Source: Muribaculaceae bacterium (lineage in GTDB: Bacteria; Bacteroidota; Bacteroidia; Bacteroidales; Muribaculaceae). Taken from it: 64,000 nucleotides of DNA. The notes beneath the pieces are model-generated. The model had not been told where the DNA came from, made no database searches, and saw only the letters and a program-made list of their open reading frames with translations. Shown here one piece after another: positions 1 through 64,000 of the stretch (the first letter of the stretch is position 1; every line of letters starts with the position of its first letter). Position numbers and translations under genes: made by a program. The stretch is from the NCBI GenBank assembly GCA_017405965.1, contig JAFQZK010000015.1, positions 1-64,000 on the forward strand, read 5' to 3'.

Positions 1-2
1 AG

Positions 3-2234
3 GTTTACATGGTATCTGGTTTCCAGACCCAGTGGAAGATGTTCGACGCAAGCCACGCCAACATCGACTTTGCAACCGACGCAAAGGTATTCTGCCCGAA
101 GGTTTATGGTGGCCGCGTTAAGGGCTGGCTGAATGCCGTAGGTATCGGTACCAGCGATGAGAACGCCGGCGGTTTCGACGGTGTATCTCTGTCCAACGAG
201 GTTCCCTATGCTAACGTTTACCGTGTAATGGGTACGAACACCAAGTACAACCGTGTATTCTTCCATGATGACGCTGATGGCAACCCCACTTGCCCCGCCG
301 TATTCGGTAAGTTCACCATCCGTACCAGCGAAGACTGGGCTGATGAGTATGCTACTTTCGAGTTCGACAAGGCTTACACCCTGTGGAACCAGTGCCCCGG
401 TGACGACCCCAACGTATTTGAGGAGGCTAGCAACACCGAGGACTGCGTCCTGATGATCAAGAACGCCAACTATGTTGCTCCCGTGACCCTGGCTGATCCC
501 GTTATCGCTTTCGCCGAGGAGAACAACGTTCTGACCGTAACCGTTAGCTGCGAGACCGAGGGTGCTACCCTGATCGTTAACGGCGTGGCTGTAGAGGGCA
601 ACCCCTACACCTACACTGTTGCTCACGATGACATCTATGCCGAGCAGGTTGTTAACGTAACCGCTCAGTCGGTACTGGGTGACCAGACCAGCGCTGAGGT
701 TAGCGGCAGCTACACCTTCCAGGCTCAGGATCAGCCCACCGCTGACGAGCCCGTTATCACCTTCGATGAGGATGGCAGTGGTGTGATGATCACCATCGAG
801 AACTTCACCGAGTACACCGTTAAGGTTGACGGTGAAATCGTTCAACAGCGCAACGAGGACTATGCTTATGTAGAGAAGGTTTACGACAAGGCTCAGTCAA
901 TTGAGGTTTATGCCAAGAACGATCCTGGCTATCCCTACATTGCAGCCGAGAAGACCGAGACCTACAACCTGCCCGCTAAGGTTAAGCAGCAGAACAGCAC
1001 CCCGAGCGTTACCCACAGCTACGATCCCAACACTGGCGAGCTCAATGTTTGGGCTTATGGCTGCACCGAGGAGAACGTAACCTACACGCTGTACTGCGAC
1101 GGTGTTGAGTACACTGGCGAGATGCCCATCATGGTTGACACCGAGGCTGGTTACAACCACACCTGGACTGCTACCGCAGTTTCTCCCACCACCACCGTAA
1201 GTGCTGTGTCTGCTCCCGATGCTATCGTGATTGAGGGTATTGTTCCTCCCACGGTAACTCCCGATCCCACCATCAACGTTGATACCGATCCCGAGACTGG
1301 TGTTGTTACCATCACCGTTAAAGGTCAGGGTACCGTAACCGCTAGCGTAACCACTGGCGCCGGCACCACCAACTACACCGATGAGGATGGTGACGGCGAG
1401 ATCGTCATCACGCTCTATCCCGGTGAGTATGAGGATATGGCTAACGTTAATGCTACCGCTCTGCTGCCTGGTGACAATGTAGTTGCCGGCGCCGCTTCCG
1501 AGAACTTCATCGTGATCCCCGCCAAGACCGCTAAGCCCGTAATCACCTACGAAGAGGTTGATGGTGGTGTTCAGGTTACTGTAACCGGCAATGGTACTCT
1601 GAATGTACTCATCGACGGTTATGGTGATGGCGATGTTATCACCTACACTGGTGCTGGCCCCTACACCTACTTCCTCGCATCGACCGCCGATGATCAGGAG
1701 GTTACCGTAAGCGCTAACGCACAGGAGGAAGGCAAGGTAGTCAGCGACTATGCTATCGAGGACATCATCGTTCCCGCTGCACAGCCCGTTAATCCTGACA
1801 ACGTAGGTCAGCCCACCTTCCAGGGCTACACCGTTGACGGTGTAACCGGTTATGGTGTTTACATCTTCCCGAGCGTTCCCGCCGATGCCGACATCATGTA
1901 TCGCGTTCTGGTATGGGATCCCGTTACCGAGGAGTGGACCGTAAGGAACGACTGGACCCCGTACACCGGTGCCGAGAAGGAGATCTGGTTCGAGAACAAT
2001 GGTGAGAAGGTACGCGTTGAGGCTTACGCTTACGTAGGCGAGAACAGGAGTGACGTTGCAGCTTATGAGTTCACCGTTGAGACCGCTCTCAACGAGCTCA
2101 TGGGTGGCAAGACCGTTGCTGGCGTACGCTACTTCAACATGGCTGGTCAGGAGATGCAGGAGGCTAACGGCATGACCATCGTCGTTACCACCTACACCGA
2201 CGGCACCACCAGCGCCGTAAAGGTTATGAAGTAA
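3..2234 (+). CDS. Secreted Ig-like repeat protein, 3' part (5' end outside window)
   Basis: The reading frame is open to the left edge of the window, so the first ATG in view (position 9) need not be the true start and the gene is probably truncated. The visible part is about 741 residues. From about residue 160 it holds at least five related beta-sandwich-like modules of roughly 85 residues, each opening with a Pro-x-Ile/Val-Thr-type strand (near residues 163, 248, 331, 419 and 510) and carrying short VTV..G...V..G..V patterns like the chitobiase C-terminal/Ig-like modules of Bacteroidales surface proteins. The last ~50 residues (GVRYFNMAGQEM, then TYTDGTTSAVKVMK) resemble the C-terminal tails common on exported Bacteroidales proteins. 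That suggests a cell-surface or secreted role. No catalytic motif is visible. A strong terminator follows directly. Confidence 0.7.
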   Translation, partial: VYMVSGFQTQWKMFDASHANIDFATDAKVFCPKVYGGRVKGWLNAVGIGTSDENAGGFDGVSLSNEVPYANVYRVMGTNTKYNRVFFHDDADGNPTCPAVFGKFTIRTSEDWADEYATFEFDKAYTLWNQCPGDDPNVFEEASNTEDCVLMIKNANYVAPVTLADPVIAFAEENNVLTVTVSCETEGATLIVNGVAVEGNPYTYTVAHDDIYAEQVVNVTAQSVLGDQTSAEVSGSYTFQAQDQPTADEPVITFDEDGSGVMITIENFTEYTVKVDGEIVQQRNEDYAYVEKVYDKAQSIEVYAKNDPGYPYIAAEKTETYNLPAKVKQQNSTPSVTHSYDPNTGELNVWAYGCTEENVTYTLYCDGVEYTGEMPIMVDTEAGYNHTWTATAVSPTTTVSAVSAPDAIVIEGIVPPTVTPDPTINVDTDPETGVVTITVKGQGTVTASVTTGAGTTNYTDEDGDGEIVITLYPGEYEDMANVNATALLPGDNVVAGAASENFIVIPAKTAKPVITYEEVDGGVQVTVTGNGTLNVLIDGYGDGDVITYTGAGPYTYFLASTADDQEVTVSANAQEEGKVVSDYAIEDIIVPAAQPVNPDNVGQPTFQGYTVDGVTGYGVYIFPSVPADADIMYRVLVWDPVTEEWTVRNDWTPYTGAEKEIWFENNGEKVRVEAYAYVGENRSDVAAYEFTVETALNELMGGKTVAGVRYFNMAGQEMQEANGMTIVVTTYTDGTTSAVKVMK

Positions 2235-2261
2235 TCAAGCTTCACAACTGATCTAAAAAAG

Positions 2262-2289
2262 GGCGACCCTCACGGGCCGCCTTTTTTTT
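2262..2289 (+). terminator. Rho-independent terminator after the repeat protein
   Basis: An 8-bp stem (GGCGACCC with GGGCCGCC, one mismatch) closes a TCAC loop and is followed by eight T residues, 27 bases after the stop codon. Confidence 0.9.
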
Positions 2290-2296
2290 ATGCAGT

Positions 2297-2724
2297 GATA
2301 TAGATGTTGGCCCATGAAAGATTTCAATGCCAATTTCGCTAATCATACGAATTTCACGAACAATATTAATAATCATTTCGTCCTTTTTTTTAGTTTAGTT
2401 AGTGTAAGCTCGACGAAAAAGTTCACTGTAATTCAGTGCGTTAGCAACTTCCCCTCTTTGATAAGAGGGGGTGCCGCGTGAGCGGCGGTGGCGTTGATAC
2501 TACCTGATAATATAAATTAAGGACAAATCATACTCCTCCGGCGCACTCCCCCTCCTCCGCCCTAACGGGCACCTCCCCCCAGGCGGGGGAGGAATCCCAC
2601 CTCCCCTAGGGGAGGAATTGATTATCAGTACTTTATTTTCGTCGGACTCACGTTAATTAGTGAAATTGGCTACGCCGAGCTAAAGGTTCGCATTAGCCCG
2701 GCAGGGTTTGGGCCAACTGATATC
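2297..2724. repeat. Nested fold-back intergenic element, about 430 bp
   Basis: No gene is supported between 2290 and 2977. The two ends of this segment match in inverted orientation: GATAT...TTGGCCCA (2297-2314) against TGGGCCAA..TGATATC (2709-2724), and GCCAATTTC.CTAAT (2329-2343) against ATTAG.GAAATTGGC (2656-2670). Further in, GCTCGACGAAAA (about 2408-2419) faces TTTTCGTCGGAC (about 2636-2647). The centre holds smaller hairpins such as CCCCTCTT..AAGAGGGG, GCCGCGTGAGCGGC and C-rich/G-rich arms. This looks like a miniature, non-coding mobile or REP-type element. The family cannot be named from sequence alone. Confidence 0.65.
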
Positions 2725-2785
2725 TCTTTTCCTTTCTTATGCCCTCTCCAATCCCTGCTGCACTGCTGGCGCTGTGCTGTAGGGC

Positions 2786-2872
2786 CTCGCCTTGGCGTGG
2801 CCGCCCTGTGTCCTGCCAGCGTGGCCGCTTCGGTTCCCGTTCCCCCTAACGTGGCCGCTCCCGACCCATCTG
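2786..2872. repeat. Three copies of a CGTGGCCGC motif
   Basis: The motif CGTGGCCGC occurs three times in about 85 bases of GC-rich spacer between the fold-back element and the pyrG promoter. No reading frame or known RNA structure is evident. Confidence 0.4.
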
Positions 2873-2916
2873 TTGAAGTGTCCCGCCTGCCGCTCCCTTG
2901 TGGGGCGATTTTTGTT

Positions 2917-2947
2917 TTTGGGAATTGGGAAAAAATGATTACCTTTG
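2917..2947 (+). promoter_or_regulatory. Bacteroidetes-type promoter of pyrG
   Basis: TTTG (2917-2920), 19-base spacer, TACCTTTG (2940-2947) is an exact match to the Bacteroidetes primary-sigma consensus TTTG-N19-21-TAnnTTTG. Transcription would start near 2953, about 25 bases before the pyrG start. Confidence 0.8.
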
Positions 2948-2974
2948 CAGGTTATTAAATCATCAATGAATTAA

Positions 2975-4585
<1,611 letters not shown>

Positions 4586-4701
4586 TATAGTTTTAAGTTC
4601 GGCCTTACAGCCGAGTTATTGAGTAAAAGTTTTGTTTGATTTCTCAGTGCGTAGCACGGATATAATTTGAAACTGAAAAATAAAAACTAATAACTAAATA
4701 A

Positions 4702-6795
4702 ATGGATAAAAACACTGTAATTGGAATGTTGCTGATGGGACTCGTGATCTTCGGATTCATGTGGCTCCAGCAGCCCAGCGAGGCCGAACTCGCTGAGCGT
4801 CAGCGACAAATCGACTCTATCGCGGCGGTTCAGAAGGCTGAACAGGCCCGCGACATCGCTGCCGGTGCCGTGGACACCCTGAGCAGCAGCGAGCTGGCAC
4901 AACTGCAGAGCGTGCTCGAGAATATGCCCCAGGACAATGCCGTCATCAATAACGAGGGTGTGATGATTTCCCTCAAGGACGGCAAGATTGCCGGCACGGT
5001 CACCGTGGCCGACACCACCGTCCAGTGGGACGAGGTGACTGCCGCCACCAGCGCTAACCCCGCCGTGCACAACCTGGCTATCCAAGCCGTGCAGCGTGCC
5101 CTCGACATGTATGCCAAGAACGGCTCGTTTGCTGCTTCGTTGACAGGTACCGAGGAGCTGGTGACCCTCGAGAACGACTCGGTCAAGGTGGAACTCAGCA
5201 CCAAGGGCGGCATCATCGCCCGCGCCACGCTCAAGGGCTATTCAACCTACAAGACGCCGCAGCTCGTCCTGTTCGACAAGGGTGACAACGACTACAGCTT
5301 CACCCTGAGCAACAACACGCAGCGTTTCGAGACCAAGAACTTCTTCTTTGAGCCTAAACGACTCAACGACAGCACGGTGCTGATGAGCTTGCAGCTCGAG
5401 GGTGGCGCCCAGTGGGGTCTCAAATACACCCTCGTGCCCGGCAGCTACATGGTGCGCATGGAGATGGTGCAGCAGAGCATGTCGCGCATCATTCCCTCCA
5501 ACATCAATCTGGTGGACCTCGACTGGCATCAGAAAATCTCGCGTCACGAGTTTGGCAAGCAGTTCGAGGAGCGCAACAGCGGCATCTACTACAAGTTTGC
5601 CGGCAAGGGCGGTGATGTGAAGCACACCAGCGAGAACGGCAGCGACGAGGATGAGGTGAAGGAGAAACTCAAATGGGTGAGCGCCAAGAACCAGTTCTTC
5701 TCGACCGTCCTCATCTGCGACAGTGTGATGAGTACCGCCACGATGACCAGTGTCGATACCAAGGACACGCCCGACTACGAGAAGTACCTCAAGGATGTCA
5801 ACATCCACACGATGATTCCCTATTCGAGCTCGCAGCCCACTCCGGCGTCGTTCTATTTCTACCTGGGTCCCAACCGCTACAAGCTGTTGTCGAGCTATGA
5901 CAAGTATTCTCCCAAGGAGGACCTTAAGCTCACGCACCTGATTCCGCTGGGTTGGAAGTTCTTCCGCTGGATCAATACGGGTATCATCATCCCCGTGTTC
6001 AACTGGCTGGGCAAGTTCATGACCAACTACGGACTCATCATCCTGGTGCTCACCATCCTCATCAAGCTCGTCTTGTCGCCGCTCACCTTCAAGACCTACA
6101 TCTCGCAGGCCAAGATGCGCATCCTTGCTCCCGATATCGCCAAGATCAATGAGCAGTATCCCAACCAGGAGGATGCCATCAAGAAGCAGCAGAAGACGAT
6201 GGAGCTTTATCGTCAGGCAGGTGCCAACCCGATGGGCGGCTGTATGCCCATGTTGCTGCAGATGCCTATCCTGTTCGCGATGTTCACCTTCTTCCCCTCA
6301 TGTATCGAGCTGAGAGGGCAGTCGTTCCTGTGGGCCAATGACTTGAGCGCCCCAGATAAGATTTTGGAGTGGGGCGGTAATATTCCCATCCTGTCGAGTC
6401 TGTTCGGTAACCACTTGAGCCTCTTCTGCTTGCTGATGACCGCCACCAATATCATCTACACGTGGCTCACCACCAAGTCGCAGCCCTCGTCCAACTCGAT
6501 GCCGGGCATGAAGGCGATGATGTATCTCATGCCGCTGATGTTCCTGTTCTTCTTCAACAACTACGCATCGGGTCTGAGCTACTACTACTTCCTGTTCACG
6601 TTGTTCACCATCCTGCAGACCTACCTGAGCCGCTTGTTCGTCAGCGAGGAGAAGGTGCGTGCAACCATGGCTGCCAATGCCACCAAGCCCAAGAAGAAAT
6701 CCAAGTGGATGCAGCGCCTCGAGGAAGCTCAGAAGTTGCAGCAGCAACAGCAGCGCCAGCAGGCCAAGGGTGGTAACACCAAGCGCCGCCGTTGA
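4702..6795 (+). CDS. yidC: Membrane protein insertase YidC
   Basis: YidC/Oxa1-family insertase that places and folds proteins in the inner membrane, alone or with SecYEG. At 697 residues it has the long Gram-negative form: an N-terminal membrane anchor (about residues 6-21), a large periplasmic beta domain (about 120-400), and a C-terminal five-helix core beginning around NYGLIILVLTILIKLVLSPL. The core contains QAKMRILAPDIAKINEQYP and the conserved NPMGGCMPMLLQMPI segment. The tail is rich in Lys, Arg and Gln (ending NTKRRR), fitting ribosome contact. It lies 116 bases after pyrG. The spacer shows no clear terminator, so shared transcription is possible. Confidence 0.96.
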   Translation: MDKNTVIGMLLMGLVIFGFMWLQQPSEAELAERQRQIDSIAAVQKAEQARDIAAGAVDTLSSSELAQLQSVLENMPQDNAVINNEGVMISLKDGKIAGTVTVADTTVQWDEVTAATSANPAVHNLAIQAVQRALDMYAKNGSFAASLTGTEELVTLENDSVKVELSTKGGIIARATLKGYSTYKTPQLVLFDKGDNDYSFTLSNNTQRFETKNFFFEPKRLNDSTVLMSLQLEGGAQWGLKYTLVPGSYMVRMEMVQQSMSRIIPSNINLVDLDWHQKISRHEFGKQFEERNSGIYYKFAGKGGDVKHTSENGSDEDEVKEKLKWVSAKNQFFSTVLICDSVMSTATMTSVDTKDTPDYEKYLKDVNIHTMIPYSSSQPTPASFYFYLGPNRYKLLSSYDKYSPKEDLKLTHLIPLGWKFFRWINTGIIIPVFNWLGKFMTNYGLIILVLTILIKLVLSPLTFKTYISQAKMRILAPDIAKINEQYPNQEDAIKKQQKTMELYRQAGANPMGGCMPMLLQMPILFAMFTFFPSCIELRGQSFLWANDLSAPDKILEWGGNIPILSSLFGNHLSLFCLLMTATNIIYTWLTTKSQPSSNSMPGMKAMMYLMPLMFLFFFNNYASGLSYYYFLFTLFTILQTYLSRLFVSEEKVRATMAANATKPKKKSKWMQRLEEAQKLQQQQQRQQAKGGNTKRRR

Positions 6796-6915
6796 GAGGA
6801 GAGTTCGCACGGTTAAAATGAGAGTTTTTAGAAGAATTGGTACGATTGTTGCAACTTTTTGAGTGTACCGTTCGTCTAAAGGGTACAAGTTACTAATCAT
6901 TAAATAAGTAAGAAT

Positions 6916-7359
6916 ATGTACATACATCAGTGCCCCGAGTGCGGGAAACAGTACAGCACTCAAGAGAAGGTTAACCGTGTAAAGTGCCCTTATTGCGGCG
7001 CTGAGACCAACGTATCCTATAGCGAGCAGCAACCTAACTATCAGGAGCAGTGGCGCCAGTTCAGCAACCAGGCATCCGAAGCCCTCGATAGCGTGTTCAA
7101 CAACGGTCCTTCGGGCAAGAGCCGCGGCATCGCCGGCTTGCTCGCCATCCTGATGGGGTGGTGCGGACTGCACTACTTCTACATCGGCAAGAGCTCGGCA
7201 GGTGTGTTGTTCCTGCTCATCGCCATCTGCTCGTGTGGTATTTTTGCCACAATAACTACCATTGTGTCCATCATTCAGGGTGTGCTGTTCTTCACTTCGA
7301 CGCAGGAGGAATTTGAGCGCAAGTGGGTGAATTGCCCGTCCAATGTCCCGTTATTCTAG
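6916..7359 (+). CDS. TM2-domain protein with N-terminal zinc ribbon
   Basis: A 147-residue protein. Residues 1-32 form a zinc-ribbon-like knuckle pair (CPECG and CPYCG). A Gln/Asn-rich linker follows, then a TM2 domain (about residues 73-132) with two hydrophobic helices joined by the conserved GLHYFYIGK turn. TM2 proteins are small inner-membrane proteins of unclear function. The gene opens a tight plus-strand cluster, ending 14 bases before the GH25 gene, which suggests co-transcription with envelope proteins. The domain call is firm. The role is unknown. Confidence 0.85.
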   Translation: MYIHQCPECGKQYSTQEKVNRVKCPYCGAETNVSYSEQQPNYQEQWRQFSNQASEALDSVFNNGPSGKSRGIAGLLAILMGWCGLHYFYIGKSSAGVLFLLIAICSCGIFATITTIVSIIQGVLFFTSTQEEFERKWVNCPSNVPLF

Positions 7360-7373
7360 CACCCTGACTGCCT

Positions 7374-8135
7374 ATGGGTAAACGACAAGTGCCGACCAGA
7401 CCCGACTTCATCAAATGGCTGCTGCTCCTCGGAGTGGCGGCATTTGTCGCGGTTATCGGTGCTTATCTGGTTTGGAACTATGTCCTGCCGCACTCGGTGA
7501 CGGTGGATCGTTTCCGCTATCCCGTGGCAGGAATCGACGTGTCGAAGCACAACGGCGAGATCGACTTCAAGCAGGTGTGCGACGATGACTATCAGTTCGT
7601 GTTCATCAAGGCGAGCGAGGGCAAAACCTACAAGGACGACGCCTTCGAGACCAATTACAAGGCGGCACGTGCTGCCGGACTGAAAGTGGGCGCCTACCAC
7701 TTCTTCCGCAAGAACCGCACGGGGCAGGAGCAGGCCGACAATCTGCTCGCTGTGGTGAAGGGAAAGACCCTCGACCTGCCGCTGGTCATCGACCTTGAGG
7801 ACGATTGGGGCAACGGGGCGACCGTGAACCGCTCCACAGCCATCCAGCGCGTGCTGGAGATGATCAAGTGCTTGAAGGACAAGGGTTACAGCGTGATGAT
7901 TTACACCAACTTCGACGGCTATGAGAAGTACTACAGGGACATGCTGGTCGATTGTGACCTGTGGCTCTGTTCGTTCACTGCACCCGACCTGTTGCCTGAC
8001 GTGCCGCACCTCATCCAGCAGTACAGCCACGAGGGCAAGGTGGCCGGCGTGACGGGAAAAGTCGATCTGAACGTGTTCCGCGGCAGCAAGCGCGAGTGGA
8101 ACCGCTACCTTGACCAAGTGAAACAACCGCAATAA
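7374..8135 (+). CDS. Glycoside hydrolase family 25 lysozyme, membrane anchored
   Basis: GH25 enzymes cleave the beta-1,4 bond between N-acetylmuramic acid and N-acetylglucosamine in peptidoglycan. The 253-residue protein has an N-terminal membrane segment (about residues 17-40) and then the GH25 barrel. The barrel has the opening GIDVSKHNGEIDF, the strand FVFIKASEG, GAYHFFR, and the acidic pair in LPLVIDLEDDWGN that corresponds to the family's catalytic Asp/Glu strand. The short uncleaved-looking anchor suggests it stays on the periplasmic face of the inner membrane or is released slowly. It sits 14 bases after the TM2 gene and 9 before the next. This fits either cell-wall remodelling or attack on other bacteria. 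Confidence 0.9.
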   Translation: MGKRQVPTRPDFIKWLLLLGVAAFVAVIGAYLVWNYVLPHSVTVDRFRYPVAGIDVSKHNGEIDFKQVCDDDYQFVFIKASEGKTYKDDAFETNYKAARAAGLKVGAYHFFRKNRTGQEQADNLLAVVKGKTLDLPLVIDLEDDWGNGATVNRSTAIQRVLEMIKCLKDKGYSVMIYTNFDGYEKYYRDMLVDCDLWLCSFTAPDLLPDVPHLIQQYSHEGKVAGVTGKVDLNVFRGSKREWNRYLDQVKQPQ

Positions 8136-8144
8136 CGCTCACGC

Positions 8145-8765
8145 ATGATGAAAAAGCTGAGATTCATAGTACTACAGGCCCTGATGGCCATCCTGCTGCT
8201 CACGGGCAGCATGGATGCCGGTGCGACGGTCTATAACTGGAGCAGGTATGACCTCTCGTTTGAGACCCCCGACGACGGCTTCGTGACCTTCAACAGTCCC
8301 ACGCGATTTGAAGTGCAGTGGGAGGACATGGTGATGACCGTGCAACTCTACAGCCAGGACAAGGGCAACGAGAAGAAGCTGCTCACCGAGAACCTGCAGC
8401 GCAAGGCGTTGGGCTACAACATGTATGACCTGCACAACGGCAAGATCAAGGTCAAGGGTTTCAAGAAGACCTACAGCATCGACGGAACGATGCCCGACGG
8501 CTCCCGTGCCATCATTGCCGACCTGGTGTCGAAGCACCAGAACCTCATTGTCGAGGTGACGGTGGTGTATCTGTACGGTAACCGCGAGATCGTGGAGGAC
8601 ATGATCAAGAGCTTTGCCGAGAACAAGAAGCAACAGCCCAACCATGACCGCAAGCGGCAGAAAGTGCAGTCCAAGCAGAAGGCCGATCAGGAAAAGCAGA
8701 AGGCCAAAAAGCAGCAAGAGCAGCAGCAACAGCCTGCAAGAAAGGAAAAACTCTACGACGCTTAA
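8145..8765 (+). CDS. Uncharacterised secreted protein with Lys/Gln-rich tail
   Basis: A 206-residue protein that I do not recognise. It begins with a clear signal peptide (MMKKLRFIVLQALMAILLL, cleavage likely after DAGA around residue 28). The middle (about 30-155) alternates short hydrophobic and charged stretches consistent with a beta-rich fold (YDLSFETPDDGFVTFNSP). The last ~45 residues are almost entirely Lys, Gln, Glu and Arg, likely a disordered or peptidoglycan- or nucleic-acid-contacting tail. Spacing of 9 and 27 bases to its neighbours suggests an operon with GH25 and the DUF3078 gene. Confidence 0.75.
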   Translation: MMKKLRFIVLQALMAILLLTGSMDAGATVYNWSRYDLSFETPDDGFVTFNSPTRFEVQWEDMVMTVQLYSQDKGNEKKLLTENLQRKALGYNMYDLHNGKIKVKGFKKTYSIDGTMPDGSRAIIADLVSKHQNLIVEVTVVYLYGNREIVEDMIKSFAENKKQQPNHDRKRQKVQSKQKADQEKQKAKKQQEQQQQPARKEKLYDA

Positions 8766-8792
8766 CCCATCAACAAAAAACCGATATAGCCA

Positions 8793-10037
8793 ATGAAAAA
8801 GATTTGTTCACTCCGAATTTGTCTGGCTATCGCAGCACTGGCGGCGATGAGTCTGACGATGGCCGCCCATGAGGGCAACGGCCCTGATGTGGAGAGCAGT
8901 ATGCTTTACGCTCCGCTGGTCTATGATAATTATGCCCCCGAGGCAACGGCACATCCCGCTAACACAAGCAATGGACTGTACAGCCTGGATGCCGGCGACC
9001 AGTGGCTGCGCGATGCGATGGACAATTCGTCGCGCACTCACCGCGTGCGCCAGCGCGCCATGATCGACAATCCCCAGCTCGTGGCCTATAACGCCAACCG
9101 CTTGCCCGAGGCTCCCCCCGAGGGTGTCATCCCCAGCGATCCGCGCCAGGGCATGCTGTCAGTAGCGCCGCCCCAGGTGGTTGTCGAGGATGTCACGCCT
9201 CCCGAGGCTCCCGCACCTCCCCTCCACAACTGGCTCCACGTGTTCAACGCGTCGCTGCAGTTCACCCAGGCCTACATCAGCGGCAACTGGTATCAGGGCG
9301 GTGAAAACAACCTGGCCCTGTTGGGTAGCATCAACTGGAACTGCAACCTCAATCAGGATATTCATCCCAACTGGTTGTTCAACAATGCGTTGTCCTATAA
9401 ATTGGGTATTGCTACCACTCACGGCGACAGCATCCGCAAGTATATGATCAACGAGGACAATTTCCTGTTCACTTCGCAGTTGGGTTACAAGGCCGTGAAG
9501 AATTGGTACTACAGTGCCATGCTGCAGTTCACGACCCAGTTCCTGAACAACTACAAGGTCAATACCCGCAACATGACCGCCGCTTTCCTGTCGCCTGCCG
9601 AGCTGAACATCGGTCTCGGTATGACCTACAACTACAAGAAGGCCGATGACCGCGTGTTCACGCTGGCCATCGCGCCGATCTCCTATAACCTGAAGTATTG
9701 CCGCAACATCACCGACATCGATCCCACACGATTCGGCATCGATGCCGGTCACCACAGCAAGAGCACCGTGGGTAGCAACTTCGAGGCCAAGTGGCTGTGG
9801 CGCTTCTCGCCCACAGTGATGTTCACGTCGCGTCTCTACATGTTCACCAACTATGAGTATGTGCAGGGCGATTGGGAAAACACGCTTGATTTGTCTATCG
9901 GCAAGTACTTGACCACCCAGTTCTATACCCACCTGCGCTTTGACCGCTCTCGTGCTCGTGACGATGACTGGAACTACTGGCAGTTCAAGGAGATCCTGAG
10001 CCTCGGCGTGGTCTATCGCTTTGCAACGGTGAACTGA
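8793..10037 (+). CDS. DUF3078-family outer-membrane-type protein
   Basis: A 414-residue protein with a signal peptide (about residues 1-24), a Pro-rich low-complexity stretch around 95-145, and a C-terminal beta-strand-rich region. That region has the DUF3078 signature: WLHVFNASLQFTQAYISGNW followed by repeated aromatic-ended strands (NWNCNLNQ, NWLFNNALSYKLG) and a final VVYRFATVN. DUF3078 proteins are found mostly in Bacteroidetes and are predicted outer-membrane beta-barrels. Their function is not established. It lies in the middle of the 6916-11150 cluster. The domain call is made by motif memory. Confidence 0.75.
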   Translation: MKKICSLRICLAIAALAAMSLTMAAHEGNGPDVESSMLYAPLVYDNYAPEATAHPANTSNGLYSLDAGDQWLRDAMDNSSRTHRVRQRAMIDNPQLVAYNANRLPEAPPEGVIPSDPRQGMLSVAPPQVVVEDVTPPEAPAPPLHNWLHVFNASLQFTQAYISGNWYQGGENNLALLGSINWNCNLNQDIHPNWLFNNALSYKLGIATTHGDSIRKYMINEDNFLFTSQLGYKAVKNWYYSAMLQFTTQFLNNYKVNTRNMTAAFLSPAELNIGLGMTYNYKKADDRVFTLAIAPISYNLKYCRNITDIDPTRFGIDAGHHSKSTVGSNFEAKWLWRFSPTVMFTSRLYMFTNYEYVQGDWENTLDLSIGKYLTTQFYTHLRFDRSRARDDDWNYWQFKEILSLGVVYRFATVN

Positions 10038-10047
10038 TGCTGACCTG

Positions 10048-10638
10048 ATGAGGCAAGCCGCGCTCATATTGCTGATGCTGGTCGTGCCGATGACGGCACT
10101 GGCCGTCAAAGGTGTGCCATCCAAATCGGTCATTCTCGACGGGCTTGACCTGGACTCGATGCGTGTGCGCCTCGATGAGAGCGACATGCAGCCGCTTGAG
10201 GGCATCTGGTATTATCCCAACGAGGAAATGACACTGGGCATCGAGCGTTATCGCGGCGAACACAACATCGGCTATCGCATTATCCTGCTCGAGTCGCCCG
10301 ACATCAATGTGATTCCGGGTACTGTCATCGGCTATATCGCCGCCAGCGCGGTGGATAACAAGTACCAGTTGTGGCTTTACAGCCAGCGCGACCGCATCAC
10401 GCTCATCAAGCCGCTGGAGTGCGTGGCCACGCTAAACCAGTCGGCTACCTCGCTCACCTTCGACCCGCCGCACTGGAAGGTCAAGGTGCGTGTTAATATC
10501 GCACGTTTCCTGCCCTCGTTGTTCCAGGGGGTGAGCATCATCCCCGAGAAGTCGGGCGAAAAACTGCCTGTCGGGTTCCGTAAAATCTACCCCGAGGGTG
10601 GTGATGGCAAACCTTTTAACCAGATACGTTACCTGTGA
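10048..10638 (+). CDS. Uncharacterised secreted protein
   Basis: A 196-residue protein with a signal peptide (MRQAALILLMLVVPMTALA) and no domain that I can name. The mature part is predicted beta-rich, with EGIWYYPNEEMTLGIERY and WLYSQRDRITLIKPLE reminiscent of lipocalin-like or calycin strands, but this is only an impression. It begins 10 bases after the DUF3078 gene, and its stop overlaps the start of the next gene by one base, so the three are very likely translated from one message. Confidence 0.7.
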   Translation: MRQAALILLMLVVPMTALAVKGVPSKSVILDGLDLDSMRVRLDESDMQPLEGIWYYPNEEMTLGIERYRGEHNIGYRIILLESPDINVIPGTVIGYIAASAVDNKYQLWLYSQRDRITLIKPLECVATLNQSATSLTFDPPHWKVKVRVNIARFLPSLFQGVSIIPEKSGEKLPVGFRKIYPEGGDGKPFNQIRYL

Positions 10639-11150
10639 TGAGAATCAGAAATAAACATAGTTTAACCCTTCGTTTCCTGTTGTCGGTCTTGTTGTTGGCG
10701 CTGTGTGTCAACACGATAGACGCTCGCACGCGCACTACCCGCAAGAATCTGCGCTCGGTCGAGGTGCCCGTCATGGCACTTGAGTCAAGCGACGGCCTCT
10801 TGCCCGACAGCCTTCAGGCCATTGACCCAAATGCCGTAACGCTCAAGGGCTACAGTAAGCGTGCCAGCGACAGCAAGGAGTCGTTCTTCATCACCAACAA
10901 TACGGGCCACCGCATGAGTGCAGTGCGCCTGCTGTTGCGCTACACCACGATGAACGGCGAGATGCTCACCCAGCGTCAGGTCACCGTGCCGGTAAGTCTG
11001 AAGCCGGGCGAGACCAAACTGGTCAGCATCAAGTCGTTTGATGTGCAGCGCCTGTTCTACTATTATGCCGGGCCGCAGCCCCGCAAACAGGCCACACCTT
11101 TCAAGGTGGCCTTCCGCCTCACGGGCTATGACATTCCGGTGGGCAACTGA
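10638..11150 (+). CDS. Uncharacterised secreted beta-rich protein
   Basis: A 170-residue protein. The ATG at 10638 overlaps the previous stop by one base. An in-frame GTG at 10635 is also possible. A signal peptide (about residues 9-30) is followed by one domain in which FFITNNTGHRMSAVRLLLRY and PGETKLVSIKSFDV resemble the strand pattern of FxLYD/Ig-like periplasmic domains. No active-site motif is seen. It closes the tight gene run that began at 6916, with a 46-base gap before the C69 peptidase. Confidence 0.7.
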   Translation: MRIRNKHSLTLRFLLSVLLLALCVNTIDARTRTTRKNLRSVEVPVMALESSDGLLPDSLQAIDPNAVTLKGYSKRASDSKESFFITNNTGHRMSAVRLLLRYTTMNGEMLTQRQVTVPVSLKPGETKLVSIKSFDVQRLFYYYAGPQPRKQATPFKVAFRLTGYDIPVGN

Positions 11151-11196
11151 CAAGAAATCACAATAATTCATTATATACACTAATAAAAAAAGAAGA

Positions 11197-12888
11197 ATGA
11201 AACATCTGTCAATTAAATTGTTATCGTTGGTTGCGATGGCACTCGTCGGCTGGACGGCCGCCGATGCCTGCACCAACCTGTTGGTGGGTAAGAACGCCAG
11301 TGTCGATGGCTCGACCATCATCACCTATGCCGCCGACAGTCACACGCTGTACGGTGACCTGCAATTCCTGCCCGCTGCCGATCATCCCAAGGGCGCCATG
11401 CGCGAGGTTATCGACTGGGACAGCGGTAAGCGCATGGGTGCTATCCCCGAGGTGCCTCACACCTATGCTGTTGTGGGCAACATGAACGAGCACCAGGTGA
11501 CCATTGCCGAGAGTACTTGGGGTGGTCGTGAGGAACTGTGGGACACCACCGGCAATTCCATCATCGACTACGGTAGCCTGATGTACATCGCCCTGCAGCG
11601 TTCCAAGACTGCCCGCGAGGCCATCAAGTGGATGACCGACCTGGTTGCCCAGTATGGCTATGCCAGCGAGGGTGAGTCGTTCTCGATCGGTGACCCCAAC
11701 GAAATCTGGATTATGGACATGATCGGTAAAGGTCCCGGCGAAATCGGTGCCGTTTGGGTAGCCATCCGCATCCCCGATGACTGCATCGCCGGCCATGCCA
11801 ACAATCCCCGTATCTGGAAATTTGACATGAAGGACAAGAAGAACGTCATGTACAGCAAGGACGTGATCACCTTCGCCAAGAAGAAGGGCCTCTACAGCGG
11901 CAAGGATGCCGACTTCGCCTTTGCTCCTGTTTACCAGAAGTTTGACGCTGGTGCCCTGCGCGGCTGCGACGCCCGCGTGTGGAGCTACTTCAACCGTTTC
12001 CACAAGGGTATGGACGCTTATCTGCCCTTCATCTACGGCAAGACCCGTGCCGATGCCGATGTGATGCCCCTGTACGTCAAGCCCGACCGTAAACTCAGCG
12101 TGCGTGACTTGCAGAACATGATGCGTGACCACTTCGAGGGAACCCCCTTTGACATGACCAAGGATCCCGGTGCCACGATGGCCTATGGTGTGCCTTACCG
12201 TTGGCGCCCCATGGACTTTGAGGTTGATGGCGTGAAGTACAGCCAGGAGCGTGCTATCGCCACGCAGCAGACCGGTTGGGTGTTTGCCGCGCAGATGCGT
12301 TCATGGCTGCCCGACGAGGTGGGCGGCTGCTTCTGGTTCGGCGTCGATGATGCCAACACGGCTGTGTTCGTGCCCATGTATTGCTGTATCACTCAGGTGC
12401 CCGAGAGCTATCGCCAGGGCAAGGCCGACATGTACACCCTCGACTGGGATTGCGCCTTCTGGGTGAACAACTGGGTGGCTAACCAGGCCTATCACCGCTA
12501 TTCCCAGATGATTGGCGACATCCGCAAGGTGCAGGGTGCCATCGAGGACAACTTCGCCAAGCAGCAGTCGGTCATCGAGGCTCAGGCCACGTCGTTGCTC
12601 ACCACCGACCGTGATGCTGCTGTCCGCCTGCTGACCAACTACTCGGTCAATGCCGGTCAGGACGCTACGGCTCGCTACAGGAAGTTAGGCGAATACCTGT
12701 TCGTGAAGTACCTTGACGGCAATATCAAGAAGGAGAAGGACGGCAAGTTCCTGCGCAACGACTACGGTACGCCCGCATCGCCCACCTATGGCGGTTACAC
12801 CCAGGAGTACTATGACATGCTCATCAAGGGCCCCAACGGCGGCGACCGCTTGAAAGTTGAAGAGCCTGTATGGTTAGATGAAAAATAA
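11197..12888 (+). CDS. Secreted C69-family dipeptidase
   Basis: A 563-residue member of peptidase family C69 (PepD-like Ntn hydrolases), which releases amino acids from dipeptides. The signal peptide ends just before Cys25 in DACTNLLVGKNASVDGSTI. In this family that Cys becomes the N-terminal nucleophile after processing. Conserved family segments include GNMNEHQVTIAESTWGGRE and ESFSIGDPNEIWIMD. The export signal implies a periplasmic or surface role in peptide scavenging. It starts 46 bases after the preceding cluster with an A/G-rich ribosome-binding stretch, and it is followed by a strong terminator. Confidence 0.93.
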   Translation: MKHLSIKLLSLVAMALVGWTAADACTNLLVGKNASVDGSTIITYAADSHTLYGDLQFLPAADHPKGAMREVIDWDSGKRMGAIPEVPHTYAVVGNMNEHQVTIAESTWGGREELWDTTGNSIIDYGSLMYIALQRSKTAREAIKWMTDLVAQYGYASEGESFSIGDPNEIWIMDMIGKGPGEIGAVWVAIRIPDDCIAGHANNPRIWKFDMKDKKNVMYSKDVITFAKKKGLYSGKDADFAFAPVYQKFDAGALRGCDARVWSYFNRFHKGMDAYLPFIYGKTRADADVMPLYVKPDRKLSVRDLQNMMRDHFEGTPFDMTKDPGATMAYGVPYRWRPMDFEVDGVKYSQERAIATQQTGWVFAAQMRSWLPDEVGGCFWFGVDDANTAVFVPMYCCITQVPESYRQGKADMYTLDWDCAFWVNNWVANQAYHRYSQMIGDIRKVQGAIEDNFAKQQSVIEAQATSLLTTDRDAAVRLLTNYSVNAGQDATARYRKLGEYLFVKYLDGNIKKEKDGKFLRNDYGTPASPTYGGYTQEYYDMLIKGPNGGDRLKVEEPVWLDEK

Positions 12889-12926
12889 AGTCTGACGGTC
12901 TAACATCTAAAGACTGAAACTAAAAA

Positions 12927-12959
12927 GCCGCATCGATATCTCATCGGTGCGGCATTTTT
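12927..12959 (+). terminator. Terminator of the C69 peptidase gene
   Basis: An 11-bp stem (GCCGCATCGAT with ATCGGTGCGGC, one wobble) and a short loop are followed by T5. It starts about 38 bases after the stop codon. Confidence 0.88.
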
Positions 12960-13114
12960 ATCTGTTTACTCACTTTTTTTAGAATCAACTAATAACTAAT
13001 TCACTTTCTCATGCTGCAAAATTACTGCTGCTCATGAGGGTGTACAATCGCTAAAATCGGCCATTTTTCGCGCATTGCATCATCATTTTGGGGGATTTTC
13101 ACCAGAATCAGTTA

Positions 13115-14785
13115 TCAGTATCGGGGTTTGAAGCCAGGATCCGGCCTATATTTCTCGTAGTTGATGTCACCGAGGACGATTCTCGGATTGGACATCTGAT
13201 ACTTGTCGTTGATGAAACTCAGTTCAGGGCAGAAATACTTCGTCTCAATGCCTGCGGCATCAAACAGGAAGTGAGGGAAATCATCGGTGATGATCGGTCT
13301 GTGCTTTGAGGCCTTGATTCGCGCGACGATGTCAGGGTACTTTGCCTGGAAAGAGTTAGAAGTCCAGATCATGAACGGCACCTTGATCTGGTAATCGATG
13401 GTAGGTCTCTGTGCCGCATTGCCGTGCCCCATGAAGTCGTCAATCTCGTAGATTTCCTCGCCGTGATCCGAGAAATAGATGACCAGGCAGTTCTTGTCCT
13501 CATATTTCTTGATGATGCTGTCAACGATAAAGTCGTTGTAGAGCGTGGCGTTGTCGTAGTGAGCGATCACCTCGCGTTCTTCCTCGCTCAGGCCATTGGT
13601 GTAATCTATGGCCTTGAAGCGCTTGAAATCCGATGGATAGCGGGTATCGTAGGTGAAATGCTGGCCGAACAGGTGCAGCATGATCATCTGGGGATCGGCG
13701 AAATCAGGTATCAGTGGAATCAGATTGATGTCGTGGCCCACAGTCTCGGGGTTACGATAGTCAAACATGAGGTCTGACAAGCCTTTGTCGGTAATCCACG
13801 AGAATCCCTTGTTCACAAAGTACTGGTTATCAAGCAAGGCGGTCTTGTAACCGGCCTTCTTGAACAAAGCAGGGAAGAGCACTTCGTTGGCGTTAGGCTC
13901 GCTGGAGCCGGTTGTGCGGAATACATTCTTCAACACCACGCCGGTGTGATCGCTGCCCGACACCACATTGTCAAACACCACCAGTGAACTGTCATTGGCC
14001 CTCATCGCCAGCAAGGGATTCGTCGGCTTGGAGTAACCGTAAAGTGAAGAATGGTAACGGCTGAAACTCTCGCCGATGATCACGATGACCGAGGGGGCAT
14101 CTTCCTGCTGCCGGCTGGCGCTGACACCGCGATTGACTTCGCGCATGTGCTGTATGTTCTGATAAGTGCTCTTGGCACTCATGAATGCATATCCAGTTCG
14201 AGTGAACGAGTGCAGTTGTGACACCGATGCGCCACCCTCGCCATTGGCGGTGTGGTTATAAATCATGAACAGATAGATTGACGCACCGAGGACAGTCAGT
14301 ATCATTGATATGAAGGCCATTACCTTGTTGCCGACCAGCTTGCGTGCAATCCAGATGGCCGCCCCGATGACGAAAAGAATGGCTCCCAGGAGCATCAAGA
14401 TGTTGGGGACAGTCAGGTAAGTCGCAAAGAACGACCTGATTTCCTCGGCTGTCGTTTCGGCCATGATGCCGATGGAATCGTGCGTGAATATCAAGTTGAA
14501 GTTGGCGATGAGGAAGATGTCGACAATGGCAATCCACAGGTGCAGGAACAGGAAAACACCCAGCACGCACTTGCGCAACGTCTTGTTGCCGAACATGCGG
14601 CAGATCAAAGACTCGATGGTGGCTGCTAAGGCCGAGATGCACAGGATCATGAATATTGACCATGCATCGTGATATACCGCTATGGCTGTGCTGTTGCACA
14701 GAATGTTGAACACAAGGAGCGTCAGGAAAATCCGGTTTCCCCAAACTTTTGACACAAAGTTGACGATAGGCGATTTAGAACTCAT
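13115..14785 (-). CDS. Phosphoethanolamine-transferase-like sulfatase-fold enzyme
   Basis: A 556-residue inner-membrane enzyme of the EptA/CptA type, which would transfer phosphoethanolamine to lipid A, core sugars or other surface glycans. Five hydrophobic helices occupy about residues 1-180. The periplasmic alkaline-phosphatase-fold domain follows, with VIVIIGESFSRYHSSLYGY near residue 240, the histidine segment HLFGQHFTYDTRY and the metal-binding YFSDHGEEIYE. The position that is Thr in classic EptA is Ser240 here. I chose the ATG at 14785 (SSKSPIVNF) because it sits just before the first membrane helix. The frame stays open to 14929. It is a single gene facing the C69 peptidase gene. Confidence 0.88.
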   Translation of the reverse strand: MSSKSPIVNFVSKVWGNRIFLTLLVFNILCNSTAIAVYHDAWSIFMILCISALAATIESLICRMFGNKTLRKCVLGVFLFLHLWIAIVDIFLIANFNLIFTHDSIGIMAETTAEEIRSFFATYLTVPNILMLLGAILFVIGAAIWIARKLVGNKVMAFISMILTVLGASIYLFMIYNHTANGEGGASVSQLHSFTRTGYAFMSAKSTYQNIQHMREVNRGVSASRQQEDAPSVIVIIGESFSRYHSSLYGYSKPTNPLLAMRANDSSLVVFDNVVSGSDHTGVVLKNVFRTTGSSEPNANEVLFPALFKKAGYKTALLDNQYFVNKGFSWITDKGLSDLMFDYRNPETVGHDINLIPLIPDFADPQMIMLHLFGQHFTYDTRYPSDFKRFKAIDYTNGLSEEEREVIAHYDNATLYNDFIVDSIIKKYEDKNCLVIYFSDHGEEIYEIDDFMGHGNAAQRPTIDYQIKVPFMIWTSNSFQAKYPDIVARIKASKHRPIITDDFPHFLFDAAGIETKYFCPELSFINDKYQMSNPRIVLGDINYEKYRPDPGFKPRY

Positions 14786-15140
14786 GATTCCTAAAAAACT
14801 GCAGCACACGATAGGGTTGGTTTTCATAACGATCTGGACAGCAAGTGGATGAACAGAAGGTCGACTTGTCAGCATTCTTTCGGCACTGGTGCTGCAGGTC
14901 CAGCCGAGAGCAGCTGGCTGACGTGGCAAAATTAATAATATAATCCGAGAGTATGGTGTCGTGTGGCGTTTTTTTAATGGTTACCGGTTTTGGGCATTAA
15001 AGAAAGGACTGGCTGATGTCCATTTTTTTAACAGAAAATGTGTTTTTTGTGGTTTTTAGCCGTTTTTCTCGTTTTTTCTTGATGCAGTGATGATAATGTA
15101 TTGTATTTTTGTAAATGAAAACTACTTAAACCTAGCGATT
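14786..15140. other. Divergent intergenic region, T-rich, with weak promoter candidates
   Basis: No gene is supported here. Reading leftward, TAATTTTG (complement of 14927-14934) could be the -7 box of the transferase gene, though no matching -33 box is seen. Reading rightward, TATTTTTG (15104-15111) with TTG at 15079-15081 could serve the TraB gene, but the spacer is 22 bases. The stretch from about 15020 to 15080 is rich in T runs. Confidence 0.4.
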
Positions 15141-16025
15141 ATGAAAAAGATCTTATTGCTTTTTGCCTTGATGATGCTCGCATTTGCATCACAGGCTCAA
15201 CTCTTGTGGAAAGTAAGCGGTAACGGACTGAGTCGTCCCAGCTACATCATGGGCACCTATCACTTTGCCCCCGCGTCGATGATGGAGAAGATCCCCGGTA
15301 TGCAACAGGCGCTCGAGGGGTGTGATGTCGTTGTGGGCGAAATTGAAAAGGAAAGCCTTTTGAACCCCGAATCACAGATGCTCATGGCCCAAGCGATGAT
15401 GGCGCCGGCCGACAGCACGCTCGACAAGTTGTTCTCCCCCGAGGATTATGCCATCGTCGAGCAAGTGTTCAATAAGTACTTTGGGGCGATGGGCGTGAAA
15501 CTCAGCCAGATGAACATGCTCAAGCCCAGTGCAATCAGTTTGCAGATGCAGGCCATGCAGGCGGTGAAGTATTTCCCCAACTTCAACGAGAGCGAAGTCA
15601 TTGATATGGCTGTTCAGACTACTGCCAACGAGATGGGACGCCCATCCATCGGATTGGAGACCATCGAGGAGCAAACTGATTTGCTCTTTAACGGCCCGTT
15701 GACCGAGCAGGCCGAGGGGCTGCTCGACGCATGCAAGAAGGATGATCTTTTCACGGTTCAGTCTTCGGCGATTGTCGAGGCCTATATGGCTCAAGACCTC
15801 AATCGGATCGAGGCCATTTTCACTGATCCCGAGCTCGGTGGTGAGGATGCCGAGGCGATGGATGCCCTCATTTATAACCGCAACCGCAACTGGGCTGAGA
15901 AACTCCACAAGATGATGCCCGAGCGTGCTGCACTGGTATGTGTGGGTGTCGGCCACCTTCCCGGTGACCAGGGCCTGCTGCAGCTGCTGCGTGACCGCGG
16001 CTATACCGTTGAGCCCATGCAATGA
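15141..16025 (+). CDS. TraB/GumN family protein, copy 1
   Basis: A 294-residue secreted protein with a signal peptide (MKKILLLFALMMLAFASQAQ). TraB/GumN proteins have an erythromycin-esterase/PrgY/Tiki-like fold marked by two GxxH motifs, visible here as GTYH (38-41) and GVGH (269-272). The Tiki relatives are metalloproteases, so a periplasmic protease role is plausible but unproven. The ATG at 15141 was chosen because it gives a clean signal peptide. Upstream in-frame ATGs at 15087-15096 do not. A second copy follows 25 bases later in the same direction. Confidence 0.87.
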   Translation: MKKILLLFALMMLAFASQAQLLWKVSGNGLSRPSYIMGTYHFAPASMMEKIPGMQQALEGCDVVVGEIEKESLLNPESQMLMAQAMMAPADSTLDKLFSPEDYAIVEQVFNKYFGAMGVKLSQMNMLKPSAISLQMQAMQAVKYFPNFNESEVIDMAVQTTANEMGRPSIGLETIEEQTDLLFNGPLTEQAEGLLDACKKDDLFTVQSSAIVEAYMAQDLNRIEAIFTDPELGGEDAEAMDALIYNRNRNWAEKLHKMMPERAALVCVGVGHLPGDQGLLQLLRDRGYTVEPMQ

Positions 16026-16050
16026 CATTGAGGACTTAATGATTTGAAAT

Positions 16051-16989
16051 ATGAGAAGACCTTTTTTATTTGTTGTTCTGACACTGATTGCATTATCTTC
16101 TTCGGCACAGTTGCTGTGGAAGGTTTCAGGCAACGGATTGGAGAAACCCAGTTATGTTTTGGGCACTTTTCATTTAGCGACCGAGTCAATGATAGATAAG
16201 ATTCCGGGCATGGAGCAAGCCTTCGAGGATTGTGACATCGTTGTGGGTGAGATTGATAATGAAGCGATGATGAAAGAAGAGTTCCAAACGGCTATGGCTG
16301 AATTCATGTTCGCGCCGCCCGATAGCACACTCGACAAGTTGCTCACTGATGAGGAGTATGCGCTTGTAGAACAGGAGTTCAATAAATATTTCGGCGACAT
16401 AGGTATGAATCTGCAAGTGTATAATGAACATACTCCAAACATCGTCAGAGTCATGATAATGGCGATGAGGATGGTGAAAGATTCGCTGAATTACCCAGAA
16501 TTCCAAGAGTTAAGAGATTTGGCAGGCGGGCAAGATCTTGCTGTCGCAAAGGGCAGTGGCATGGATAGGGCTATACAAAAACGCGGCGAAAAAATGGGCC
16601 GTCAGTCGGTTGCTCTGGAATCCATCGAGGAACAGCTTGACATGCTTCGGATTCCCATAAGCAAGCAGGCCAGAAGTCTGCTGGACTTTTGTAAAAATCC
16701 TGACATCCTCAAGGTTCAATTTGCTCAGGCTTTGGCAATTCTCAAGGCCTATATGGCTCAGGATCTCCCAAAGGTTCATGCATTCGTGAGTGATCCTGAC
16801 ATTGTTGATGCCGAAGCAATTGGTGCGCTCCGTATCAATGAACGTAACCTCAATTGGATCGAGAAGCTCGACAAGATGATTCCCGAGCAATCTTGTCTTG
16901 TCTATGTCGGTGCCGGCCACCTGCTCGGCGACCAGGGTCTGCTGCAGCTGCTGCGCGACCGCGGCTATACCGTCGAGCCCATGCAGTAA
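16051..16989 (+). CDS. TraB/GumN family protein, copy 2
   Basis: A 312-residue paralogue of the gene just upstream, with the same signal-peptide layout and the GxxH motifs GTFH (38-41) and GAGH (287-290). The N-terminal ~45 residues and the last ~22 residues (GDQGLLQLLRDRGYTVEPMQ) are nearly identical to copy 1. The middle has diverged and gained about 18 residues around 145-170. The DNA is visibly more AT-rich than copy 1 except near the 3' end, suggesting either faster drift or partial gene conversion of the end. Function is as uncertain as for copy 1. Confidence 0.87.
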   Translation: MRRPFLFVVLTLIALSSSAQLLWKVSGNGLEKPSYVLGTFHLATESMIDKIPGMEQAFEDCDIVVGEIDNEAMMKEEFQTAMAEFMFAPPDSTLDKLLTDEEYALVEQEFNKYFGDIGMNLQVYNEHTPNIVRVMIMAMRMVKDSLNYPEFQELRDLAGGQDLAVAKGSGMDRAIQKRGEKMGRQSVALESIEEQLDMLRIPISKQARSLLDFCKNPDILKVQFAQALAILKAYMAQDLPKVHAFVSDPDIVDAEAIGALRINERNLNWIEKLDKMIPEQSCLVYVGAGHLLGDQGLLQLLRDRGYTVEPMQ

Positions 16990-17012
16990 CAACCGATACC
17001 TAAGGATAAATA

Positions 17013-17083
17013 GAAAACAATAAGTACAATAATTACAATTGATGGGAATAGACTGGTTTGTATTTATTGTACTTATTGTTTTC
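17013..17083. repeat. Palindromic repeat of the AATAAGTACAATAAATACAA family
   Basis: The left arm (17013-17038, beginning GAAAACAATAAGTACAATAA) and right arm (17057-17083, ending TTATTGTACTTATTGTTTTC) are near-perfect inverted copies around an 18-base loop. The same arms recur at 40955-41040 and, as a half copy, at 41492-41522. It lies just after the TraB pair and may also end transcription. Confidence 0.75.
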
Positions 17084-17126
17084 CTATGATCGGATAGCCT
17101 GCACCAACAACAAAAGTCAAATAAAA

Positions 17127-17158
17127 TTTGTTTTTGTGTTAGGCTTGCAGTATCTTTG
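17127..17158 (+). promoter_or_regulatory. Bacteroidetes-type promoter of the gldE-like gene
   Basis: TTTG (17127-17130), 20-base spacer, TATCTTTG (17151-17158). Exact consensus. The expected start of transcription is near 17164. Confidence 0.8.
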
Positions 17159-17187
17159 TCGCATTATTCAACAACACTAAATTTATT

Positions 17188-18522
17188 TTGGACCCTGACC
17201 CGTTATCGTGCCTTTTATCGGTACTTTGTTCAGTGAGCGGACATCCGCTTGTTACTTTCAACGCGCCCACAGCGGGTAGCATCATCGCCATCTTAGTCGC
17301 CGTATTGGGATTGTTCCTCTCGGCTTTCAACTCGGGCAGCGAGATTGCCTATTTTTCGTTGCGCCCCGACGATGTTGATGACATCGAGGACACGCATCGC
17401 CGCGAACGCGTGAAGGAGTTGCTTGCTAATCCCGAGAAGCTCCTGGCGACCATTCTGGTGGGTAACAATCTGGTCAACGTCATGATTGCCATCGTGCTGA
17501 ACTTTGCGATGAACCAGATTTTCAATTTCCACAGTGGTGTGGTCAGTTTCATTGTCCAGACGATTATTTTGACTTTCCTCATCTTGCTCTTCGGCGAGGT
17601 GATCCCCAAGCTGTATGCCACCAACTTCAACGTCAAGTTTGCGGCCATGGCATCGGCGCCCCTCAAGGCTGCCGTCAAGCTGTTTACCCCGATCACTGCC
17701 TTGCTGGTGCGCAGCACGCGCATCGTCAACAAGGTCGTTCCCGCTCAGACCGAGGAATTGTCGGTCGATGACCTCACGCGAGCCCTTGAGGTGAGCGAGG
17801 TCAAGAACCCCGACGAGAAGGAGTTGCTCGAGGGCATTCTCTCTTTTGGCGACAAGACTGTGAGCGACATCATGCGCCCTCGCGTCGATGTGGTGGACAT
17901 CGATCAGGATGACACCTTCGACGAGGTTGTCGCTAAGGTCATCGAGACGGGTTACTCACGCATGCCGGTCTATGAGGAGACCCCCGACAACATCAAGGGC
18001 ATCCTCTATGCCAAGGACCTGCTGCCCTATATCGGCAACCGTGGTGCCTCCTTCAAGTGGCAGAAACTCATGCGTCCTGCCTATTTTGTTCCCGAGACGC
18101 GTATGCTCGACGACCTGCTCGAAGATTTCCGCCGCAAGAAGATGCACATGGCCATCATCGTCGACGAGTATGGCTGTACCCAGGGTATCGCCACCCTCGA
18201 GGACGTGCTTGAGGAGATCGTTGGCGAAATCAACGACGAGTACGACACCGAGGAGAAATTCTATAACCGCATCAGCAAGGACACCTGGGTGTTTGACGGC
18301 AAGACGCTGTTGAGCGATTTTGCCCGCGTGCTTGACATCGATGAGGAGGAATTGGGCGAGCATGCCGAGGAGGCCGAGACCATCGCCGGATTCCTGCTTG
18401 ACCTCAAGGGCGAGTTCCTCAAGGAGAAAGAGGTGGTTGAGCACGGTCGATTCACCTTCACGGTTATCAAGGTCATCAAGTACCGCATCGCCAAGGTCAA
18501 GGTCACGATGCGTGAGGAGTGA
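17188..18522 (+). CDS. gldE: CNNM/CorC-type membrane protein, GldE-like
   Basis: A 444-residue inner-membrane protein of the CNNM (DUF21)-CBS-CorC_HlyC family, which includes Mg2+/Co2+ transport proteins and Bacteroidetes GldE, first tied to gliding motility. Four hydrophobic helices occupy about residues 25-180 (TILVGNNLVNVMIAIVLNFA). Two CBS motifs follow (about 225-350, VSDIMRPRVDVVDIDQ and MAIIVDEYGCTQGIATLEDV), then the C-terminal CorC_HlyC domain. The start is a TTG at 17188 just before the DPDP motif typical of GldE. The promoter position supports it. No other gliding genes are in view, so a metal-transport or membrane-stress role is equally likely. The symbol is by family resemblance. 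Confidence 0.85.
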   Translation: MDPDPLSCLLSVLCSVSGHPLVTFNAPTAGSIIAILVAVLGLFLSAFNSGSEIAYFSLRPDDVDDIEDTHRRERVKELLANPEKLLATILVGNNLVNVMIAIVLNFAMNQIFNFHSGVVSFIVQTIILTFLILLFGEVIPKLYATNFNVKFAAMASAPLKAAVKLFTPITALLVRSTRIVNKVVPAQTEELSVDDLTRALEVSEVKNPDEKELLEGILSFGDKTVSDIMRPRVDVVDIDQDDTFDEVVAKVIETGYSRMPVYEETPDNIKGILYAKDLLPYIGNRGASFKWQKLMRPAYFVPETRMLDDLLEDFRRKKMHMAIIVDEYGCTQGIATLEDVLEEIVGEINDEYDTEEKFYNRISKDTWVFDGKTLLSDFARVLDIDEEELGEHAEEAETIAGFLLDLKGEFLKEKEVVEHGRFTFTVIKVIKYRIAKVKVTMREE

Positions 18523-18662
18523 TTTTCTTTGCTTTTGGCATTTAGCTGTTAGTTATCAGCTGTTTAATTCCTTGTTATTTTTAGGCATTGCTTCATCGGG
18601 TGCCCTTTTGGCACGCGATTTGCCGTATCATGTTGCAGTAAAACCAATTCATGATACTAGAG

Positions 18663-19103
18663 ATGGCTAATAACAACATCAACCTTGACGATTACGCCCA
18701 GTACTTCAACGACAGCAGGTTATGGAGGAAACTCAAGAAGGTGGCCCGAAAGGCTGGTCGCAAAGCAGTCTATTACGTGCTTGTGCTCTACTATGTGGCG
18801 CGTGACCCTGCCGTTCCATCGGGCATGAAACTCAAGATACTGGGAGCCTTGGGTTACTTCATCCTGCCGCTGGATTTCATTCCCGATGCCATTCTGGGTC
18901 TCGGCTTCACCGACGATCTTGCCGCCCTGGCGTGGGCCTTGTTCAAGATGAAGCAGTACATCACGCCCGAGATCGAGCGTAAGGCCCGTGAACGATTGCG
19001 TGAATGGTTCGGCCCCGAGGAGGGCGAGGAATTCGACCTCACCAACCAGCATTACAACCCCAATGCCCCGCACGTCATTGACGTCGAGGCCGAGGAATTC
19101 TAA
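18663..19103 (+). CDS. YkvA/DUF1232-family small membrane protein
   Basis: A protein of 146 residues from ATG 18663. An in-frame ATG at 18651 would add four residues. It has the DUF1232 signature LGYFILPLDFIPDAI (about residues 62-76) set in two hydrophobic helices, preceded by a Lys/Arg-rich helix (LWRKLKKVARKAGRKAVYYV) and followed by an acidic tail. DUF1232 proteins are widespread and of unknown function. It lies 140 bases after gldE in the same direction, with a terminator immediately after. Confidence 0.85.
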   Translation: MANNNINLDDYAQYFNDSRLWRKLKKVARKAGRKAVYYVLVLYYVARDPAVPSGMKLKILGALGYFILPLDFIPDAILGLGFTDDLAALAWALFKMKQYITPEIERKARERLREWFGPEEGEEFDLTNQHYNPNAPHVIDVEAEEF

Positions 19104-19110
19104 AAAAAGA

Positions 19111-19138
19111 GGCTATAGAGGACTCATCCCCTATAGCC
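19111..19138. terminator. Bidirectional terminator between convergent genes
   Basis: An 11-bp stem (GGCTATAGAGG with CCCCTATAGCC, one mismatch) is flanked by A7 on the left and a short T-rich stretch on the right, between genes that converge. Confidence 0.8.
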
Positions 19139-19174
19139 TTTATAATATCTATAGCGACTTATAGTGACTATACC

Positions 19175-20308
19175 TTATTTCACATAGAAGTCGCTGGAGA
19201 CGCCCACACCGCCGGCTTTCAGCTTACCGTACTTGCCGTCACCCTGATACTTCTGGGTCCACATGCGGTCTTTGCAGATTTTGCCGTTCTTGTCTTGGGT
19301 GATGTAGTAGCCATAGATGTTGCGTTTTTCGGGTACCAAGCCCTTCATCTTCACATCCCAGTCGTCGCTGGTGATGATGACATCGATGACTCCAGGCTCC
19401 TCGGCCTTGGCGATAGCAAGTGCCTCGGCTTTGAACTTGGCGTGCATAGCGCCAGCCTTGGGCATGGCGCGGTACTCGATGTTCTCAGGCTTGTTGCCCT
19501 CGAGTGCCTCCTCGATGGCCTTGGCAAGCATGCCCGCATAATTGTACATGTAGCGGTCATCATAGTCATATTTCTCGCCGACTTCGTCCAGCATCTTGTG
19601 GATGGCGAGGGTCAGAATCTGGAACTTGCGGCTGCGCTTGGCGGCATCGATGGCCGATGCCACCTCCTCTTCGTTGAGGAAGATGGCTTGGTGGGCCAGG
19701 CTGCAGAACTTGAACTTGCCGTCGTGCCTCTCAATCCTGATGCCGCGGGGGCCGCCACCACGGCCGTTGAGGAAGTAACTTTGATTCTCGGTGTGGAGGG
19801 TGCCGTCCGGATCGGAATAGACGCCGTCCAGTGCAGTTCTGGTGATTAGTGCCAATGCACCATAGAATTTCCACCAGTTCTCATTCTCTTTGTTAATGCT
19901 CTCCCATAGTTTTACGTCATAATCTGGCCCGGAATTGATTTTGTTGAGTTGGCAGTTGTGCTTGAAGCGGGCATCCAATTGTTCGCGCAGGGCCTTGACC
20001 TCCTCATCGGGTACGTCGGCGATACCTTTCAAGTATTCTTCAACGCTCTTGCCGTTGTACTGGGGATTCTCGCTCATAGGCCAGGGCAGGGGAGGACGCT
20101 GGGTCTCGAGGGCCTTCATCTTGGCCTCTTCCTTGATCTCTTTGCCCTTTTTCTTGGCCTCATCTTTCTTCTTGTCAACGACTTGTCCAGCCTTGTCTTT
20201 GGCCTTCTTGACCAGGCCGCCCAACTGGGCGTTAGCCGTTGCGGGAACACTCATGGCAGCCAGCGTGATGGCTGCAACAAGTAATGTCTTGATAGTTTTC
20301 GTTTTCAT
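19175..20308 (-). CDS. Uncharacterised secreted protein with Lys-rich N-terminal helix
   Basis: A 377-residue protein with a signal peptide (about residues 1-28, ending ATANAQ). A strongly charged helical stretch follows (about 32-62, repeated KKAKDK/KKKDEAKKK), then a globular region with no domain that I recognise. Aromatic-rich segments such as LWESINKENENWWKFYGALA and a basic, Gly-rich C-terminus are notable. The ATG at 20308 was chosen because it starts the signal peptide. A consensus promoter lies 80-111 bases upstream. It is separated from rpmA by a terminator and so is its own unit. Confidence 0.8.
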   Translation of the reverse strand: MKTKTIKTLLVAAITLAAMSVPATANAQLGGLVKKAKDKAGQVVDKKKDEAKKKGKEIKEEAKMKALETQRPPLPWPMSENPQYNGKSVEEYLKGIADVPDEEVKALREQLDARFKHNCQLNKINSGPDYDVKLWESINKENENWWKFYGALALITRTALDGVYSDPDGTLHTENQSYFLNGRGGGPRGIRIERHDGKFKFCSLAHQAIFLNEEEVASAIDAAKRSRKFQILTLAIHKMLDEVGEKYDYDDRYMYNYAGMLAKAIEEALEGNKPENIEYRAMPKAGAMHAKFKAEALAIAKAEEPGVIDVIITSDDWDVKMKGLVPEKRNIYGYYITQDKNGKICKDRMWTQKYQGDGKYGKLKAGGVGVSSDFYVK

Positions 20309-20387
20309 AATTAGATCTGTTTTAAGAGTTATTGTTATTACGAGTAGAAATGTCATCTGTAGTGATGCTCATCCTGAATGTCATGGG

Positions 20388-20419
20388 CAAAAATAAGAAT
20401 TTTTGGATGAACTACCAAA
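20388..20419 (-). promoter_or_regulatory. Promoter of the secreted protein gene
   Basis: On the minus strand, TTTG (20419-20416), 20-base spacer, TATTTTTG (20395-20388). This matches the consensus and predicts a leader of about 75 bases. Confidence 0.75.
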
Positions 20420-20426
20420 AAAAGCG

Positions 20427-20467
20427 TCAAAAAAACAAGGGTGAGCAACCATTGATGGTGCTCACCC
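20427..20467 (-). terminator. Terminator of the rplU-rpmA operon
   Basis: On the minus strand, a 13-bp stem (GGGTGAGCACCAT with ATGG.TGCTCACCC, one bulge; 20467-20439) is followed by a T-rich run, 29 bases after the rpmA stop. Confidence 0.9.
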
Positions 20468-20495
20468 TCATTCCCTTAGGGTTGGGATTTGTTCC

Positions 20496-20768
20496 TTAGT
20501 TCTGTTCCTCCTTGGGAGTCTCCTGGATCACGTTGATGTAGGTGTGACCAGCGCGGTGCTGGAACTCTACAGTGCCGTCAACCAGAGCATACAGAGTGTG
20601 GTCCTTGCCCATGCCAACATTAACGCCGGGACGATGCTGAGTTCCGCGCTGACGGCGGATGATGTTACCGGCCTTGGCAAACTGACCACCAAAAATCTTC
20701 ACGCCGAGGCGTTTGCTTTCGCTCTCGCGGCCGTTCTTAGAACTGCCGACACCTTTTTTATGTGCCAT
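20496..20768 (-). CDS. rpmA: 50S ribosomal protein L27
   Basis: A 90-residue component of the large ribosomal subunit. Its N-terminal tail reaches the peptidyl-transferase centre. The sequence is typical: [19 protein letters not shown], then [20 protein letters not shown] and [20 protein letters not shown]. There is no N-terminal extension of the kind cleaved in Firmicutes. It lies 30 bases downstream of rplU, the standard bacterial order, and shares its promoter and terminator. Confidence 0.98.
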
Positions 20769-20798
20769 AATCTAGAGTTGTGATTTTTAAATGGTTAA

Positions 20799-21119
20799 TT
20801 AAGCAATGACTTCTTTAATCTCAAGCTGAGTGAACTGCTGGCGATGGCCGTTCAAGCGGCGATAGCCTTTGCGACGTTTCTTCTTGAAAACGATGATGTG
20901 TTCACCTTTCACGAGGGGAGTCTTTACCTCGCAAACAACCTTTGCACCTTCGACGGTAGGTGCGCCAACCTTAACGGCACCGTCGGCATCCACGAGAAGG
21001 ACGCGGTCGAACTCTACAGAGTCACCTTCCTTGCGCTCGTCGCCGAGGTAGTGGACATACAACTTCTTGCCGGTCTCGACACGGAACTGCTGTCCCTGAA
21101 TCTCTACAATTGCGTACAT
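20799..21119 (-). CDS. rplU: 50S ribosomal protein L21
   Basis: A 106-residue large-subunit protein that binds 23S rRNA. The N-terminal [20 protein letters not shown] and the basic C-terminal [19 protein letters not shown] motif are diagnostic. It is the first gene of the rplU-rpmA operon, with a promoter about 95-125 bases upstream. Confidence 0.98.
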
Positions 21120-21212
21120 TTGTTTAATCTTGTAGTTTAAATAACTGTCCCACAGGCGGCTGGCATCAATTATCCAACGCTTTCTTAGGCCTGCTGGGCA
21201 CTAATGCGGGTG

Positions 21213-21242
21213 CAAAGGTAATACATTTTCCCGAACTGACAA
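21213..21242 (-). promoter_or_regulatory. Promoter of rplU-rpmA
   Basis: On the minus strand, TTG (21242-21240), 19-base spacer, TACCTTTG (21220-21213). Consensus match. The leader of about 87 bases may hold control elements, but I see no clear hairpin. Confidence 0.78.
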
Positions 21243-21324
21243 GCAACTAAAGATGATTTTTTGACTTATTTGCGTAAAATGCCAATAGAGAATATTGTTG
21301 TATACTTTTTAATCCGGCCAACAC

Positions 21325-21356
21325 TTTGCGGTTTCGCTTTTTTTGTAGTATTTTTG
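21325..21356 (+). promoter_or_regulatory. Promoter of the STAND NTPase gene
   Basis: TTTG (21325-21328), 20-base spacer, TATTTTTG (21349-21356). This is an exact Bacteroidetes consensus match, giving a leader of about 135 bases before the 21500 start. It is divergent from the rplU promoter, about 85 bases away. Confidence 0.75.
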
Positions 21357-21392
21357 CATCAATCGGTTTGCATATGAGGCATTAATACATGA

Positions 21393-21450
21393 TGTTGAGT
21401 GTAACATTCATATTGTTGAGCAGGGTACTTCGAGGCTGCTAAACTCAACA
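21393..21450 (+). promoter_or_regulatory. Leader hairpin and TGTTGAG repeats before the STAND gene
   Basis: TGTTGAG occurs twice as a direct repeat (21393-21399 and 21414-21420), and its complement CTCAACA stands at 21444-21450. The second copy and the complement can pair as the outer part of a hairpin, extended inside by CAG (21421-21423) with CTG (21436-21438). The structure lies in the predicted untranslated leader and could be a protein-binding operator or an RNA element. No T-tract follows, so it is not an obvious terminator. Confidence 0.5.
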
Positions 21451-21499
21451 CCGCCACTTATCATTATAGCAGAATTATTACCAAAATAGTATTTTAATT

Positions 21500-24400
21500 A
21501 TGGGCACTTTACGCAAACACTATATTAGGTTTTTCATATCATCTACATTTGATGACATGAAATACGAAAGAGACTGGCTTGCCAATATTTTTCATCGTCT
21601 TGGCGAAGAATATCAACGAGAAAAAGGATGGATTGTTGAATATGTAGATCTGCGATGGGGAGTTTCTCTGGAAGCTGGTCGCGATAATAAAACCATGTCA
21701 ATCTGTAAAGCCCAAATAGCGCAATGTCAACGATTGTCACCTCGTCCCAACTTTATTTTTTTATTGGGAGAGCGTTATGGCTGGGTGCCACTACCTGAAA
21801 CTATCAACCCCGTAATGGGCGCTTTGCTTCATAACTCGGATCAGTTCTTTGAATTCTATCGCCAAGATGAAAATGATATTAGTTATAAAAATTACTACAA
21901 TAATGCGCCATGGATTGTAAAAAAGTTGATTCATGCCTGTGGAACATCACCATGGTCATTAAGACCTGTTCATGAAATTTGTACTGACCATCTTGAAAAA
22001 GACAGCGATACCCTACGAGATTTATTGTCTCGCAGGGCAAAACAGATTTTAAAGTATGAGAAAGAAAAATCGTCTGAACTTTATGGTTCGGCTACAGAAA
22101 AAGAAATTATAGACGGCGTATTTTATGCTACTGATCCTCAAGAACATGTTATCGGCTACTTTAGGAAATTGACCGATTTGCCCATCGAAAAACAAGCATT
22201 ATTTAAATCCGAAAAGAAGTATGAAAGTAAAATCAAGGATTTGGAAAAGAGATTAAAAGAGCGTCTACCCATGGAGCATCTTCTTCAAGAGAACCTTACC
22301 TTTGAAAAGTACAATTGCCAAGAGTATGCCGACCATTTCATACAAAAGATGGAAGGATTGATTCGAAAAATGATAGATGAAGAAATAGAACGTGCATCAA
22401 TGGATGAGCCAACACTATTGCAGAAGGAGGTGATCCAACAAGAAGAGTATCGATTGTCTAAATCTTATGGTTTATTTGCTCGTAAAGAAGAGATTGAAAG
22501 GGTTAAAGGTTTTATCAATACTGACTGTGCACACACACTATGGATTACGGGTATGAGAGGAGTGGGCAAGAGCACACTAGCGTCCTTTATCCCTGAAATT
22601 GTTCAGGAACTGAACAGTGCCTCCAATATTCAAAGGCAAGTCAATGCCTTTTATATTAGATGTGGGTTGACTTCTGTCTCTCAGATTGCGATTCGTATCG
22701 TCAACGTGCTTCATGCCATGGTTTTTTCTTGCTATAATAATTCTGGAAAAATACATCCTAGATTAACAACACCCATTTTGTTGGAATCGGATAATGCTGA
22801 CTATGACGGCACGTCGACGGGTATTTATAAACAACACTATCATTTTATAAAATACCTATTTGACGATATAGCTAAGCATTATGATGATCCTGTAGTTGTG
22901 ATAATTGACGGAATCGATTGTTTATCATCTAAAGAACAAGAAAAGCTGTTCACAATACCATGGATGTCACCAAATGCGGCTTTCATCAAATTTGTATTCA
23001 CTACTGACCATCTAGATGCTGATTTCAATCCATCTGATGGAATTGAGATTATGCATTTGGAACCATTCGACCCTGTTGAAGGAAAGATGATCATCAAGAA
23101 TATACTTGAAAATAAGGATAGAACACTTACCCATCCTCAAGAGCAAAAAGTGTCACAATGGCTTAATGCTACACACTACACTGGAACAAGTCTTGAATTA
23201 ATGGGGTATTTTTTAACACACTTTGTCTATAGTTGGACAATAGCTGAGAATTTACCATGCCCCAATGAGGACATTCTACTCAAAATTATCAACACAATTA
23301 TTAAAGACCAGTATCACAATGAAGATTTCGTATGGCGCGTTCTAACGCTAATTGCCTTAACACATGGAATCAATGATAGCGAATTAATCGAGATTTTGGC
23401 TCTTGACCACGAACTGCATGACATAATGATGGGTCCAACTGAAAAGAAATTATCTCCTATTTTTTGGTATAGGCTCTCACATGACATCGGCGAATTGGTA
23501 AACTACTATAGCGCCCCATATGGTGAAACCAATCAGTTTCAGAACGTCGACATTAAAGATAGGGTTATAGAATATGCCCATAAAAGGACTGTTGGGAAAA
23601 CGACATTATATCAAAGGGTGGTCGAACTTCAATACAACTACTATAAAAGTCGATGGATAAAGGAAAACTTGAGAGCATTGTACGACATGCCCAATTTCAT
23701 CCTCTCCTATTATGGTGAAGATTCAATCGAAGGATTAAGAGAATTATTGAGGTTGGCTTTTGACCTGCGCTACACAAGCAGGGTTACAGAGCATTATGGC
23801 CATCACATTGGATTATTATTTGACATTATTCTCAATCATCCAGCCGGCTTTGGGCAAGCCTTTATTGAGGCTCAGGATAGAACTATCCTGCAGCAAATCA
23901 GGAATTGGCTTTTTGCTCGCTCTGGTATGGGACATGAACAAATTATGCTCCAATCCCTCAACGAAGCTGATGATTCACCAATAAGACGATGTTATATTGA
24001 TGGTTCAATTTGTGAGGATTCATTTACCAACCTGTTTCGCAATACCATTGGTAAAGATACAGTCCTCTATTATCCCGACGAAGATTTCAGCCCAATCGGC
24101 ATGAGCCAGGATTCCATGCGGGTTTTGTACATCAAACAATATAATATTGCTAAGAATCATCAAGAACTCATTTATATTAATAGAGCTAACTGGAAGAAAT
24201 CAATTATTATATTGTCCGGAAAGATTTCTCATATTTGTGTTGATGAAACCATAACACGAGTTGCAGTACTTTTTTCAGATAATAGCGTCAAAGTGTACTC
24301 AATAGATGATAGGAACGTGATTATTGGTTTTTCAGGCGGTTCCAAGATAGATTGTATCTCAATCTCGCCTGACGGTAACCTTGTAGCAATATCATTAGAG

Positions 24401-26323
24401 AAACAATATTGCATCTGGAGCATTGATGAAAACCAGTGGATTTACAATGAGAACACAGATGAAAAAATCTCATCTCTGTTGTTCTCGAATACGAGTAATT
24501 CGTTGTGGTTAGTGAATAGGCCAAACATAACTTTATTCGTAATCAACCAAAATGTTGTGTGGAGTTGGGAAATGTCTGATTTACTCTCAAAAGAAATTGA
24601 TTCAAGGTTATTGGCAGCAACTGACCGACAATGCTTAATTGATCAGCCTTGGGGACCAATTCATCTAAGAATTAAAGAGAATGATGATATGTCGATTTAC
24701 AGGCCAAAACAATTAAGCAGATCTATGGGCTCTTCTAGAGATATCTACGCTGCTTTCAATGACCGCGGCGAGTTATTTGCCTCATCAGATGACCTGCTAT
24801 GGCAAATTCAAAGAGACATTGTAACGCAGCCTGATAATGTCGCTACCATGTTTATGATTTCACGTGATTTGAAGTACGGCTTAGGATTTGATGGTATAGT
24901 GTACGATATTAGAATATGCATTAATAATTATCAGATTGAGACCCAAAGCATAAGTGGTGGACTGATTAATGTCGGATTGAGCAGTATGTCAAGTAGCAAT
25001 GACGGAACATGGGTGTTATGCTCAGGAGGTCGTGATCTATTAAGGCAGAAGGACTTTCAAATTGCATCTGTGATAATTGATGAAAATCATATTGCTCATT
25101 CACGTGTTGGTATTCCGCCGTATACCGATGATGGAATCTTTGCAACAATCTCGTCATCATTATCACCTGATGGCCGCTTGTGCGCATTATCATCATTTGA
25201 TGCAGATTCACTTCATTTATTGCTAATGGATCGTGATTTTAATAGACATCGGTACCTGTTCTTGCCAAAAGCAGTACTCAATGAGAAGAATCCCCACACT
25301 AAAGAAGAACATGAAGATTCTGACGAGTACCTTGGTGCTGCATACTGGAATGCTATTAGAGCCTTTATTTGGTCACAAGACAGCAGTTATATCATAGGTG
25401 CAACTTGGCATGACATTTCAGATTCACATCCCCATCTTCATCTTTTTAATAGAAATGGTGATTATTTGAAAAGCATTCTTTCATCAGAACTGGGTTTGGG
25501 GTATACAACTTTGTTTTCGCCCAATAACCGTTATGCTGTACGTATCAGTTATGATGTTAGCTACGTTGATCTAGAGACTGGAGAACAAGCGTTGTACGAA
25601 ATTCCATATAACAATGATGTGATAAACAACTTCTTGATGCATCCCTCTGGTCGATATGCATTTATCAATATTGAGTTGAATTTATTTGTATTCAATTATA
25701 CTCACAATAGAATTGAATCAAAAAAGGTCGTTGATAGTGTTGGCACTTTGCTAGCCATATCTCCTTCTGGGCGCTATCTGTATTCAAGAGGTGATGGTAA
25801 ACAATTATATCTAATGCGAATAGACCTCGCTGACTTAACCAAGAAGTTTTATCCTTGGAATGCCGAAGATGTAGTGTGTACCCTCAACGATGACTATTTT
25901 TATGTTCGTCTGGATAATGACGATATACTGTTAGTCCAGTCACACTCTGCCGATGTAATGGCCCGAACCAATACATCAGAGGTATCAATGATCAGCACTG
26001 GCTCGGGTCTCGCTGTAGCAGACAAGCATGGCAAATTATTCATGCTAACTCCTAAGGAGTCCGTCCAGCGGAAAATTAATCAATATGGGAATACTACGGC
26101 CATACGATGCTGGAGACACGAAAAGCACCAATGGAATGACCGCCCAAGTGCAGTGTGTCCTTACTGTGGCCAGTTGCTTGAAGTGCCAGATGCTATCCTG
26201 CAACGACTTCAATACGACTTTTCACCAACCCATTATAATGTGCAAGCTGCTGATGAAGATTATTTGTGTTGTCAATGCCAAAAATGCAACAAGTCAATTA
26301 TATATAACTACTATTTAGGCTAA
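21500..26323 (+). CDS. DUF4062-STAND NTPase-beta-propeller-zinc ribbon protein (candidate defence sensor)
   Basis: A single 1607-residue protein. Residues ~5-110 form a DUF4062 domain (IRFFISSTFDDMKYERDWL, VEYVDLRWGVS, FIFLLGERYGWVP), a TIR-like fold also at the N-terminus of eukaryotic TEP1 and NWD1-type proteins. Residues ~320-640 are a STAND/NACHT-type NTPase: lead-in YGLFARKEEIERV, P-loop GMRGVGKST (351-359), Walker B VVVIIDGID (465-473), sensor-like KFVFTTDH. A helical region follows (~640-860), then a long beta-propeller-like stretch (~880-1530) with WD40-type repeats (ISISPDGNLVAISLEKQYCIW). The C-terminus has Cys pairs (CPYCG at 1553, CCQCQKC at 1590-1596) typical of zinc ribbons. STAND proteins sense a ligand through the C-terminal part and activate the N-terminal effector, so phage defence is a reasonable inference. 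The gene is visibly AT-rich (about 35-40 percent GC by eye), unlike its neighbours, suggesting transfer. Confidence 0.85.
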   Translation: MGTLRKHYIRFFISSTFDDMKYERDWLANIFHRLGEEYQREKGWIVEYVDLRWGVSLEAGRDNKTMSICKAQIAQCQRLSPRPNFIFLLGERYGWVPLPETINPVMGALLHNSDQFFEFYRQDENDISYKNYYNNAPWIVKKLIHACGTSPWSLRPVHEICTDHLEKDSDTLRDLLSRRAKQILKYEKEKSSELYGSATEKEIIDGVFYATDPQEHVIGYFRKLTDLPIEKQALFKSEKKYESKIKDLEKRLKERLPMEHLLQENLTFEKYNCQEYADHFIQKMEGLIRKMIDEEIERASMDEPTLLQKEVIQQEEYRLSKSYGLFARKEEIERVKGFINTDCAHTLWITGMRGVGKSTLASFIPEIVQELNSASNIQRQVNAFYIRCGLTSVSQIAIRIVNVLHAMVFSCYNNSGKIHPRLTTPILLESDNADYDGTSTGIYKQHYHFIKYLFDDIAKHYDDPVVVIIDGIDCLSSKEQEKLFTIPWMSPNAAFIKFVFTTDHLDADFNPSDGIEIMHLEPFDPVEGKMIIKNILENKDRTLTHPQEQKVSQWLNATHYTGTSLELMGYFLTHFVYSWTIAENLPCPNEDILLKIINTIIKDQYHNEDFVWRVLTLIALTHGINDSELIEILALDHELHDIMMGPTEKKLSPIFWYRLSHDIGELVNYYSAPYGETNQFQNVDIKDRVIEYAHKRTVGKTTLYQRVVELQYNYYKSRWIKENLRALYDMPNFILSYYGEDSIEGLRELLRLAFDLRYTSRVTEHYGHHIGLLFDIILNHPAGFGQAFIEAQDRTILQQIRNWLFARSGMGHEQIMLQSLNEADDSPIRRCYIDGSICEDSFTNLFRNTIGKDTVLYYPDEDFSPIGMSQDSMRVLYIKQYNIAKNHQELIYINRANWKKSIIILSGKISHICVDETITRVAVLFSDNSVKVYSIDDRNVIIGFSGGSKIDCISISPDGNLVAISLEKQYCIWSIDENQWIYNENTDEKISSLLFSNTSNSLWLVNRPNITLFVINQNVVWSWEMSDLLSKEIDSRLLAATDRQCLIDQPWGPIHLRIKENDDMSIYRPKQLSRSMGSSRDIYAAFNDRGELFASSDDLLWQIQRDIVTQPDNVATMFMISRDLKYGLGFDGIVYDIRICINNYQIETQSISGGLINVGLSSMSSSNDGTWVLCSGGRDLLRQKDFQIASVIIDENHIAHSRVGIPPYTDDGIFATISSSLSPDGRLCALSSFDADSLHLLLMDRDFNRHRYLFLPKAVLNEKNPHTKEEHEDSDEYLGAAYWNAIRAFIWSQDSSYIIGATWHDISDSHPHLHLFNRNGDYLKSILSSELGLGYTTLFSPNNRYAVRISYDVSYVDLETGEQALYEIPYNNDVINNFLMHPSGRYAFINIELNLFVFNYTHNRIESKKVVDSVGTLLAISPSGRYLYSRGDGKQLYLMRIDLADLTKKFYPWNAEDVVCTLNDDYFYVRLDNDDILLVQSHSADVMARTNTSEVSMISTGSGLAVADKHGKLFMLTPKESVQRKINQYGNTTAIRCWRHEKHQWNDRPSAVCPYCGQLLEVPDAILQRLQYDFSPTHYNVQAADEDYLCCQCQKCNKSIIYNYYLG

Positions 26324-26462
26324 TTGCAAAGAGTAGATTTGCCCAATAAGTTGGTCATGCAAGACGCAACTAGCGTGAGGAATTGGTAGCATTATGTCCT
26401 TGGACTATAAAGATTATTAGTCTCGGATTTAATGAGGACAGTTTTTTAGATGTTATTGTGGT

Positions 26463-27230
26463 TTATTTTGTTCTTGGATACCCGTCTAACAAATTGTAGG
26501 GATAGGTGATGTCCCAGAGGAAGAGAGCGTGGCCGGGCATGGAGGTGCCGGCGGCGCAGCGGTCTTTGCGCTCGATGACTTGGCAGAATTCTTCGACCGT
26601 CATCTTGTGGCGGCCCACCTCAACGAGGGTGCCGACGATGGCACGCACCATGTTGCGCAGGAAACGGTCGGCAGTGATGGTGAATATCCATTGGTCGTCA
26701 TCCTCACGTTCCCACTGGGCGTGGGTGACGCGGCAGTTGTTGGTCTTGACATCGGTGTGCAGCTTGGAGAATGAGGTGAAGTCAGTATAGTCCAACAATC
26801 GGGCTGCGGCTTGATTCATCAAGTCAAAATCCAAGTCGGGCGGACATTTCCAGCTCAAGGGGTAGCGGAAGGGATCCTTGCAGGTAACGGCGAAGTACTT
26901 GTAGGTGCGGCTGGTGGCGTCAAAGCGGGCGTGGGCATCGTCATGGACGGGCGTGATGCCGTAGATGGCGATGTCGGGCGGCAGCAGGGCATTGAGGCTG
27001 TGGACCAGGCGGTCAAGGTCGGCAATGGGCGGCTCTGCATCAAAGTGGGCCACCATCAGGCGGGCATTCACGCCGGCGTCGGTGCGGCCAGCGCCCGTCA
27101 CGGGCGTGGGCACACGCAGCAACGTGGCCATAGCTTCCTCGATGACCTGTTGCACCGAGGTGTCGTGGGGCTGAACCTGCCATCCATGGTAGGCCGCACC
27201 CTTGTAACCCAATCTGATAAAGTAGCGCAT
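26463..27230 (-). CDS. truA: tRNA pseudouridine synthase A
   Basis: Converts uridines 38-40 in the anticodon stem-loop of many tRNAs to pseudouridine. The 255-residue length is normal. The catalytic aspartate is Asp51 in GAGRTDAGVNA, and family segments YKGAAYHGWQ near the start and FLRNMVRAIVGTL in the C-terminal half are present. It is the last gene of a minus-strand group with speA and the four-helix-bundle gene. The 139 bases between its stop and the STAND gene hold no recognisable feature. Confidence 0.97.
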   Translation of the reverse strand: MRYFIRLGYKGAAYHGWQVQPHDTSVQQVIEEAMATLLRVPTPVTGAGRTDAGVNARLMVAHFDAEPPIADLDRLVHSLNALLPPDIAIYGITPVHDDAHARFDATSRTYKYFAVTCKDPFRYPLSWKCPPDLDFDLMNQAAARLLDYTDFTSFSKLHTDVKTNNCRVTHAQWEREDDDQWIFTITADRFLRNMVRAIVGTLVEVGRHKMTVEEFCQVIERKDRCAAGTSMPGHALFLWDITYPYNLLDGYPRTK

Positions 27231-27235
27231 CAGTA

Positions 27236-27270
27236 TTAGTCCTTAGTTTTTAGTCCTTAGTCCTTAGTTT
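27236..27270. repeat. Left inverted repeat beside the four-helix-bundle gene
   Basis: A stretch built from CCTTAGT/TTTAGT units. Its first 25 bases (27237-27261) are the exact reverse complement of 27650-27674 on the other side of the gene. It starts six bases upstream of the truA start codon. Confidence 0.85.
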
Positions 27271-27637
27271 ATAACCCTATGTCTGATACCGACTTTGAGA
27301 GTGCATTTATCATTTTAGTGATTTCAACTATGAGGTTTTGAGACAAAGATGTCATAGATGGGTTTAGATATTCTAATCTTTCACATAACTCTAGTTGAGT
27401 GGATAATTCGCAAAGCGAACCTCGAGCCATAGCCAGGAATCGAATGAATTCTTTTGCAGTTATTCGACCTTTTCCCTCTGCTATATTTGAAGGTATAGAC
27501 ACGGCTGCTCTTCTCATTTGGTCAGATAGACCATAAGTTTCTTCTTTGGGAAGGAGTTTGGTCAATCTATAGATTTCAACCGTTAGATCCATAGCTTTTT
27601 GCCAAGCTATCAGGTCTCTAAATGCACTGGATTTCAT
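27269..27637 (-). CDS. Four-helix-bundle protein (23S rRNA intervening-sequence type)
   Basis: A 122-residue all-helical protein of the S23/IVS four-helix-bundle family, with the hallmark FRDLIAWQKAMDLTVEIYRL opening, the central RRAAVSIPSNIAEGKGR motif and FIRFLAMARGSLCELSTQLE. Relatives are encoded in intervening sequences within 23S rRNA and in other intergenic settings, and they resemble the Avd accessory proteins of diversity-generating retroelements. Their role is not settled. The DNA is clearly AT-richer than truA and speA. It lies between 25-bp perfect inverted repeats, with one arm touching the speA stop codon, so it looks inserted as a unit. Confidence 0.88.
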   Translation of the reverse strand: MKSSAFRDLIAWQKAMDLTVEIYRLTKLLPKEETYGLSDQMRRAAVSIPSNIAEGKGRITAKEFIRFLAMARGSLCELSTQLELCERLEYLNPSMTSLSQNLIVEITKMINALSKSVSDIGL

Positions 27638-27648
27638 GACAAACCTAC

Positions 27649-27681
27649 AACTAAGGACTAAAAACTAAGGACTAAGGACTA
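27649..27681. repeat. Right inverted repeat beside the four-helix-bundle gene
   Basis: Built from ACTAAGGACTAA units. Bases 27650-27674 are the exact reverse complement of 27237-27261. The end overlaps the speA stop codon at 27679-27681. Confidence 0.85.
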
Positions 27682-29595
27682 CTTTTCCAAGTAGGTGTAG
27701 CCGTAGAGGCCGCTGCGGAAGTTGCGTACGAACTCGTTGCCCTCTTCGCTGGTGATCTTGCCCGAGCGGATGGATTCGCTCACCCAGGTCTCGACGTTGC
27801 GCACGAGCTGCTTGGGGTTGAACTCGACGTAGTCGAGCACCTCGGCCACGGTCTCGCCGTCGATCACCTGGTCAATCTCGTAGTGATCCTTGAAGACGTT
27901 GATATGTACCGCATTGGTGTCACCGAACAGGTTGTGCATGTCGCCCAGGATTTCCTGATAAGCACCCACAAGGAAGATGCCCAGGTAATAGTGCTGGCCG
28001 GGTTTGAGTTTGTGGACGGGCAGCGAGTGGGCAACACCCTGCGACGAGATGAAGTTGGTCAACTTGCCGTCGCTGTCGCAGGTCATGTCCTGCAGTGTGG
28101 CAAAGCGGGTGGGACGCTCGGTCAGCCGGTCGATGGGAATCACGGGGAATACCTGGTCGATAGCCCAAGCGTCGGGCAACGACTGGAACAACGAGAAGTT
28201 GCAGAAGTATTTGTCGGGCAGCATGCGGCTCACCGAGCGCAACTCGTCGGGGGCATGCTTCATGTTGCGCACGATGTTGTCCACGTCGCGGGCGATGGAC
28301 CAGAAGAGTTTCTCGACCATGGCGCGAGTGCGCAGGTCGATCAGTCCCAGTGAGAAGCGGTCCAGGGCCTCGTCACGGATTTGCAGCGCGTCGTGCCAGT
28401 CCTCGAGCAGTCGTGCCTGGTTGATCTTGTCCCAGATCTCGTAGATGTCGCGCACCAGTTCGTCATCGTTCTCGCTGACGGTATCCACCTTGTCGTCCCA
28501 CTCGGGCAGGGTGGTGGTCTCGAGCACATCCACGACGAGCACCGAGTGATGGGCCGTGAGTGAGCGTCCGCTCTCGTTGATGATGTTGGGATGCTTGAGG
28601 CCGTTCTTGTTGCTGGCGTCCACGAGCGTATAGACCGCGTCGTTGACATACTCCTGGATGCTGTAGTTCATCGAGTGGCCACTGCCGCTGGAGCGCGTGC
28701 CGTCATAGTCCACACCCAGGCCGCCACCGATGTCAACATACTCCACCTCGAAGCCCAATTTGGCGAGCTGGACGTAGAACTGTGCCGCCTCGCGCAGGGC
28801 ATTCTTGATGCGGCGGATCTTGGTGACTTGGCTACCGATGTGGAAGTGGATGAGCTTGAGGCAATCATCGAGCTTGTGCTCGTGCATATAATCAATGGCG
28901 CTGAACAGCTCGCTCGTGTTCAGTCCGAACTTGCTGCTGTCGCCGCCACTTTCTTCCCACTTGCCGCTGCCGCTGCTCGACAGCTTGATGCGGAAACCGA
29001 TGTTGGGCCTGATGTGCAAGCGCTTAGCCACGCGGTCGATGAGTTCCAGCTCACTGAGTTTCTCGACAACGACAAAGATGCGACGTCCCATCTTCTGGGC
29101 CAGCAGTGCCAGCTCGATGTAGCCCTCGTCCTTGTAGCCGTTGCAGATGATGACGGGATTGGCGTTCAGGTCGGTCATGTTGCTGGCCAGCACAGCATGC
29201 AACTCGGGCTTGCTGCCGGCTTCCAGACCGATGTTGAATTTCTTGCCGTGCCCGATGATCTCCTCCACGACCTGTCTCATCTGGTTCACCTTAATAGGAT
29301 AGACGATGAAATTGGCGCCCTGGTACTCATATTCCTTGGCGGCTTTCTTGAAACAACTGGAAATCTTGTCGATGCGGTTGTCAAGGATGTCGGGGAAACG
29401 CAACAGCACGGGGGCGGTCACCTTGCGGGAATGCAGCTCGTCCATCACGTCTGCCAGGTCAACGGGCACACAAGAACTCTTGGGCGTGACGGTGACATGA
29501 CCGTTCTCGTTGATGGAGAAGTACTTGAGGCCCCAGCCTCCGATGTTGTAAAGTTCGGCGCTATCCTCGATGCGCCATTTATTGATTGCTGACAC
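27679..29595 (-). CDS. speA: Biosynthetic arginine decarboxylase
   Basis: PLP-dependent enzyme that decarboxylates arginine to agmatine, the entry to putrescine and spermidine synthesis. The 638 residues match the long biosynthetic SpeA form. The PLP lysine is Lys102 in NFIVYPIKVNQMRQVVEE. GLEAGSKPEL, LIHFHIGSQ and the Gly-rich YVDIGGGLGVDYDG are conserved barrel elements, and the C-terminal beta domain includes VVDVLETTTLP-type segments. It is driven by a consensus promoter just upstream. It is presumably the first gene of the group leading to truA, although the inserted four-helix gene now separates them. Confidence 0.97.
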   Translation of the reverse strand: MSAINKWRIEDSAELYNIGGWGLKYFSINENGHVTVTPKSSCVPVDLADVMDELHSRKVTAPVLLRFPDILDNRIDKISSCFKKAAKEYEYQGANFIVYPIKVNQMRQVVEEIIGHGKKFNIGLEAGSKPELHAVLASNMTDLNANPVIICNGYKDEGYIELALLAQKMGRRIFVVVEKLSELELIDRVAKRLHIRPNIGFRIKLSSSGSGKWEESGGDSSKFGLNTSELFSAIDYMHEHKLDDCLKLIHFHIGSQVTKIRRIKNALREAAQFYVQLAKLGFEVEYVDIGGGLGVDYDGTRSSGSGHSMNYSIQEYVNDAVYTLVDASNKNGLKHPNIINESGRSLTAHHSVLVVDVLETTTLPEWDDKVDTVSENDDELVRDIYEIWDKINQARLLEDWHDALQIRDEALDRFSLGLIDLRTRAMVEKLFWSIARDVDNIVRNMKHAPDELRSVSRMLPDKYFCNFSLFQSLPDAWAIDQVFPVIPIDRLTERPTRFATLQDMTCDSDGKLTNFISSQGVAHSLPVHKLKPGQHYYLGIFLVGAYQEILGDMHNLFGDTNAVHINVFKDHYEIDQVIDGETVAEVLDYVEFNPKQLVRNVETWVSESIRSGKITSEEGNEFVRNFRSGLYGYTYLEK

Positions 29596-29643
29596 GGCTT
29601 GGTATTTTAAGTTTGTTATACAATGCGGCTAAAATTGTGAGCG

Positions 29644-29674
29644 CAAAGATAACCATATTTCTCGGTAACGGCAA
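29644..29674 (-). promoter_or_regulatory. Promoter of speA
   Basis: On the minus strand, TTG (29674-29672), 20-base spacer, TATCTTTG (29651-29644). Consensus match, placing the start of transcription about 45 bases before the speA start codon. Confidence 0.75.
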
Positions 29675-29714
29675 TAAACCGCTCGCTAATTTCTGGCCTC
29701 GGTCGCTAAAACGG

Positions 29715-29765
29715 GCAAAAAACAGGGCAGGACCCTTTCCCCGAGTCGGGATGGATCCTGCCTGG
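29715..29765 (-). terminator. Terminator of the dockerin-like protein gene
   Basis: On the minus strand, AGGCAGGA (from 29763) pairs with TCCTGCCC (to 29725) around a loop of about 23 bases, and a T6 run follows. It starts about 26 bases after the stop codon at 29791. Confidence 0.75.
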
Positions 29766-29790
29766 ATGATAATTGGTTTCAGTTCAACAA

Positions 29791-31380
29791 TCAGTTGCTC
29801 ATCACTGCAGTGATCAGCATTGTCACGTCGGTGATGTTGTGGATGCCGCTGTCGTCAAGGTCGGCATTGCGCATGTAGATGTTGTTGAAGTTCTCGCTCA
29901 TCACGGCGTTGATCAGGATGGTGACGTCGGTGATGTTGACAGTACCGTCGCCGTTCACGTCGCCACGCAGCATAGTCTGGCCCACTTTCTTGATGTAGAG
30001 TTTCATGTTCTCCTTATCCAGCGTCAGCTCATACTCACCAGCCTCGGCACGGAAGGCCTGACCGTTCTCGTCGGTGAGCTCCAGGGGCCACTCAGCCATC
30101 GGGTCACTGTACCAGAAGTCGCCCTCACTGACGGCACCGAAGCGGAATTGATCGATGTAGGCCCAGCCGCCCTCGTCGTTGTCATTGGCGAGCTCGGTGG
30201 TGAAGCTGAAGTAGTTCTCGTTGTTCTCGCCACGACCGTCAAGGGTGACAGTAGCGGTGTAAACATTGTTCTCGGCGTCATAGTCCATCAGGGTGCCGGC
30301 ATTGGGCGCCCAGCTCTGATCGTTCACCTCGCCCAGGATGTAAACAGGGGGATATTCGGGAGTGGGCTCATCCTTGGTCAGGCGCCATACGGTGAAGTGA
30401 CCATAGTCGTTTCCGGGGAAATACTGATAGATGGTAACACCGTCCTCATCAACCTCGGCATTGAGCCATTGGCTCTGGAAACCATTGACCGATGTAGATG
30501 TTTTGGGCACGTTCACGATGGGTTCACCGCCCGACTCGGCGATAGCGAAGCCGTCATAATAGTGGGTGGTTCCTTCAATGGTGGAGTAGATGAAGAACTC
30601 TTTGCCGTCCCAAACCAGGGGGAACATGCCATTGGTGTTGGCACGGTTCTGGAGAAGCAGAGCGGTAGCGGTGTATTGATTGTCGGTATATAACAACTTC
30701 TCGGGGTTACCGTTCCTGGCCCAGTATAACAACGCATCCTCACCGTTGATGTCGGTGTAAGGCATAATGGTAAGGCAGGTGGTTGTGACAATGCCGTTAC
30801 CCACCATATAATAGCAGTTGTCGGGGTCGACCTCACCGCCAGCAACGGCTATATGTGAGATGCTGGTTCCTTGGGTACTGCCGTTGAGCCAGATTTCACC
30901 GTCCTCCATAAGGTTGCCCTTAGCAAAGCCAAGGAAGTCGCAACGGCCCATGATGGCGGCATCCTCGGGAATGTCAAGCTCAATGTAGTTGCCGGTTTCG
31001 GGATTGATGACACGTAGGCCTTCGGACCACGAGTTGGGGAATTGCGTCATGCTGACAACGATGTTGCCGGCCTCGTCACGGCCGATGCCGCAGTTCTTGC
31101 CACCCGGGAAGGTCACGCCGGTCAATCCGTTTTGGTCAATCTCATAAATTACAGGTGCTGTGGTCACTGTGGGGACACCATCAATCGTATCAACAACGAT
31201 TTTCTTGCAGTTCACATAGAACTTGCCGTTCATGCCGAATCCTTGGCGAATTTCCATGCGGTCCATGCCAGTCACTGCCTGGGGATTCTGCAGGTTCCAA
31301 ACCTGTTCAATCTTGTAGCCGTCGGCGCTAGCTCCGAGGGCCAGTGCTGCCATTGCAGCAATCAGTAATAGTTTCTTCAT
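29791..31380 (-). CDS. Secreted propeller-like protein with C-terminal dockerin-like module
   Basis: A 529-residue protein with a signal peptide (MKKLLLIAAMAALALGASA). The main part (about 20-350) has repeated short strands with Gly-Asn turns (GIGRDEAGNIVVSMTQFP, ALLYWARNGNPEKLLY) suggesting a beta-propeller. A second region (about 350-465) contains YPPVYILGEVNDQSW, like small carbohydrate-binding or SusE/F-type modules. The last ~62 residues are a double dockerin-like repeat (RGDVNGDGTVNITDVTILIN and ADLDDSGIHNITDVTMLI), each with an EF-hand-like DxNxDGxxxxxD calcium loop. The function of the main domain is unknown to me. It is divergent from the aldolase gene. Confidence 0.8.
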   Translation of the reverse strand: MKKLLLIAAMAALALGASADGYKIEQVWNLQNPQAVTGMDRMEIRQGFGMNGKFYVNCKKIVVDTIDGVPTVTTAPVIYEIDQNGLTGVTFPGGKNCGIGRDEAGNIVVSMTQFPNSWSEGLRVINPETGNYIELDIPEDAAIMGRCDFLGFAKGNLMEDGEIWLNGSTQGTSISHIAVAGGEVDPDNCYYMVGNGIVTTTCLTIMPYTDINGEDALLYWARNGNPEKLLYTDNQYTATALLLQNRANTNGMFPLVWDGKEFFIYSTIEGTTHYYDGFAIAESGGEPIVNVPKTSTSVNGFQSQWLNAEVDEDGVTIYQYFPGNDYGHFTVWRLTKDEPTPEYPPVYILGEVNDQSWAPNAGTLMDYDAENNVYTATVTLDGRGENNENYFSFTTELANDNDEGGWAYIDQFRFGAVSEGDFWYSDPMAEWPLELTDENGQAFRAEAGEYELTLDKENMKLYIKKVGQTMLRGDVNGDGTVNITDVTILINAVMSENFNNIYMRNADLDDSGIHNITDVTMLITAVMSN

Positions 31381-31462
31381 AATGCAGTTGAAATGTTAAG
31401 TTAATATATACGGTTAGAACAATAACTTTATCTTTCCTGAAACGTCAGTCAATTTGTTGTCG

Positions 31463-31493
31463 CAAATATAGGCAAAAAACCAAAACAATCAAA
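31463..31493 (-). promoter_or_regulatory. Promoter of the dockerin-like protein gene
   Basis: On the minus strand, TTTG (31493-31490), 19-base spacer, TATATTTG (31470-31463). Consensus match with a leader of about 77 bases. Confidence 0.75.
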
Positions 31494-31617
31494 GGAAAAC
31501 ACGTTTTTTTGTCTGGAATGTAATTGTTTTTGGTAGCTTCTTATGATAAACTGTAATTCAGGCCTTGGGCGTCAGCCGGGATTGCTGGCAAATAGTTGAA
31601 AAAAATTACTGCTGGAC

Positions 31618-31648
31618 TTTGCTCACCCGCAAAAAACACTTATCTTTG
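31618..31648 (+). promoter_or_regulatory. Promoter of the aldolase gene
   Basis: TTTG (31618-31621), 19-base spacer, TATCTTTG (31641-31648). Exact consensus. The 316-base divergent spacer 31381-31696 otherwise holds only the opposite-facing promoter. Confidence 0.8.
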
Positions 31649-31696
31649 CAGCAAAATAATAACATCGTTTTGACCCAATATTTTTAATTCTGAATT

Positions 31697-32698
31697 ATGG
31701 TAAATTACAAGGATTTAGGTCTCGTGAACACTCGCGAGATGTTTGCTAAGGCAGTCGATGGCGGCTATGCCATCCCCGCGTTCAACTTCAACAACATGGA
31801 GCAGTTGCAGGCCATCATCAAGGCTTGTGCCGAAACCAAGTCGCCCGTCATCCTGCAGGTATCGAGTGGTGCCCGCAAGTATGCCAACCAGACGCTGCTG
31901 CGTTACATGGCCGAGGGTGCTGTGGAGTATGCCAAGGAGTTGGGCTGGGAGCATCCCCAGATTTGCCTCCATCTTGACCATGGTGACACCTTTGAATTGT
32001 GCAAGTCGTGTGTAGACTTCGGTTTCTCGTCGGTAATGATCGACGGTTCGTCGCTCCCCTATGAGGAGAACATCGCCCTGACCAAGAAGGTCGTGGACTA
32101 TGCTCACCAGTATGACGTTACCGTTGAGGCCGAGCTGGGCGTTCTCGCCGGCGTTGAGGATGACGTTGTAGCCGAGGAATCGCACTACACCAAGCCCGAG
32201 GAGGTGATTGACTTCGCCACCCGCACTGGCTGTGACTCGCTGGCCATCAGCATTGGCACCAGCCACGGTGCTTACAAGTTCAAACCCGAGCAGTGTACCC
32301 GTGACCCGCAGACCGGCAAGCTCGTTCCTCCTCCCCTGGCATTTGACGTGCTTGAGGAAATCGAGAAGAAGCTCCCCGGCTTCCCCATCGTGCTGCACGG
32401 TTCGTCGAGCGTTCCCCAGGAGTATGTTGACATCATCAACACTCATGGCGGCAACCTGCCCGATGCCGTAGGTATTCCCGAGGATCAGCTGCGCAAGGCT
32501 GCCAAGAGCGCCGTTTGCAAGATCAACATCGACAGCGACAGCCGTCTGGCCTTCACCGCTGCCGTTCGCAAGGTGTTTGCCGAGAAGCCCGGTGAGTTTG
32601 ACCCCCGCAAGTACTGCGGTCCCGCCCGTGACGAGATGACCAAGCTCTACAAGCACAAAATCATTGAGGTGCTGGGTAGCGACGGCAAGGCCGAGTAA
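31697..32698 (+). CDS. fba: Class II fructose-bisphosphate aldolase
   Basis: Zinc-dependent aldolase of glycolysis and gluconeogenesis that interconverts fructose-1,6-bisphosphate with dihydroxyacetone phosphate and glyceraldehyde-3-phosphate. The 333-residue barrel shows IPAFNFNNMEQLQAII, the metal-site strand ICLHLDHGD (with the catalytic Asp and a zinc His), EAELGVLAGVEDDV, SIGTSHGAYKF and VLHGSSSVP. It is transcribed alone from a strong consensus promoter and followed by a palindrome that may act as terminator. Class II assignment is firm. Tagatose-bisphosphate activity cannot be excluded from sequence alone. Confidence 0.95.
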   Translation: MVNYKDLGLVNTREMFAKAVDGGYAIPAFNFNNMEQLQAIIKACAETKSPVILQVSSGARKYANQTLLRYMAEGAVEYAKELGWEHPQICLHLDHGDTFELCKSCVDFGFSSVMIDGSSLPYEENIALTKKVVDYAHQYDVTVEAELGVLAGVEDDVVAEESHYTKPEEVIDFATRTGCDSLAISIGTSHGAYKFKPEQCTRDPQTGKLVPPPLAFDVLEEIEKKLPGFPIVLHGSSSVPQEYVDIINTHGGNLPDAVGIPEDQLRKAAKSAVCKINIDSDSRLAFTAAVRKVFAEKPGEFDPRKYCGPARDEMTKLYKHKIIEVLGSDGKAE

Positions 32699-32740
32699 AT
32701 GCATCCATCGAAAATCCCTTTTTACTGAATTGGGACAATG

Positions 32741-32766
32741 TAGAGACGCAAAATTTTGCGTCTCTA
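32741..32766. repeat. 26-bp perfect palindrome, copy 1
   Basis: TAGAGACGCAAAA followed by its exact complement TTTTGCGTCTCTA, 42 bases after the aldolase stop and followed by a T-rich stretch. The identical palindrome recurs at 49641-49666 after a different gene, so it is a dispersed element that may double as a terminator. Confidence 0.9.
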
Positions 32767-32835
32767 TTATTTTGTTGATAATCAGTGATTTGGAATGTAT
32801 AGCCAAATTTTGAGACAAAAAAAGTCGCTCAAAAA

Positions 32836-32867
32836 TTTGGTCAGTATATAAATTGATATTACCTTTG
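32836..32867 (+). promoter_or_regulatory. Promoter of tRNA-Pro
   Basis: TTTG (32836-32839), 20-base spacer, TACCTTTG (32860-32867). The start of transcription is expected about 34 bases before the mature tRNA. Confidence 0.8.
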
Positions 32868-32906
32868 CACCGCTTTACGAAACAAGTGCGTTTCGGCAAG
32901 TGCGTT

Positions 32907-32981
32907 CGGGGTGTAGCTCAGTCCGGTTAGAGTACGCGTCTGGGGGGCGTGGGGTCGCTAGTTCGAATCTAGTCACCCCGA
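32907..32981 (+). tRNA. tRNA-Pro (anticodon GGG)
   Basis: Folds as a complete cloverleaf. The acceptor arm CGGGGTG pairs with CACCCCG. The D arm is GCTC/GAGT. The anticodon stem CGCGT/GCGTG, with two G-U pairs, encloses loop CTGGGGG, giving anticodon GGG (codon CCC). There is a five-base variable loop and a T arm GCTAG-TTCGAAT-CTAGT. CCA is not encoded. It has its own promoter and terminator, so it is a single-gene unit. Confidence 0.95.
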
Positions 32982-32993
32982 CAACGCAAAAGA

Positions 32994-33026
32994 GTGCTGA
33001 TAGTCATTGATTATCGGCACTTTTTT
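32994..33026 (+). terminator. Terminator of tRNA-Pro
   Basis: GTGCTGATA pairs with TATCGGCAC (one wobble) and T6 follows, 13 bases after the tRNA. Confidence 0.88.
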
Positions 33027-33058
33027 AATATTCGGCGAATAATACTGATAGAGAATAT

Positions 33059-34162
33059 ATGGAGATGAAGAGGCGTGTGTTTTTATTGTTGGTCGTGCTG
33101 GCAGCAGCGATATCGGCTTGGGCGCAATCATGGCTGGGTGGTGACATCTCGATGATGACATCCAATGCCAGCAACGGTGTGATTTACAAGGACTCGTGCG
33201 GTGTGACCGTGGATCCTTATGACCTGTTCAAGCAGCAGGGGTGGAACATGATGCGCGTGCGCTTGTTCGTCGATCCGCAGAATGCTCCCGGTCGGCATCA
33301 TGACGAGGGCGTGTGCCAGGATCTGGATTATGTCATTGACCTGTGCCGCACCATCAAGGCGCGCGGTTTTGAGGTGATGCTGGATTTCCACTACAGCGAC
33401 ACGTGGGCCGATCCCGCCAAGCAATTCACGCCCAAGCGTTGGGAAGGGTTGGACGCTAAACAGTTGGCCGACAGCATCTACCGCTACACGCGTCATTGTC
33501 TCATGGCCATGAAGGCCGCCGGTGTCGTGCCCGCGACGATTCAGGTGGGCAACGAGATCACCTTCGGTATGGACTGGCCCGTGGGGCGTGTTGACCCGAT
33601 GACGGCCGACAACTGGGACGTCTTTACCGGTTTGCTTAAGGCTGGCTGTAAAGCTTGCCGCGAGGTGTGTCCCGACGCTGGCATCATCATCCATACCGAG
33701 AAAGCCGGCATTTGGGAAATGACTCAGAACTATTATGACCGCTTGGCGGCAGCCGGCTTGGACTACGATATCATCGGCTTGAGTTATTATCCCATGTGGC
33801 ACGGCACGATTCCCAATCTGGGTCTGACGCTTGACCGGCTGGCTGAACGTTTTCCTGGCAAGCCCGTGATGATTGTTGAAGCTGCCTATTACTATTTGCA
33901 CGACGGCGTGAATCGTGGTGAGGAAGATTTTTCTCATTGTCTGCCAGGTACCATCGAGGGACAGCGTGAATTTACTGCCCAATTGGTCAATGAATTGAAT
34001 CGCCACGACAATGTGACGGGGCTCTTCTGGTGGTATCCCGAGGAGAACCGCTACGGCACCCGTTGGGAGAATAGCAGTTGGGGGCTGAACCGTGGCTTGT
34101 TCAACAGTGCCAATGGTCAGGCGCTGCCTGCCCTGTACGAGATGAGTCGCTTCAAGCGTTAG
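33059..34162 (+). CDS. Secreted GH53 endo-beta-1,4-galactanase
   Basis: Glycoside hydrolase family 53 enzymes cleave beta-1,4-galactan side chains of pectin or arabinogalactan. The 367-residue protein has a signal peptide (ATG at 33059, or 33065 giving MKRRVFLLLVV) and a barrel containing GGDISMMTSN, MMRVRLFVDPQN and GFEVMLDFHYSDTWADP. The acid/base Glu166 is in IQVGNEITFGMDWP and the nucleophile Glu274 in VMIVEAAYY. LFWWYPEENRYG follows near the end. It is followed 30 bases later by an EamA transporter gene. It stands apart from the SusC/D operon, so it may act with another uptake system. Confidence 0.92.
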   Translation: MEMKRRVFLLLVVLAAAISAWAQSWLGGDISMMTSNASNGVIYKDSCGVTVDPYDLFKQQGWNMMRVRLFVDPQNAPGRHHDEGVCQDLDYVIDLCRTIKARGFEVMLDFHYSDTWADPAKQFTPKRWEGLDAKQLADSIYRYTRHCLMAMKAAGVVPATIQVGNEITFGMDWPVGRVDPMTADNWDVFTGLLKAGCKACREVCPDAGIIIHTEKAGIWEMTQNYYDRLAAAGLDYDIIGLSYYPMWHGTIPNLGLTLDRLAERFPGKPVMIVEAAYYYLHDGVNRGEEDFSHCLPGTIEGQREFTAQLVNELNRHDNVTGLFWWYPEENRYGTRWENSSWGLNRGLFNSANGQALPALYEMSRFKR

Positions 34163-34192
34163 TAGCGAACAATGCTTTAAGTCTAAATACAC

Positions 34193-35119
34193 ATGAAGAA
34201 GAACAAATCCATCGGCATCCTGTGTGCAATTCTGTCGGCCGTGTGCTATGGCACGAACCCGTTCGGCGCTTTGCCGCTCTATGAAGAAGGGGTGAACACG
34301 GCCACGGTACTGGCCCACCGTTTTGGGTTGGCGGTTATCCTGCTGGCCATAGTGATGCTCATCAAGCGCGAGAAATTCAAGGTCACGCGCCATGAGTTCA
34401 AGGTGCTGTTCTCGTTGGGCATCCTGTTCGCCGCATCGAGCATCACCTATTACCAGAGTTTTCACTTCATGGATGCCGGCATCGCTTCGACCATCCTGTT
34501 CGTCTATCCCGTGATGGTGGCGGTGATTATGGCCTTATTCTTTAAGGAACGCGTCACAGCCATGACGGTCATTGCCATTGTGCTATCGCTAGTGGGTATC
34601 GGCTTGCTCTACAAGGGTGAGACGGGTGCCTCGCTGAGTGCCATGGGTATAGTTCTGTGCATTCTCTCCTCGTTGGCCTATGCCATCTACATCATCGTGG
34701 TGAATCAGTCGAGCATCAAGATGTCGTCATTCAAGGTCACGTTCTATGCCATGCTGGTGTGTGAAATCACATTAATACTGTACTCCTTTACCTCGCCCGA
34801 ATTGTATCTTCACGCCTTGCCGTCGGCCCGTGCGTGGTCGTTTGCCGTGTGGTTGAGCATCGTGCCCACAATCTTGTCGCTGGTATTCATGACTGTGGCT
34901 GTCCATCATGTCGGCGCCACACCCACTGCTATCCTTGGCGCGTTGGAGCCGTTGACGGCTGTGGCGATCGGTGTTCTGGTATTCGGTGAAATGTTGACGC
35001 CTCGCCTCATTGCCGGCATCCTCTTCATCCTCTTCGCTGTGATGCTCGTCGTCCTGGGCAAAGACCTTCATCTGCGCACCATCACCCACGCCGTTTCCCG
35101 CCTTTGGCACTGGAAATGA
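34193..35119 (+). CDS. EamA/DMT-family transporter
   Basis: A 308-residue inner-membrane protein of the drug/metabolite transporter superfamily with about ten hydrophobic helices in two EamA repeats (about residues 5-140 and 150-290). The second repeat opens at ILSSLAYAIYIIVVNQSSIK, and the conserved ATPTAILGALEPLTAVAIGV segment lies near the end. The substrate cannot be told from sequence. It lies 30 bases after the GH53 gene in the same direction and faces aroB. The 43-base convergent spacer has no obvious hairpin. Confidence 0.9.
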   Translation: MKKNKSIGILCAILSAVCYGTNPFGALPLYEEGVNTATVLAHRFGLAVILLAIVMLIKREKFKVTRHEFKVLFSLGILFAASSITYYQSFHFMDAGIASTILFVYPVMVAVIMALFFKERVTAMTVIAIVLSLVGIGLLYKGETGASLSAMGIVLCILSSLAYAIYIIVVNQSSIKMSSFKVTFYAMLVCEITLILYSFTSPELYLHALPSARAWSFAVWLSIVPTILSLVFMTVAVHHVGATPTAILGALEPLTAVAIGVLVFGEMLTPRLIAGILFILFAVMLVVLGKDLHLRTITHAVSRLWHWK

Positions 35120-35162
35120 CGTGTCTTGCCAGAGCAAAATCCGATAAATAAGTAAAGATGTA

Positions 35163-36197
35163 TTAGACGCCCAAGATGTCGCGCAGGATGTCGAGGGTAG
35201 CGGTGATGTCGTCGGGTGTAACGGTTTGGTCGATGCGGTAGTCGCCGATGGCGGCTAGCAGGGTGCAGGTGATTTCGCCGTTGCGGCTTTTCTTGTCGTG
35301 GTGCATCAACTCCAGCAATTCGTCATAGTCGTCACAGGTGAAGGGGAAATCGCGGTAGTTGTCGCGCACGAAGTTGCCCAGGTAGTGCACATCCTCGCTG
35401 GGGAATTTCAGCAGCAGATGCGAGAGGACGGCTTCGGTCACCAGTCCCCAGGCCACGGCATAGCCGTGAGGTACGGGTTTGCCCCGTTTCATGGCCAGGC
35501 TCTCGAAGGCATGTCCCACGGTATGTCCCAAGTTAAGTGCTTTACGCTCACCTTGTTCGTTGGGGTCTCGGGCAACAATGTCCACTTTGACCTGAACTGA
35601 GCGGCGCAGCCTCTCCAGCAGGTCGTTGTGGTCGATGGGAGCGTGGAAATCATGGTTAAGCAGGCGCAGGAACTCGTCGCGGTCGCTGAGCATGGCATGC
35701 TTGAGCACCTCGGCAAAACCTGACTTCATTTCCTGCAAGGGGAGTGTGTCAAAGAAGCAAGTCGAGATGACGACATCGCTGGCTGGGGCAAAAGCGCCGA
35801 TCTCGTTTTTCAGACCGTTGTAGTTGAATCCCGTCTTGCCGCCCACGGCAGCATCAACGACACCCAACAGGGTGGTGGGCACATTGATGAACCTCATGCC
35901 GCGCTTGAAAGTGGCTGCGGCAAATCCCCCCAGGTCACATACCATGCCGCCGCCCAGGTTGATGGCCAGCGACCGGCGTGTCACGCCCATGCGCTCCATC
36001 TCGTCCCACACATGCTTTACAGTCTCGAGTGTCTTGTTCTCATCGCCGTCAGGAATGACGATGAGCCGCTCTTTGCCAAATGCAAAGCGGGCCGTGTTGA
36101 TATCAGCGATATACACGGTCATGTTGGGGGCCAAGCATGTTTTGATGCGTTCGATGGCCTCCTCGACGTCGTTGGTGAAGATGAGATTCTGTTGCAT
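35163..36197 (-). CDS. aroB: 3-Dehydroquinate synthase
   Basis: Second enzyme of the shikimate pathway. It cyclises DAHP to 3-dehydroquinate using NAD+ and a divalent metal. The 344-residue protein has IPDGDENKTLETV, the NAD-binding LGGGMVCDLGGFAAATFKRG, TTLLGVVDAAVGGKTGFNY, and the metal-ligand segments GFAEVLKHAML and NLGHTVGHAFE. It is preceded by a HAD phosphatase gene in the same direction, with an 89-base spacer holding a 21-bp inverted repeat. Confidence 0.96.
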   Translation of the reverse strand: MQQNLIFTNDVEEAIERIKTCLAPNMTVYIADINTARFAFGKERLIVIPDGDENKTLETVKHVWDEMERMGVTRRSLAINLGGGMVCDLGGFAAATFKRGMRFINVPTTLLGVVDAAVGGKTGFNYNGLKNEIGAFAPASDVVISTCFFDTLPLQEMKSGFAEVLKHAMLSDRDEFLRLLNHDFHAPIDHNDLLERLRRSVQVKVDIVARDPNEQGERKALNLGHTVGHAFESLAMKRGKPVPHGYAVAWGLVTEAVLSHLLLKFPSEDVHYLGNFVRDNYRDFPFTCDDYDELLELMHHDKKSRNGEITCTLLAAIGDYRIDQTVTPDDITATLDILRDILGV

Positions 36198-36206
36198 GAT
36201 CTGAAA

Positions 36207-36277
36207 AACTACGAATTACGCGAATTACACAAATATTAAAAAACCGGTTATTCGTATAATTCGCGTAATTCGTAGTT
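36207..36277. repeat. 21-bp perfect inverted repeat between aroB and the HAD gene
   Basis: AACTACGAATTACGCGAATTA (36207-36227, 21 bases) is exactly mirrored by its complement at 36257-36277 around a 29-base AT-rich loop. This AATTACGCGAATTAC pattern is typical of dispersed intergenic palindromes. Confidence 0.85.
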
Positions 36278-36286
36278 GAGAATTGT

Positions 36287-37027
36287 TTACGCTTTGACGA
36301 GAGACAGCGCCACGAGCAGCGAAGGCAGGGCGGCAGCCAGTTCGTCCATATTCTTGTAAACGAGATCTGCACCAGCCTTGTACAAGTCTTTCTCGGGGAT
36401 GGGACCCGTGGTCACGCCGATGGTGAAGCAACCGGCGGCATGAGCAGCCTGCACACCCAGGGGAGCGTTCTCGATGACGATGCACTGGTTGGGTTTCTTC
36501 TCGGCCTTGGTCATGGCCTTGAGGAACGGCTCGGGGTTGGGTTTGCCCTTGCGCACATCATGGCCCGTGACTTTCACTTCGCCGAAGAGTCCGGGAAAAT
36601 CATTCTCGATGCGTTCCAGCAGGACGTCTTGCTGCGAACCGGTCACCAGCACGCGTTCCACGTCGGCATCCTTGAGCGTCTCAAGCACGCGCTTGGCGCC
36701 GGGCATCACGGGCGCTTCGCCCAGTTCGGTAAAATAGCGGGTCTTCACGCCGTACAGTGCGTGAGCCTCGTCGTCGGTAATGTTCTTGCCGGCTCCCTGT
36801 TTGAATTTCATCTTGATGATTTCGCTGCCAGTCATGCCTTCCAGTTCGTAGAACTCGTCGCGGGTGCACTTGATGCCGTTCTTCTTCATGAGTTTCACCC
36901 ATGCTTGGGTGTGATACTTCATTGAATCATAGAGTACGCCGTCGCAGTCGATGAGTGCGGCGCTGATGTCTAAGCCTTTTTGTCCTGTATATTTCAGGTA
37001 CTCGGCTATCGTCTGTTGTAAGGTCAT
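36287..37027 (-). CDS. HAD-superfamily phosphatase, beta-phosphoglucomutase-like
   Basis: A 246-residue haloacid-dehalogenase-type hydrolase. The nucleophile Asp27 and acid Asp29 lie in ALIDCDGVLYDSM. A helical cap (about residues 40-110) precedes motif II (VLVTGSQ), motif III lysine (KGKPNPEPF) and motif IV (CIVIENAPLGVQAA). The cap type fits phosphosugar phosphatases or beta-phosphoglucomutase. The LEGMTGSEI cap loop resembles them, but the substrate is not determinable. It sits between the DUF5715 lipoprotein gene (37 bases upstream) and aroB in one direction. Confidence 0.88.
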   Translation of the reverse strand: MTLQQTIAEYLKYTGQKGLDISAALIDCDGVLYDSMKYHTQAWVKLMKKNGIKCTRDEFYELEGMTGSEIIKMKFKQGAGKNITDDEAHALYGVKTRYFTELGEAPVMPGAKRVLETLKDADVERVLVTGSQQDVLLERIENDFPGLFGEVKVTGHDVRKGKPNPEPFLKAMTKAEKKPNQCIVIENAPLGVQAAHAAGCFTIGVTTGPIPEKDLYKAGADLVYKNMDELAAALPSLLVALSLVKA

Positions 37028-37064
37028 TGGTTTTAGGTTGTTATAGATTATAGATAAATGATTT

Positions 37065-37820
37065 CTATCTCACTGTGATGTGCAGGCATCCCGACTTGCG
37101 TTCAAAGATGGCATAGCACCGGCCTTGACGCCTGAAGTCCTGAACCACCTCGGCGAGGATGTTTTTCAAGTCTTCGAGCGAAACCACCATCGTCGGGTCC
37201 AGGCAATCGAATTTCACCCAACTGATATCGACTGTGGTGCCGTAGCGGTGGCACGAATTCTCGGTTGCGGCGCGGTTGCGGCGCATGAGTTTCGATACGC
37301 TGTATTCGGTGCGCGTCACACTGGTCACCTTGATGCGGTAGGCCTTGCCGCCGCGCTTGCGCACGCTGTCCTGGAAGGCATAGCCGATTTCCTTGAGCAG
37401 CTGTGCCGCCTTGGGAACGAGGTAAGGTACCGACGCACTCAAGTCGTCGAGCATATAGGCGTCGCAGGAGAAAATCCTGATCAGCGGCTTGTCGATGTGA
37501 TAGGCATCGCTCAAGCTCGAGATGGGCTTGAAACCGTTCTTCTCGGCAGCGACAAGCTGCAGCGCATTGGTGTCGTTGAAGATTTCCTTGAGCGGACGTT
37601 GCTCGATGTAGGTGGGCAGACGATGAATTTCAGCATCGGCAATCAGCCCCATGCTGTCACCGGTGATGCTGCGGTTGATGGGCATGGCCGGCGGCGCCTT
37701 GTAGTCCCATGCCGTGGTATCTTGTTGCTCCTTGTTGCCATGCCCGCACGAGGTGATGCTTGCCAGGGCCAGGCCCATCAGCAACAGCAATGGCAGCAAG
37801 CGCAAGATGTTCAGATTCAT
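37065..37820 (-). CDS. DUF5715-type lipoprotein with M15 peptidase-like motif
   Basis: A 251-residue predicted lipoprotein. The ATG at 37820 gives a lipoprotein signal ending in SITSC (Cys about residue 25). The frame is open upstream to 38048, but that part crosses the divergent phosphatase gene. The C-terminal half has NSCHRYGTTVDISWV (about residues 177-191), which follows the SxHxxGxAxD zinc motif of peptidase family M15 (D-Ala-D-Ala carboxypeptidases), with a later H in CLHITVR. It may therefore be a periplasmic muropeptide hydrolase, but the family's activity is not established. It is divergent from the tyrosine phosphatase gene. Confidence 0.8.
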   Translation of the reverse strand: MNLNILRLLPLLLLMGLALASITSCGHGNKEQQDTTAWDYKAPPAMPINRSITGDSMGLIADAEIHRLPTYIEQRPLKEIFNDTNALQLVAAEKNGFKPISSLSDAYHIDKPLIRIFSCDAYMLDDLSASVPYLVPKAAQLLKEIGYAFQDSVRKRGGKAYRIKVTSVTRTEYSVSKLMRRNRAATENSCHRYGTTVDISWVKFDCLDPTMVVSLEDLKNILAEVVQDFRRQGRCYAIFERKSGCLHITVR

Positions 37821-37959
37821 CTGTCTAGATTTATATAGAGACCACCATGCGGTGGTAATCATTTCTTGTTTGAGGTAGCAAAGATATAAATAAATAACGA
37901 AAAAACCCCACTTGAGCACATCAAATTTGCCACATTTTTTGTAATATTGCACCTTCAAA

Positions 37960-38460
37960 ATGAAGGAAACAGGAAAATACAGTGTCCTTTTCGTGTGTCT
38001 GGGGAACATTTGCCGGTCACCGGCTGCCCAGGCGGTGATGCAGCACATGGTGGACGAGCGGGGGTTGAGTGACCGCTTTTACATCGACTCGGCGGGCACG
38101 GGAGGTTGGCATATCGGCGACCTGCCCGACAAGCGCATGCGGGTGCATGCCCGCCCTCGTGGCTATGAACTGACTCATCGCGCCCGCAAGGTGCAGGCAT
38201 CTGACTTTGAGGACTTTGACCTGATTGTCGGCATGGATGCCGCCAACGTCGATGACCTGCGTTACCTGGCTGCGACCATCGAGCAGCAGGACAAGGTGGT
38301 GATGATGGGTGACTACATCCGTCAGTTTCCTAACTACGACTATGTGCCCGACCCTTACTACGAGGGCAGTGAGGGCTTTGAACTGGTGCTCGACCTGCTG
38401 GAAGACTCCTGCGAGAACTTGTTGGATCAGATAATTAAACATAACCATATATCGAAATGA
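37960..38460 (+). CDS. Low-molecular-weight protein tyrosine phosphatase
   Basis: A 166-residue cytosolic phosphatase. The signature loop CLGNICRSP places nucleophile Cys13 and Arg19 in the C-x5-R motif, and the general acid is Asp131 in VPDPYYEG. In bacteria such enzymes often reset tyrosine kinases that control capsule export, but no kinase is nearby here. Its stop codon overlaps the GH20 start by four bases (ATGA), so the two are translationally coupled. Confidence 0.95.
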   Translation: MKETGKYSVLFVCLGNICRSPAAQAVMQHMVDERGLSDRFYIDSAGTGGWHIGDLPDKRMRVHARPRGYELTHRARKVQASDFEDFDLIVGMDAANVDDLRYLAATIEQQDKVVMMGDYIRQFPNYDYVPDPYYEGSEGFELVLDLLEDSCENLLDQIIKHNHISK

Positions 38461-40934
38461 AAAGATTCAAACTATTGACTACTTTGGCCCTTGCCGTCGT
38501 CGCCCTGACGATGAGTGCCCAGTCACCGATTGCCGTGGACTGGCAGATGGGGCAGAACAACACTGCCGCGAGCAACTACAGTTCGCGTTTTGTCATCAAG
38601 AACGTGTCCAAGCAACCCTTGGGCAGCGACTGGCAATTCTTTTTCAACCAGTTTTCACGTTCGGTGACCTTGCCGGCCGGTTGCCCCGTGGATGTAGAAG
38701 AAATTTCCACCACTTATTACCGCATCAGGCCCAACGCCAATTACAAGGCCCTGGCTGCCGGCGACTCGCTGGTGATTGACATGGTGATGGGCGGCACGCT
38801 CGTCAACAAGAATTACATGCCCGCAGGCGGACATGTGGTGCTGAACGGTGACATGGCTCACCCGCTGGCAGTGAACATCAACCGGGCCCCGCTCGACAAG
38901 CCCGGCCAGTGGCGTGACCACAAGGCTTACCCCGATGGCAACTACATGTACAGCTACAATGAGGCCATCAACGGCTTCGGTGACGGTTACACGGGCAATG
39001 ACTATGACATTTTCCCCAAGCCCAAGCAGGTGGACATCGAGGACGGTTTCACAACGGTGGGCAGCCTCGTGACCATCAAGACCGGAAAATTGTTCCAGTG
39101 GGGCGGCTATCGTCGCGCCAAGAAACTGCTCACCAATGAGTTGCAAAAGCGCGGCATCTACGCCACCAGTGGCCAAAAAACCGTCATCCGACTGTTGCTG
39201 GACAAGAAAATGAGTGAAAACCGCGAGTACTACAGCCTGCGTGTCCACAATGGAGAAATCACCATCCTGGGCAGGACTCAGGCTGCCCTCATCAATGGCG
39301 TGAAGACGCTGGTTTCAGCGCTGGACCACAGCAAGGGGCATCGCTTGCAGAATTGCTTCGTCATCGACTGGCCCGACTTCGGTTATCGTGGCGTGATGCT
39401 CGACATCGCCCGCAACAATGTCGTGAATCCCGAGCAGATGAAACGTTTCATCGACCTGCTGGCTTATTACAAGTTCAATGTCATCCAGTTCCATTTTGCC
39501 GACGATGAGGCTTGGCGATTGGAAATTCCCGGTTTCCCCGAGTTGACGCAGGTGGCTTCGCGCCGCGGTGCCACGCTTGACGAGAAGGGCTATCTGGCTC
39601 AGATTTTCGACGGTAACGGTAACCCCGACGACTTGTTGCAGTGTGCCAACGGCTTCATCACCCGTGCCGAGTTCATCGACCTGCTGCGCTATGCCTGGCA
39701 GCGCGGTATCCGCATCATCCCCGAGATTGAGACACCTGGCCATGCCCGTGCCGCCATCGTGGCGATGAAAAACCGCGCCATCTCCAATCCCACGGCCGAG
39801 CAATTCCGCCTGTGGGACGAGAAGAACGAGAGCGTCTATACCTCGGCCCAGAACTACCATGACAACGTGCTCAATGTTGCCAGCGACGACGTGTACCGCT
39901 TCATTGACCGTGTGGTTGCCGAGTTACAGTTGATGTACAAGGAAGCTGGTTTGAAACTCGAAATCGTCCATCTGGGCGGTGACGAGGTGCCTGCTAACGC
40001 GTGGTCCAAGAGTCCCGACGTGCAGGCGCTCATGCAGCGCGAGCACCTCACGACGCAGCACGAGGTGAGCGAGTACTATATCAAGCGCATCAGCGCCCTG
40101 CTCGAGGCTCGCAAAATCCGCATCGAGGGTTGGCAAGAGGTGGCTCTTGACCACAAGCCCGAGTTCAATGCTGTGCTTGCACCCCGCGTGGCTGGTGTGA
40201 ATGCCTGGAGCACCGTGGGCTCACGTGCCGACGTGCCTTACCGCTTGGCCAACGACGGCTACCCCGTCATTCTGTCGAATGTGACCAACTTCTATATGGA
40301 CATGGGCTACAGCTGGCACCAGAACGAGCAAGGTCTGCACTGGGGCGGTAAGGTTGATGAGTTTGACGCCTGGAGCGCACTGCCCGCCAACATCTATGCC
40401 ACTGCCCGCACAGCTGTTGACGGCTCCCCCATCAACATCACCACTGCCGGCGATGGCAAGGTGAAACTGGAGAAGCCCGAGAACATCATCGGTGTGCAAG
40501 CCCAGTTGTGGGGCGAGACGTTGCGCAGCTTTGATGAGGTGCAGTACATGATGCTGCCCAAGATGATGGGCGTGAGTGAGCGTGCATGGACCTCGGTGCC
40601 CGAGTGGAGCAAGGACCTGACCGATGTCAAGGCCTATAACGAGGCATGCCACCAGTATAACCTCAAGATCGGTACCCGTGAGTTGCCTCTGTTGCATGGT
40701 ATGGGCTACAACTTCCGCGTGGGGCCTCCGGGCATCAAGTGGGTTGACGGCCAATTGCTTATCAACACCCAGTACCCCGACGAACTGGTGACCTACACCC
40801 TCGACGGCAGCGAACCCACCATCGAGTCTGCCCGCTGGACTGGCCCCGTGACGGTCAAGAACCAGCCCCAGGTCATCAAGGCCAAGACATTCTACCTGGG
40901 CCATGAGAGCGTGACGACCTACCTCTTCAAGTAA
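38457..40934 (+). CDS. Secreted GH20 beta-N-acetylhexosaminidase
   Basis: An 825-residue exported glycosidase that releases terminal N-acetylglucosamine or N-acetylgalactosamine from host glycans or chitin fragments. Domains: signal peptide (1-21), a chitobiase-type N-terminal carbohydrate-binding domain (about 22-165, SPIAVDWQMGQNN), the GH20b alpha/beta domain, then the GH20 barrel (about 300-740). The catalytic pair is Asp509-Glu510 in VHLGGDEVPANAW, and FHFADDEAWRLEIPGFPEL is also typical. A chitobiase C-terminal-like domain (VTYTLDGSEPTIES) ends the protein. It is coupled to the tyrosine phosphatase gene and followed by a repeat-filled spacer. Confidence 0.95.
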   Translation: MKRFKLLTTLALAVVALTMSAQSPIAVDWQMGQNNTAASNYSSRFVIKNVSKQPLGSDWQFFFNQFSRSVTLPAGCPVDVEEISTTYYRIRPNANYKALAAGDSLVIDMVMGGTLVNKNYMPAGGHVVLNGDMAHPLAVNINRAPLDKPGQWRDHKAYPDGNYMYSYNEAINGFGDGYTGNDYDIFPKPKQVDIEDGFTTVGSLVTIKTGKLFQWGGYRRAKKLLTNELQKRGIYATSGQKTVIRLLLDKKMSENREYYSLRVHNGEITILGRTQAALINGVKTLVSALDHSKGHRLQNCFVIDWPDFGYRGVMLDIARNNVVNPEQMKRFIDLLAYYKFNVIQFHFADDEAWRLEIPGFPELTQVASRRGATLDEKGYLAQIFDGNGNPDDLLQCANGFITRAEFIDLLRYAWQRGIRIIPEIETPGHARAAIVAMKNRAISNPTAEQFRLWDEKNESVYTSAQNYHDNVLNVASDDVYRFIDRVVAELQLMYKEAGLKLEIVHLGGDEVPANAWSKSPDVQALMQREHLTTQHEVSEYYIKRISALLEARKIRIEGWQEVALDHKPEFNAVLAPRVAGVNAWSTVGSRADVPYRLANDGYPVILSNVTNFYMDMGYSWHQNEQGLHWGGKVDEFDAWSALPANIYATARTAVDGSPINITTAGDGKVKLEKPENIIGVQAQLWGETLRSFDEVQYMMLPKMMGVSERAWTSVPEWSKDLTDVKAYNEACHQYNLKIGTRELPLLHGMGYNFRVGPPGIKWVDGQLLINTQYPDELVTYTLDGSEPTIESARWTGPVTVKNQPQVIKAKTFYLGHESVTTYLFK

Positions 40935-40954
40935 CGCTTTCACAACGATAGAAG

Positions 40955-41040
40955 GAAGACAATAAGTACAATAAATACAATGGTTGCTCAGCGGTAACCG
41001 CGCGCTGGATAGCATTGTATTTATTGTACTTATTGTTTTC
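40955..41040. repeat. Palindromic repeat of the AATAAGTACAATAAATACAA family, second copy
   Basis: The left arm 40955-40981 and right arm 41014-41040 are inverted copies with one mismatch, around a 32-base loop that itself contains a short GGTT/AACC stem. Same family as 17013-17083. Confidence 0.8.
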
Positions 41041-41048
41041 TTTTTGGT
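41007..41048. repeat. 42-bp direct repeat, left copy
   Basis: Begins GGATAGCATTGTATTT and ends CTTTTTGGT. It is identical over 42 bases to 41489-41530 and directly abuts the left end of the fold-back element at 41049. Confidence 0.9.
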
Positions 41049-41487
41049 GTTTTCCGCATTGGGACACGCAGTTAAATCATTCAGAGCAATTGTTGTGTAC
41101 AAGCAGGTCGAAGGCCTGCACTAGGCCAAAGGCCTTGAATTGCATTAACCCCAGGGTGCACAGGCCGGAGGTCTGTGTAGCCTGGGGGCTGGCAAGAAGG
41201 TAAAAACGGGCCCTGAAAGGGGCCACTAACCGAGACATTTCCTTAGCCTGAAGTGTGTGGCCCTCTTCGAGGCCCTTTCCCTTTAGACGCTATTTCCCCA
41301 TGCCGCACAGACCTATCGGCCTGTACGCCATGGGGTTGGCTCAATTCAAGGCCGCTGGCCTTGTCAAGGTCTCCGACCTTTTTTGTCAGATAAAAACAGC
41401 GCGGGACACGCCTTTTTGCTAAAATCAAAACGTTAAATCATTGAATATCAGACAAAATTGATTCAGCAAAATACCAGTGCGGAAAAC
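41049..41487. mobile_element. 439-bp non-coding fold-back element (MITE-like)
   Basis: The ends are 14-bp inverted repeats, GTTTTCCGCATTGG (41049-41062) and CCAGTGCGGAAAAC (41474-41487), with one mismatch. Inside, two arms of about 125 bases (41105-41226 and 41253-41380) are diverged inverted copies of each other. Each holds the same order of hairpins: an AGGTC stem, an AAGGCC..GGCCTT stem, a CCCCAGG/CCTGGGG or CCCCATG/CATGGGG stem with a nested CACAG..CTGTG, and a GGGCC stem. No protein-coding frame is credible. The 42-bp direct repeats outside could be a target duplication or older repeats. A structured RNA is an alternative. Confidence 0.65.
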
Positions 41488-41488
41488 A

Positions 41489-41530
41489 GGATAGCATTGT
41501 ATTTATTGTACTTATTGTTTTCTTTTTGGT
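41489..41530. repeat. 42-bp direct repeat, right copy
   Basis: Identical to 41007-41048. It includes one half-arm of the AATAAGTACAATAAATACAA palindrome family without its partner arm, which is why it looks like a duplicate of the left copy. Confidence 0.9.
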
Positions 41531-41624
41531 CTATTCGTCTGCTTGAGTAATTTGTGAAGATAGTTGAAAAAGTGTTGTTAAATACAAAATAATTAGCATT
41601 ATGAGTGTTAAAAATGGGGAATGG

Positions 41625-41656
41625 TTTTAATAATTGAAAAATAATGTGTATGTTTG
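41625..41656 (+). promoter_or_regulatory. Possible promoter of the SusC/D operon
   Basis: TATGTTTG (41649-41656) fits the -7 box exactly. The -33 position holds TTTT (41625-41628) with a 20-base spacer, a weak match, as expected for a gene needing activation. The leader would be about 55 bases. Between 41531 and 41718 nothing else is recognised. Confidence 0.45.
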
Positions 41657-41718
41657 TAATTCATTCCGAAATCACCTTTGATATTCAATATTACCTAATC
41701 AATAAAACCTACTAGAGA

Positions 41719-44700
41719 ATGAGAAAACAGTTACTATTGCTACTCTGCCTAAGCCTCTTGTCGCTGCCGGGACTGGCCCGTGTGGTGACAGGTGTGGTGA
41801 CGCAGTCGAGCGACGGCGAGCCGATTATCGGCGCGTCGGTCAAGGTGCACGGCACGACGCGCGGCACCGCGACCGACTTCGACGGCCGTTTCTCGATTGA
41901 GGCAAGCGACGGCGACGTGCTCGACGTGAGTTACGTGGGCATGAATCCCAAGAGCGTGAAGATTGCCCCGGGGCAGACCGTGGTCAACATCGCCCTTGAC
42001 GACAACGCTCAAGTGCTGGGTGAGGTCGTGGTGACCGCCATGGGCCAGACCCAGGAGAAAAAGAAACTGAACTTCGCTGTTCAGACCCTTGACGAGGAGG
42101 CAGTGACCGCTGGCGGTTCCACCAACTTCGCCAACTCGCTGCAGGGCAAAATCGCCGGTTTGCAGGTGAGCACCGGCGGTAGCTCGCCCAACTCATCGAC
42201 CCAGGTCATCATCCGCGCCATCTCGTCGATGAACAACTCCCAGAGCAACGAGCCGCTGATGATTGTTGACGGTATGGCCATCAGGGGCGGTGCATCGACC
42301 CTGGCCGACCTCAACCCCAACGACATCGAGAACATCACCGTGCTCAAGGGTGCTGCCGCATCGGCGCTCTACGGCCAGGAAGGTGCCAACGGTGTCATCA
42401 TGATCACCACCAAGAACGGTGGCCGCAACGGTGAGATCACCGTCACGGCATCGGCAACGCTTGAGCTCAACACACCTGCCCGTCTGCCCAAGATCCAGAG
42501 CACCTTCATTCCCGGTGCCAAGGGTATGTACAAGGAGAACATGGGCAGCGGCGGCTGGGGCCCCTACATGAGCGAGAACGACACCTATTATAACAACCTG
42601 AAGGACTTCCTCAAGACGGGTATCCTGCAGAAGTATGACGTGAGCGTGAGCGGTGGAACCGAGAAATTCTCGTCCTATGCTTCGGTTTCTTATACCGACA
42701 ACAAGGGTATCGTTCCCAAGGACTACCGCAAGCAGATCAATGTCCTGCTCAAGGGTATCTACAAGCCCAGCGACAAGGTGACGATGCAGTTGAGCGCCAA
42801 CTTCATGAACCGCACGTCGCGCGGCTTCGGCAACTCGATGTCCAGCATCTACAACTGGGGTATCAATAAGAACATGAGCGACTACCGCACCCTTGAGGGG
42901 CACGTCAACTGGTGGGCCTACTACGACCACTGGGAGAATCTGCTCGACACCGAGCGCATCAACGGTGCCGTGTCGCCCTACTTCGGCCGCTACATGGACT
43001 GGAGCCAGACCGAGGGCAACCGCTTCGTCATCAATGGCCAGGTCAGCTATGAGCCCATCAAGAACCTGGTGTTTACTGGCAAGATGGGTTATGACAAGAG
43101 CTACTCGATGTATGACTCCTATACGGTGCCCCGCCTCTATGACGGTGACCTGGTGGATCCCACTGCCGAGGATGTGCAGACCAAGTTGTCGGATATGCAG
43201 GACCGTTATGGCTCCTACAGTTTCCAGCCCTCGCGCGGCGCGCTGCTGAATATGCAGCTGCTGGCCACCTACCAGCACACCTTTGCCGAGGATTACACCG
43301 TGAGTGCCCTCTACGGTGTCGAGTTCAAGGAGACCAAGGGCCTTGAATCCTCGATCTATAACGAGCACTTCCAGCTGGGCGGTGAGTTCTACAGCTTCAA
43401 CAACACCGACTTCACCAATGGTGACCTGCTCATCAGCAACCATCCCACCCTGTATCACTCGAAGTACAACAAGTATGGCCACTTCGGCGAGTTGCGCTTC
43501 GACTACAAGGGCATGGCACAGTTGTCGGTAACGGGCCGTATGGACGGTTCATCGGCCTTCAAACAGGCCTCCAAGACCAACTATTTCTATCCTTCGGTTA
43601 CCGCTGGTATCATCTTCAGCGAGTTGTTCCACCTGACCAACGACTGGTTCAGCTACGGTAAGTTGCGTGGCAACTGGGCCAAGGTGGGTAAGGACAGTCC
43701 CCGCTACCTGTTCACCGATACCTACAAGCAGTGGACCCTGTTCCCCGACGGCGGCTACGGTGTGGATCCCACCACATCGCGCGCCATCGACCTGGAGCCC
43801 GAGATGACCAAGTCGTGGGAGATTGGCGCCGACCTGCGCTTCTTCCACAATTGGACCCGACTCGACATCGCCTACTACTCGACCACGGTCGATAATCAGA
43901 TTGTGAGTGTGCGCGTGTCGCCTGCTTCGGGTACTATCCTGCAGACCCGCAACGAGGGTAGCCTGAAGAATCACGGTATGGAAATCTCGTTGAACCAGGA
44001 CCTCATCAAGGCTACCGACTTCTCGTGGAGCGCGTTTGCCAACTTCTCGTTCAACCGCAGCAAGGTGCTCTACCTGCCCAACGACATCACCGAGATTCAG
44101 GGTACGCAGTACGGTGACATCTTCCCCGTGGCTCGCTTGGGTGAATCCTCGACGGGTATCTCGGGTAAGGACTATGTGCGTGACCCGGACGGTAACGTCA
44201 TCTGTGACGAGAACGGTTATCCCATCATCAACGCCGCCAAGGGACTTTACATCGGTAATCGTGAGCCCGACTGGCTGTTGGGTTTGGGCAGCACGTTGCG
44301 TTACAAGAACGCCACGCTGTCGTTCCTGTTCGACGGTCGCAAGGGCGGTGACGTGGTCAACGTCACGGGCCGCAGCCAGATTACCAACGGCATGAGCAGC
44401 CTCTATGACAAGTACCGCAACCGCGAGTACATCATCAATGGTGTGCAGGCAGTGCCCGGTCCTGACGGAACGACAACCTATGTCAAGAACACGACGCCCA
44501 TCGTGCTTGACTCCTATTTCATCAACACCTATTACTCGACTGTATCGTCCAACTTCATCGAGGACGGTTCCTATATCCGCTTGAGCTATGTGACGCTGAG
44601 CTACGACTTCGGCAATCACTTCAAGAGCACCTGGCCCATCAAGGGCTTGTCACTCACGGCTACGGCCCGCAACCTGTTCCTGCTCACCAAGTACCGCGGC

Positions 44701-44814
44701 AACGATCCCGCTGTACTGGCATCGACTGCAGGTGGTACCGGCGGTGCTGGCATCGACAATTACAACGTGCCCAGCACGCGCAGTTTCAATTTCACACTTA
44801 AAGCAACATTCTAA
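41719..44814 (+). CDS. SusC/RagA-family TonB-dependent outer-membrane transporter
   Basis: A 1031-residue outer-membrane channel that imports glycan fragments using TonB energy. Order of parts: signal peptide (1-20), carboxypeptidase-regulatory-like domain (about 21-105, GEPIIGASVKVHGTTRGTAT), TonB-box region before VVVTAMGQ, plug domain (about 115-235, with the SusC motif LMIVDGMAIRGG and LKGAAASALYGQEGANGVI), then a long beta-barrel ending in an aromatic strand (NFTLKATF). It is the first gene of a five-gene operon and is followed by its SusD-type partner after 14 bases. The length is normal. No sigma/anti-sigma or hybrid two-component regulator lies next to it. Confidence 0.95.
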   Translation: MRKQLLLLLCLSLLSLPGLARVVTGVVTQSSDGEPIIGASVKVHGTTRGTATDFDGRFSIEASDGDVLDVSYVGMNPKSVKIAPGQTVVNIALDDNAQVLGEVVVTAMGQTQEKKKLNFAVQTLDEEAVTAGGSTNFANSLQGKIAGLQVSTGGSSPNSSTQVIIRAISSMNNSQSNEPLMIVDGMAIRGGASTLADLNPNDIENITVLKGAAASALYGQEGANGVIMITTKNGGRNGEITVTASATLELNTPARLPKIQSTFIPGAKGMYKENMGSGGWGPYMSENDTYYNNLKDFLKTGILQKYDVSVSGGTEKFSSYASVSYTDNKGIVPKDYRKQINVLLKGIYKPSDKVTMQLSANFMNRTSRGFGNSMSSIYNWGINKNMSDYRTLEGHVNWWAYYDHWENLLDTERINGAVSPYFGRYMDWSQTEGNRFVINGQVSYEPIKNLVFTGKMGYDKSYSMYDSYTVPRLYDGDLVDPTAEDVQTKLSDMQDRYGSYSFQPSRGALLNMQLLATYQHTFAEDYTVSALYGVEFKETKGLESSIYNEHFQLGGEFYSFNNTDFTNGDLLISNHPTLYHSKYNKYGHFGELRFDYKGMAQLSVTGRMDGSSAFKQASKTNYFYPSVTAGIIFSELFHLTNDWFSYGKLRGNWAKVGKDSPRYLFTDTYKQWTLFPDGGYGVDPTTSRAIDLEPEMTKSWEIGADLRFFHNWTRLDIAYYSTTVDNQIVSVRVSPASGTILQTRNEGSLKNHGMEISLNQDLIKATDFSWSAFANFSFNRSKVLYLPNDITEIQGTQYGDIFPVARLGESSTGISGKDYVRDPDGNVICDENGYPIINAAKGLYIGNREPDWLLGLGSTLRYKNATLSFLFDGRKGGDVVNVTGRSQITNGMSSLYDKYRNREYIINGVQAVPGPDGTTTYVKNTTPIVLDSYFINTYYSTVSSNFIEDGSYIRLSYVTLSYDFGNHFKSTWPIKGLSLTATARNLFLLTKYRGNDPAVLASTAGGTGGAGIDNYNVPSTRSFNFTLKATF

Positions 44815-44828
44815 AAGGCCAACGCACT

Positions 44829-46742
44829 ATGAAAAAGATCAAATTTATAGCATTATTGATGCTGGTTGGCCTGGTGTCGGTGAGCTGCAACGATATCCTC
44901 GACGATAACGTCAACCCCGACAGGGCCCATGCCATTGATGCCAAGGACGGTCTGCCGGTTGTCATCTACTATGCCCAGCAGATTGTATATGACCACAGCG
45001 AATACTACGCCTACTTCTCGCAGATGCTCACCACCGGCGGTAAGAGTTCGGTGGGTGCCTACAGCTACAAGTGCGAGTGGGAGATGCTGACGATGAACCG
45101 TCACCCGATGTGGCGCCGCCACTTCTATGATATCGGCAAGAACACCGTCAATCTCATCAACAATTCCAAGGCCATTAATTCGCCCAACTATGAACTCATC
45201 GGACGCACCATCAAACTGATGTCCACTCAGTTGACGACCGATGCCTTTGGTGACATTCCCCAAAGCGAGGCCTATCAGAGCATCGCTCCCAAGTATGATA
45301 CCCAAGCCTCGGTTTACGCCTGGATGATGCAGGAGTGTGAAGACCTCATTACCATGTATGAGGATCCCGCCATTGTCAATAACCCCGACAACCAGCCGTT
45401 GACCGCCAAAGAGGACCGCGTCTATGCCGGTGACCTCGAGAAGTGGAAAGGTCTGGTTTATGCCATCAAGGCCCGCCTGCTGCTGCGCAATATCCCCAAC
45501 GTGGATCGCAGCCCCGCCATGTGCCAGCAGATTATCGCAGCAGCCGATGCTGCCATCAATCAGTGGCGCAAGGGCGACATCTTTGATTACCAGGGCAGTC
45601 GCGACGCCTGGTTCGGTAACGAGCCTCGCTACTATTGGGAGGGCGGAACCGGCACGCAGAATGCCGTGTGGAGCGTCGCTCAGCCCATCATCAACTCGTG
45701 GGAGTCGCGTGGTAACCTCCTGGGTAGCGCTATTCCCAGCAAGTTCTTCATGGTTGACCTGTTGGGCCTGAGCAAACCCGATAACGAGATGACCAGCGGC
45801 ACCTTTGGCGGCGAGGGTTCGTATGACGGCTTTGCCAACGACCCGCGCTGCGGCCTGCTGATGATAGCCCGCACCGGCCCCGCCAGTGCATCGACCACCA
45901 ATGAACGTATCAAGATGCGCTATCTGGAGAACAACATCGGTATGGGTACATCCTTCAAGATTGCCAATTACCCCAACCTGTACATGGGTGCTTATGCCGG
46001 CACTGCCGACTCCTACAACCCGATCTTCACGATGGAGGAACTCTACTTCATCAAGGCCGAGGCCCTGTACTGGATGGGTAACAAGACCGAGGCGTGTGCC
46101 CTGGCCAAGGAAGCCACGCAGTGGAACATTCAGCGCCATCTGGCCGCCTTCCTGCGTAACTATCCCAACCCGAATTACAACGCCAACACCGACAACAAGT
46201 ACCCCGGCAACGCTGTCGCCGGCGGCAAGCCCGGTTATGAGCCTGCCGAGTACTGGTTTGCCCAAGTGAACGCCTTCCTTGACAACGAGGAGTACTACCA
46301 CGGCACGAGGTTGTCGCCCCACAAGGTGACCGACCGCGGCAACAGGCACTGGTTCTTCAATCCCAGCGAATTCTCGCTGAGCGACCTGATGCAGCAGAAG
46401 TACATCTCCATGTACCTGCAGCCCGAGCAGTGGACCGACATGCGCCGTTACCACTACAGCAACAACCGCAACCACTACGGCATCGGCGACAATCAGGAAA
46501 TCGTCTATCCGACCCTGCGCAGGCCCTACAACCTGTACGCAGCCTATTGGATCGACGGTCTGACCGAGGAGCAGAAGGAGAACACCTGGATCCAGCGCAT
46601 CAACTACGACCCCGAGACCGAGGAGAAGTATAACCGCGCCGAGCTCGAGCGACTGGGAGCCTACAAGAACTACAAGTGGTTGCAGGAACCCATGATTTGG
46701 GCCCATAACTATGGTGAAGTCACCTCGTTGACGCAAGAATAA
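44829..46742 (+). CDS. SusD/RagB-like surface glycan-binding lipoprotein
   Basis: A 637-residue lipoprotein with lipobox LVSVSC (Cys at about residue 20). It forms the lid of the SusC channel and binds glycans. It belongs to the SusD-like_2 branch, judging by QQIVYDHSEYYAYFSQML near the start, the TPR-like helices with TTDAFGDIPQSEAY (about 133-150), and TMEELYFIKAEALYWMGNK in the second half. It lies 14 bases after SusC. The next gene starts after a short stretch of ACCTTAAGG repeats. Confidence 0.92.
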   Translation: MKKIKFIALLMLVGLVSVSCNDILDDNVNPDRAHAIDAKDGLPVVIYYAQQIVYDHSEYYAYFSQMLTTGGKSSVGAYSYKCEWEMLTMNRHPMWRRHFYDIGKNTVNLINNSKAINSPNYELIGRTIKLMSTQLTTDAFGDIPQSEAYQSIAPKYDTQASVYAWMMQECEDLITMYEDPAIVNNPDNQPLTAKEDRVYAGDLEKWKGLVYAIKARLLLRNIPNVDRSPAMCQQIIAAADAAINQWRKGDIFDYQGSRDAWFGNEPRYYWEGGTGTQNAVWSVAQPIINSWESRGNLLGSAIPSKFFMVDLLGLSKPDNEMTSGTFGGEGSYDGFANDPRCGLLMIARTGPASASTTNERIKMRYLENNIGMGTSFKIANYPNLYMGAYAGTADSYNPIFTMEELYFIKAEALYWMGNKTEACALAKEATQWNIQRHLAAFLRNYPNPNYNANTDNKYPGNAVAGGKPGYEPAEYWFAQVNAFLDNEEYYHGTRLSPHKVTDRGNRHWFFNPSEFSLSDLMQQKYISMYLQPEQWTDMRRYHYSNNRNHYGIGDNQEIVYPTLRRPYNLYAAYWIDGLTEEQKENTWIQRINYDPETEEKYNRAELERLGAYKNYKWLQEPMIWAHNYGEVTSLTQE

Positions 46743-46790
46743 TGACCTTAAGGACTTTAGAGACCTTAAGGACCTTAAGGACCTTATAAA
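46743..46790. repeat. Short ACCTTAAGG tandem repeats
   Basis: Variants of ACCTTAAGG and ACTTTAGAG are repeated about five times in the spacer between two operon genes. This resembles the CCTTAGT-type units beside the four-helix-bundle gene. Confidence 0.6.
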
Positions 46791-46806
46791 GAAAAGAAAG
46801 AAGATT

Positions 46807-47853
46807 ATGAAACGATATAGATTATATGGACTGATAGCTCTAGTAGCATTGCTCGCGACATCGTGTGCGATACATGACCCGTTTGCCGACAACGGCGAAC
46901 TTGGTCAGGTGTTGCCCACTGTGGACTGGGAGCAGGGCTCCACGGTGGTCAAGGCGGGCCGCTATGCCACCTTCAAGGGCAAATACTACACCACTGCCGA
47001 GAAGGCCATCGACCACAGCGAGGTGTGGTGCCTCATCAAGCGTGAGCAGACTGCCACAGCGACCAGCAAGTTGACGACATCGCTCGCTTATACCAAGAAC
47101 TATTCCTTGACCGACACCGTGCGCTCCAGCCAGATGGTAGCCACCTATGCCCACAGCAAGGCAGAGTGGGACGGTTATGAGTATGTCTTGGCCGACAGTT
47201 TCCCCACTTCGCGCACGCTGGCCCCGGTGACCTGGGTGAATCCCAGCGAGTGGGACCAGGAGAAGTTCGACAGTTATTATCCCTCGACGTTCCAGGAGGA
47301 GTTTATGGCTTATATGGTCAATGCGTTGACCAAGGACAGCACCTATTACAACGACCTGCGCAACGTCTATATCAACTACAACTTCCCCCTCAGTCTGTTT
47401 GAGCAGTTGAATGCCCAGTACGGCATCGACTTCCCCACCGACACGATCACGGCCGACAAGTCCAACAACTGGTTCACCACCGACGAGGTGGACCACTACT
47501 ACTACATCACTGTGGCCGAGGACGGTACTGCCGTCTATCATGAGATTGCCGAGGAGAGCGCTGCCCCCGCGGGCGCCAATGTGCAAGCGGTGTACAAGTC
47601 GGCCTTCTGGCTGTTCTCACGCTACAGCGATGACACGGGTGGCAAGATCACCACGGTGCGTCGTCAGTACATGCCCTACTTCAAGAGCATGATCGAGACG
47701 ATTCCTTTCACGTCGTGGATTTACAACACGGCCGACAAGGCCTACACGGTGAATTTCAACCGCACCTACTATCTGGAGCCCGAGTTCCGTGTGTATGACA
47801 CCGACGGCAAGGTGGGTGTGACTACCGACAACAAAGAAGTTACACTCAATTAG
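46807..47853 (+). CDS. Uncharacterised lipoprotein of the SusC/D operon
   Basis: A 348-residue lipoprotein (LLATSC, Cys at about residue 20). No domain is recognised. Residues 30-150 look beta-rich (VVKAGRYATFKGKYYTTAEK), and 160-230 contain aromatic and acidic patches (YYPSTFQEEFMAYMVNAL). Position in the operon after SusD suggests a surface glycan-binding or accessory protein analogous to SusE/SusF, but this is inference from position. It is flanked on both sides by short tandem-repeat spacers. Confidence 0.75.
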   Translation: MKRYRLYGLIALVALLATSCAIHDPFADNGELGQVLPTVDWEQGSTVVKAGRYATFKGKYYTTAEKAIDHSEVWCLIKREQTATATSKLTTSLAYTKNYSLTDTVRSSQMVATYAHSKAEWDGYEYVLADSFPTSRTLAPVTWVNPSEWDQEKFDSYYPSTFQEEFMAYMVNALTKDSTYYNDLRNVYINYNFPLSLFEQLNAQYGIDFPTDTITADKSNNWFTTDEVDHYYYITVAEDGTAVYHEIAEESAAPAGANVQAVYKSAFWLFSRYSDDTGGKITTVRRQYMPYFKSMIETIPFTSWIYNTADKAYTVNFNRTYYLEPEFRVYDTDGKVGVTTDNKEVTLN

Positions 47854-47881
47854 GAATTAGAAGTTAGGAATTAGGAATTAA
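47852..47881. repeat. Short TTAGGAATTA tandem repeats
   Basis: Three to four degenerate copies of TTAGGAATTAG/AAG lie in the 35-base spacer between two operon genes, overlapping the preceding stop codon. Confidence 0.55.
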
Positions 47882-47888
47882 CTAACTG

Positions 47889-49628
47889 ATGATGAATATG
47901 AAAACATTCAATAAAATAGCATTCATTTTCATGATGGCGATGATGGCCGTGTCGTGTGTTGACAAGACGCCCGACTATGACAACTTCCCCACTCGTGATG
48001 TGGATTTCACCTACAGGGTGGATGACGACCGCTACGGCCTGGACTTCTATGTGGTCTCGACCGTGGAGTTCACCAACACTTCATCCAAGTCGGGTGCGGT
48101 GACATGGGACTTCGGTGACGGCACATCGTCAACCGAGATGAATCCCTCGCACAAGTATGAAAAGGCGGGCATCTATCAGGTGACCTTGACGGTTGACGGT
48201 GTGGGCAGCCGCACCTATCCTCTGCTCATTTATGACATTGCTCCTGTGCTGAGCGTTGTCGAGCAGAGCGCAACCCCCGTGGTCATCAACGACGTGGATG
48301 TGAAACTCGACATCGAGTTGCCCAACCCCGAGAATCTGGTGTGCAAGTATGTGTGGACTTTCCCCGACGGCACCCGTGACGCCCAGGGTAACCTGATTTC
48401 CACCTTCGAGGGCTACAGCCATGCCGACGGTACAATCGACAATCCCGGCAAGTTGACCTTCAGCAACATCGGTTCGCAGAAGATCACGCTGCAGACCTGG
48501 TTTGACATCAACGGCGAGAACCGCCGCTTGGAGGACAGCTATGTCAATGTCCAGGTGGGCTCATCGATACCTGCCCCCACGCTCTATTACGCAACTCTGG
48601 GTGGTAACATCATGGCGGTGAAACTGGTGGATTTGAGCCAACTTCCCGCCGGTACCAAGAACCTGCCGTTTGACATGGGCGTGAGCTCGGGCAACATGCC
48701 CACCACACTGGTGTTTGCCTGCGAGAAGACGGTGACCGACAGCGCCACCATCGAGCAGGACAACGTCTATATCCTGGACTGCGGCAAGCAGTATTACTAC
48801 ATCAACGACGAGGCCGGTAACCTGGGCGATGGCAAGATTACTGTCATGAGTGCCGACGGCTTGACCACCAATGTGATGATCACCAATGTGGGCGGTCCCG
48901 CCTTCAACGACCCCTTCCAGGGTTGCACCGACGGTACCAGCCTGTATTACACCGACCGCAACACGGGTGTCCGCCGCATTCCGCTGACTACCCGTGGCGA
49001 GACCGAGCAGACCAACTACACGAGCACTGCCGGTTACTTTGTAATCAACAACCAGTTGAGTTACTACGGTCAGGGTATTGCCTACGGTGCCATCCACACG
49101 GGATTGTACCTGGACAAGACCGGCATGTTCTGGTGGGGCAAGAACTACTCGGGTAACGGTATCTACCGCTTCAGGCCCAGCGATATCGGCAAGACGGGAA
49201 CCGGTATTCCCATTCCTCATCCCATCGTGCTCGAGACCACTCAGCCGCGCGGCTTCACGCTCGACGAGGACCTGGGTTACCTGTATGTGTGGATGACCAA
49301 GGGCACCACGCCTGGTGTGGGCTTCACCCAGTATCAGATACCGGCCGAGAATGCCACGGTGACCTATGACAAGTATGTCAACTTCATCACCATGGAGGCC
49401 GATCCCATCAACACGACCGATGCCGAGGGCGTCTATACCACCCAGATGGCCGTGGATGCCCAGACGCACTACGTTTACTTCGGTTTCCGTGCCGCAACCA
49501 GTGAGAAGACCTACACCACCGGTCTGTATTACTTCAATCCTGCCGATGGCAAGGTCTATAACTTCAACGGCAACAAGGACAAGATCCTGGGTGTGTGCAT
49601 CAATCCGCGCCTGACCAACTTGTTCTAA
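47889..49628 (+). CDS. PKD-domain surface lipoprotein of the SusC/D operon
   Basis: A 579-residue lipoprotein (MMAVSC lipobox; ATGs at 47889, 47892 and 47898 are all possible starts). A PKD domain occupies about residues 38-115, with the hallmark AVTWDFGDGTSSTEMNPSHK and YQVTLTV. A second beta-sandwich follows (about 125-225). The C-terminal ~350 residues form a repeated-strand region (GISTGN-type turns, YYFNPADGKVYNF) that may be a beta-propeller. It is probably a SusE/F-like outer-surface glycan-binding protein, inferred from operon position and domains. A 28-bp palindrome follows the stop codon by 11 bases. Confidence 0.83.
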   Translation: MMNMKTFNKIAFIFMMAMMAVSCVDKTPDYDNFPTRDVDFTYRVDDDRYGLDFYVVSTVEFTNTSSKSGAVTWDFGDGTSSTEMNPSHKYEKAGIYQVTLTVDGVGSRTYPLLIYDIAPVLSVVEQSATPVVINDVDVKLDIELPNPENLVCKYVWTFPDGTRDAQGNLISTFEGYSHADGTIDNPGKLTFSNIGSQKITLQTWFDINGENRRLEDSYVNVQVGSSIPAPTLYYATLGGNIMAVKLVDLSQLPAGTKNLPFDMGVSSGNMPTTLVFACEKTVTDSATIEQDNVYILDCGKQYYYINDEAGNLGDGKITVMSADGLTTNVMITNVGGPAFNDPFQGCTDGTSLYYTDRNTGVRRIPLTTRGETEQTNYTSTAGYFVINNQLSYYGQGIAYGAIHTGLYLDKTGMFWWGKNYSGNGIYRFRPSDIGKTGTGIPIPHPIVLETTQPRGFTLDEDLGYLYVWMTKGTTPGVGFTQYQIPAENATVTYDKYVNFITMEADPINTTDAEGVYTTQMAVDAQTHYVYFGFRAATSEKTYTTGLYYFNPADGKVYNFNGNKDKILGVCINPRLTNLF

Positions 49629-49639
49629 GGCCATAGAAA

Positions 49640-49667
49640 GTAGAGACGCAAAATTTTGCGTCTCTAC
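49640..49667. repeat. 28-bp perfect palindrome, copy 2
   Basis: GTAGAGACGCAAAA and its exact complement. The inner 26 bases are identical to 32741-32766. It sits in the 52-base spacer before the GHL10 gene. Confidence 0.9.
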
Positions 49668-49680
49668 AAAATTTTGAGCT

Positions 49681-52251
49681 ATGAAGAGAAGTATAACCAT
49701 AATGGCATTACTGGTGGCGTTTGTCGCCAGTTTTGCCATTTCGGCCAGCGATGTGCCACCCAAACGCGAGCAACGCGGCATCTGGATGACGGCCTACTTG
49801 AGTGACTGGCCCAGCGGTGCCATCACGACGAGCAACACGCCCATCATGCAAAATGCCTGTCGTAAGATGCTCGACACGATGCGTGTTAACCACATGAACG
49901 TGGTGTATTTCCATGTCAGGGCGATGTGCGACGCCATGTATAATTCGGCTTATGAGCCGTGGTCGAGCTACGTTTCGGGAACCCGTGGTGTGGCTCCGGC
50001 GTTCGACCCGTTTGAGTACCTCGTTCAGGAGGCCCACAAGCGTGGCATCGAGGTCTATGCCTGGGTCAACCCCTACCGCTATGGCCATGGCGACAACATG
50101 TGGGGCCAGAGCGACCGCGATTACATCTACACCCACCCCGAGTGGTTGCTGACTACCAGCTATGAGACGGTGCTCAACCCCGGTATTCCCGAGGTGCGGC
50201 AACGTGTAGTTGACGTGTGCAAGGACATTCTGGTGAAATATGACGTTGATGGACTGGTTTTTGATGACTATTTCTACAACCAGGACAATCCGTCGTTCTC
50301 GCTCGACGCCGACCTGTATAATGCCTACAGGGCCAATGGCGGCACGATGTCACAGGGCGACTGGCGGCGTGAGAACGTCAACCAGATGGTCAAGGACGTG
50401 AACGACATGGTCAAGGCGACCAAGCCGTGGGTGCGCTTCGGCATCGGCCCGGCCGGTGTGGCCTGTTCTTCTCAGGCTGTGGCCAACCAGTATGGAGTCG
50501 AGCCCAGTCCGGGCAACGACTGGCAGTATAACCAGATTTACAGCGACCCCATGGCATGGGTGACGCGCGGTACGATCGATTTCTTGGCGCCTCAGGTCTA
50601 TTGGAAGACAACGGGCACGTTTACCGGTGTCACCAACTGGTGGGGCAAGATAGCAGACCGGTTCAACCGTCATATCTTTATCAGTCAATGGATTCCTGAC
50701 GAGGAAGGCTGGACGCTGGCCGAGTTTGTCAAGCAGGGACATGTGATGCGCGCTGCGATGGAAGCCGGCGGCAATCCGGGTATGGTTTACTTCCGCTACA
50801 ACACGTGGCGCAACAAGAAGGAGGTCATCGACGGCAAGGTGCGCCAGTTGCGCACGTGGCTCAAGGACAGCCTCTACTCGACAGTGGCCCTCAATCCGGC
50901 TCCAGCATGGCTCAGGCCTGATCAGACCTATCACACTGTGACCAATCTTGCGTGCAGTGACGGTAAACTCTCTTGGGACAGCATTCCCAACGTGCGCTAT
51001 GTCATTTACACTATCCCCGATGGAGTGGAGGACAAGGATTTCCATTGCCAGGCCCAGTATATCGAGGCAGTGAGCTATTGGGCATCCTACAGCCTGCCCG
51101 CTGCCAAGCGTGAGGGCTACCGCTATGCGGTCACCATTCTTGACAGGTGGGAGAACGAGTATGCTCCCGTGACTCCGGGTGTCGAGCCCGTTCAGGCCGC
51201 TAAGCCCGTTTTGCTTTACCCTGACGACGGTGCCGAGGTCCCCGAACTTTCATTCCTGCAATGGCAAGGCGATGGGGCCACCTATATGGTGCAGGTCTAT
51301 GCCGACGAGCAGATGGACTCGCTGGTGGCTCAGGTCGAGACCGATGTGACCGACTGCCCCTTGACCAAGGTGCCCGGTCTGCCCAGCGGCACTTACTGGT
51401 GGCGCGTGGTGGCACGCGGCCTCAACCAGTGGGACAATGCCAGTGACTTGCGTCGCTTCACGCTGGGGCAGATGCGTATCACCTCGCCTGCAGCAGCTGC
51501 TACGTCGGTGCCCTTGACACCCGCAATCACGTGGACACCGGGAGCGCCGGGTACGACCTATGTGCTGGAAATCTCCACCACGGCATCCATGAACAACCCT
51601 GACACAATTCTCACCGCCGAAGCGAGGTGGCAAGTACCTGCCTACAGGTTTGCAGGTGCCACCACCTACTACGCTCGCGTGACAGCCACCTACGGCAGTG
51701 CTACCGTGGTGACTCCGGTATCGTCGTTCACCACGGTCGAGGTCATTCCTCCCGTGCCGGTGTTCATGACGCCGGCTGTGGATGGCGTGGCGCTGTATTC
51801 GACCGATGTGGTGCGTTTCCAGCCTGTCGAGGGAGCCGCCTCGTTGAGGGTGCAGATCAGCACTTCAGAGACCTTCCCGACCCGCACCTCCTATTCGGGT
51901 ACGCTCGAGGGATCGTTTGAAACTCCCGCCTTGGGCACCATCAAGGGTGCAGGCAAACTGGTTGACGGCAAGCTCTATTATGCCCGTGCCCGTTACGCTT
52001 ATCACACGCTGGCAACGGGCAGCACCGTCCAATATACCGACTACTGCGACATCCGCACCTTCGTTTATCACGAGACGGTGAGGGGTGACGTGAACGGTGA
52101 CGGCGAGGTGAATATCGCCGATGTGAATGCCGTCATCGGGGTGATATTGAGCGATGCTGCTGCAGCCACTGCGATGGACGACGTGAACGGTGACGGCGAG
52201 GTGAACATCGCCGACGTGAATGCTGTCATCGACTTCATCCTGAGCAATTGA
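49681..52251 (+). CDS. GHL10-type glycoside hydrolase with dockerin-like tail
   Basis: An 856-residue exported protein. After the signal peptide (1-22), residues about 25-400 match the glycosyl-hydrolase-like 10 family (YngK/DUF187): PPKREQRGIWMTAYLSDWPS, MNVVYFHVRAMCDAMYNS, VYAWVNPYRYGHG and DVDGLVFDDYFYN, with likely catalytic acids in the last motif. Fibronectin-III-like modules span about 410-780 (YTVQVYADEQM-type strands). The last ~60 residues are a paired dockerin-like repeat beginning near residue 801. Family members act on peptidoglycan-like or other N-acetylated glycans, but activities are few and the substrate here is unknown. It probably ends the SusC/D operon. Confidence 0.85.
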   Translation: MKRSITIMALLVAFVASFAISASDVPPKREQRGIWMTAYLSDWPSGAITTSNTPIMQNACRKMLDTMRVNHMNVVYFHVRAMCDAMYNSAYEPWSSYVSGTRGVAPAFDPFEYLVQEAHKRGIEVYAWVNPYRYGHGDNMWGQSDRDYIYTHPEWLLTTSYETVLNPGIPEVRQRVVDVCKDILVKYDVDGLVFDDYFYNQDNPSFSLDADLYNAYRANGGTMSQGDWRRENVNQMVKDVNDMVKATKPWVRFGIGPAGVACSSQAVANQYGVEPSPGNDWQYNQIYSDPMAWVTRGTIDFLAPQVYWKTTGTFTGVTNWWGKIADRFNRHIFISQWIPDEEGWTLAEFVKQGHVMRAAMEAGGNPGMVYFRYNTWRNKKEVIDGKVRQLRTWLKDSLYSTVALNPAPAWLRPDQTYHTVTNLACSDGKLSWDSIPNVRYVIYTIPDGVEDKDFHCQAQYIEAVSYWASYSLPAAKREGYRYAVTILDRWENEYAPVTPGVEPVQAAKPVLLYPDDGAEVPELSFLQWQGDGATYMVQVYADEQMDSLVAQVETDVTDCPLTKVPGLPSGTYWWRVVARGLNQWDNASDLRRFTLGQMRITSPAAAATSVPLTPAITWTPGAPGTTYVLEISTTASMNNPDTILTAEARWQVPAYRFAGATTYYARVTATYGSATVVTPVSSFTTVEVIPPVPVFMTPAVDGVALYSTDVVRFQPVEGAASLRVQISTSETFPTRTSYSGTLEGSFETPALGTIKGAGKLVDGKLYYARARYAYHTLATGSTVQYTDYCDIRTFVYHETVRGDVNGDGEVNIADVNAVIGVILSDAAAATAMDDVNGDGEVNIADVNAVIDFILSN

Positions 52252-52349
52252 TTGCCGGGTTTTCAGGTTGATTCAGGCCATAAGCATCCTGATTGCGTGC
52301 ATTTATCGTTGTTTTTTTGCGATATAAGCCGCATTCAGGATGTTTTTTG

Positions 52350-52357
52350 TATCTTTG
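52350..52357 (+). promoter_or_regulatory. Possible -7 box before the CotH gene
   Basis: TATCTTTG matches the -7 consensus, but no -33 box stands at the usual distance. The nearest TTTG is 30 bases upstream. Transcription would start within a few bases of the ATG at 52367, giving an almost leaderless message. Confidence 0.4.
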
Positions 52358-52366
52358 CCTATTGAT

Positions 52367-53965
52367 ATGAGAAGGTTATTCTTGATATTGCTGGCGTTCA
52401 TGTCGCTGATGGGAGTCTTGGCTCAAGGCTTGCCCTCTTATGCGCCATATAACAAGACGGTGAAGTTGGACTCCACCAACTTACCCATCGTGTGGATATC
52501 AACGAATGGCCAGACGGTGAACCTCACCACCCGCGTGACGGCGACGATGAAGATCATTCACAACGGTGATGGCCGTCTCAATTACACCGACACGACAGCC
52601 CATCCGGGTCAGCATGTGGAGTATGACGGCTATGTAGGCCTGCGTTATCGTGGCAATTCATCTTACGACAGAAGTCTCAAAAAGCCCTACTCCTTCCGCC
52701 CGATTGACCGCCCACTCGAGGATGGCGGCTCATGGAAGAAGGTGTCATTGCTGGGCATGGGCAAGGACAGCAAGTGGATTCTGCTTGCCCCCTACAACGA
52801 CAAGAGTCTGATGCGGGACATGCTGGCCTTTGAATTCGCGCGCCCGTGGATGGAATACTCGCCCGACGGCCGCTACTGCGAGGTGCTGGTCGATGGCGTG
52901 TATTACGGCATCTTTGTGCTCGTTGAGCAAGTGTCTGAGGGCAAATCTCGACTGAACCTGAAAGACCCGGGCGGCGAGGGTGATGAACTCACGGGTGGCT
53001 ATCTGCTGGAAATCGACCGCAAGGATGAAGATCACTACTTCGTTTCAAAATATAAGCCCCTGCGCAACGATGGCTCACGGGTGGGAATCCGCTACATCAT
53101 TTTTCAGTATAAGTTCCCTGACTATGAGGACATGACTCCCGATCAGTTGGCCTATATCAAGAGTGCTGTTGACCGTATGGAAGACGCCTTGGCTGCCGAC
53201 GACTACTGCAATCCCGAGACGGGTTACCGCCGCTACCTCGACGTCATGTCGTTCATCGACTACCAGCTGGCTCAAGAGCTGTCCCATAATGTGGACGGCT
53301 ACCGATTGAGCTGCAAGATTTACAAGAATCGTGACAGCGTCGATCCTCGTTTCAAACTCGTGCTGTGGGATTTCAATATCGCCTATGGTAACGTCAACTA
53401 CTATGAAGGGTGGTACACCGAGGGTTGGATTTACCAATACAATGATCTGCTTGTCGCCCATACGATAGAGAACCTGATTCCCTTCTGGTGGCGCCAGCTC
53501 AATAACGACCCGCAATATGTTGCCCAACTCAAGCAGCGTTGGGCTCAGTATCGTCGCAGCAACCTGAGCGACGAGGCTGTAGAGGCCAAAATCGACTCAA
53601 TCTACAATTTGCTTACCGTGGGTGGCGCTGAGCAGCGCAACTCTTTGGCTTATCCCAGGTGGGGATCGTATGTGTGGCCCAACTACTATATTGCCGCCGA
53701 TTATGCCGACGAGATCGCCTATCTCAAGTCATGGCTCCGTGACCGCATCGAGTGGATGGACGAGCAACTGGGATTTGACCCTGACGCGCCCCAAGACATC
53801 CCCGGCGACGTGAACGGTGACGGCGAAGTGAACATTGCCGACGTCAATGCTGTCATCGACTTGATTTTGACAGGCGGCTACTTACCTGCTGCCGATGTGA
53901 ACGGCGACGGCGAAATCAACATCGCCGATGTGAACGCCCTCATCGATTTGGTAATCAGTTCTTAA
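52367..53965 (+). CDS. CotH-kinase-domain protein with dockerin-like tail
   Basis: A 532-residue exported protein with a signal peptide (MRRLFLILLAFMSLMGVLAQ) and a CotH domain (about residues 75-400). Recognisable segments are GLRYRGNSSYDRSLKKPYS, WILLAPYNDKSLMRDMLAFE, YYGIFVLVEQV and LVLWDFNIAYGN, which follow the atypical kinase fold of CotH. CotH kinases phosphorylate secreted proteins in spore formers. In Bacteroidales they are common on surface proteins with unknown targets. The last ~55 residues are a paired dockerin-like module. The start at 52367 was preferred over 52340 because it gives a clean signal peptide. Confidence 0.88.
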   Translation: MRRLFLILLAFMSLMGVLAQGLPSYAPYNKTVKLDSTNLPIVWISTNGQTVNLTTRVTATMKIIHNGDGRLNYTDTTAHPGQHVEYDGYVGLRYRGNSSYDRSLKKPYSFRPIDRPLEDGGSWKKVSLLGMGKDSKWILLAPYNDKSLMRDMLAFEFARPWMEYSPDGRYCEVLVDGVYYGIFVLVEQVSEGKSRLNLKDPGGEGDELTGGYLLEIDRKDEDHYFVSKYKPLRNDGSRVGIRYIIFQYKFPDYEDMTPDQLAYIKSAVDRMEDALAADDYCNPETGYRRYLDVMSFIDYQLAQELSHNVDGYRLSCKIYKNRDSVDPRFKLVLWDFNIAYGNVNYYEGWYTEGWIYQYNDLLVAHTIENLIPFWWRQLNNDPQYVAQLKQRWAQYRRSNLSDEAVEAKIDSIYNLLTVGGAEQRNSLAYPRWGSYVWPNYYIAADYADEIAYLKSWLRDRIEWMDEQLGFDPDAPQDIPGDVNGDGEVNIADVNAVIDLILTGGYLPAADVNGDGEINIADVNALIDLVISS

Positions 53966-53981
53966 ATTGAAAGAGTTATGC

Positions 53982-54030
53982 ATGGATAGACAGGACGGCC
54001 AGTCCGGGCATTCTATCCATTCATTTTTTT
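53982..54030 (+). terminator. Terminator of the CotH gene
   Basis: ATGGATAGA pairs with TCTATCCAT around an inner GGAC..GTCC stem, followed by T7. The hairpin starts 17 bases after the stop. Confidence 0.88.
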
Positions 54031-54050
54031 GAAATTATTGTTCTTGTCGC

Positions 54051-54081
54051 TTTGAGGGTAAAGAAAAATTTAGTTACTTTG
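54051..54081 (+). promoter_or_regulatory. Promoter of the first 462-residue twin gene
   Basis: TTTG (54051-54054), 19-base spacer, TTACTTTG (54074-54081), one mismatch to the -7 consensus. Leader about 55 bases. Confidence 0.6.
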
Positions 54082-54141
54082 CTAAGTTAAAGCGAAATAA
54101 AAAACAAGAAAAATAATTAATAACCTAATAACCAATCAATT

Positions 54142-55530
54142 ATGAAGAAATTTTTACTATTGTCTGTTATGTTGTTATCGGGCATTGCCTCGGCTCTGGC
54201 AGTGACCGACGGCGTGACCTATGATGCCGTTAACGACATCAAGATCAAGAACCTGTGGATTCAGGACCGTGCCCACACGATGGACGTGTGGAGCAACAAG
54301 CCTTATTGCAACACCAGTGCCCGCACTGCTGTGATGAAAGACGGCTGCATCTACATCGCACGTTCCAATGCCAACACGGTGATTCAAGGTACCGACACCT
54401 TGTCCCAGAGTGTCATCTACAAACTGGATGCCGCAACCGGCGAGATGATCAAGGAACTGCAGTTGACACTCGACGGTGCCATCTATGGCGGTGCTGTACT
54501 GAGCTGCAACACGGTGGGTGTGGACGCTTTCGGCCACCTGTACATGGCCCCCTATACCAGTGAGCTGAACAACGAGCAGCCCGTCTATATGGTGGACAAG
54601 GAGACCGGCGAACTCACGCTGATGGCTGTCCTTGACAAGGGCGATGTGGTTCAACGCTGCGACTATATCGACCTGATGGGTGACATCACCCGCGAGGAGG
54701 CCGAGTGCAACATCATGACGGTGGGTGCAAGTTCGGAGTATATCTATCGCTGGCACGCTGACCAGGGCGGTGACTTTGAGGGCGGCTTTGAGGGCGATCC
54801 CTACATTGCCATCTATGACTTCTATCCCGAGAGTGTCACCAACTGGGGCTACGCTCCCGTGGTGAAGATGGTGCTCGGCGAGGACGAGGATTCACGTTAC
54901 AGCGGCACCCTGTTCTATGTCGACGGTTTCCACTCAGCACCCATCCTCTACGACGAGACGGGTACGCTGGTCGAGAGCTTCGAGGATGTGGATCCTGAGC
55001 TCTTGCCTCTGGAGGTCGGTGCCAACGGTGTGTGCGAGTTCACCCTCGAGGGTCGTAACTTCATCGTCTATGTCACTGCACAGTACTCGGGATTGAACGA
55101 GGAGACTGGCGTGAACCGTGCCTGCCAGGTGAACATCTGTGAGCTGGGCGAAGGTATGACGCTGGGCGGCATGCAGCGCTACTGGATGGTGCCCGATGCA
55201 CTGGGAACGACCAGTGACGGCGGTACCCGTGTTGAGAGCATGAACGTTGAGTACAGCACCGATGCCGAGGGTAACGAGGAGGTGACGCTGTTCATCTTCA
55301 AGTGCTATAACGGTATGGCCGTTTACAAGATTGGCACCAACGTTGATGCCGACGAGCCCGGTGGCCTGACTGGTGACGTGAACGGTGACGGTGAGGTGAA
55401 CATCGCCGACGTCAATGCCGTTATCGACATGATTCTATCGGGTAACGCTTCGGCTTCGGGCGACGTGAACGGCGACGGCGAGGTGAACATTGCCGACGTG
55501 AATTCGATCATTGACCTGATCCTGGGTTAA
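54142..55530 (+). CDS. Secreted propeller-like protein with dockerin-like tail, twin 1
   Basis: A 462-residue exported protein (signal peptide about 1-20) with no domain that I can name. The main part has propeller-like short strands (VTYDAVNDIKIKNLWIQ, VYMVDKETGELTLMAVLDKG, GAVLSCNTVGVDAFGHLYM) and an invariant-looking HADQGGDFEGGFEGDPY segment. A paired dockerin-like module (GDVNGDGEVNIADVNAVID repeated) ends the protein. It is a same-length paralogue of the next gene, and shares the opening and middle motifs with it. It probably acts on the cell surface, perhaps binding a ligand. Confidence 0.8.
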   Translation: MKKFLLLSVMLLSGIASALAVTDGVTYDAVNDIKIKNLWIQDRAHTMDVWSNKPYCNTSARTAVMKDGCIYIARSNANTVIQGTDTLSQSVIYKLDAATGEMIKELQLTLDGAIYGGAVLSCNTVGVDAFGHLYMAPYTSELNNEQPVYMVDKETGELTLMAVLDKGDVVQRCDYIDLMGDITREEAECNIMTVGASSEYIYRWHADQGGDFEGGFEGDPYIAIYDFYPESVTNWGYAPVVKMVLGEDEDSRYSGTLFYVDGFHSAPILYDETGTLVESFEDVDPELLPLEVGANGVCEFTLEGRNFIVYVTAQYSGLNEETGVNRACQVNICELGEGMTLGGMQRYWMVPDALGTTSDGGTRVESMNVEYSTDAEGNEEVTLFIFKCYNGMAVYKIGTNVDADEPGGLTGDVNGDGEVNIADVNAVIDMILSGNASASGDVNGDGEVNIADVNSIIDLILG

Positions 55531-55565
55531 TCATAACCTGTCATAGCTTAACTTAAAATAAATCT

Positions 55566-55617
55566 GAGCCGCGGATTGCACACGGAATGTTACCACTTCC
55601 GCGTCAATCCACGGCTC
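55566..55617 (+). promoter_or_regulatory. Large hairpin between the twin genes
   Basis: GAGCCGCGGATTG pairs with CAATCCACGGCTC (one mismatch), and inside it CGGAA pairs with TTCCG. A second small stem (GCTT..AAGC) follows. There is no T-tract, so it may be an attenuator, processing site or weak terminator in the 175-base spacer. Confidence 0.55.
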
Positions 55618-55705
55618 TTGCTTAAAAAAGCAGCAGTCAACTGGACAAATAATCTTAAAACTTGGGGATGCCTGATACGGTGTCTCTGCAAAAAAGAATC
55701 AGAAT

Positions 55706-57094
55706 ATGAAAAAATCAGTACTTCTTTTTATCACTTTGATGGCTGCGGCACTCAATGTTGCCGCCGTTACCGACGGACAGACTTATCCCGCTGTCAACGA
55801 CATCAAGATCGTGAACCAGTGGATCTTTGACCGTGTGCATTGTGGCACGGCTTACACGAGTAACGACATCTGCAACCAGCGTGCCCGCACGGCGACGATG
55901 GACCAGGGCATCATCTATGTGGCTCGCAGCGAGGAAAAACTCGTTGTCGTGGGCAATGACTCCATCATGCAGTCGGTTATTCACCGTTTCAGCGCGGCCG
56001 ACGGCTCTCAGCTCGAGGACTTGCCCCTGACGCTTGACGGAGCCCCTTATAGCCGTTTCCTGGGCGTGGCCAGCATCGGTAAGGACAGTTTCCACCACAT
56101 CTGGGTAGCTCCCATGACAAGCAATGTCCAGCAATATGTCCCCGTCTATATGGTGGATACCGAGACTGGCGAAATGACGCTTATCGTGGAAATGGACAAG
56201 GGCGATGCCCTCCAGCGCACCGACTATCTTGATGTCATGGGTGACATCACGCTTGAGCAGGCCGAGTGCAACATCATGACCGTAGCCGGCTCGACTGCCG
56301 ACCCGGGCTTCCCCACGATTTACCGCATGCATGCCGACCAGGGCGGTGATTGGGAAGGCGGTTTTGAGGGTGACCCCTATATGGACATCATCAACTTCTA
56401 TCCCGAGACCAAGACCGGTTTCTCGCTGGCTCCGGTCATCAAGATGATCGAGGGTCCCGACGAGGAGTCACGTTACAGCGGCGAGTTTTTCTATATCGAC
56501 TGCTTTGACACGGCACCGGTAGTCTATGACTACTCGGGCTCGGTCATCGACTCGTTTGAGGACACTGACCCCGAATTGTGGCCTCAGGCAACCCCCAACG
56601 GCTGCATTGAGTTCAAGCTGGAGGGCCGCGACTTCCTCGTGTATGTCAATGCCGACATGAACGGTAACGGACATGGCTGCCAGGCCAACATCTGCGAGTT
56701 GGGCGAGGGTCAGTCGCTGGGCGGCATGACCAAGTACTGGAAGATTCCTGCCGACAGTCTCGGCAAGGTCAACGACAGCGGTCTGCGCGTGCACTGCTTT
56801 GCAGTGGAATATGGCGTTGACAGCGAGGGCTTTGAGGAGGTGACGCTGTTGACCTTCAAGGCCTATAACGGCATGGCAGTCTATAAGATTGGACGCAACG
56901 TGGACAGCGCTCAACCGCAGCCTGGTGTTGTCGGTGACGTGAACGGCGACGGTGAGGTGAACATTGCCGACGTGAATGCGGTCATCGACATGATCCTGTC
57001 AGGAAAGACCGAAGACTCGGGCGATGTGAACGGCGACGGCGAGGTGAATATCGCCGATGTCAACACTGTCATTGACCTCATCTTGCAGTCATGA
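55706..57094 (+). CDS. Secreted propeller-like protein with dockerin-like tail, twin 2
   Basis: A 462-residue paralogue of the preceding gene, with a signal peptide (MKKSVLLFITLMAAALNVAA) and the same layout: TYPAVNDIKIVNQWIF opening, VYMVDTETGEMTLIVEMDKG, HADQGGDWEGGFEGDPYM and the C-terminal paired dockerin-like module. The central parts differ enough that the duplication is not recent. Its stop overlaps the phosphodiester glycosidase start by four bases, so these two are translated together. Confidence 0.8.
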   Translation: MKKSVLLFITLMAAALNVAAVTDGQTYPAVNDIKIVNQWIFDRVHCGTAYTSNDICNQRARTATMDQGIIYVARSEEKLVVVGNDSIMQSVIHRFSAADGSQLEDLPLTLDGAPYSRFLGVASIGKDSFHHIWVAPMTSNVQQYVPVYMVDTETGEMTLIVEMDKGDALQRTDYLDVMGDITLEQAECNIMTVAGSTADPGFPTIYRMHADQGGDWEGGFEGDPYMDIINFYPETKTGFSLAPVIKMIEGPDEESRYSGEFFYIDCFDTAPVVYDYSGSVIDSFEDTDPELWPQATPNGCIEFKLEGRDFLVYVNADMNGNGHGCQANICELGEGQSLGGMTKYWKIPADSLGKVNDSGLRVHCFAVEYGVDSEGFEEVTLLTFKAYNGMAVYKIGRNVDSAQPQPGVVGDVNGDGEVNIADVNAVIDMILSGKTEDSGDVNGDGEVNIADVNTVIDLILQS

Positions 57095-59457
57095 AATCGC
57101 GCTGGCTCATATTGCTGGCGCTCGCCTTGACGGGGGCGCTGGCATCAGCGTCACCTCGTGACCAGTGGGTGATCGGTGACAAGGCCTACGAGGTGGATAC
57201 GCTCATCTTTCCGCATCTGGCTGGTCCCGGTGTGATAGCGGCCAAGTACGACATCCCCGCCTTGCCCCTCAAGGTAAGTGTGGTCGAGATGGACTTGACC
57301 AACCCCTACATCGTGATGGAAACTTGCTTGGGCGGCGAGAAATCGGTGGCTTGCGAGACTCCGGTGAATATGGCGACGCGCAACACGCGGCCTGGCCACG
57401 AGGTGGTGGGTGCTGTCAACGGCGACTTCTTCATGACGTCGCCCACTAACGAGGTGGGACTGCCCTTGAGCGGTCAGGTGCGTAACGACGAACTGGTGCT
57501 CAGCGGTCACAACCGCGCCTGTCTGGTGCTGGACGACAACAACCGGCCCTATATCGACCGACTGACCTTTACGGGAACGGTCACCAGCGGCGAGACGTCG
57601 TTCGCCCTCAATCTGGTGAACCGCATGCGCTATGCCTATGAGAACATCGCGACTAATCAGTCGATTCTGTTCACCCGCAGCTACGGCCCCGTGACCTATG
57701 ACGGCTCCACTTCGGGCAAGATGGTGCTGCTTCGTCCTGCCGGCGATCCCTTCAAGTGGAATGCCAATGGTGTGGAGCAGTGCATCGTCGAGGACATCTT
57801 TGACGCCCAGGGCTCGAGGACCATCCCCGATGGCAAGGCCATCCTGTGGCTCAAGGGTACCTATGCCAACTACAGCGACGCGCTCAACGTGGGCGATGAG
57901 GTCAGCATCACATTCAGGTTCACGCTCAACAACGAGGGCCATGATGTGAATATTCATCAGCTCATCGGCGGCAGCAACCACATCATCATGCAGAACGGCC
58001 AGTTCATGGAGGATTGGGCTGAGCGGCATCCCCGCACCGCCATCGGTGTGAATGCCGACAGCACGCGGCTTTACTTTGTCGTGGTCGATGGGCGCCACCT
58101 GACGTCAACGGGCGTGACGCTGCGTGAAATGAAGGGCATTTTCGACGCCTTGGGTGCTGTCCATGCGGTGAACCTGGACGGCGGTGGCTCGTCGTGCATT
58201 TTGGTCAACGACGAGGTGATGAACCATCCCAGCGACGGCCCGGTGCGTGCCGTGGGCAATGGTTGCCTGTTTGTATCGACCGCCCCCGAGGATAACGAGA
58301 TCGGCATCATCAATTTTGAGCCGCGGTGCTATAACCTGTCGATTTCGGCCACCACATCCTTCGGGGTTTGGGGCTACAACCAGTATGGCGTACTCAAGAC
58401 GCGCAACCTGCAGGGTTGCACCTTCTCGTGCGACCCCCAAGTGGGCCAATTCGACGACGAGGGCGTTTTCCATGCTGTTTCAACCCCCGCGTCGGGCAAC
58501 CTGTATGTGCATTACAACGGCATCACGGCCACTCAGCCCATTACCGTCATGGAGGCGCAGTGGCAGTTGGTAAGCGACAGCGTGGTCATTGACAGCTATC
58601 ATCCTTATGCCATCAACATCAACGGCATCAGCGGCTATGGACTGGATAAGGTGGACCCTTCGGTAGTGGCGTGGACCTCGGCCGATGAGAGCGTCTGCGC
58701 CGTTGACGACCGTGGCGTTGTCACTGCCGTGGCCGACGGACAGACCTTTGTCGGCTCAAGCCATCCGTTGTTGGCCGACTCGCTGCTGATTCGTGTCGAG
58801 AACCCCAAACGGCGAGTGACCACGGTGGAGAATGCTCCTATTGACCCTGCCACTTGGGACATTGCCCAGAGTGGCGGCAAGGACCGCGTCGTGACGGCGC
58901 TGGACAACGGCATGCAGATCGATTTCACGGGTTCCTCGTCTCGCAATCCCTACATCAAGATTGCCAAACCTGTACAACTCTGGGGATTACCTGACACCTT
59001 GCGGATGCGCATCATCCCCGGTGACATCCAGCTCAAGACGGTCAAGATGCTGCTTGAGAATGCCTACGGCGAGCGCGTCACGGTGGAGTATCCCGCCGAT
59101 GCCTTGACCGATGGCCGTGTTACCGTCGATGCTCCTGTCACCGATATTTGTAACGCTGCCGACCTGGGCAACTTCCCGCTGCATCTGGTGTATTACTACA
59201 TCACTTATAATGCGGTCTCCACGGGTCAGCAGTACAGCCTCAAGATACCGGGCATGGAACTCGTCTATGCCAATGTGCCTCACGAAGAGCACATCACGGG
59301 CGACGTGAACCGCGACGGTGAGGTGAATATCGCCGATGTCAACACGGTTATCGACCTGATTCTGGAAGGTGGCATCATGCCCACTGCCGACGTGAACGGC
59401 GACGGCGAGATCAACATCGCTGATGTGAATGCCTTGATTGCGCTCATCCTCACTTGA
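57091..59457 (+). CDS. Phosphodiester glycosidase (NAGPA) domain protein with dockerin-like tail
   Basis: A 788-residue exported protein. The NAGPA domain (about residues 75-395) has VGAVNGDFFMT near its start and the signature NLDGGGSSCILVNDEVMNHP near its end. Enzymes of this family hydrolyse phosphodiester-linked sugars, as the mammalian uncovering enzyme removes GlcNAc from phosphate. Bacterial members are mostly uncharacterised. A Big_2-like region follows (about 420-560), then a beta-sandwich (about 570-730) and a paired dockerin-like tail from about 736. It is coupled to twin 2 by a four-base overlap and followed by a hairpin. Confidence 0.86.
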   Translation: MKSRWLILLALALTGALASASPRDQWVIGDKAYEVDTLIFPHLAGPGVIAAKYDIPALPLKVSVVEMDLTNPYIVMETCLGGEKSVACETPVNMATRNTRPGHEVVGAVNGDFFMTSPTNEVGLPLSGQVRNDELVLSGHNRACLVLDDNNRPYIDRLTFTGTVTSGETSFALNLVNRMRYAYENIATNQSILFTRSYGPVTYDGSTSGKMVLLRPAGDPFKWNANGVEQCIVEDIFDAQGSRTIPDGKAILWLKGTYANYSDALNVGDEVSITFRFTLNNEGHDVNIHQLIGGSNHIIMQNGQFMEDWAERHPRTAIGVNADSTRLYFVVVDGRHLTSTGVTLREMKGIFDALGAVHAVNLDGGGSSCILVNDEVMNHPSDGPVRAVGNGCLFVSTAPEDNEIGIINFEPRCYNLSISATTSFGVWGYNQYGVLKTRNLQGCTFSCDPQVGQFDDEGVFHAVSTPASGNLYVHYNGITATQPITVMEAQWQLVSDSVVIDSYHPYAININGISGYGLDKVDPSVVAWTSADESVCAVDDRGVVTAVADGQTFVGSSHPLLADSLLIRVENPKRRVTTVENAPIDPATWDIAQSGGKDRVVTALDNGMQIDFTGSSSRNPYIKIAKPVQLWGLPDTLRMRIIPGDIQLKTVKMLLENAYGERVTVEYPADALTDGRVTVDAPVTDICNAADLGNFPLHLVYYYITYNAVSTGQQYSLKIPGMELVYANVPHEEHITGDVNRDGEVNIADVNTVIDLILEGGIMPTADVNGDGEINIADVNALIALILT

Positions 59458-59475
59458 GAGCGTAGAAACGAATGG

Positions 59476-59519
59476 CCATAAATGACTCATGGATAGTTTT
59501 ATTCGTGACTCATTTATGG
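59476..59519 (+). terminator. Hairpin after the phosphodiester glycosidase gene
   Basis: A 14-bp arm CCATAAATGACTCA (59476-59489) pairs with TGACTCATTTATGG (59506-59519), one mismatch, around a 16-base loop. No T-tract follows, so it may act as a weak or Rho-assisted stop. Confidence 0.6.
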
Positions 59520-59565
59520 TCAGTCGTTAGTTTAACATTTAATCGACAACTTAAATTAGATATCT

Positions 59566-60318
59566 ATGAAGCGAGAAGAGTTTATGGTGGAAGTGTGTGC
59601 CAACGGCGTCGAGTCATGCATTGCGGCACAGGAAGGTGGGGCCGACCGCGTGGAACTGTGCGCCGGCATCCCCGAGGGCGGTACGACGCCCAGTTACGGT
59701 GAAATCAAGGTGGCTCGCCGTGTGCTCACGACGACTCGACTGCATGTGATTATCCGTCCCCGTGGCGGTGACTTCCTCTACAGCGACCTGGAAGTGGAGC
59801 GCATGGCGGCTGATATCGCTGTGTGTCGTGAATTGGGCGTCGACGGAGTGGTGTTCGGCTGCCTGAATGCCGACGGCACCTTCGATGTCGAGCGCAACCG
59901 TTATCTGATGGCGTGCAGCAAGGGGATGAGTGTGACCTGTCACCGTGCCTTTGACCGTGCCGTCAATCCTGAGCAGGCGCTGGAAACTGTCATTGACTTG
60001 GGATTTGACCGCATCCTCACCTCGGGACAGCAACCCAAGGCTATCCAGGGGGCTGAATTGCTCGCAAAACTCAACCGTCAGGCTGCCGGTCGCATCATCC
60101 TGATGGCAGGCAGCGGAGTCACCGAGCAGAACATCCGTGAACTGTATGAGGCTACCGACCTGCACGAGTTCCATTTTTCGGGACGTGAACCCCGTCCCAG
60201 CGCCATGCAATATGTCAACCCCAACCTTTACATGGGCCGTCCCGGAGCCAACGAGGCTGCCCTTGACTACACCACGGCGCGCCGTGTGAAGGATACCATC
60301 GCCCAGCTTCTTGACTGA
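59566..60318 (+). CDS. cutC: CutC-family protein
   Basis: A 250-residue TIM-barrel protein of the CutC copper-homeostasis family. Diagnostic segments are EVCANGVESCIAAQEGGADR at the N-terminus, VELCAGIPEGGTTPS, VIIRPRGGDFLYS, VTCHRAFDRA and ILTSGQQPKAIQG. Despite the name, the direct copper role of bacterial CutC is debated. It has no signal peptide, so it is cytosolic, in contrast to its secreted neighbours. It is read in the same direction as the NAGPA gene, after a hairpin. Confidence 0.94.
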   Translation: MKREEFMVEVCANGVESCIAAQEGGADRVELCAGIPEGGTTPSYGEIKVARRVLTTTRLHVIIRPRGGDFLYSDLEVERMAADIAVCRELGVDGVVFGCLNADGTFDVERNRYLMACSKGMSVTCHRAFDRAVNPEQALETVIDLGFDRILTSGQQPKAIQGAELLAKLNRQAAGRIILMAGSGVTEQNIRELYEATDLHEFHFSGREPRPSAMQYVNPNLYMGRPGANEAALDYTTARRVKDTIAQLLD

Positions 60319-60405
60319 TCGTCTCGTGATCCCGTCGGCATTTATGCCCTTCTGGTGTGAAGTGCGGCGTTGAATTTTCATTTTTATTGGATTTTGTGTA
60401 GTTTT

Positions 60406-60437
60406 TTTGCGATTGTTGATGCTTTAACTTACCTTTG
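60406..60437 (+). promoter_or_regulatory. Promoter of the C10 protease gene
   Basis: TTTG (60406-60409), 20-base spacer, TACCTTTG (60430-60437). Exact consensus, about 40 bases before the ATG at 60478. Confidence 0.8.
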
Positions 60438-60477
60438 CGCGATATTTCAAGCACATTGCTTTTATTGGAACCAGAAT

Positions 60478-63039
60478 ATGAAACGAATACTATTCTTCTT
60501 AGCCATCACAATGACAACCGTTGGTGGCCTCAGGGCGGCCCAAATCAGTGAGACGGATGCCCGTCAAGTTGCCGACAGTTTTTTTGCGGCTAAGTCTTTG
60601 CGACTGAATTCAGCAGTTGGTCAGTCAATGACGCGCCTTGCCTATACGGCCGAGCAGGGCCGTTTTTATGTCTATGACCGCGGCCGTAACAACGGGTTTG
60701 TGGTCGTGGCCGGTGATGACCGTTTGCCGCAGGTGTTGGGCTACGGTGAATCGGGTGATTTCAATGCGACGGTCGTGCCTCCTTCCATGCGCTACTGGAT
60801 GGACGAGATGAACAGGCAGATTGCTTACTTGCAGTCGCATGGCAATGTGGCGGCGCATGTGCCCGCTAAGCGTGCCAATGTCGTCAATCCGCTCTTGTCA
60901 ACGATTTGGGACCAGGGTGCTCCCTTTAATGACCAGTGTCCCACTTATCCCGACGGCAATGGCGACCCCAAGCATGCTGTGACGGGATGCGTAGCCACCG
61001 CCTTTGCCCAGGTGATGAACTATTACAAGTGGCCCGATGTGGGAACAGGCAGCCATTCCTATACGTGCAACGTGAACGATAACACACCCACTCAGTTGAG
61101 TGCCGACTTCAGCCAGTCGGTCTATCGTTGGGACCTGATGCTCGACCGATATGACAACAACAGCAGCCCCGAGTCGTGTGAGGCTGTCGCCAAACTGATG
61201 TCGGATGTGGGCATCTCGATGGATATGGGTTACGGCAGCAGCAGCGGCGCTTCGGAGAGGGTCGCCATGGAGTCGATGGGCCGTTATTTCAAGTACAACA
61301 CCAATTGCTATTTATTGAACCGCGATTATTTTGGTGCCGATGAGTGGGATCAGATTCTTGTGGATGAAATCAGTGCCCGCAGGCCTATCATCTATTGCGG
61401 ATACACCGTTTCGGCCACCGAGACCAGCGGCCACGCCTTTGTGCTCGACGGGTTTGATGCCGACGGCTATTTCCATGTCAACTGGGGCTGGGGCGGCAGT
61501 TCCGACGGCTATTTCCTCGTTTCGGTTCTCGCGCCAGGTTCAGGCATGGATTTCAAGCACATGCAAGACGGTATCTTCGGCCTCGTGCCCAACTACCGTG
61601 CCAATGAGGTCGAGCGTGTTATGTATGTTCACAGCCAGCTGGTACCCAAGGTATCATCGGCAGCGATGGGCTCAAGAATTGAGTTTGACATGGACAACTT
61701 CACGGTCGATGGCAACAAGCTGGACACGGCCGGTTACTATCAATCTGGCAACTATGTCACTTACTATGCCGAGATTCCGTTATCGTTGTCGATATTTGAC
61801 AGTGAAGGCGTTGAACGCCAAAGCATGAATTTCATTTACACCCATGAATTTGATTCATGGGCATCGGGACAGAACCTGTACTTCAACTTGCCCTCATCGC
61901 TCGAGGATGGCGAGTACAAGTTCAAGATGGCTTATTCCGAGGATGGCGGTGTGACCTACGATAAGCCCGTGCTGGATTTCAGCGGCAAGGAACTGTATGT
62001 CAAGATGATTGTGCGCGACAATACGGCCTATTTGTCGGACTGTTTCCTGTCTAACACTTATACTGTGGATGAACTGGTTGTGCCTGGTGACATCATGGTC
62101 AACCAGACCATCGATGTCGATGTGAATATGTCTTACAGAACCTGGTGGTCAACCCAGCAGGGCCCTCTGGGCAATGTCTATCTGTCGATAGTGAAGGATG
62201 GCGAAGAGGTGTCGCACAGCCAGTTGTATGAAGTGCAGATGCGCAGCAATCAGCCCACGACCTATCAGATGCAGATAACAGCACCTGCCGAATGGGGACG
62301 CTATGAATTGATGCTGAATGATGAGAGCGGTAACCACATGATGTCAGCCGGAGACTGGTATCAGAGCGGCGAAGTCGTTGTGTCTCGCCTGTTTGTGGTG
62401 CCTGTCTGCGAAATTCTTGTCGAGGACTTTGAGTCCATGACAGCCAACAGCAGCACCAGCGACAAGAATGTGCAGGGTAACTTCACCACTTGGAACTTTT
62501 CCAAGAGTGGCGTGCGCGCTCCGGGCGAGGGTCGCTGCAACGGCACCAATTCTGTGATGTTGAAAAAGGCCAGCACATTGTACACTGCCGAGTCTCTGAG
62601 CCACGGCTTCTTCATGGCTCGGGCAACCTTCTTCAACCAATCTTCAACGCTGGCCAAGTACACGCTGGAGTATTCACATGACGACGGTGCCACATGGCAA
62701 AAGGCCAACACCATCGAGGATGCCAATGCTGCCGAAGTGCCCGAGAAGAGCGAGGTCAACGCTTTGTGGTTGCTTAATCTTTCGGCCAACAAGCCGGTTA
62801 AATTCCGCATCGCCATGGTTGCCGGTGGCACTGGCTCGACCTATGTCGATGACGTGACGCTGTATTATGTCGATAATGTGGGTGACGTGAACTATGACGG
62901 CGAAATCAACATTGCCGATGTCAACACCATCCTGGATGTGATTCTTGCAGGCGCTGATTTGTCTGCTGCCGATGTGAACGGTGACGGTGAAGTGAACATC
63001 GCCGACGTCAACGCACTCATCGACTTCATACTCAAATAA
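60478..63039 (+). CDS. Secreted C10 (streptopain-like) cysteine protease with dockerin-like tail
   Basis: An 853-residue protease. Signal peptide (1-20), Spi-type propeptide (about 21-125, DARQVADSFFAAKSLRL and GFVVVAGDDRLPQVLGYGE), then the C10 catalytic domain with Cys171 in TGCVATAFAQVMNYYKWP, His319 in SGHAFVLDGFDADGYFHVNW and the downstream WGWGG. Beta-sandwich domains fill about 390-790, and a paired dockerin-like module ends the protein (from about 801). C10 proteases include SpeB of streptococci and the Bfp enzymes of Bacteroides. The likely role is degradation of host or dietary proteins at the cell surface. The ATG at 60478 was chosen because the promoter and signal peptide agree. 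The frame is open upstream to 60370. Confidence 0.92.
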   Translation: MKRILFFLAITMTTVGGLRAAQISETDARQVADSFFAAKSLRLNSAVGQSMTRLAYTAEQGRFYVYDRGRNNGFVVVAGDDRLPQVLGYGESGDFNATVVPPSMRYWMDEMNRQIAYLQSHGNVAAHVPAKRANVVNPLLSTIWDQGAPFNDQCPTYPDGNGDPKHAVTGCVATAFAQVMNYYKWPDVGTGSHSYTCNVNDNTPTQLSADFSQSVYRWDLMLDRYDNNSSPESCEAVAKLMSDVGISMDMGYGSSSGASERVAMESMGRYFKYNTNCYLLNRDYFGADEWDQILVDEISARRPIIYCGYTVSATETSGHAFVLDGFDADGYFHVNWGWGGSSDGYFLVSVLAPGSGMDFKHMQDGIFGLVPNYRANEVERVMYVHSQLVPKVSSAAMGSRIEFDMDNFTVDGNKLDTAGYYQSGNYVTYYAEIPLSLSIFDSEGVERQSMNFIYTHEFDSWASGQNLYFNLPSSLEDGEYKFKMAYSEDGGVTYDKPVLDFSGKELYVKMIVRDNTAYLSDCFLSNTYTVDELVVPGDIMVNQTIDVDVNMSYRTWWSTQQGPLGNVYLSIVKDGEEVSHSQLYEVQMRSNQPTTYQMQITAPAEWGRYELMLNDESGNHMMSAGDWYQSGEVVVSRLFVVPVCEILVEDFESMTANSSTSDKNVQGNFTTWNFSKSGVRAPGEGRCNGTNSVMLKKASTLYTAESLSHGFFMARATFFNQSSTLAKYTLEYSHDDGATWQKANTIEDANAAEVPEKSEVNALWLLNLSANKPVKFRIAMVAGGTGSTYVDDVTLYYVDNVGDVNYDGEINIADVNTILDVILAGADLSAADVNGDGEVNIADVNALIDFILK

Positions 63040-63056
63040 GACAAGGGGAAACCAAG

Positions 63057-63098
63057 AAAAAATGAGCGTGGCAGGGAGGTGTCTCTCCTTGTCACGCT
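63057..63098 (-). terminator. Terminator of miaA
   Basis: On the minus strand, AGCGTG (63098-63093) pairs with CACGCT (63070-63065) with an inner GGAGA..TCTCC-type stem, and T6 follows (63062-63057). The miaA stop codon lies inside the left arm. Confidence 0.7.
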
Positions 63099-63988
63099 TT
63101 CAGCATGTCGAGGGCGGTGGGGATGGCCTCGTCGGGGGTGACCCAGGTGATATCGGGGTCGCGACGGTACCAGGTGAGCTGCTTTTTGGCATAGACGCGC
63201 GTGTTTTTCTTCATGCGTTCGATGGCGGTGTGGCGGTCCATCGTGCCGTCAAAGATGGCGAACATCTCCTTCATGCCCACGGTATTGAGCGAGTTGAGGT
63301 GGCGCAGGTGATAGACCGAACGGGCCTCCTGTTCCAGCCCGGCCTCGATCATGCGGTCCACGCGGCGGTTGATGCGGGCAAACAGCTGCTCACGTTCGAT
63401 GTTGAGGGCCAGCTTGATGATATTGAAATCGCGTTGTTTGGCGGTGCCGGTGCGCAGGGTGGAGTAGGGCACGCCCGCTTGACGGCAGATTTCCACACCG
63501 TGGCACACGCGGCTGGTGTTCTTGCGGTCGATTGTCGCGGCATATTGCGGGTCTAATTGCTCCAATTCCTCCATGAGGCTTTCCAACCCTTCGTCATGAA
63601 GCTTTTGTTTGACCGCTGCACGCACCTCGGGCGAGATATCGGGCAACTGGTCAATGCCGCGGCACACGGCATCGACATAGAGCATCGAACCTCCGCACAT
63701 CACAGCATAGTCGCCTTGCTGCCACAGCGCGGGCAGCAGGGCCAGCACGTCGGTCTCGAACTGAGCGGCGCTGTAGCTCTCCTCCAGGTCCTTGAAAGCC
63801 ACGAAATGATGGCGGGCGGCAGCCAGCTCATCGGGCGTGGGGGCCGCAGTGCAGATGGGGATGCCACGATAGATTTGGCGGGAATCGGCGTTGATGATGT
63901 CGCAATGCAGTCGCTGCGCCAGCGTGATGGCTGCCGCGGTCTTGCCCACACCCGTGGGCCCCGTGATGACAATCAACGTCTTGTCCAT
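63092..63988 (-). CDS. miaA: tRNA dimethylallyltransferase
   Basis: Adds a dimethylallyl group to N6 of adenosine-37 in tRNAs that read codons starting with U. The 298-residue protein begins with the P-loop GPTGVGKT (residues 10-17). ADSRQIYRGIPICTAAPT follows, with the catalytic-site Asp, then VMCGGSMLYVDAVCRGID and the C-terminal RNNTRVYAKKQLTWYRRD-type segment (KKNTRVYAKKQLTWYRRD). The gene appears complete, as its start codon lies 12 bases from the right edge. Confidence 0.96.
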   Translation of the reverse strand: MDKTLIVITGPTGVGKTAAAITLAQRLHCDIINADSRQIYRGIPICTAAPTPDELAAARHHFVAFKDLEESYSAAQFETDVLALLPALWQQGDYAVMCGGSMLYVDAVCRGIDQLPDISPEVRAAVKQKLHDEGLESLMEELEQLDPQYAATIDRKNTSRVCHGVEICRQAGVPYSTLRTGTAKQRDFNIIKLALNIEREQLFARINRRVDRMIEAGLEQEARSVYHLRHLNSLNTVGMKEMFAIFDGTMDRHTAIERMKKNTRVYAKKQLTWYRRDPDITWVTPDEAIPTALDMLKA

Positions 63989-64000
63989 CTCAGGTATCTG

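What the first reader, a model, noticed from the sequence alone, without database searches (positions are those of the whole stretch)
21500..26323. Single-gene TEP1/NWD1-like STAND protein in a bacterium
The sequence shows DUF4062 (FISSTFDDMKYERDW and VDLRWGVS) joined to a P-loop NTPase (GMRGVGKST, VVVIIDGID), a helical stretch, a long WD40-like propeller region and a zinc ribbon. Established knowledge: eukaryotic TEP1 and NWD1 proteins have a related order, and bacterial STAND proteins (Avs, bNACHT) are phage sensors. Inference: this is a stand-alone immune sensor in which the propeller reads the trigger and DUF4062 is the effector or a signalling adaptor. The AT-rich composition and isolation between rplU and truA fit a transferred defence gene.
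Basis: partly seen in the sequence, partly recalled or inferred. Interest (0 to 1): 0.86.

Follow-up and report, generated by a model that had tools for sequence, protein, structure and literature searches.

The report
Bacterial apoptosome-like sensor with NADase-type head
A gut bacterium carries a single inserted gene whose protein is built like the human cell-death protein APAF-1 but starts with the NAD-destroying type of domain found in human TEP1, so it probably stops an infected cell to block a virus; the parts are known, this combination has not been tested.

Summary
In detail: one 1607-aa ORF (21500-26323 +) joins a DUF4062 domain, a STAND NTPase, a helical arm, a propeller region and a zinc ribbon. 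New here: (1) a 2026 preprint (PMC13174449) reports DUF4062 as a TIR-like NADase in an antiphage protein and in human TEP1; TEP1's catalytic E1008 aligns with E202, and the motif S-x-T-x-x-E occurs in 79 of 85 distinct relatives (5% in shuffles). (2) Predicted structures match APAF-1 over the NTPase and over arm plus propellers. (3) The gene is a low-GC insert of about 5.2 kb: of 39 other truA places in close relatives 28 are empty, 6 hold other genes (two are PADLOC defence candidates), 5 are undecided. (4) It lies in a clade of eight or nine labelled phyla, apart from TEP1: similar layout, not an orthologue. No clear link to known defence genes was seen. Most likely: a stand-alone sensor that assembles and depletes NAD+ on infection. 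Trigger, activity and protection are untested.

The parts
21263..26490 (.). inserted segment, about 5.2 kb, not present at the empty site in relatives
   Evidence: flank homology to empty-site relatives L038, L040, L068 ends at 21262 on the rplU side and resumes at 26491-26496 inside the truA 3' end; in L042 at 21244 and 26488
21500..26323 (+). single gene, 1607-aa TIR-like/STAND/propeller/zinc-ribbon protein
21500..22399 (+). DUF4062 TIR-like domain and linker (residues 1-300)
   Evidence: Pfam DUF4062; family profile against TEP1 TIR-like structure 11gz_A E 1.3e-41
22103..22105 (+). E202, candidate catalytic glutamate in SATEKE
   Evidence: aligned with TEP1 E1008 by profile and numbering; motif in 79 of 85 distinct sequences
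22457..23599 (+). NACHT/NB-ARC NTPase plus winged-helix module (residues 320-700)
   Evidence: Pfam NPHP3_N; APAF-1 by profile E 1.8e-11; Foldseek APAF-1 1z6t E 1.6e-8
22550..22576 (+). Walker A GMRGVGKST (G351-T359)
22892..22918 (+). Walker B VVVIIDGID (V465-D473)
23600..24010 (+). helical arm (HD2-like, residues 701-837)
   Evidence: models; VIA-align to murine Apaf-1 starts at model residue 46 = protein residue 745
24011..26071 (+). beta-propeller region, probably two propellers (residues 838-1524)
26156..26287 (+). C-terminal zinc ribbon (C1553, C1556, C1593, C1596)
   Evidence: kept in 8 of 11 aligned proteins with complete C-termini, window included, with small variants in L095 and L107; positions
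20799..21119 (-). rplU, left boundary gene
26463..27230 (-). truA, right boundary gene

Best explanation
It is a stand-alone, APAF-1-like STAND immune sensor of a Muribaculaceae bacterium. At rest the NTPase module holds nucleotide and the propellers fold back on it (inferred from APAF-1). When the propellers, perhaps with the zinc ribbon, bind an infection signal such as a phage structural protein (inferred), the NTPase module opens and oligomerises and brings the N-terminal TIR-like domains together. These hydrolyse NAD+ (inferred from the conserved glutamate and from KpSwz and TEP1), and the cell stops or dies before the phage matures. Shown here: domain order, conserved glutamate at the catalytic position, Walker motifs, APAF-1-like predicted fold, patchy presence, insertion at a variable site. 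Not shown: enzyme activity, oligomerisation, trigger, antiphage effect.
Against: No PADLOC match near the window gene (0 of 38 selected ORFs), no convincing one near nine relatives, none for the protein itself. Human NWD1, NWD2 and NPHP3, with the same DUF4062-NACHT order, showed no NADase activity in the preprint. Two of three TEP1 active-site arginines are not kept (R908 is D18, R954 is K64; R976 is R92). One clade member, L096, has Lys at the catalytic position (SATEQK). The NTPase module and arm are also divergent (25.6% and 19.6%), so low identity is not special to the propellers. ORC/Cdc6 proteins match the NTPase half about as well. TM-scores are low (0.33 and 0.35 over the models for the best APAF-1 rows), and many other WD40 proteins match the C-terminal half as well. 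The propeller model is moderate (pLDDT 71.6, pTM 0.64).
Confidence: 0.6

Rival explanations
1. Immune sensor, but the TIR-like domain does not simply deplete NAD+: it is enzymatically silent and acts as an adaptor, or it makes a signal nucleotide that switches on a separate effector.
For: NWD1, NWD2 and NPHP3 were inactive in the preprint's assay; two TEP1 active-site arginines are changed here; one relative (L090) has, 3 nt upstream, a gene for an 862-aa protein with hydrophobic N-terminal segments (my reading) and no Pfam match at 0.01, which could be a downstream partner.
Against: The Glu is conserved (79 of 85 distinct sequences), and the window gene lies between rplU and truA with no further gene in the insert.
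Confidence: 0.2
2. A STAND signalling protein with a non-immune task, such as stress or metabolic sensing, as MalT does for maltose.
For: A maltose-regulation structure (8bob, MalT by recall) is the second Foldseek match of the N-terminal half; no clear defence neighbours.
Against: No DNA-binding output family was listed by Pfam at E up to 1; the N-terminal domain belongs to a NADase family; absence from 34 of 34 decided places argues against a core task.
Confidence: 0.13
3. Defence by the same NADase logic against mobile DNA other than phages, such as plasmids or conjugative elements.
For: No trigger is known for this layout; nothing in the data points to phage rather than other mobile DNA.
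Against: The one DUF4062 system with a known trigger senses a phage portal.
Confidence: 0.05
4. A decaying relic without function.
For: Single copy, low GC, long branch.
Against: A 1607-codon frame without stops in which Walker A and B, E202 and the four zinc-ribbon cysteines are kept.
Confidence: 0.02

Closest known systems
Human TEP1 (vault-associated, DUF4062-NACHT-WD40)
   Same: DUF4062 TIR-like domain with Glu at the catalytic position, next to a STAND NTPase, a helical region and propellers (TEP1 architecture from PMC13174449)
   Different: No TROVE match here; TIR-like domain on the other side of a 100/100 split; R908 and R954 not kept; C-terminal zinc ribbon (not checked in TEP1)
APAF-1 / Dark apoptosome proteins
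   Same: NB-ARC-type NTPase, winged helix, helical arm and propellers in the same order
   Different: N-terminal domain is TIR-like instead of CARD; zinc ribbon at the C-terminus
Swarozyc (KpSwz)
   Same: DUF4062 domain; weak profile match to 10wc (E 1.4e-5, positions 8-25)
   Different: KpSwz chain has 326 residues with a portal-binding auxiliary domain; here 1607 residues with NTPase and propellers
NWD1 / NWD2 / NPHP3
   Same: DUF4062-NACHT order; Pfam NPHP3_N match; HTH_NWD1 below cut-off in two relatives
   Different: Reported without NADase activity; NPHP3-like TPRs occur here in other bacterial DUF4062 proteins
Avs / bNACHT antiphage STAND proteins
   Same: STAND NTPase with N-terminal effector and C-terminal sensor; Avs3 8dgc among the top Foldseek matches
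   Different: No Avs model matches the window protein; propellers instead of the TPR-like sensor that I recall for Avs

Membership tests
DUF4062 TIR-like NADase family | DUF4062 domain above the curated cut-off | tested here: met
   40.5 bits against 24.7; own-genome family search 45.2 bits
DUF4062 TIR-like NADase family | conserved catalytic Glu (KpSwz E97, TEP1 E1008) | tested here: met
   E202 aligned to TEP1 E1008
DUF4062 TIR-like NADase family | NAD+ hydrolysis | not testable with these tools
   needs purified protein
STAND (NACHT/NB-ARC) NTPases | Walker A and Walker B in the right fold | tested here: met
   GMRGVGKST, VVVIIDGID; APAF-1, Avs3 and CED-4 in Foldseek
STAND (NACHT/NB-ARC) NTPases | winged helix after the NTPase core | tested here: met
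APAF-1-like proteins | helical arm followed by two propellers | tested here: met
APAF-1-like proteins | N-terminal CARD | tested here: not met
   DUF4062 occupies the N-terminus and no CARD family is listed at E up to 1
TEP1/NWD1 orthologues | TIR-like domain groups with TEP1 | tested here: not met
   window in a 17-row clade at 100/100; TEP1 among the other 51 rows; NWD1 not tested
TEP1/NWD1 orthologues | TROVE domain (TEP1) | tested here: not met
   no TROVE match at E up to 1
TEP1/NWD1 orthologues | NWD1-like winged helix (HTH_NWD1) | tested here: inconclusive
   not listed for the window; below cut-off in L020 (E 1e-4) and L089 (E 9e-4)
Swarozyc (KpSwz) | auxiliary portal-binding domain after DUF4062 | tested here: inconclusive
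   10wc matched only profile positions 8-25
Avs | match to Avs models | tested here: not met
   0 PADLOC families at E up to 1
Antiphage defence system | protection against phage | not testable with these tools
   needs plaque assays
Antiphage defence system | linkage to known defence genes | tested here: not met
   0 of 38 selected window ORFs at 1e-10; of 106 neighbour ORFs of nine relatives, one member each for SspA, DndA, two DpdF and one Cas3 model at 1e-15; the call does not say which ORF

The most novel reading that the evidence does not exclude
Bacteria have true apoptosome-like machines: a propeller-locked STAND ring whose executioner is a TIR-like NADase. The two layouts seen in human DUF4062 proteins, propeller type (TEP1/NWD1) and TPR type (NPHP3), already exist side by side in Bacteroidota as diversifying immune receptors, so the eukaryotic proteins inherited ready-made bacterial immune sensors, and a zinc ribbon at the end of the propellers is a shared, undescribed sensor part.
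Probability: 0.35. Interest if true: 0.82.

Novelty: new variant of a known kind. Interest (0 to 1): 0.62.

Why it matters
Human TEP1 was reported in a 2026 preprint to be an NADase in the vault, with an APAF-1-like activation model that its authors call speculation. A bacterial protein with a similar layout and no vault would let that model be tested in E. coli: what the propellers sense, whether a ring forms, whether NAD+ is destroyed. It would also extend DUF4062 defence from short portal-binding proteins to large NLR-like sensors.

Tried and rejected
The first genome-contig scan with the window protein alone found no relative; the second, with a five-sequence alignment, gave 74 loci. Viral contigs: none. 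Phage records: none; plasmids: two matches of the DUF4062 part only. Promoter and terminator counts were at chance level and are not used. TEP1 orthology was considered and rejected. A two-gene system was considered: in L090 a gene ends 3 nt upstream, in L094 a MatE gene overlaps the start by 4 nt, but of nine neighbour genes scanned by Pfam no family recurred, so a single-gene system is preferred. Homologues with a degraded P-loop (L022, L023, and L097, which is the L023 sequence again) were not used for the mechanism. A ryanodine-receptor-like motif in P0002 is my recall; Pfam at E up to 1 did not list it. In the fold lists the TIR-like part is hardly tested, because the NTPase fills them; its identity rests on sequence profiles. 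A search for the name Swarozyc gave 0 papers, probably because the preprint prints it with an accent.

Rows dropped: eight of the 74 loci were left out by name (L087 as a near-duplicate; L102, L105, L128, L134, L157, L158, L159 as fragments or doubtful frames); 66 plus the window were kept. In one search 106 of the 152 neighbour ORFs were scanned: those of L087 and L097 and some short ORFs were left out. The window scan took 38 ORFs chosen, without overlapping opposite-strand ORFs. One relative (L027, cut by its contig end) was not scanned by Pfam.

Full report
WHAT IS THERE. The window holds one 1607-codon frame at 21500..26323 + between rplU and truA, both on the other strand. Its GC content is about 0.37-0.40, against 0.46-0.60 around it. 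A protein search finds one copy in the genome, and the DUF4062 family model finds this gene alone. The contig has 344353 bases, the genome 40 contigs at 96% completeness and 0.9% contamination. The host belongs to the family of Heminiphilus faecis, Muribaculaceae: genome G013 of the same family has contigs of 104862 and 130270 bases, the lengths of two H. faecis records, and the family label is.

DOMAINS BY SEQUENCE. Pfam gives DUF4062 (residues 11-98) and NPHP3_N (342-480) above their cut-offs; NACHT, AAA and propeller families lie below theirs. A 21-sequence profile of the N-terminal half (A4) finds in the PDB the TEP1 domain 11gz_A (E 1.3e-41), APAF-1 (E 1.8e-11, across NTPase, winged helix and helical arm), ORC/Cdc6 proteins (E 6e-8 and weaker) and KpSwz 10wc (E 1.4e-5, positions 8-25 only). 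PADLOC gives nothing for the protein, NCBIfam nothing near a cut-off.

THE EFFECTOR. The preprint PMC13174449 (bioRxiv, May 2026; I read the outline, the text from the summary to the start of the tomography section, the discussion and the figure legends; [quoted passage not shown] To place the catalytic residue I used 11gz_A: its 220 residues fit 894-1113 (my inference), and with that numbering R908, R954 and R976 named in the preprint all fall on arginines, so E1008 is the second Glu of SVTEMEV. In the window protein the aligned motif is SATEKE with E202. After the RYG motif, S-x-T-x-x-E was found in 85 of 91 sequences. Six of the 91 repeat another row, leaving 85 distinct; 79 of these have the motif, 2 have RYG but no motif, 4 lack the RYG pattern used as anchor; shuffles of the same stretches gave it in 4.7%. 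Of the six distinct rows without a hit, L126, L135 and L153 do show the motif by eye, L096 has SATEQK, with Lys in place of the Glu, L158 has a doubtful frame and L159 is a 119-residue fragment. The first Glu of the motif varies, the second is kept. R976 is kept (R92); R908 and R954 are replaced by D18 and K64.

RELATIVES. Seventy-four loci encode relatives, most matching over the DUF4062 part only. In a tree of 67 rows the window lies in a 17-row clade (100/100) with rows labelled Bacteroidota, Bacillota, Chloroflexota, Fibrobacterota, Armatimonadota, Myxococcota, Calditrichota, Acidobacteriota and Planctomycetota. The Bacillota row, L097, carries the same sequence as L023 of G094 in the window's own family, so that label is doubtful. 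The window has a long branch. In the clade the spacing from RYG to the motif is 77-144 residues (6 in L098) where both were found, against 8-41 elsewhere. Three H. faecis relatives sit at two points of the clade. The TEP1 domain falls among the other 51 rows of a domain-only tree, and no supported group holds it there. L107, with clear WD40 repeats and the ribbon, is also among those rows, so the layout occurs on both sides of that split. Of 15 proteins from the window's family scanned by Pfam, 8 have TPR matches after the DUF4062 and NTPase parts, as in NPHP3 (L024, L026, L028, L029, L030, L032, L034; L025 weakly, below cut-off). In six close relatives, window included, mean pairwise identity is 43.5% in the TIR-like part, 25.6% in the NTPase module, 19.6% in the arm, 20.3% in the propellers and 32.9% in the ribbon (ribbon from 10 of 15 pairs).

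GENOMIC SETTING. Of 397 genomes of the family, 16 (the window's own included) have a match at 1e-10; only in the window's genome and G013 does it reach beyond the first 124 residues (tblastn can miss distant relatives). truA was found in 93 of 101 genomes of the genus search. Forty places have truA at 84% identity or more, one being the window. Of the other 39, from 37 genomes, 28 have rplU within 127-431 bp of truA, 6 have inserts of 1.5-4.8 kb and 5 are undecided: four end at a contig end and one has no rplU in 17.8 kb. By their ORFs none of the inserts is this gene: they hold a DUF4143 ATPase (PADLOC PDC-S01, E 2.9e-98), a YhcG nuclease (PDC-S02, E 1.7e-134) with a repeat protein, another repeat protein, a three-gene operon with GTPase-like matches, and two probable outer-membrane receptors of normal GC (repeat and receptor names are my reading). 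PDC models are candidates, and both families are common by recall, so this is moderate support for a defence-prone spot. In five more distant members of the genus no rplU was found in the 2.5-13 kb fetched downstream of truA. The flank homology ends at 21262 and resumes near 26491, so the insert carries about 240 bp before and 170 bp after the gene. No PADLOC match lies among 38 selected window ORFs. Among 106 ORFs around nine relatives there was one member each for SspA, DndA, two DpdF and one Cas3 model; the call does not name the ORFs, and a DEAD-box helicase with a DbpA domain beside L091 is a likely source of the helicase matches.

MECHANISM. By analogy with APAF-1 and KpSwz the likely course is: propellers sense a signal, the NTPase module opens and oligomerises, the TIR-like heads meet and cut NAD+, the cell stops. 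Shown: parts, order, conserved residues, fold by prediction, patchy insertion. Inferred: sensing, ring formation, NAD+ loss, protection.

NOVELTY. Searches for DUF4062 with NACHT or WD40 (142 papers, 20 listed), TEP1/NWD1 with STAND (31, 20 listed), DUF4062 alone (9, all listed), STAND/WD40/antiphage/TIR (21, 15 listed), TEP1 with bacterial homolog (9) and NPHP3 with bacteria (6) listed no title or abstract start that describes a bacterial DUF4062-STAND-propeller protein. Only PMC13174449 was opened, and its supplementary architecture figures, which may show such proteins, were not seen. The parts are known; the combination and its zinc ribbon look like an untested variant.

Noticed in passing
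L090:620-3205: An 862-aa protein (P0002) is encoded with its stop codon 3 nt upstream of a relative of the window gene; it has hydrophobic N-terminal segments and no convincing Pfam or PADLOC match. It may be a partner of that relative.
   Followed up: partly
L095:9266-14449: A Dehalococcoidia protein has an ordinary TIR domain (TIR_2, E 2e-15) in front of the DUF4062 domain, followed by NTPase, WD40-like repeats and zinc ribbon: two TIR-type heads in one protein.
   Followed up: partly
truA-rplU junction in L066, L067, L069, L070, L072, L078: The junction that holds the window gene holds other accessory genes in sister genomes, including PADLOC candidates PDC-S01 and PDC-S02 and a three-gene GTPase-like operon of low GC.
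   Followed up: yes
L088, L091, L092: Heminiphilus faecis carries three diverged relatives of the window gene, which looks like a small receptor repertoire.
   Followed up: partly
L022, L023 (= L097): Relatives keep the DUF4062 catalytic motif but have a degraded P-loop, so the NTPase switch may be lost or replaced.
   Followed up: no
L096:5928-8600: A clade member has Lys in place of the catalytic-position Glu (SATEQK), which suggests a head without NADase activity.
   Followed up: no
L107:6242-7150: A phage-type integrase gene (Pfam E 7e-36) lies just upstream of a WD40 and zinc-ribbon relative in a Zipacnadia genome.
   Followed up: no
L024, L026, L028, L029, L030, L032, L034: Bacterial DUF4062-NTPase-TPR proteins resembling nephrocystin-3 occur in the same bacterial family.
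   Followed up: partly
window 27269-27637: A 122-aa protein that looks like a four-helix-bundle S23-type protein (name recalled) lies beside truA in the window and in L048, L054 and L057, and was not matched there in the other loci.
   Followed up: no
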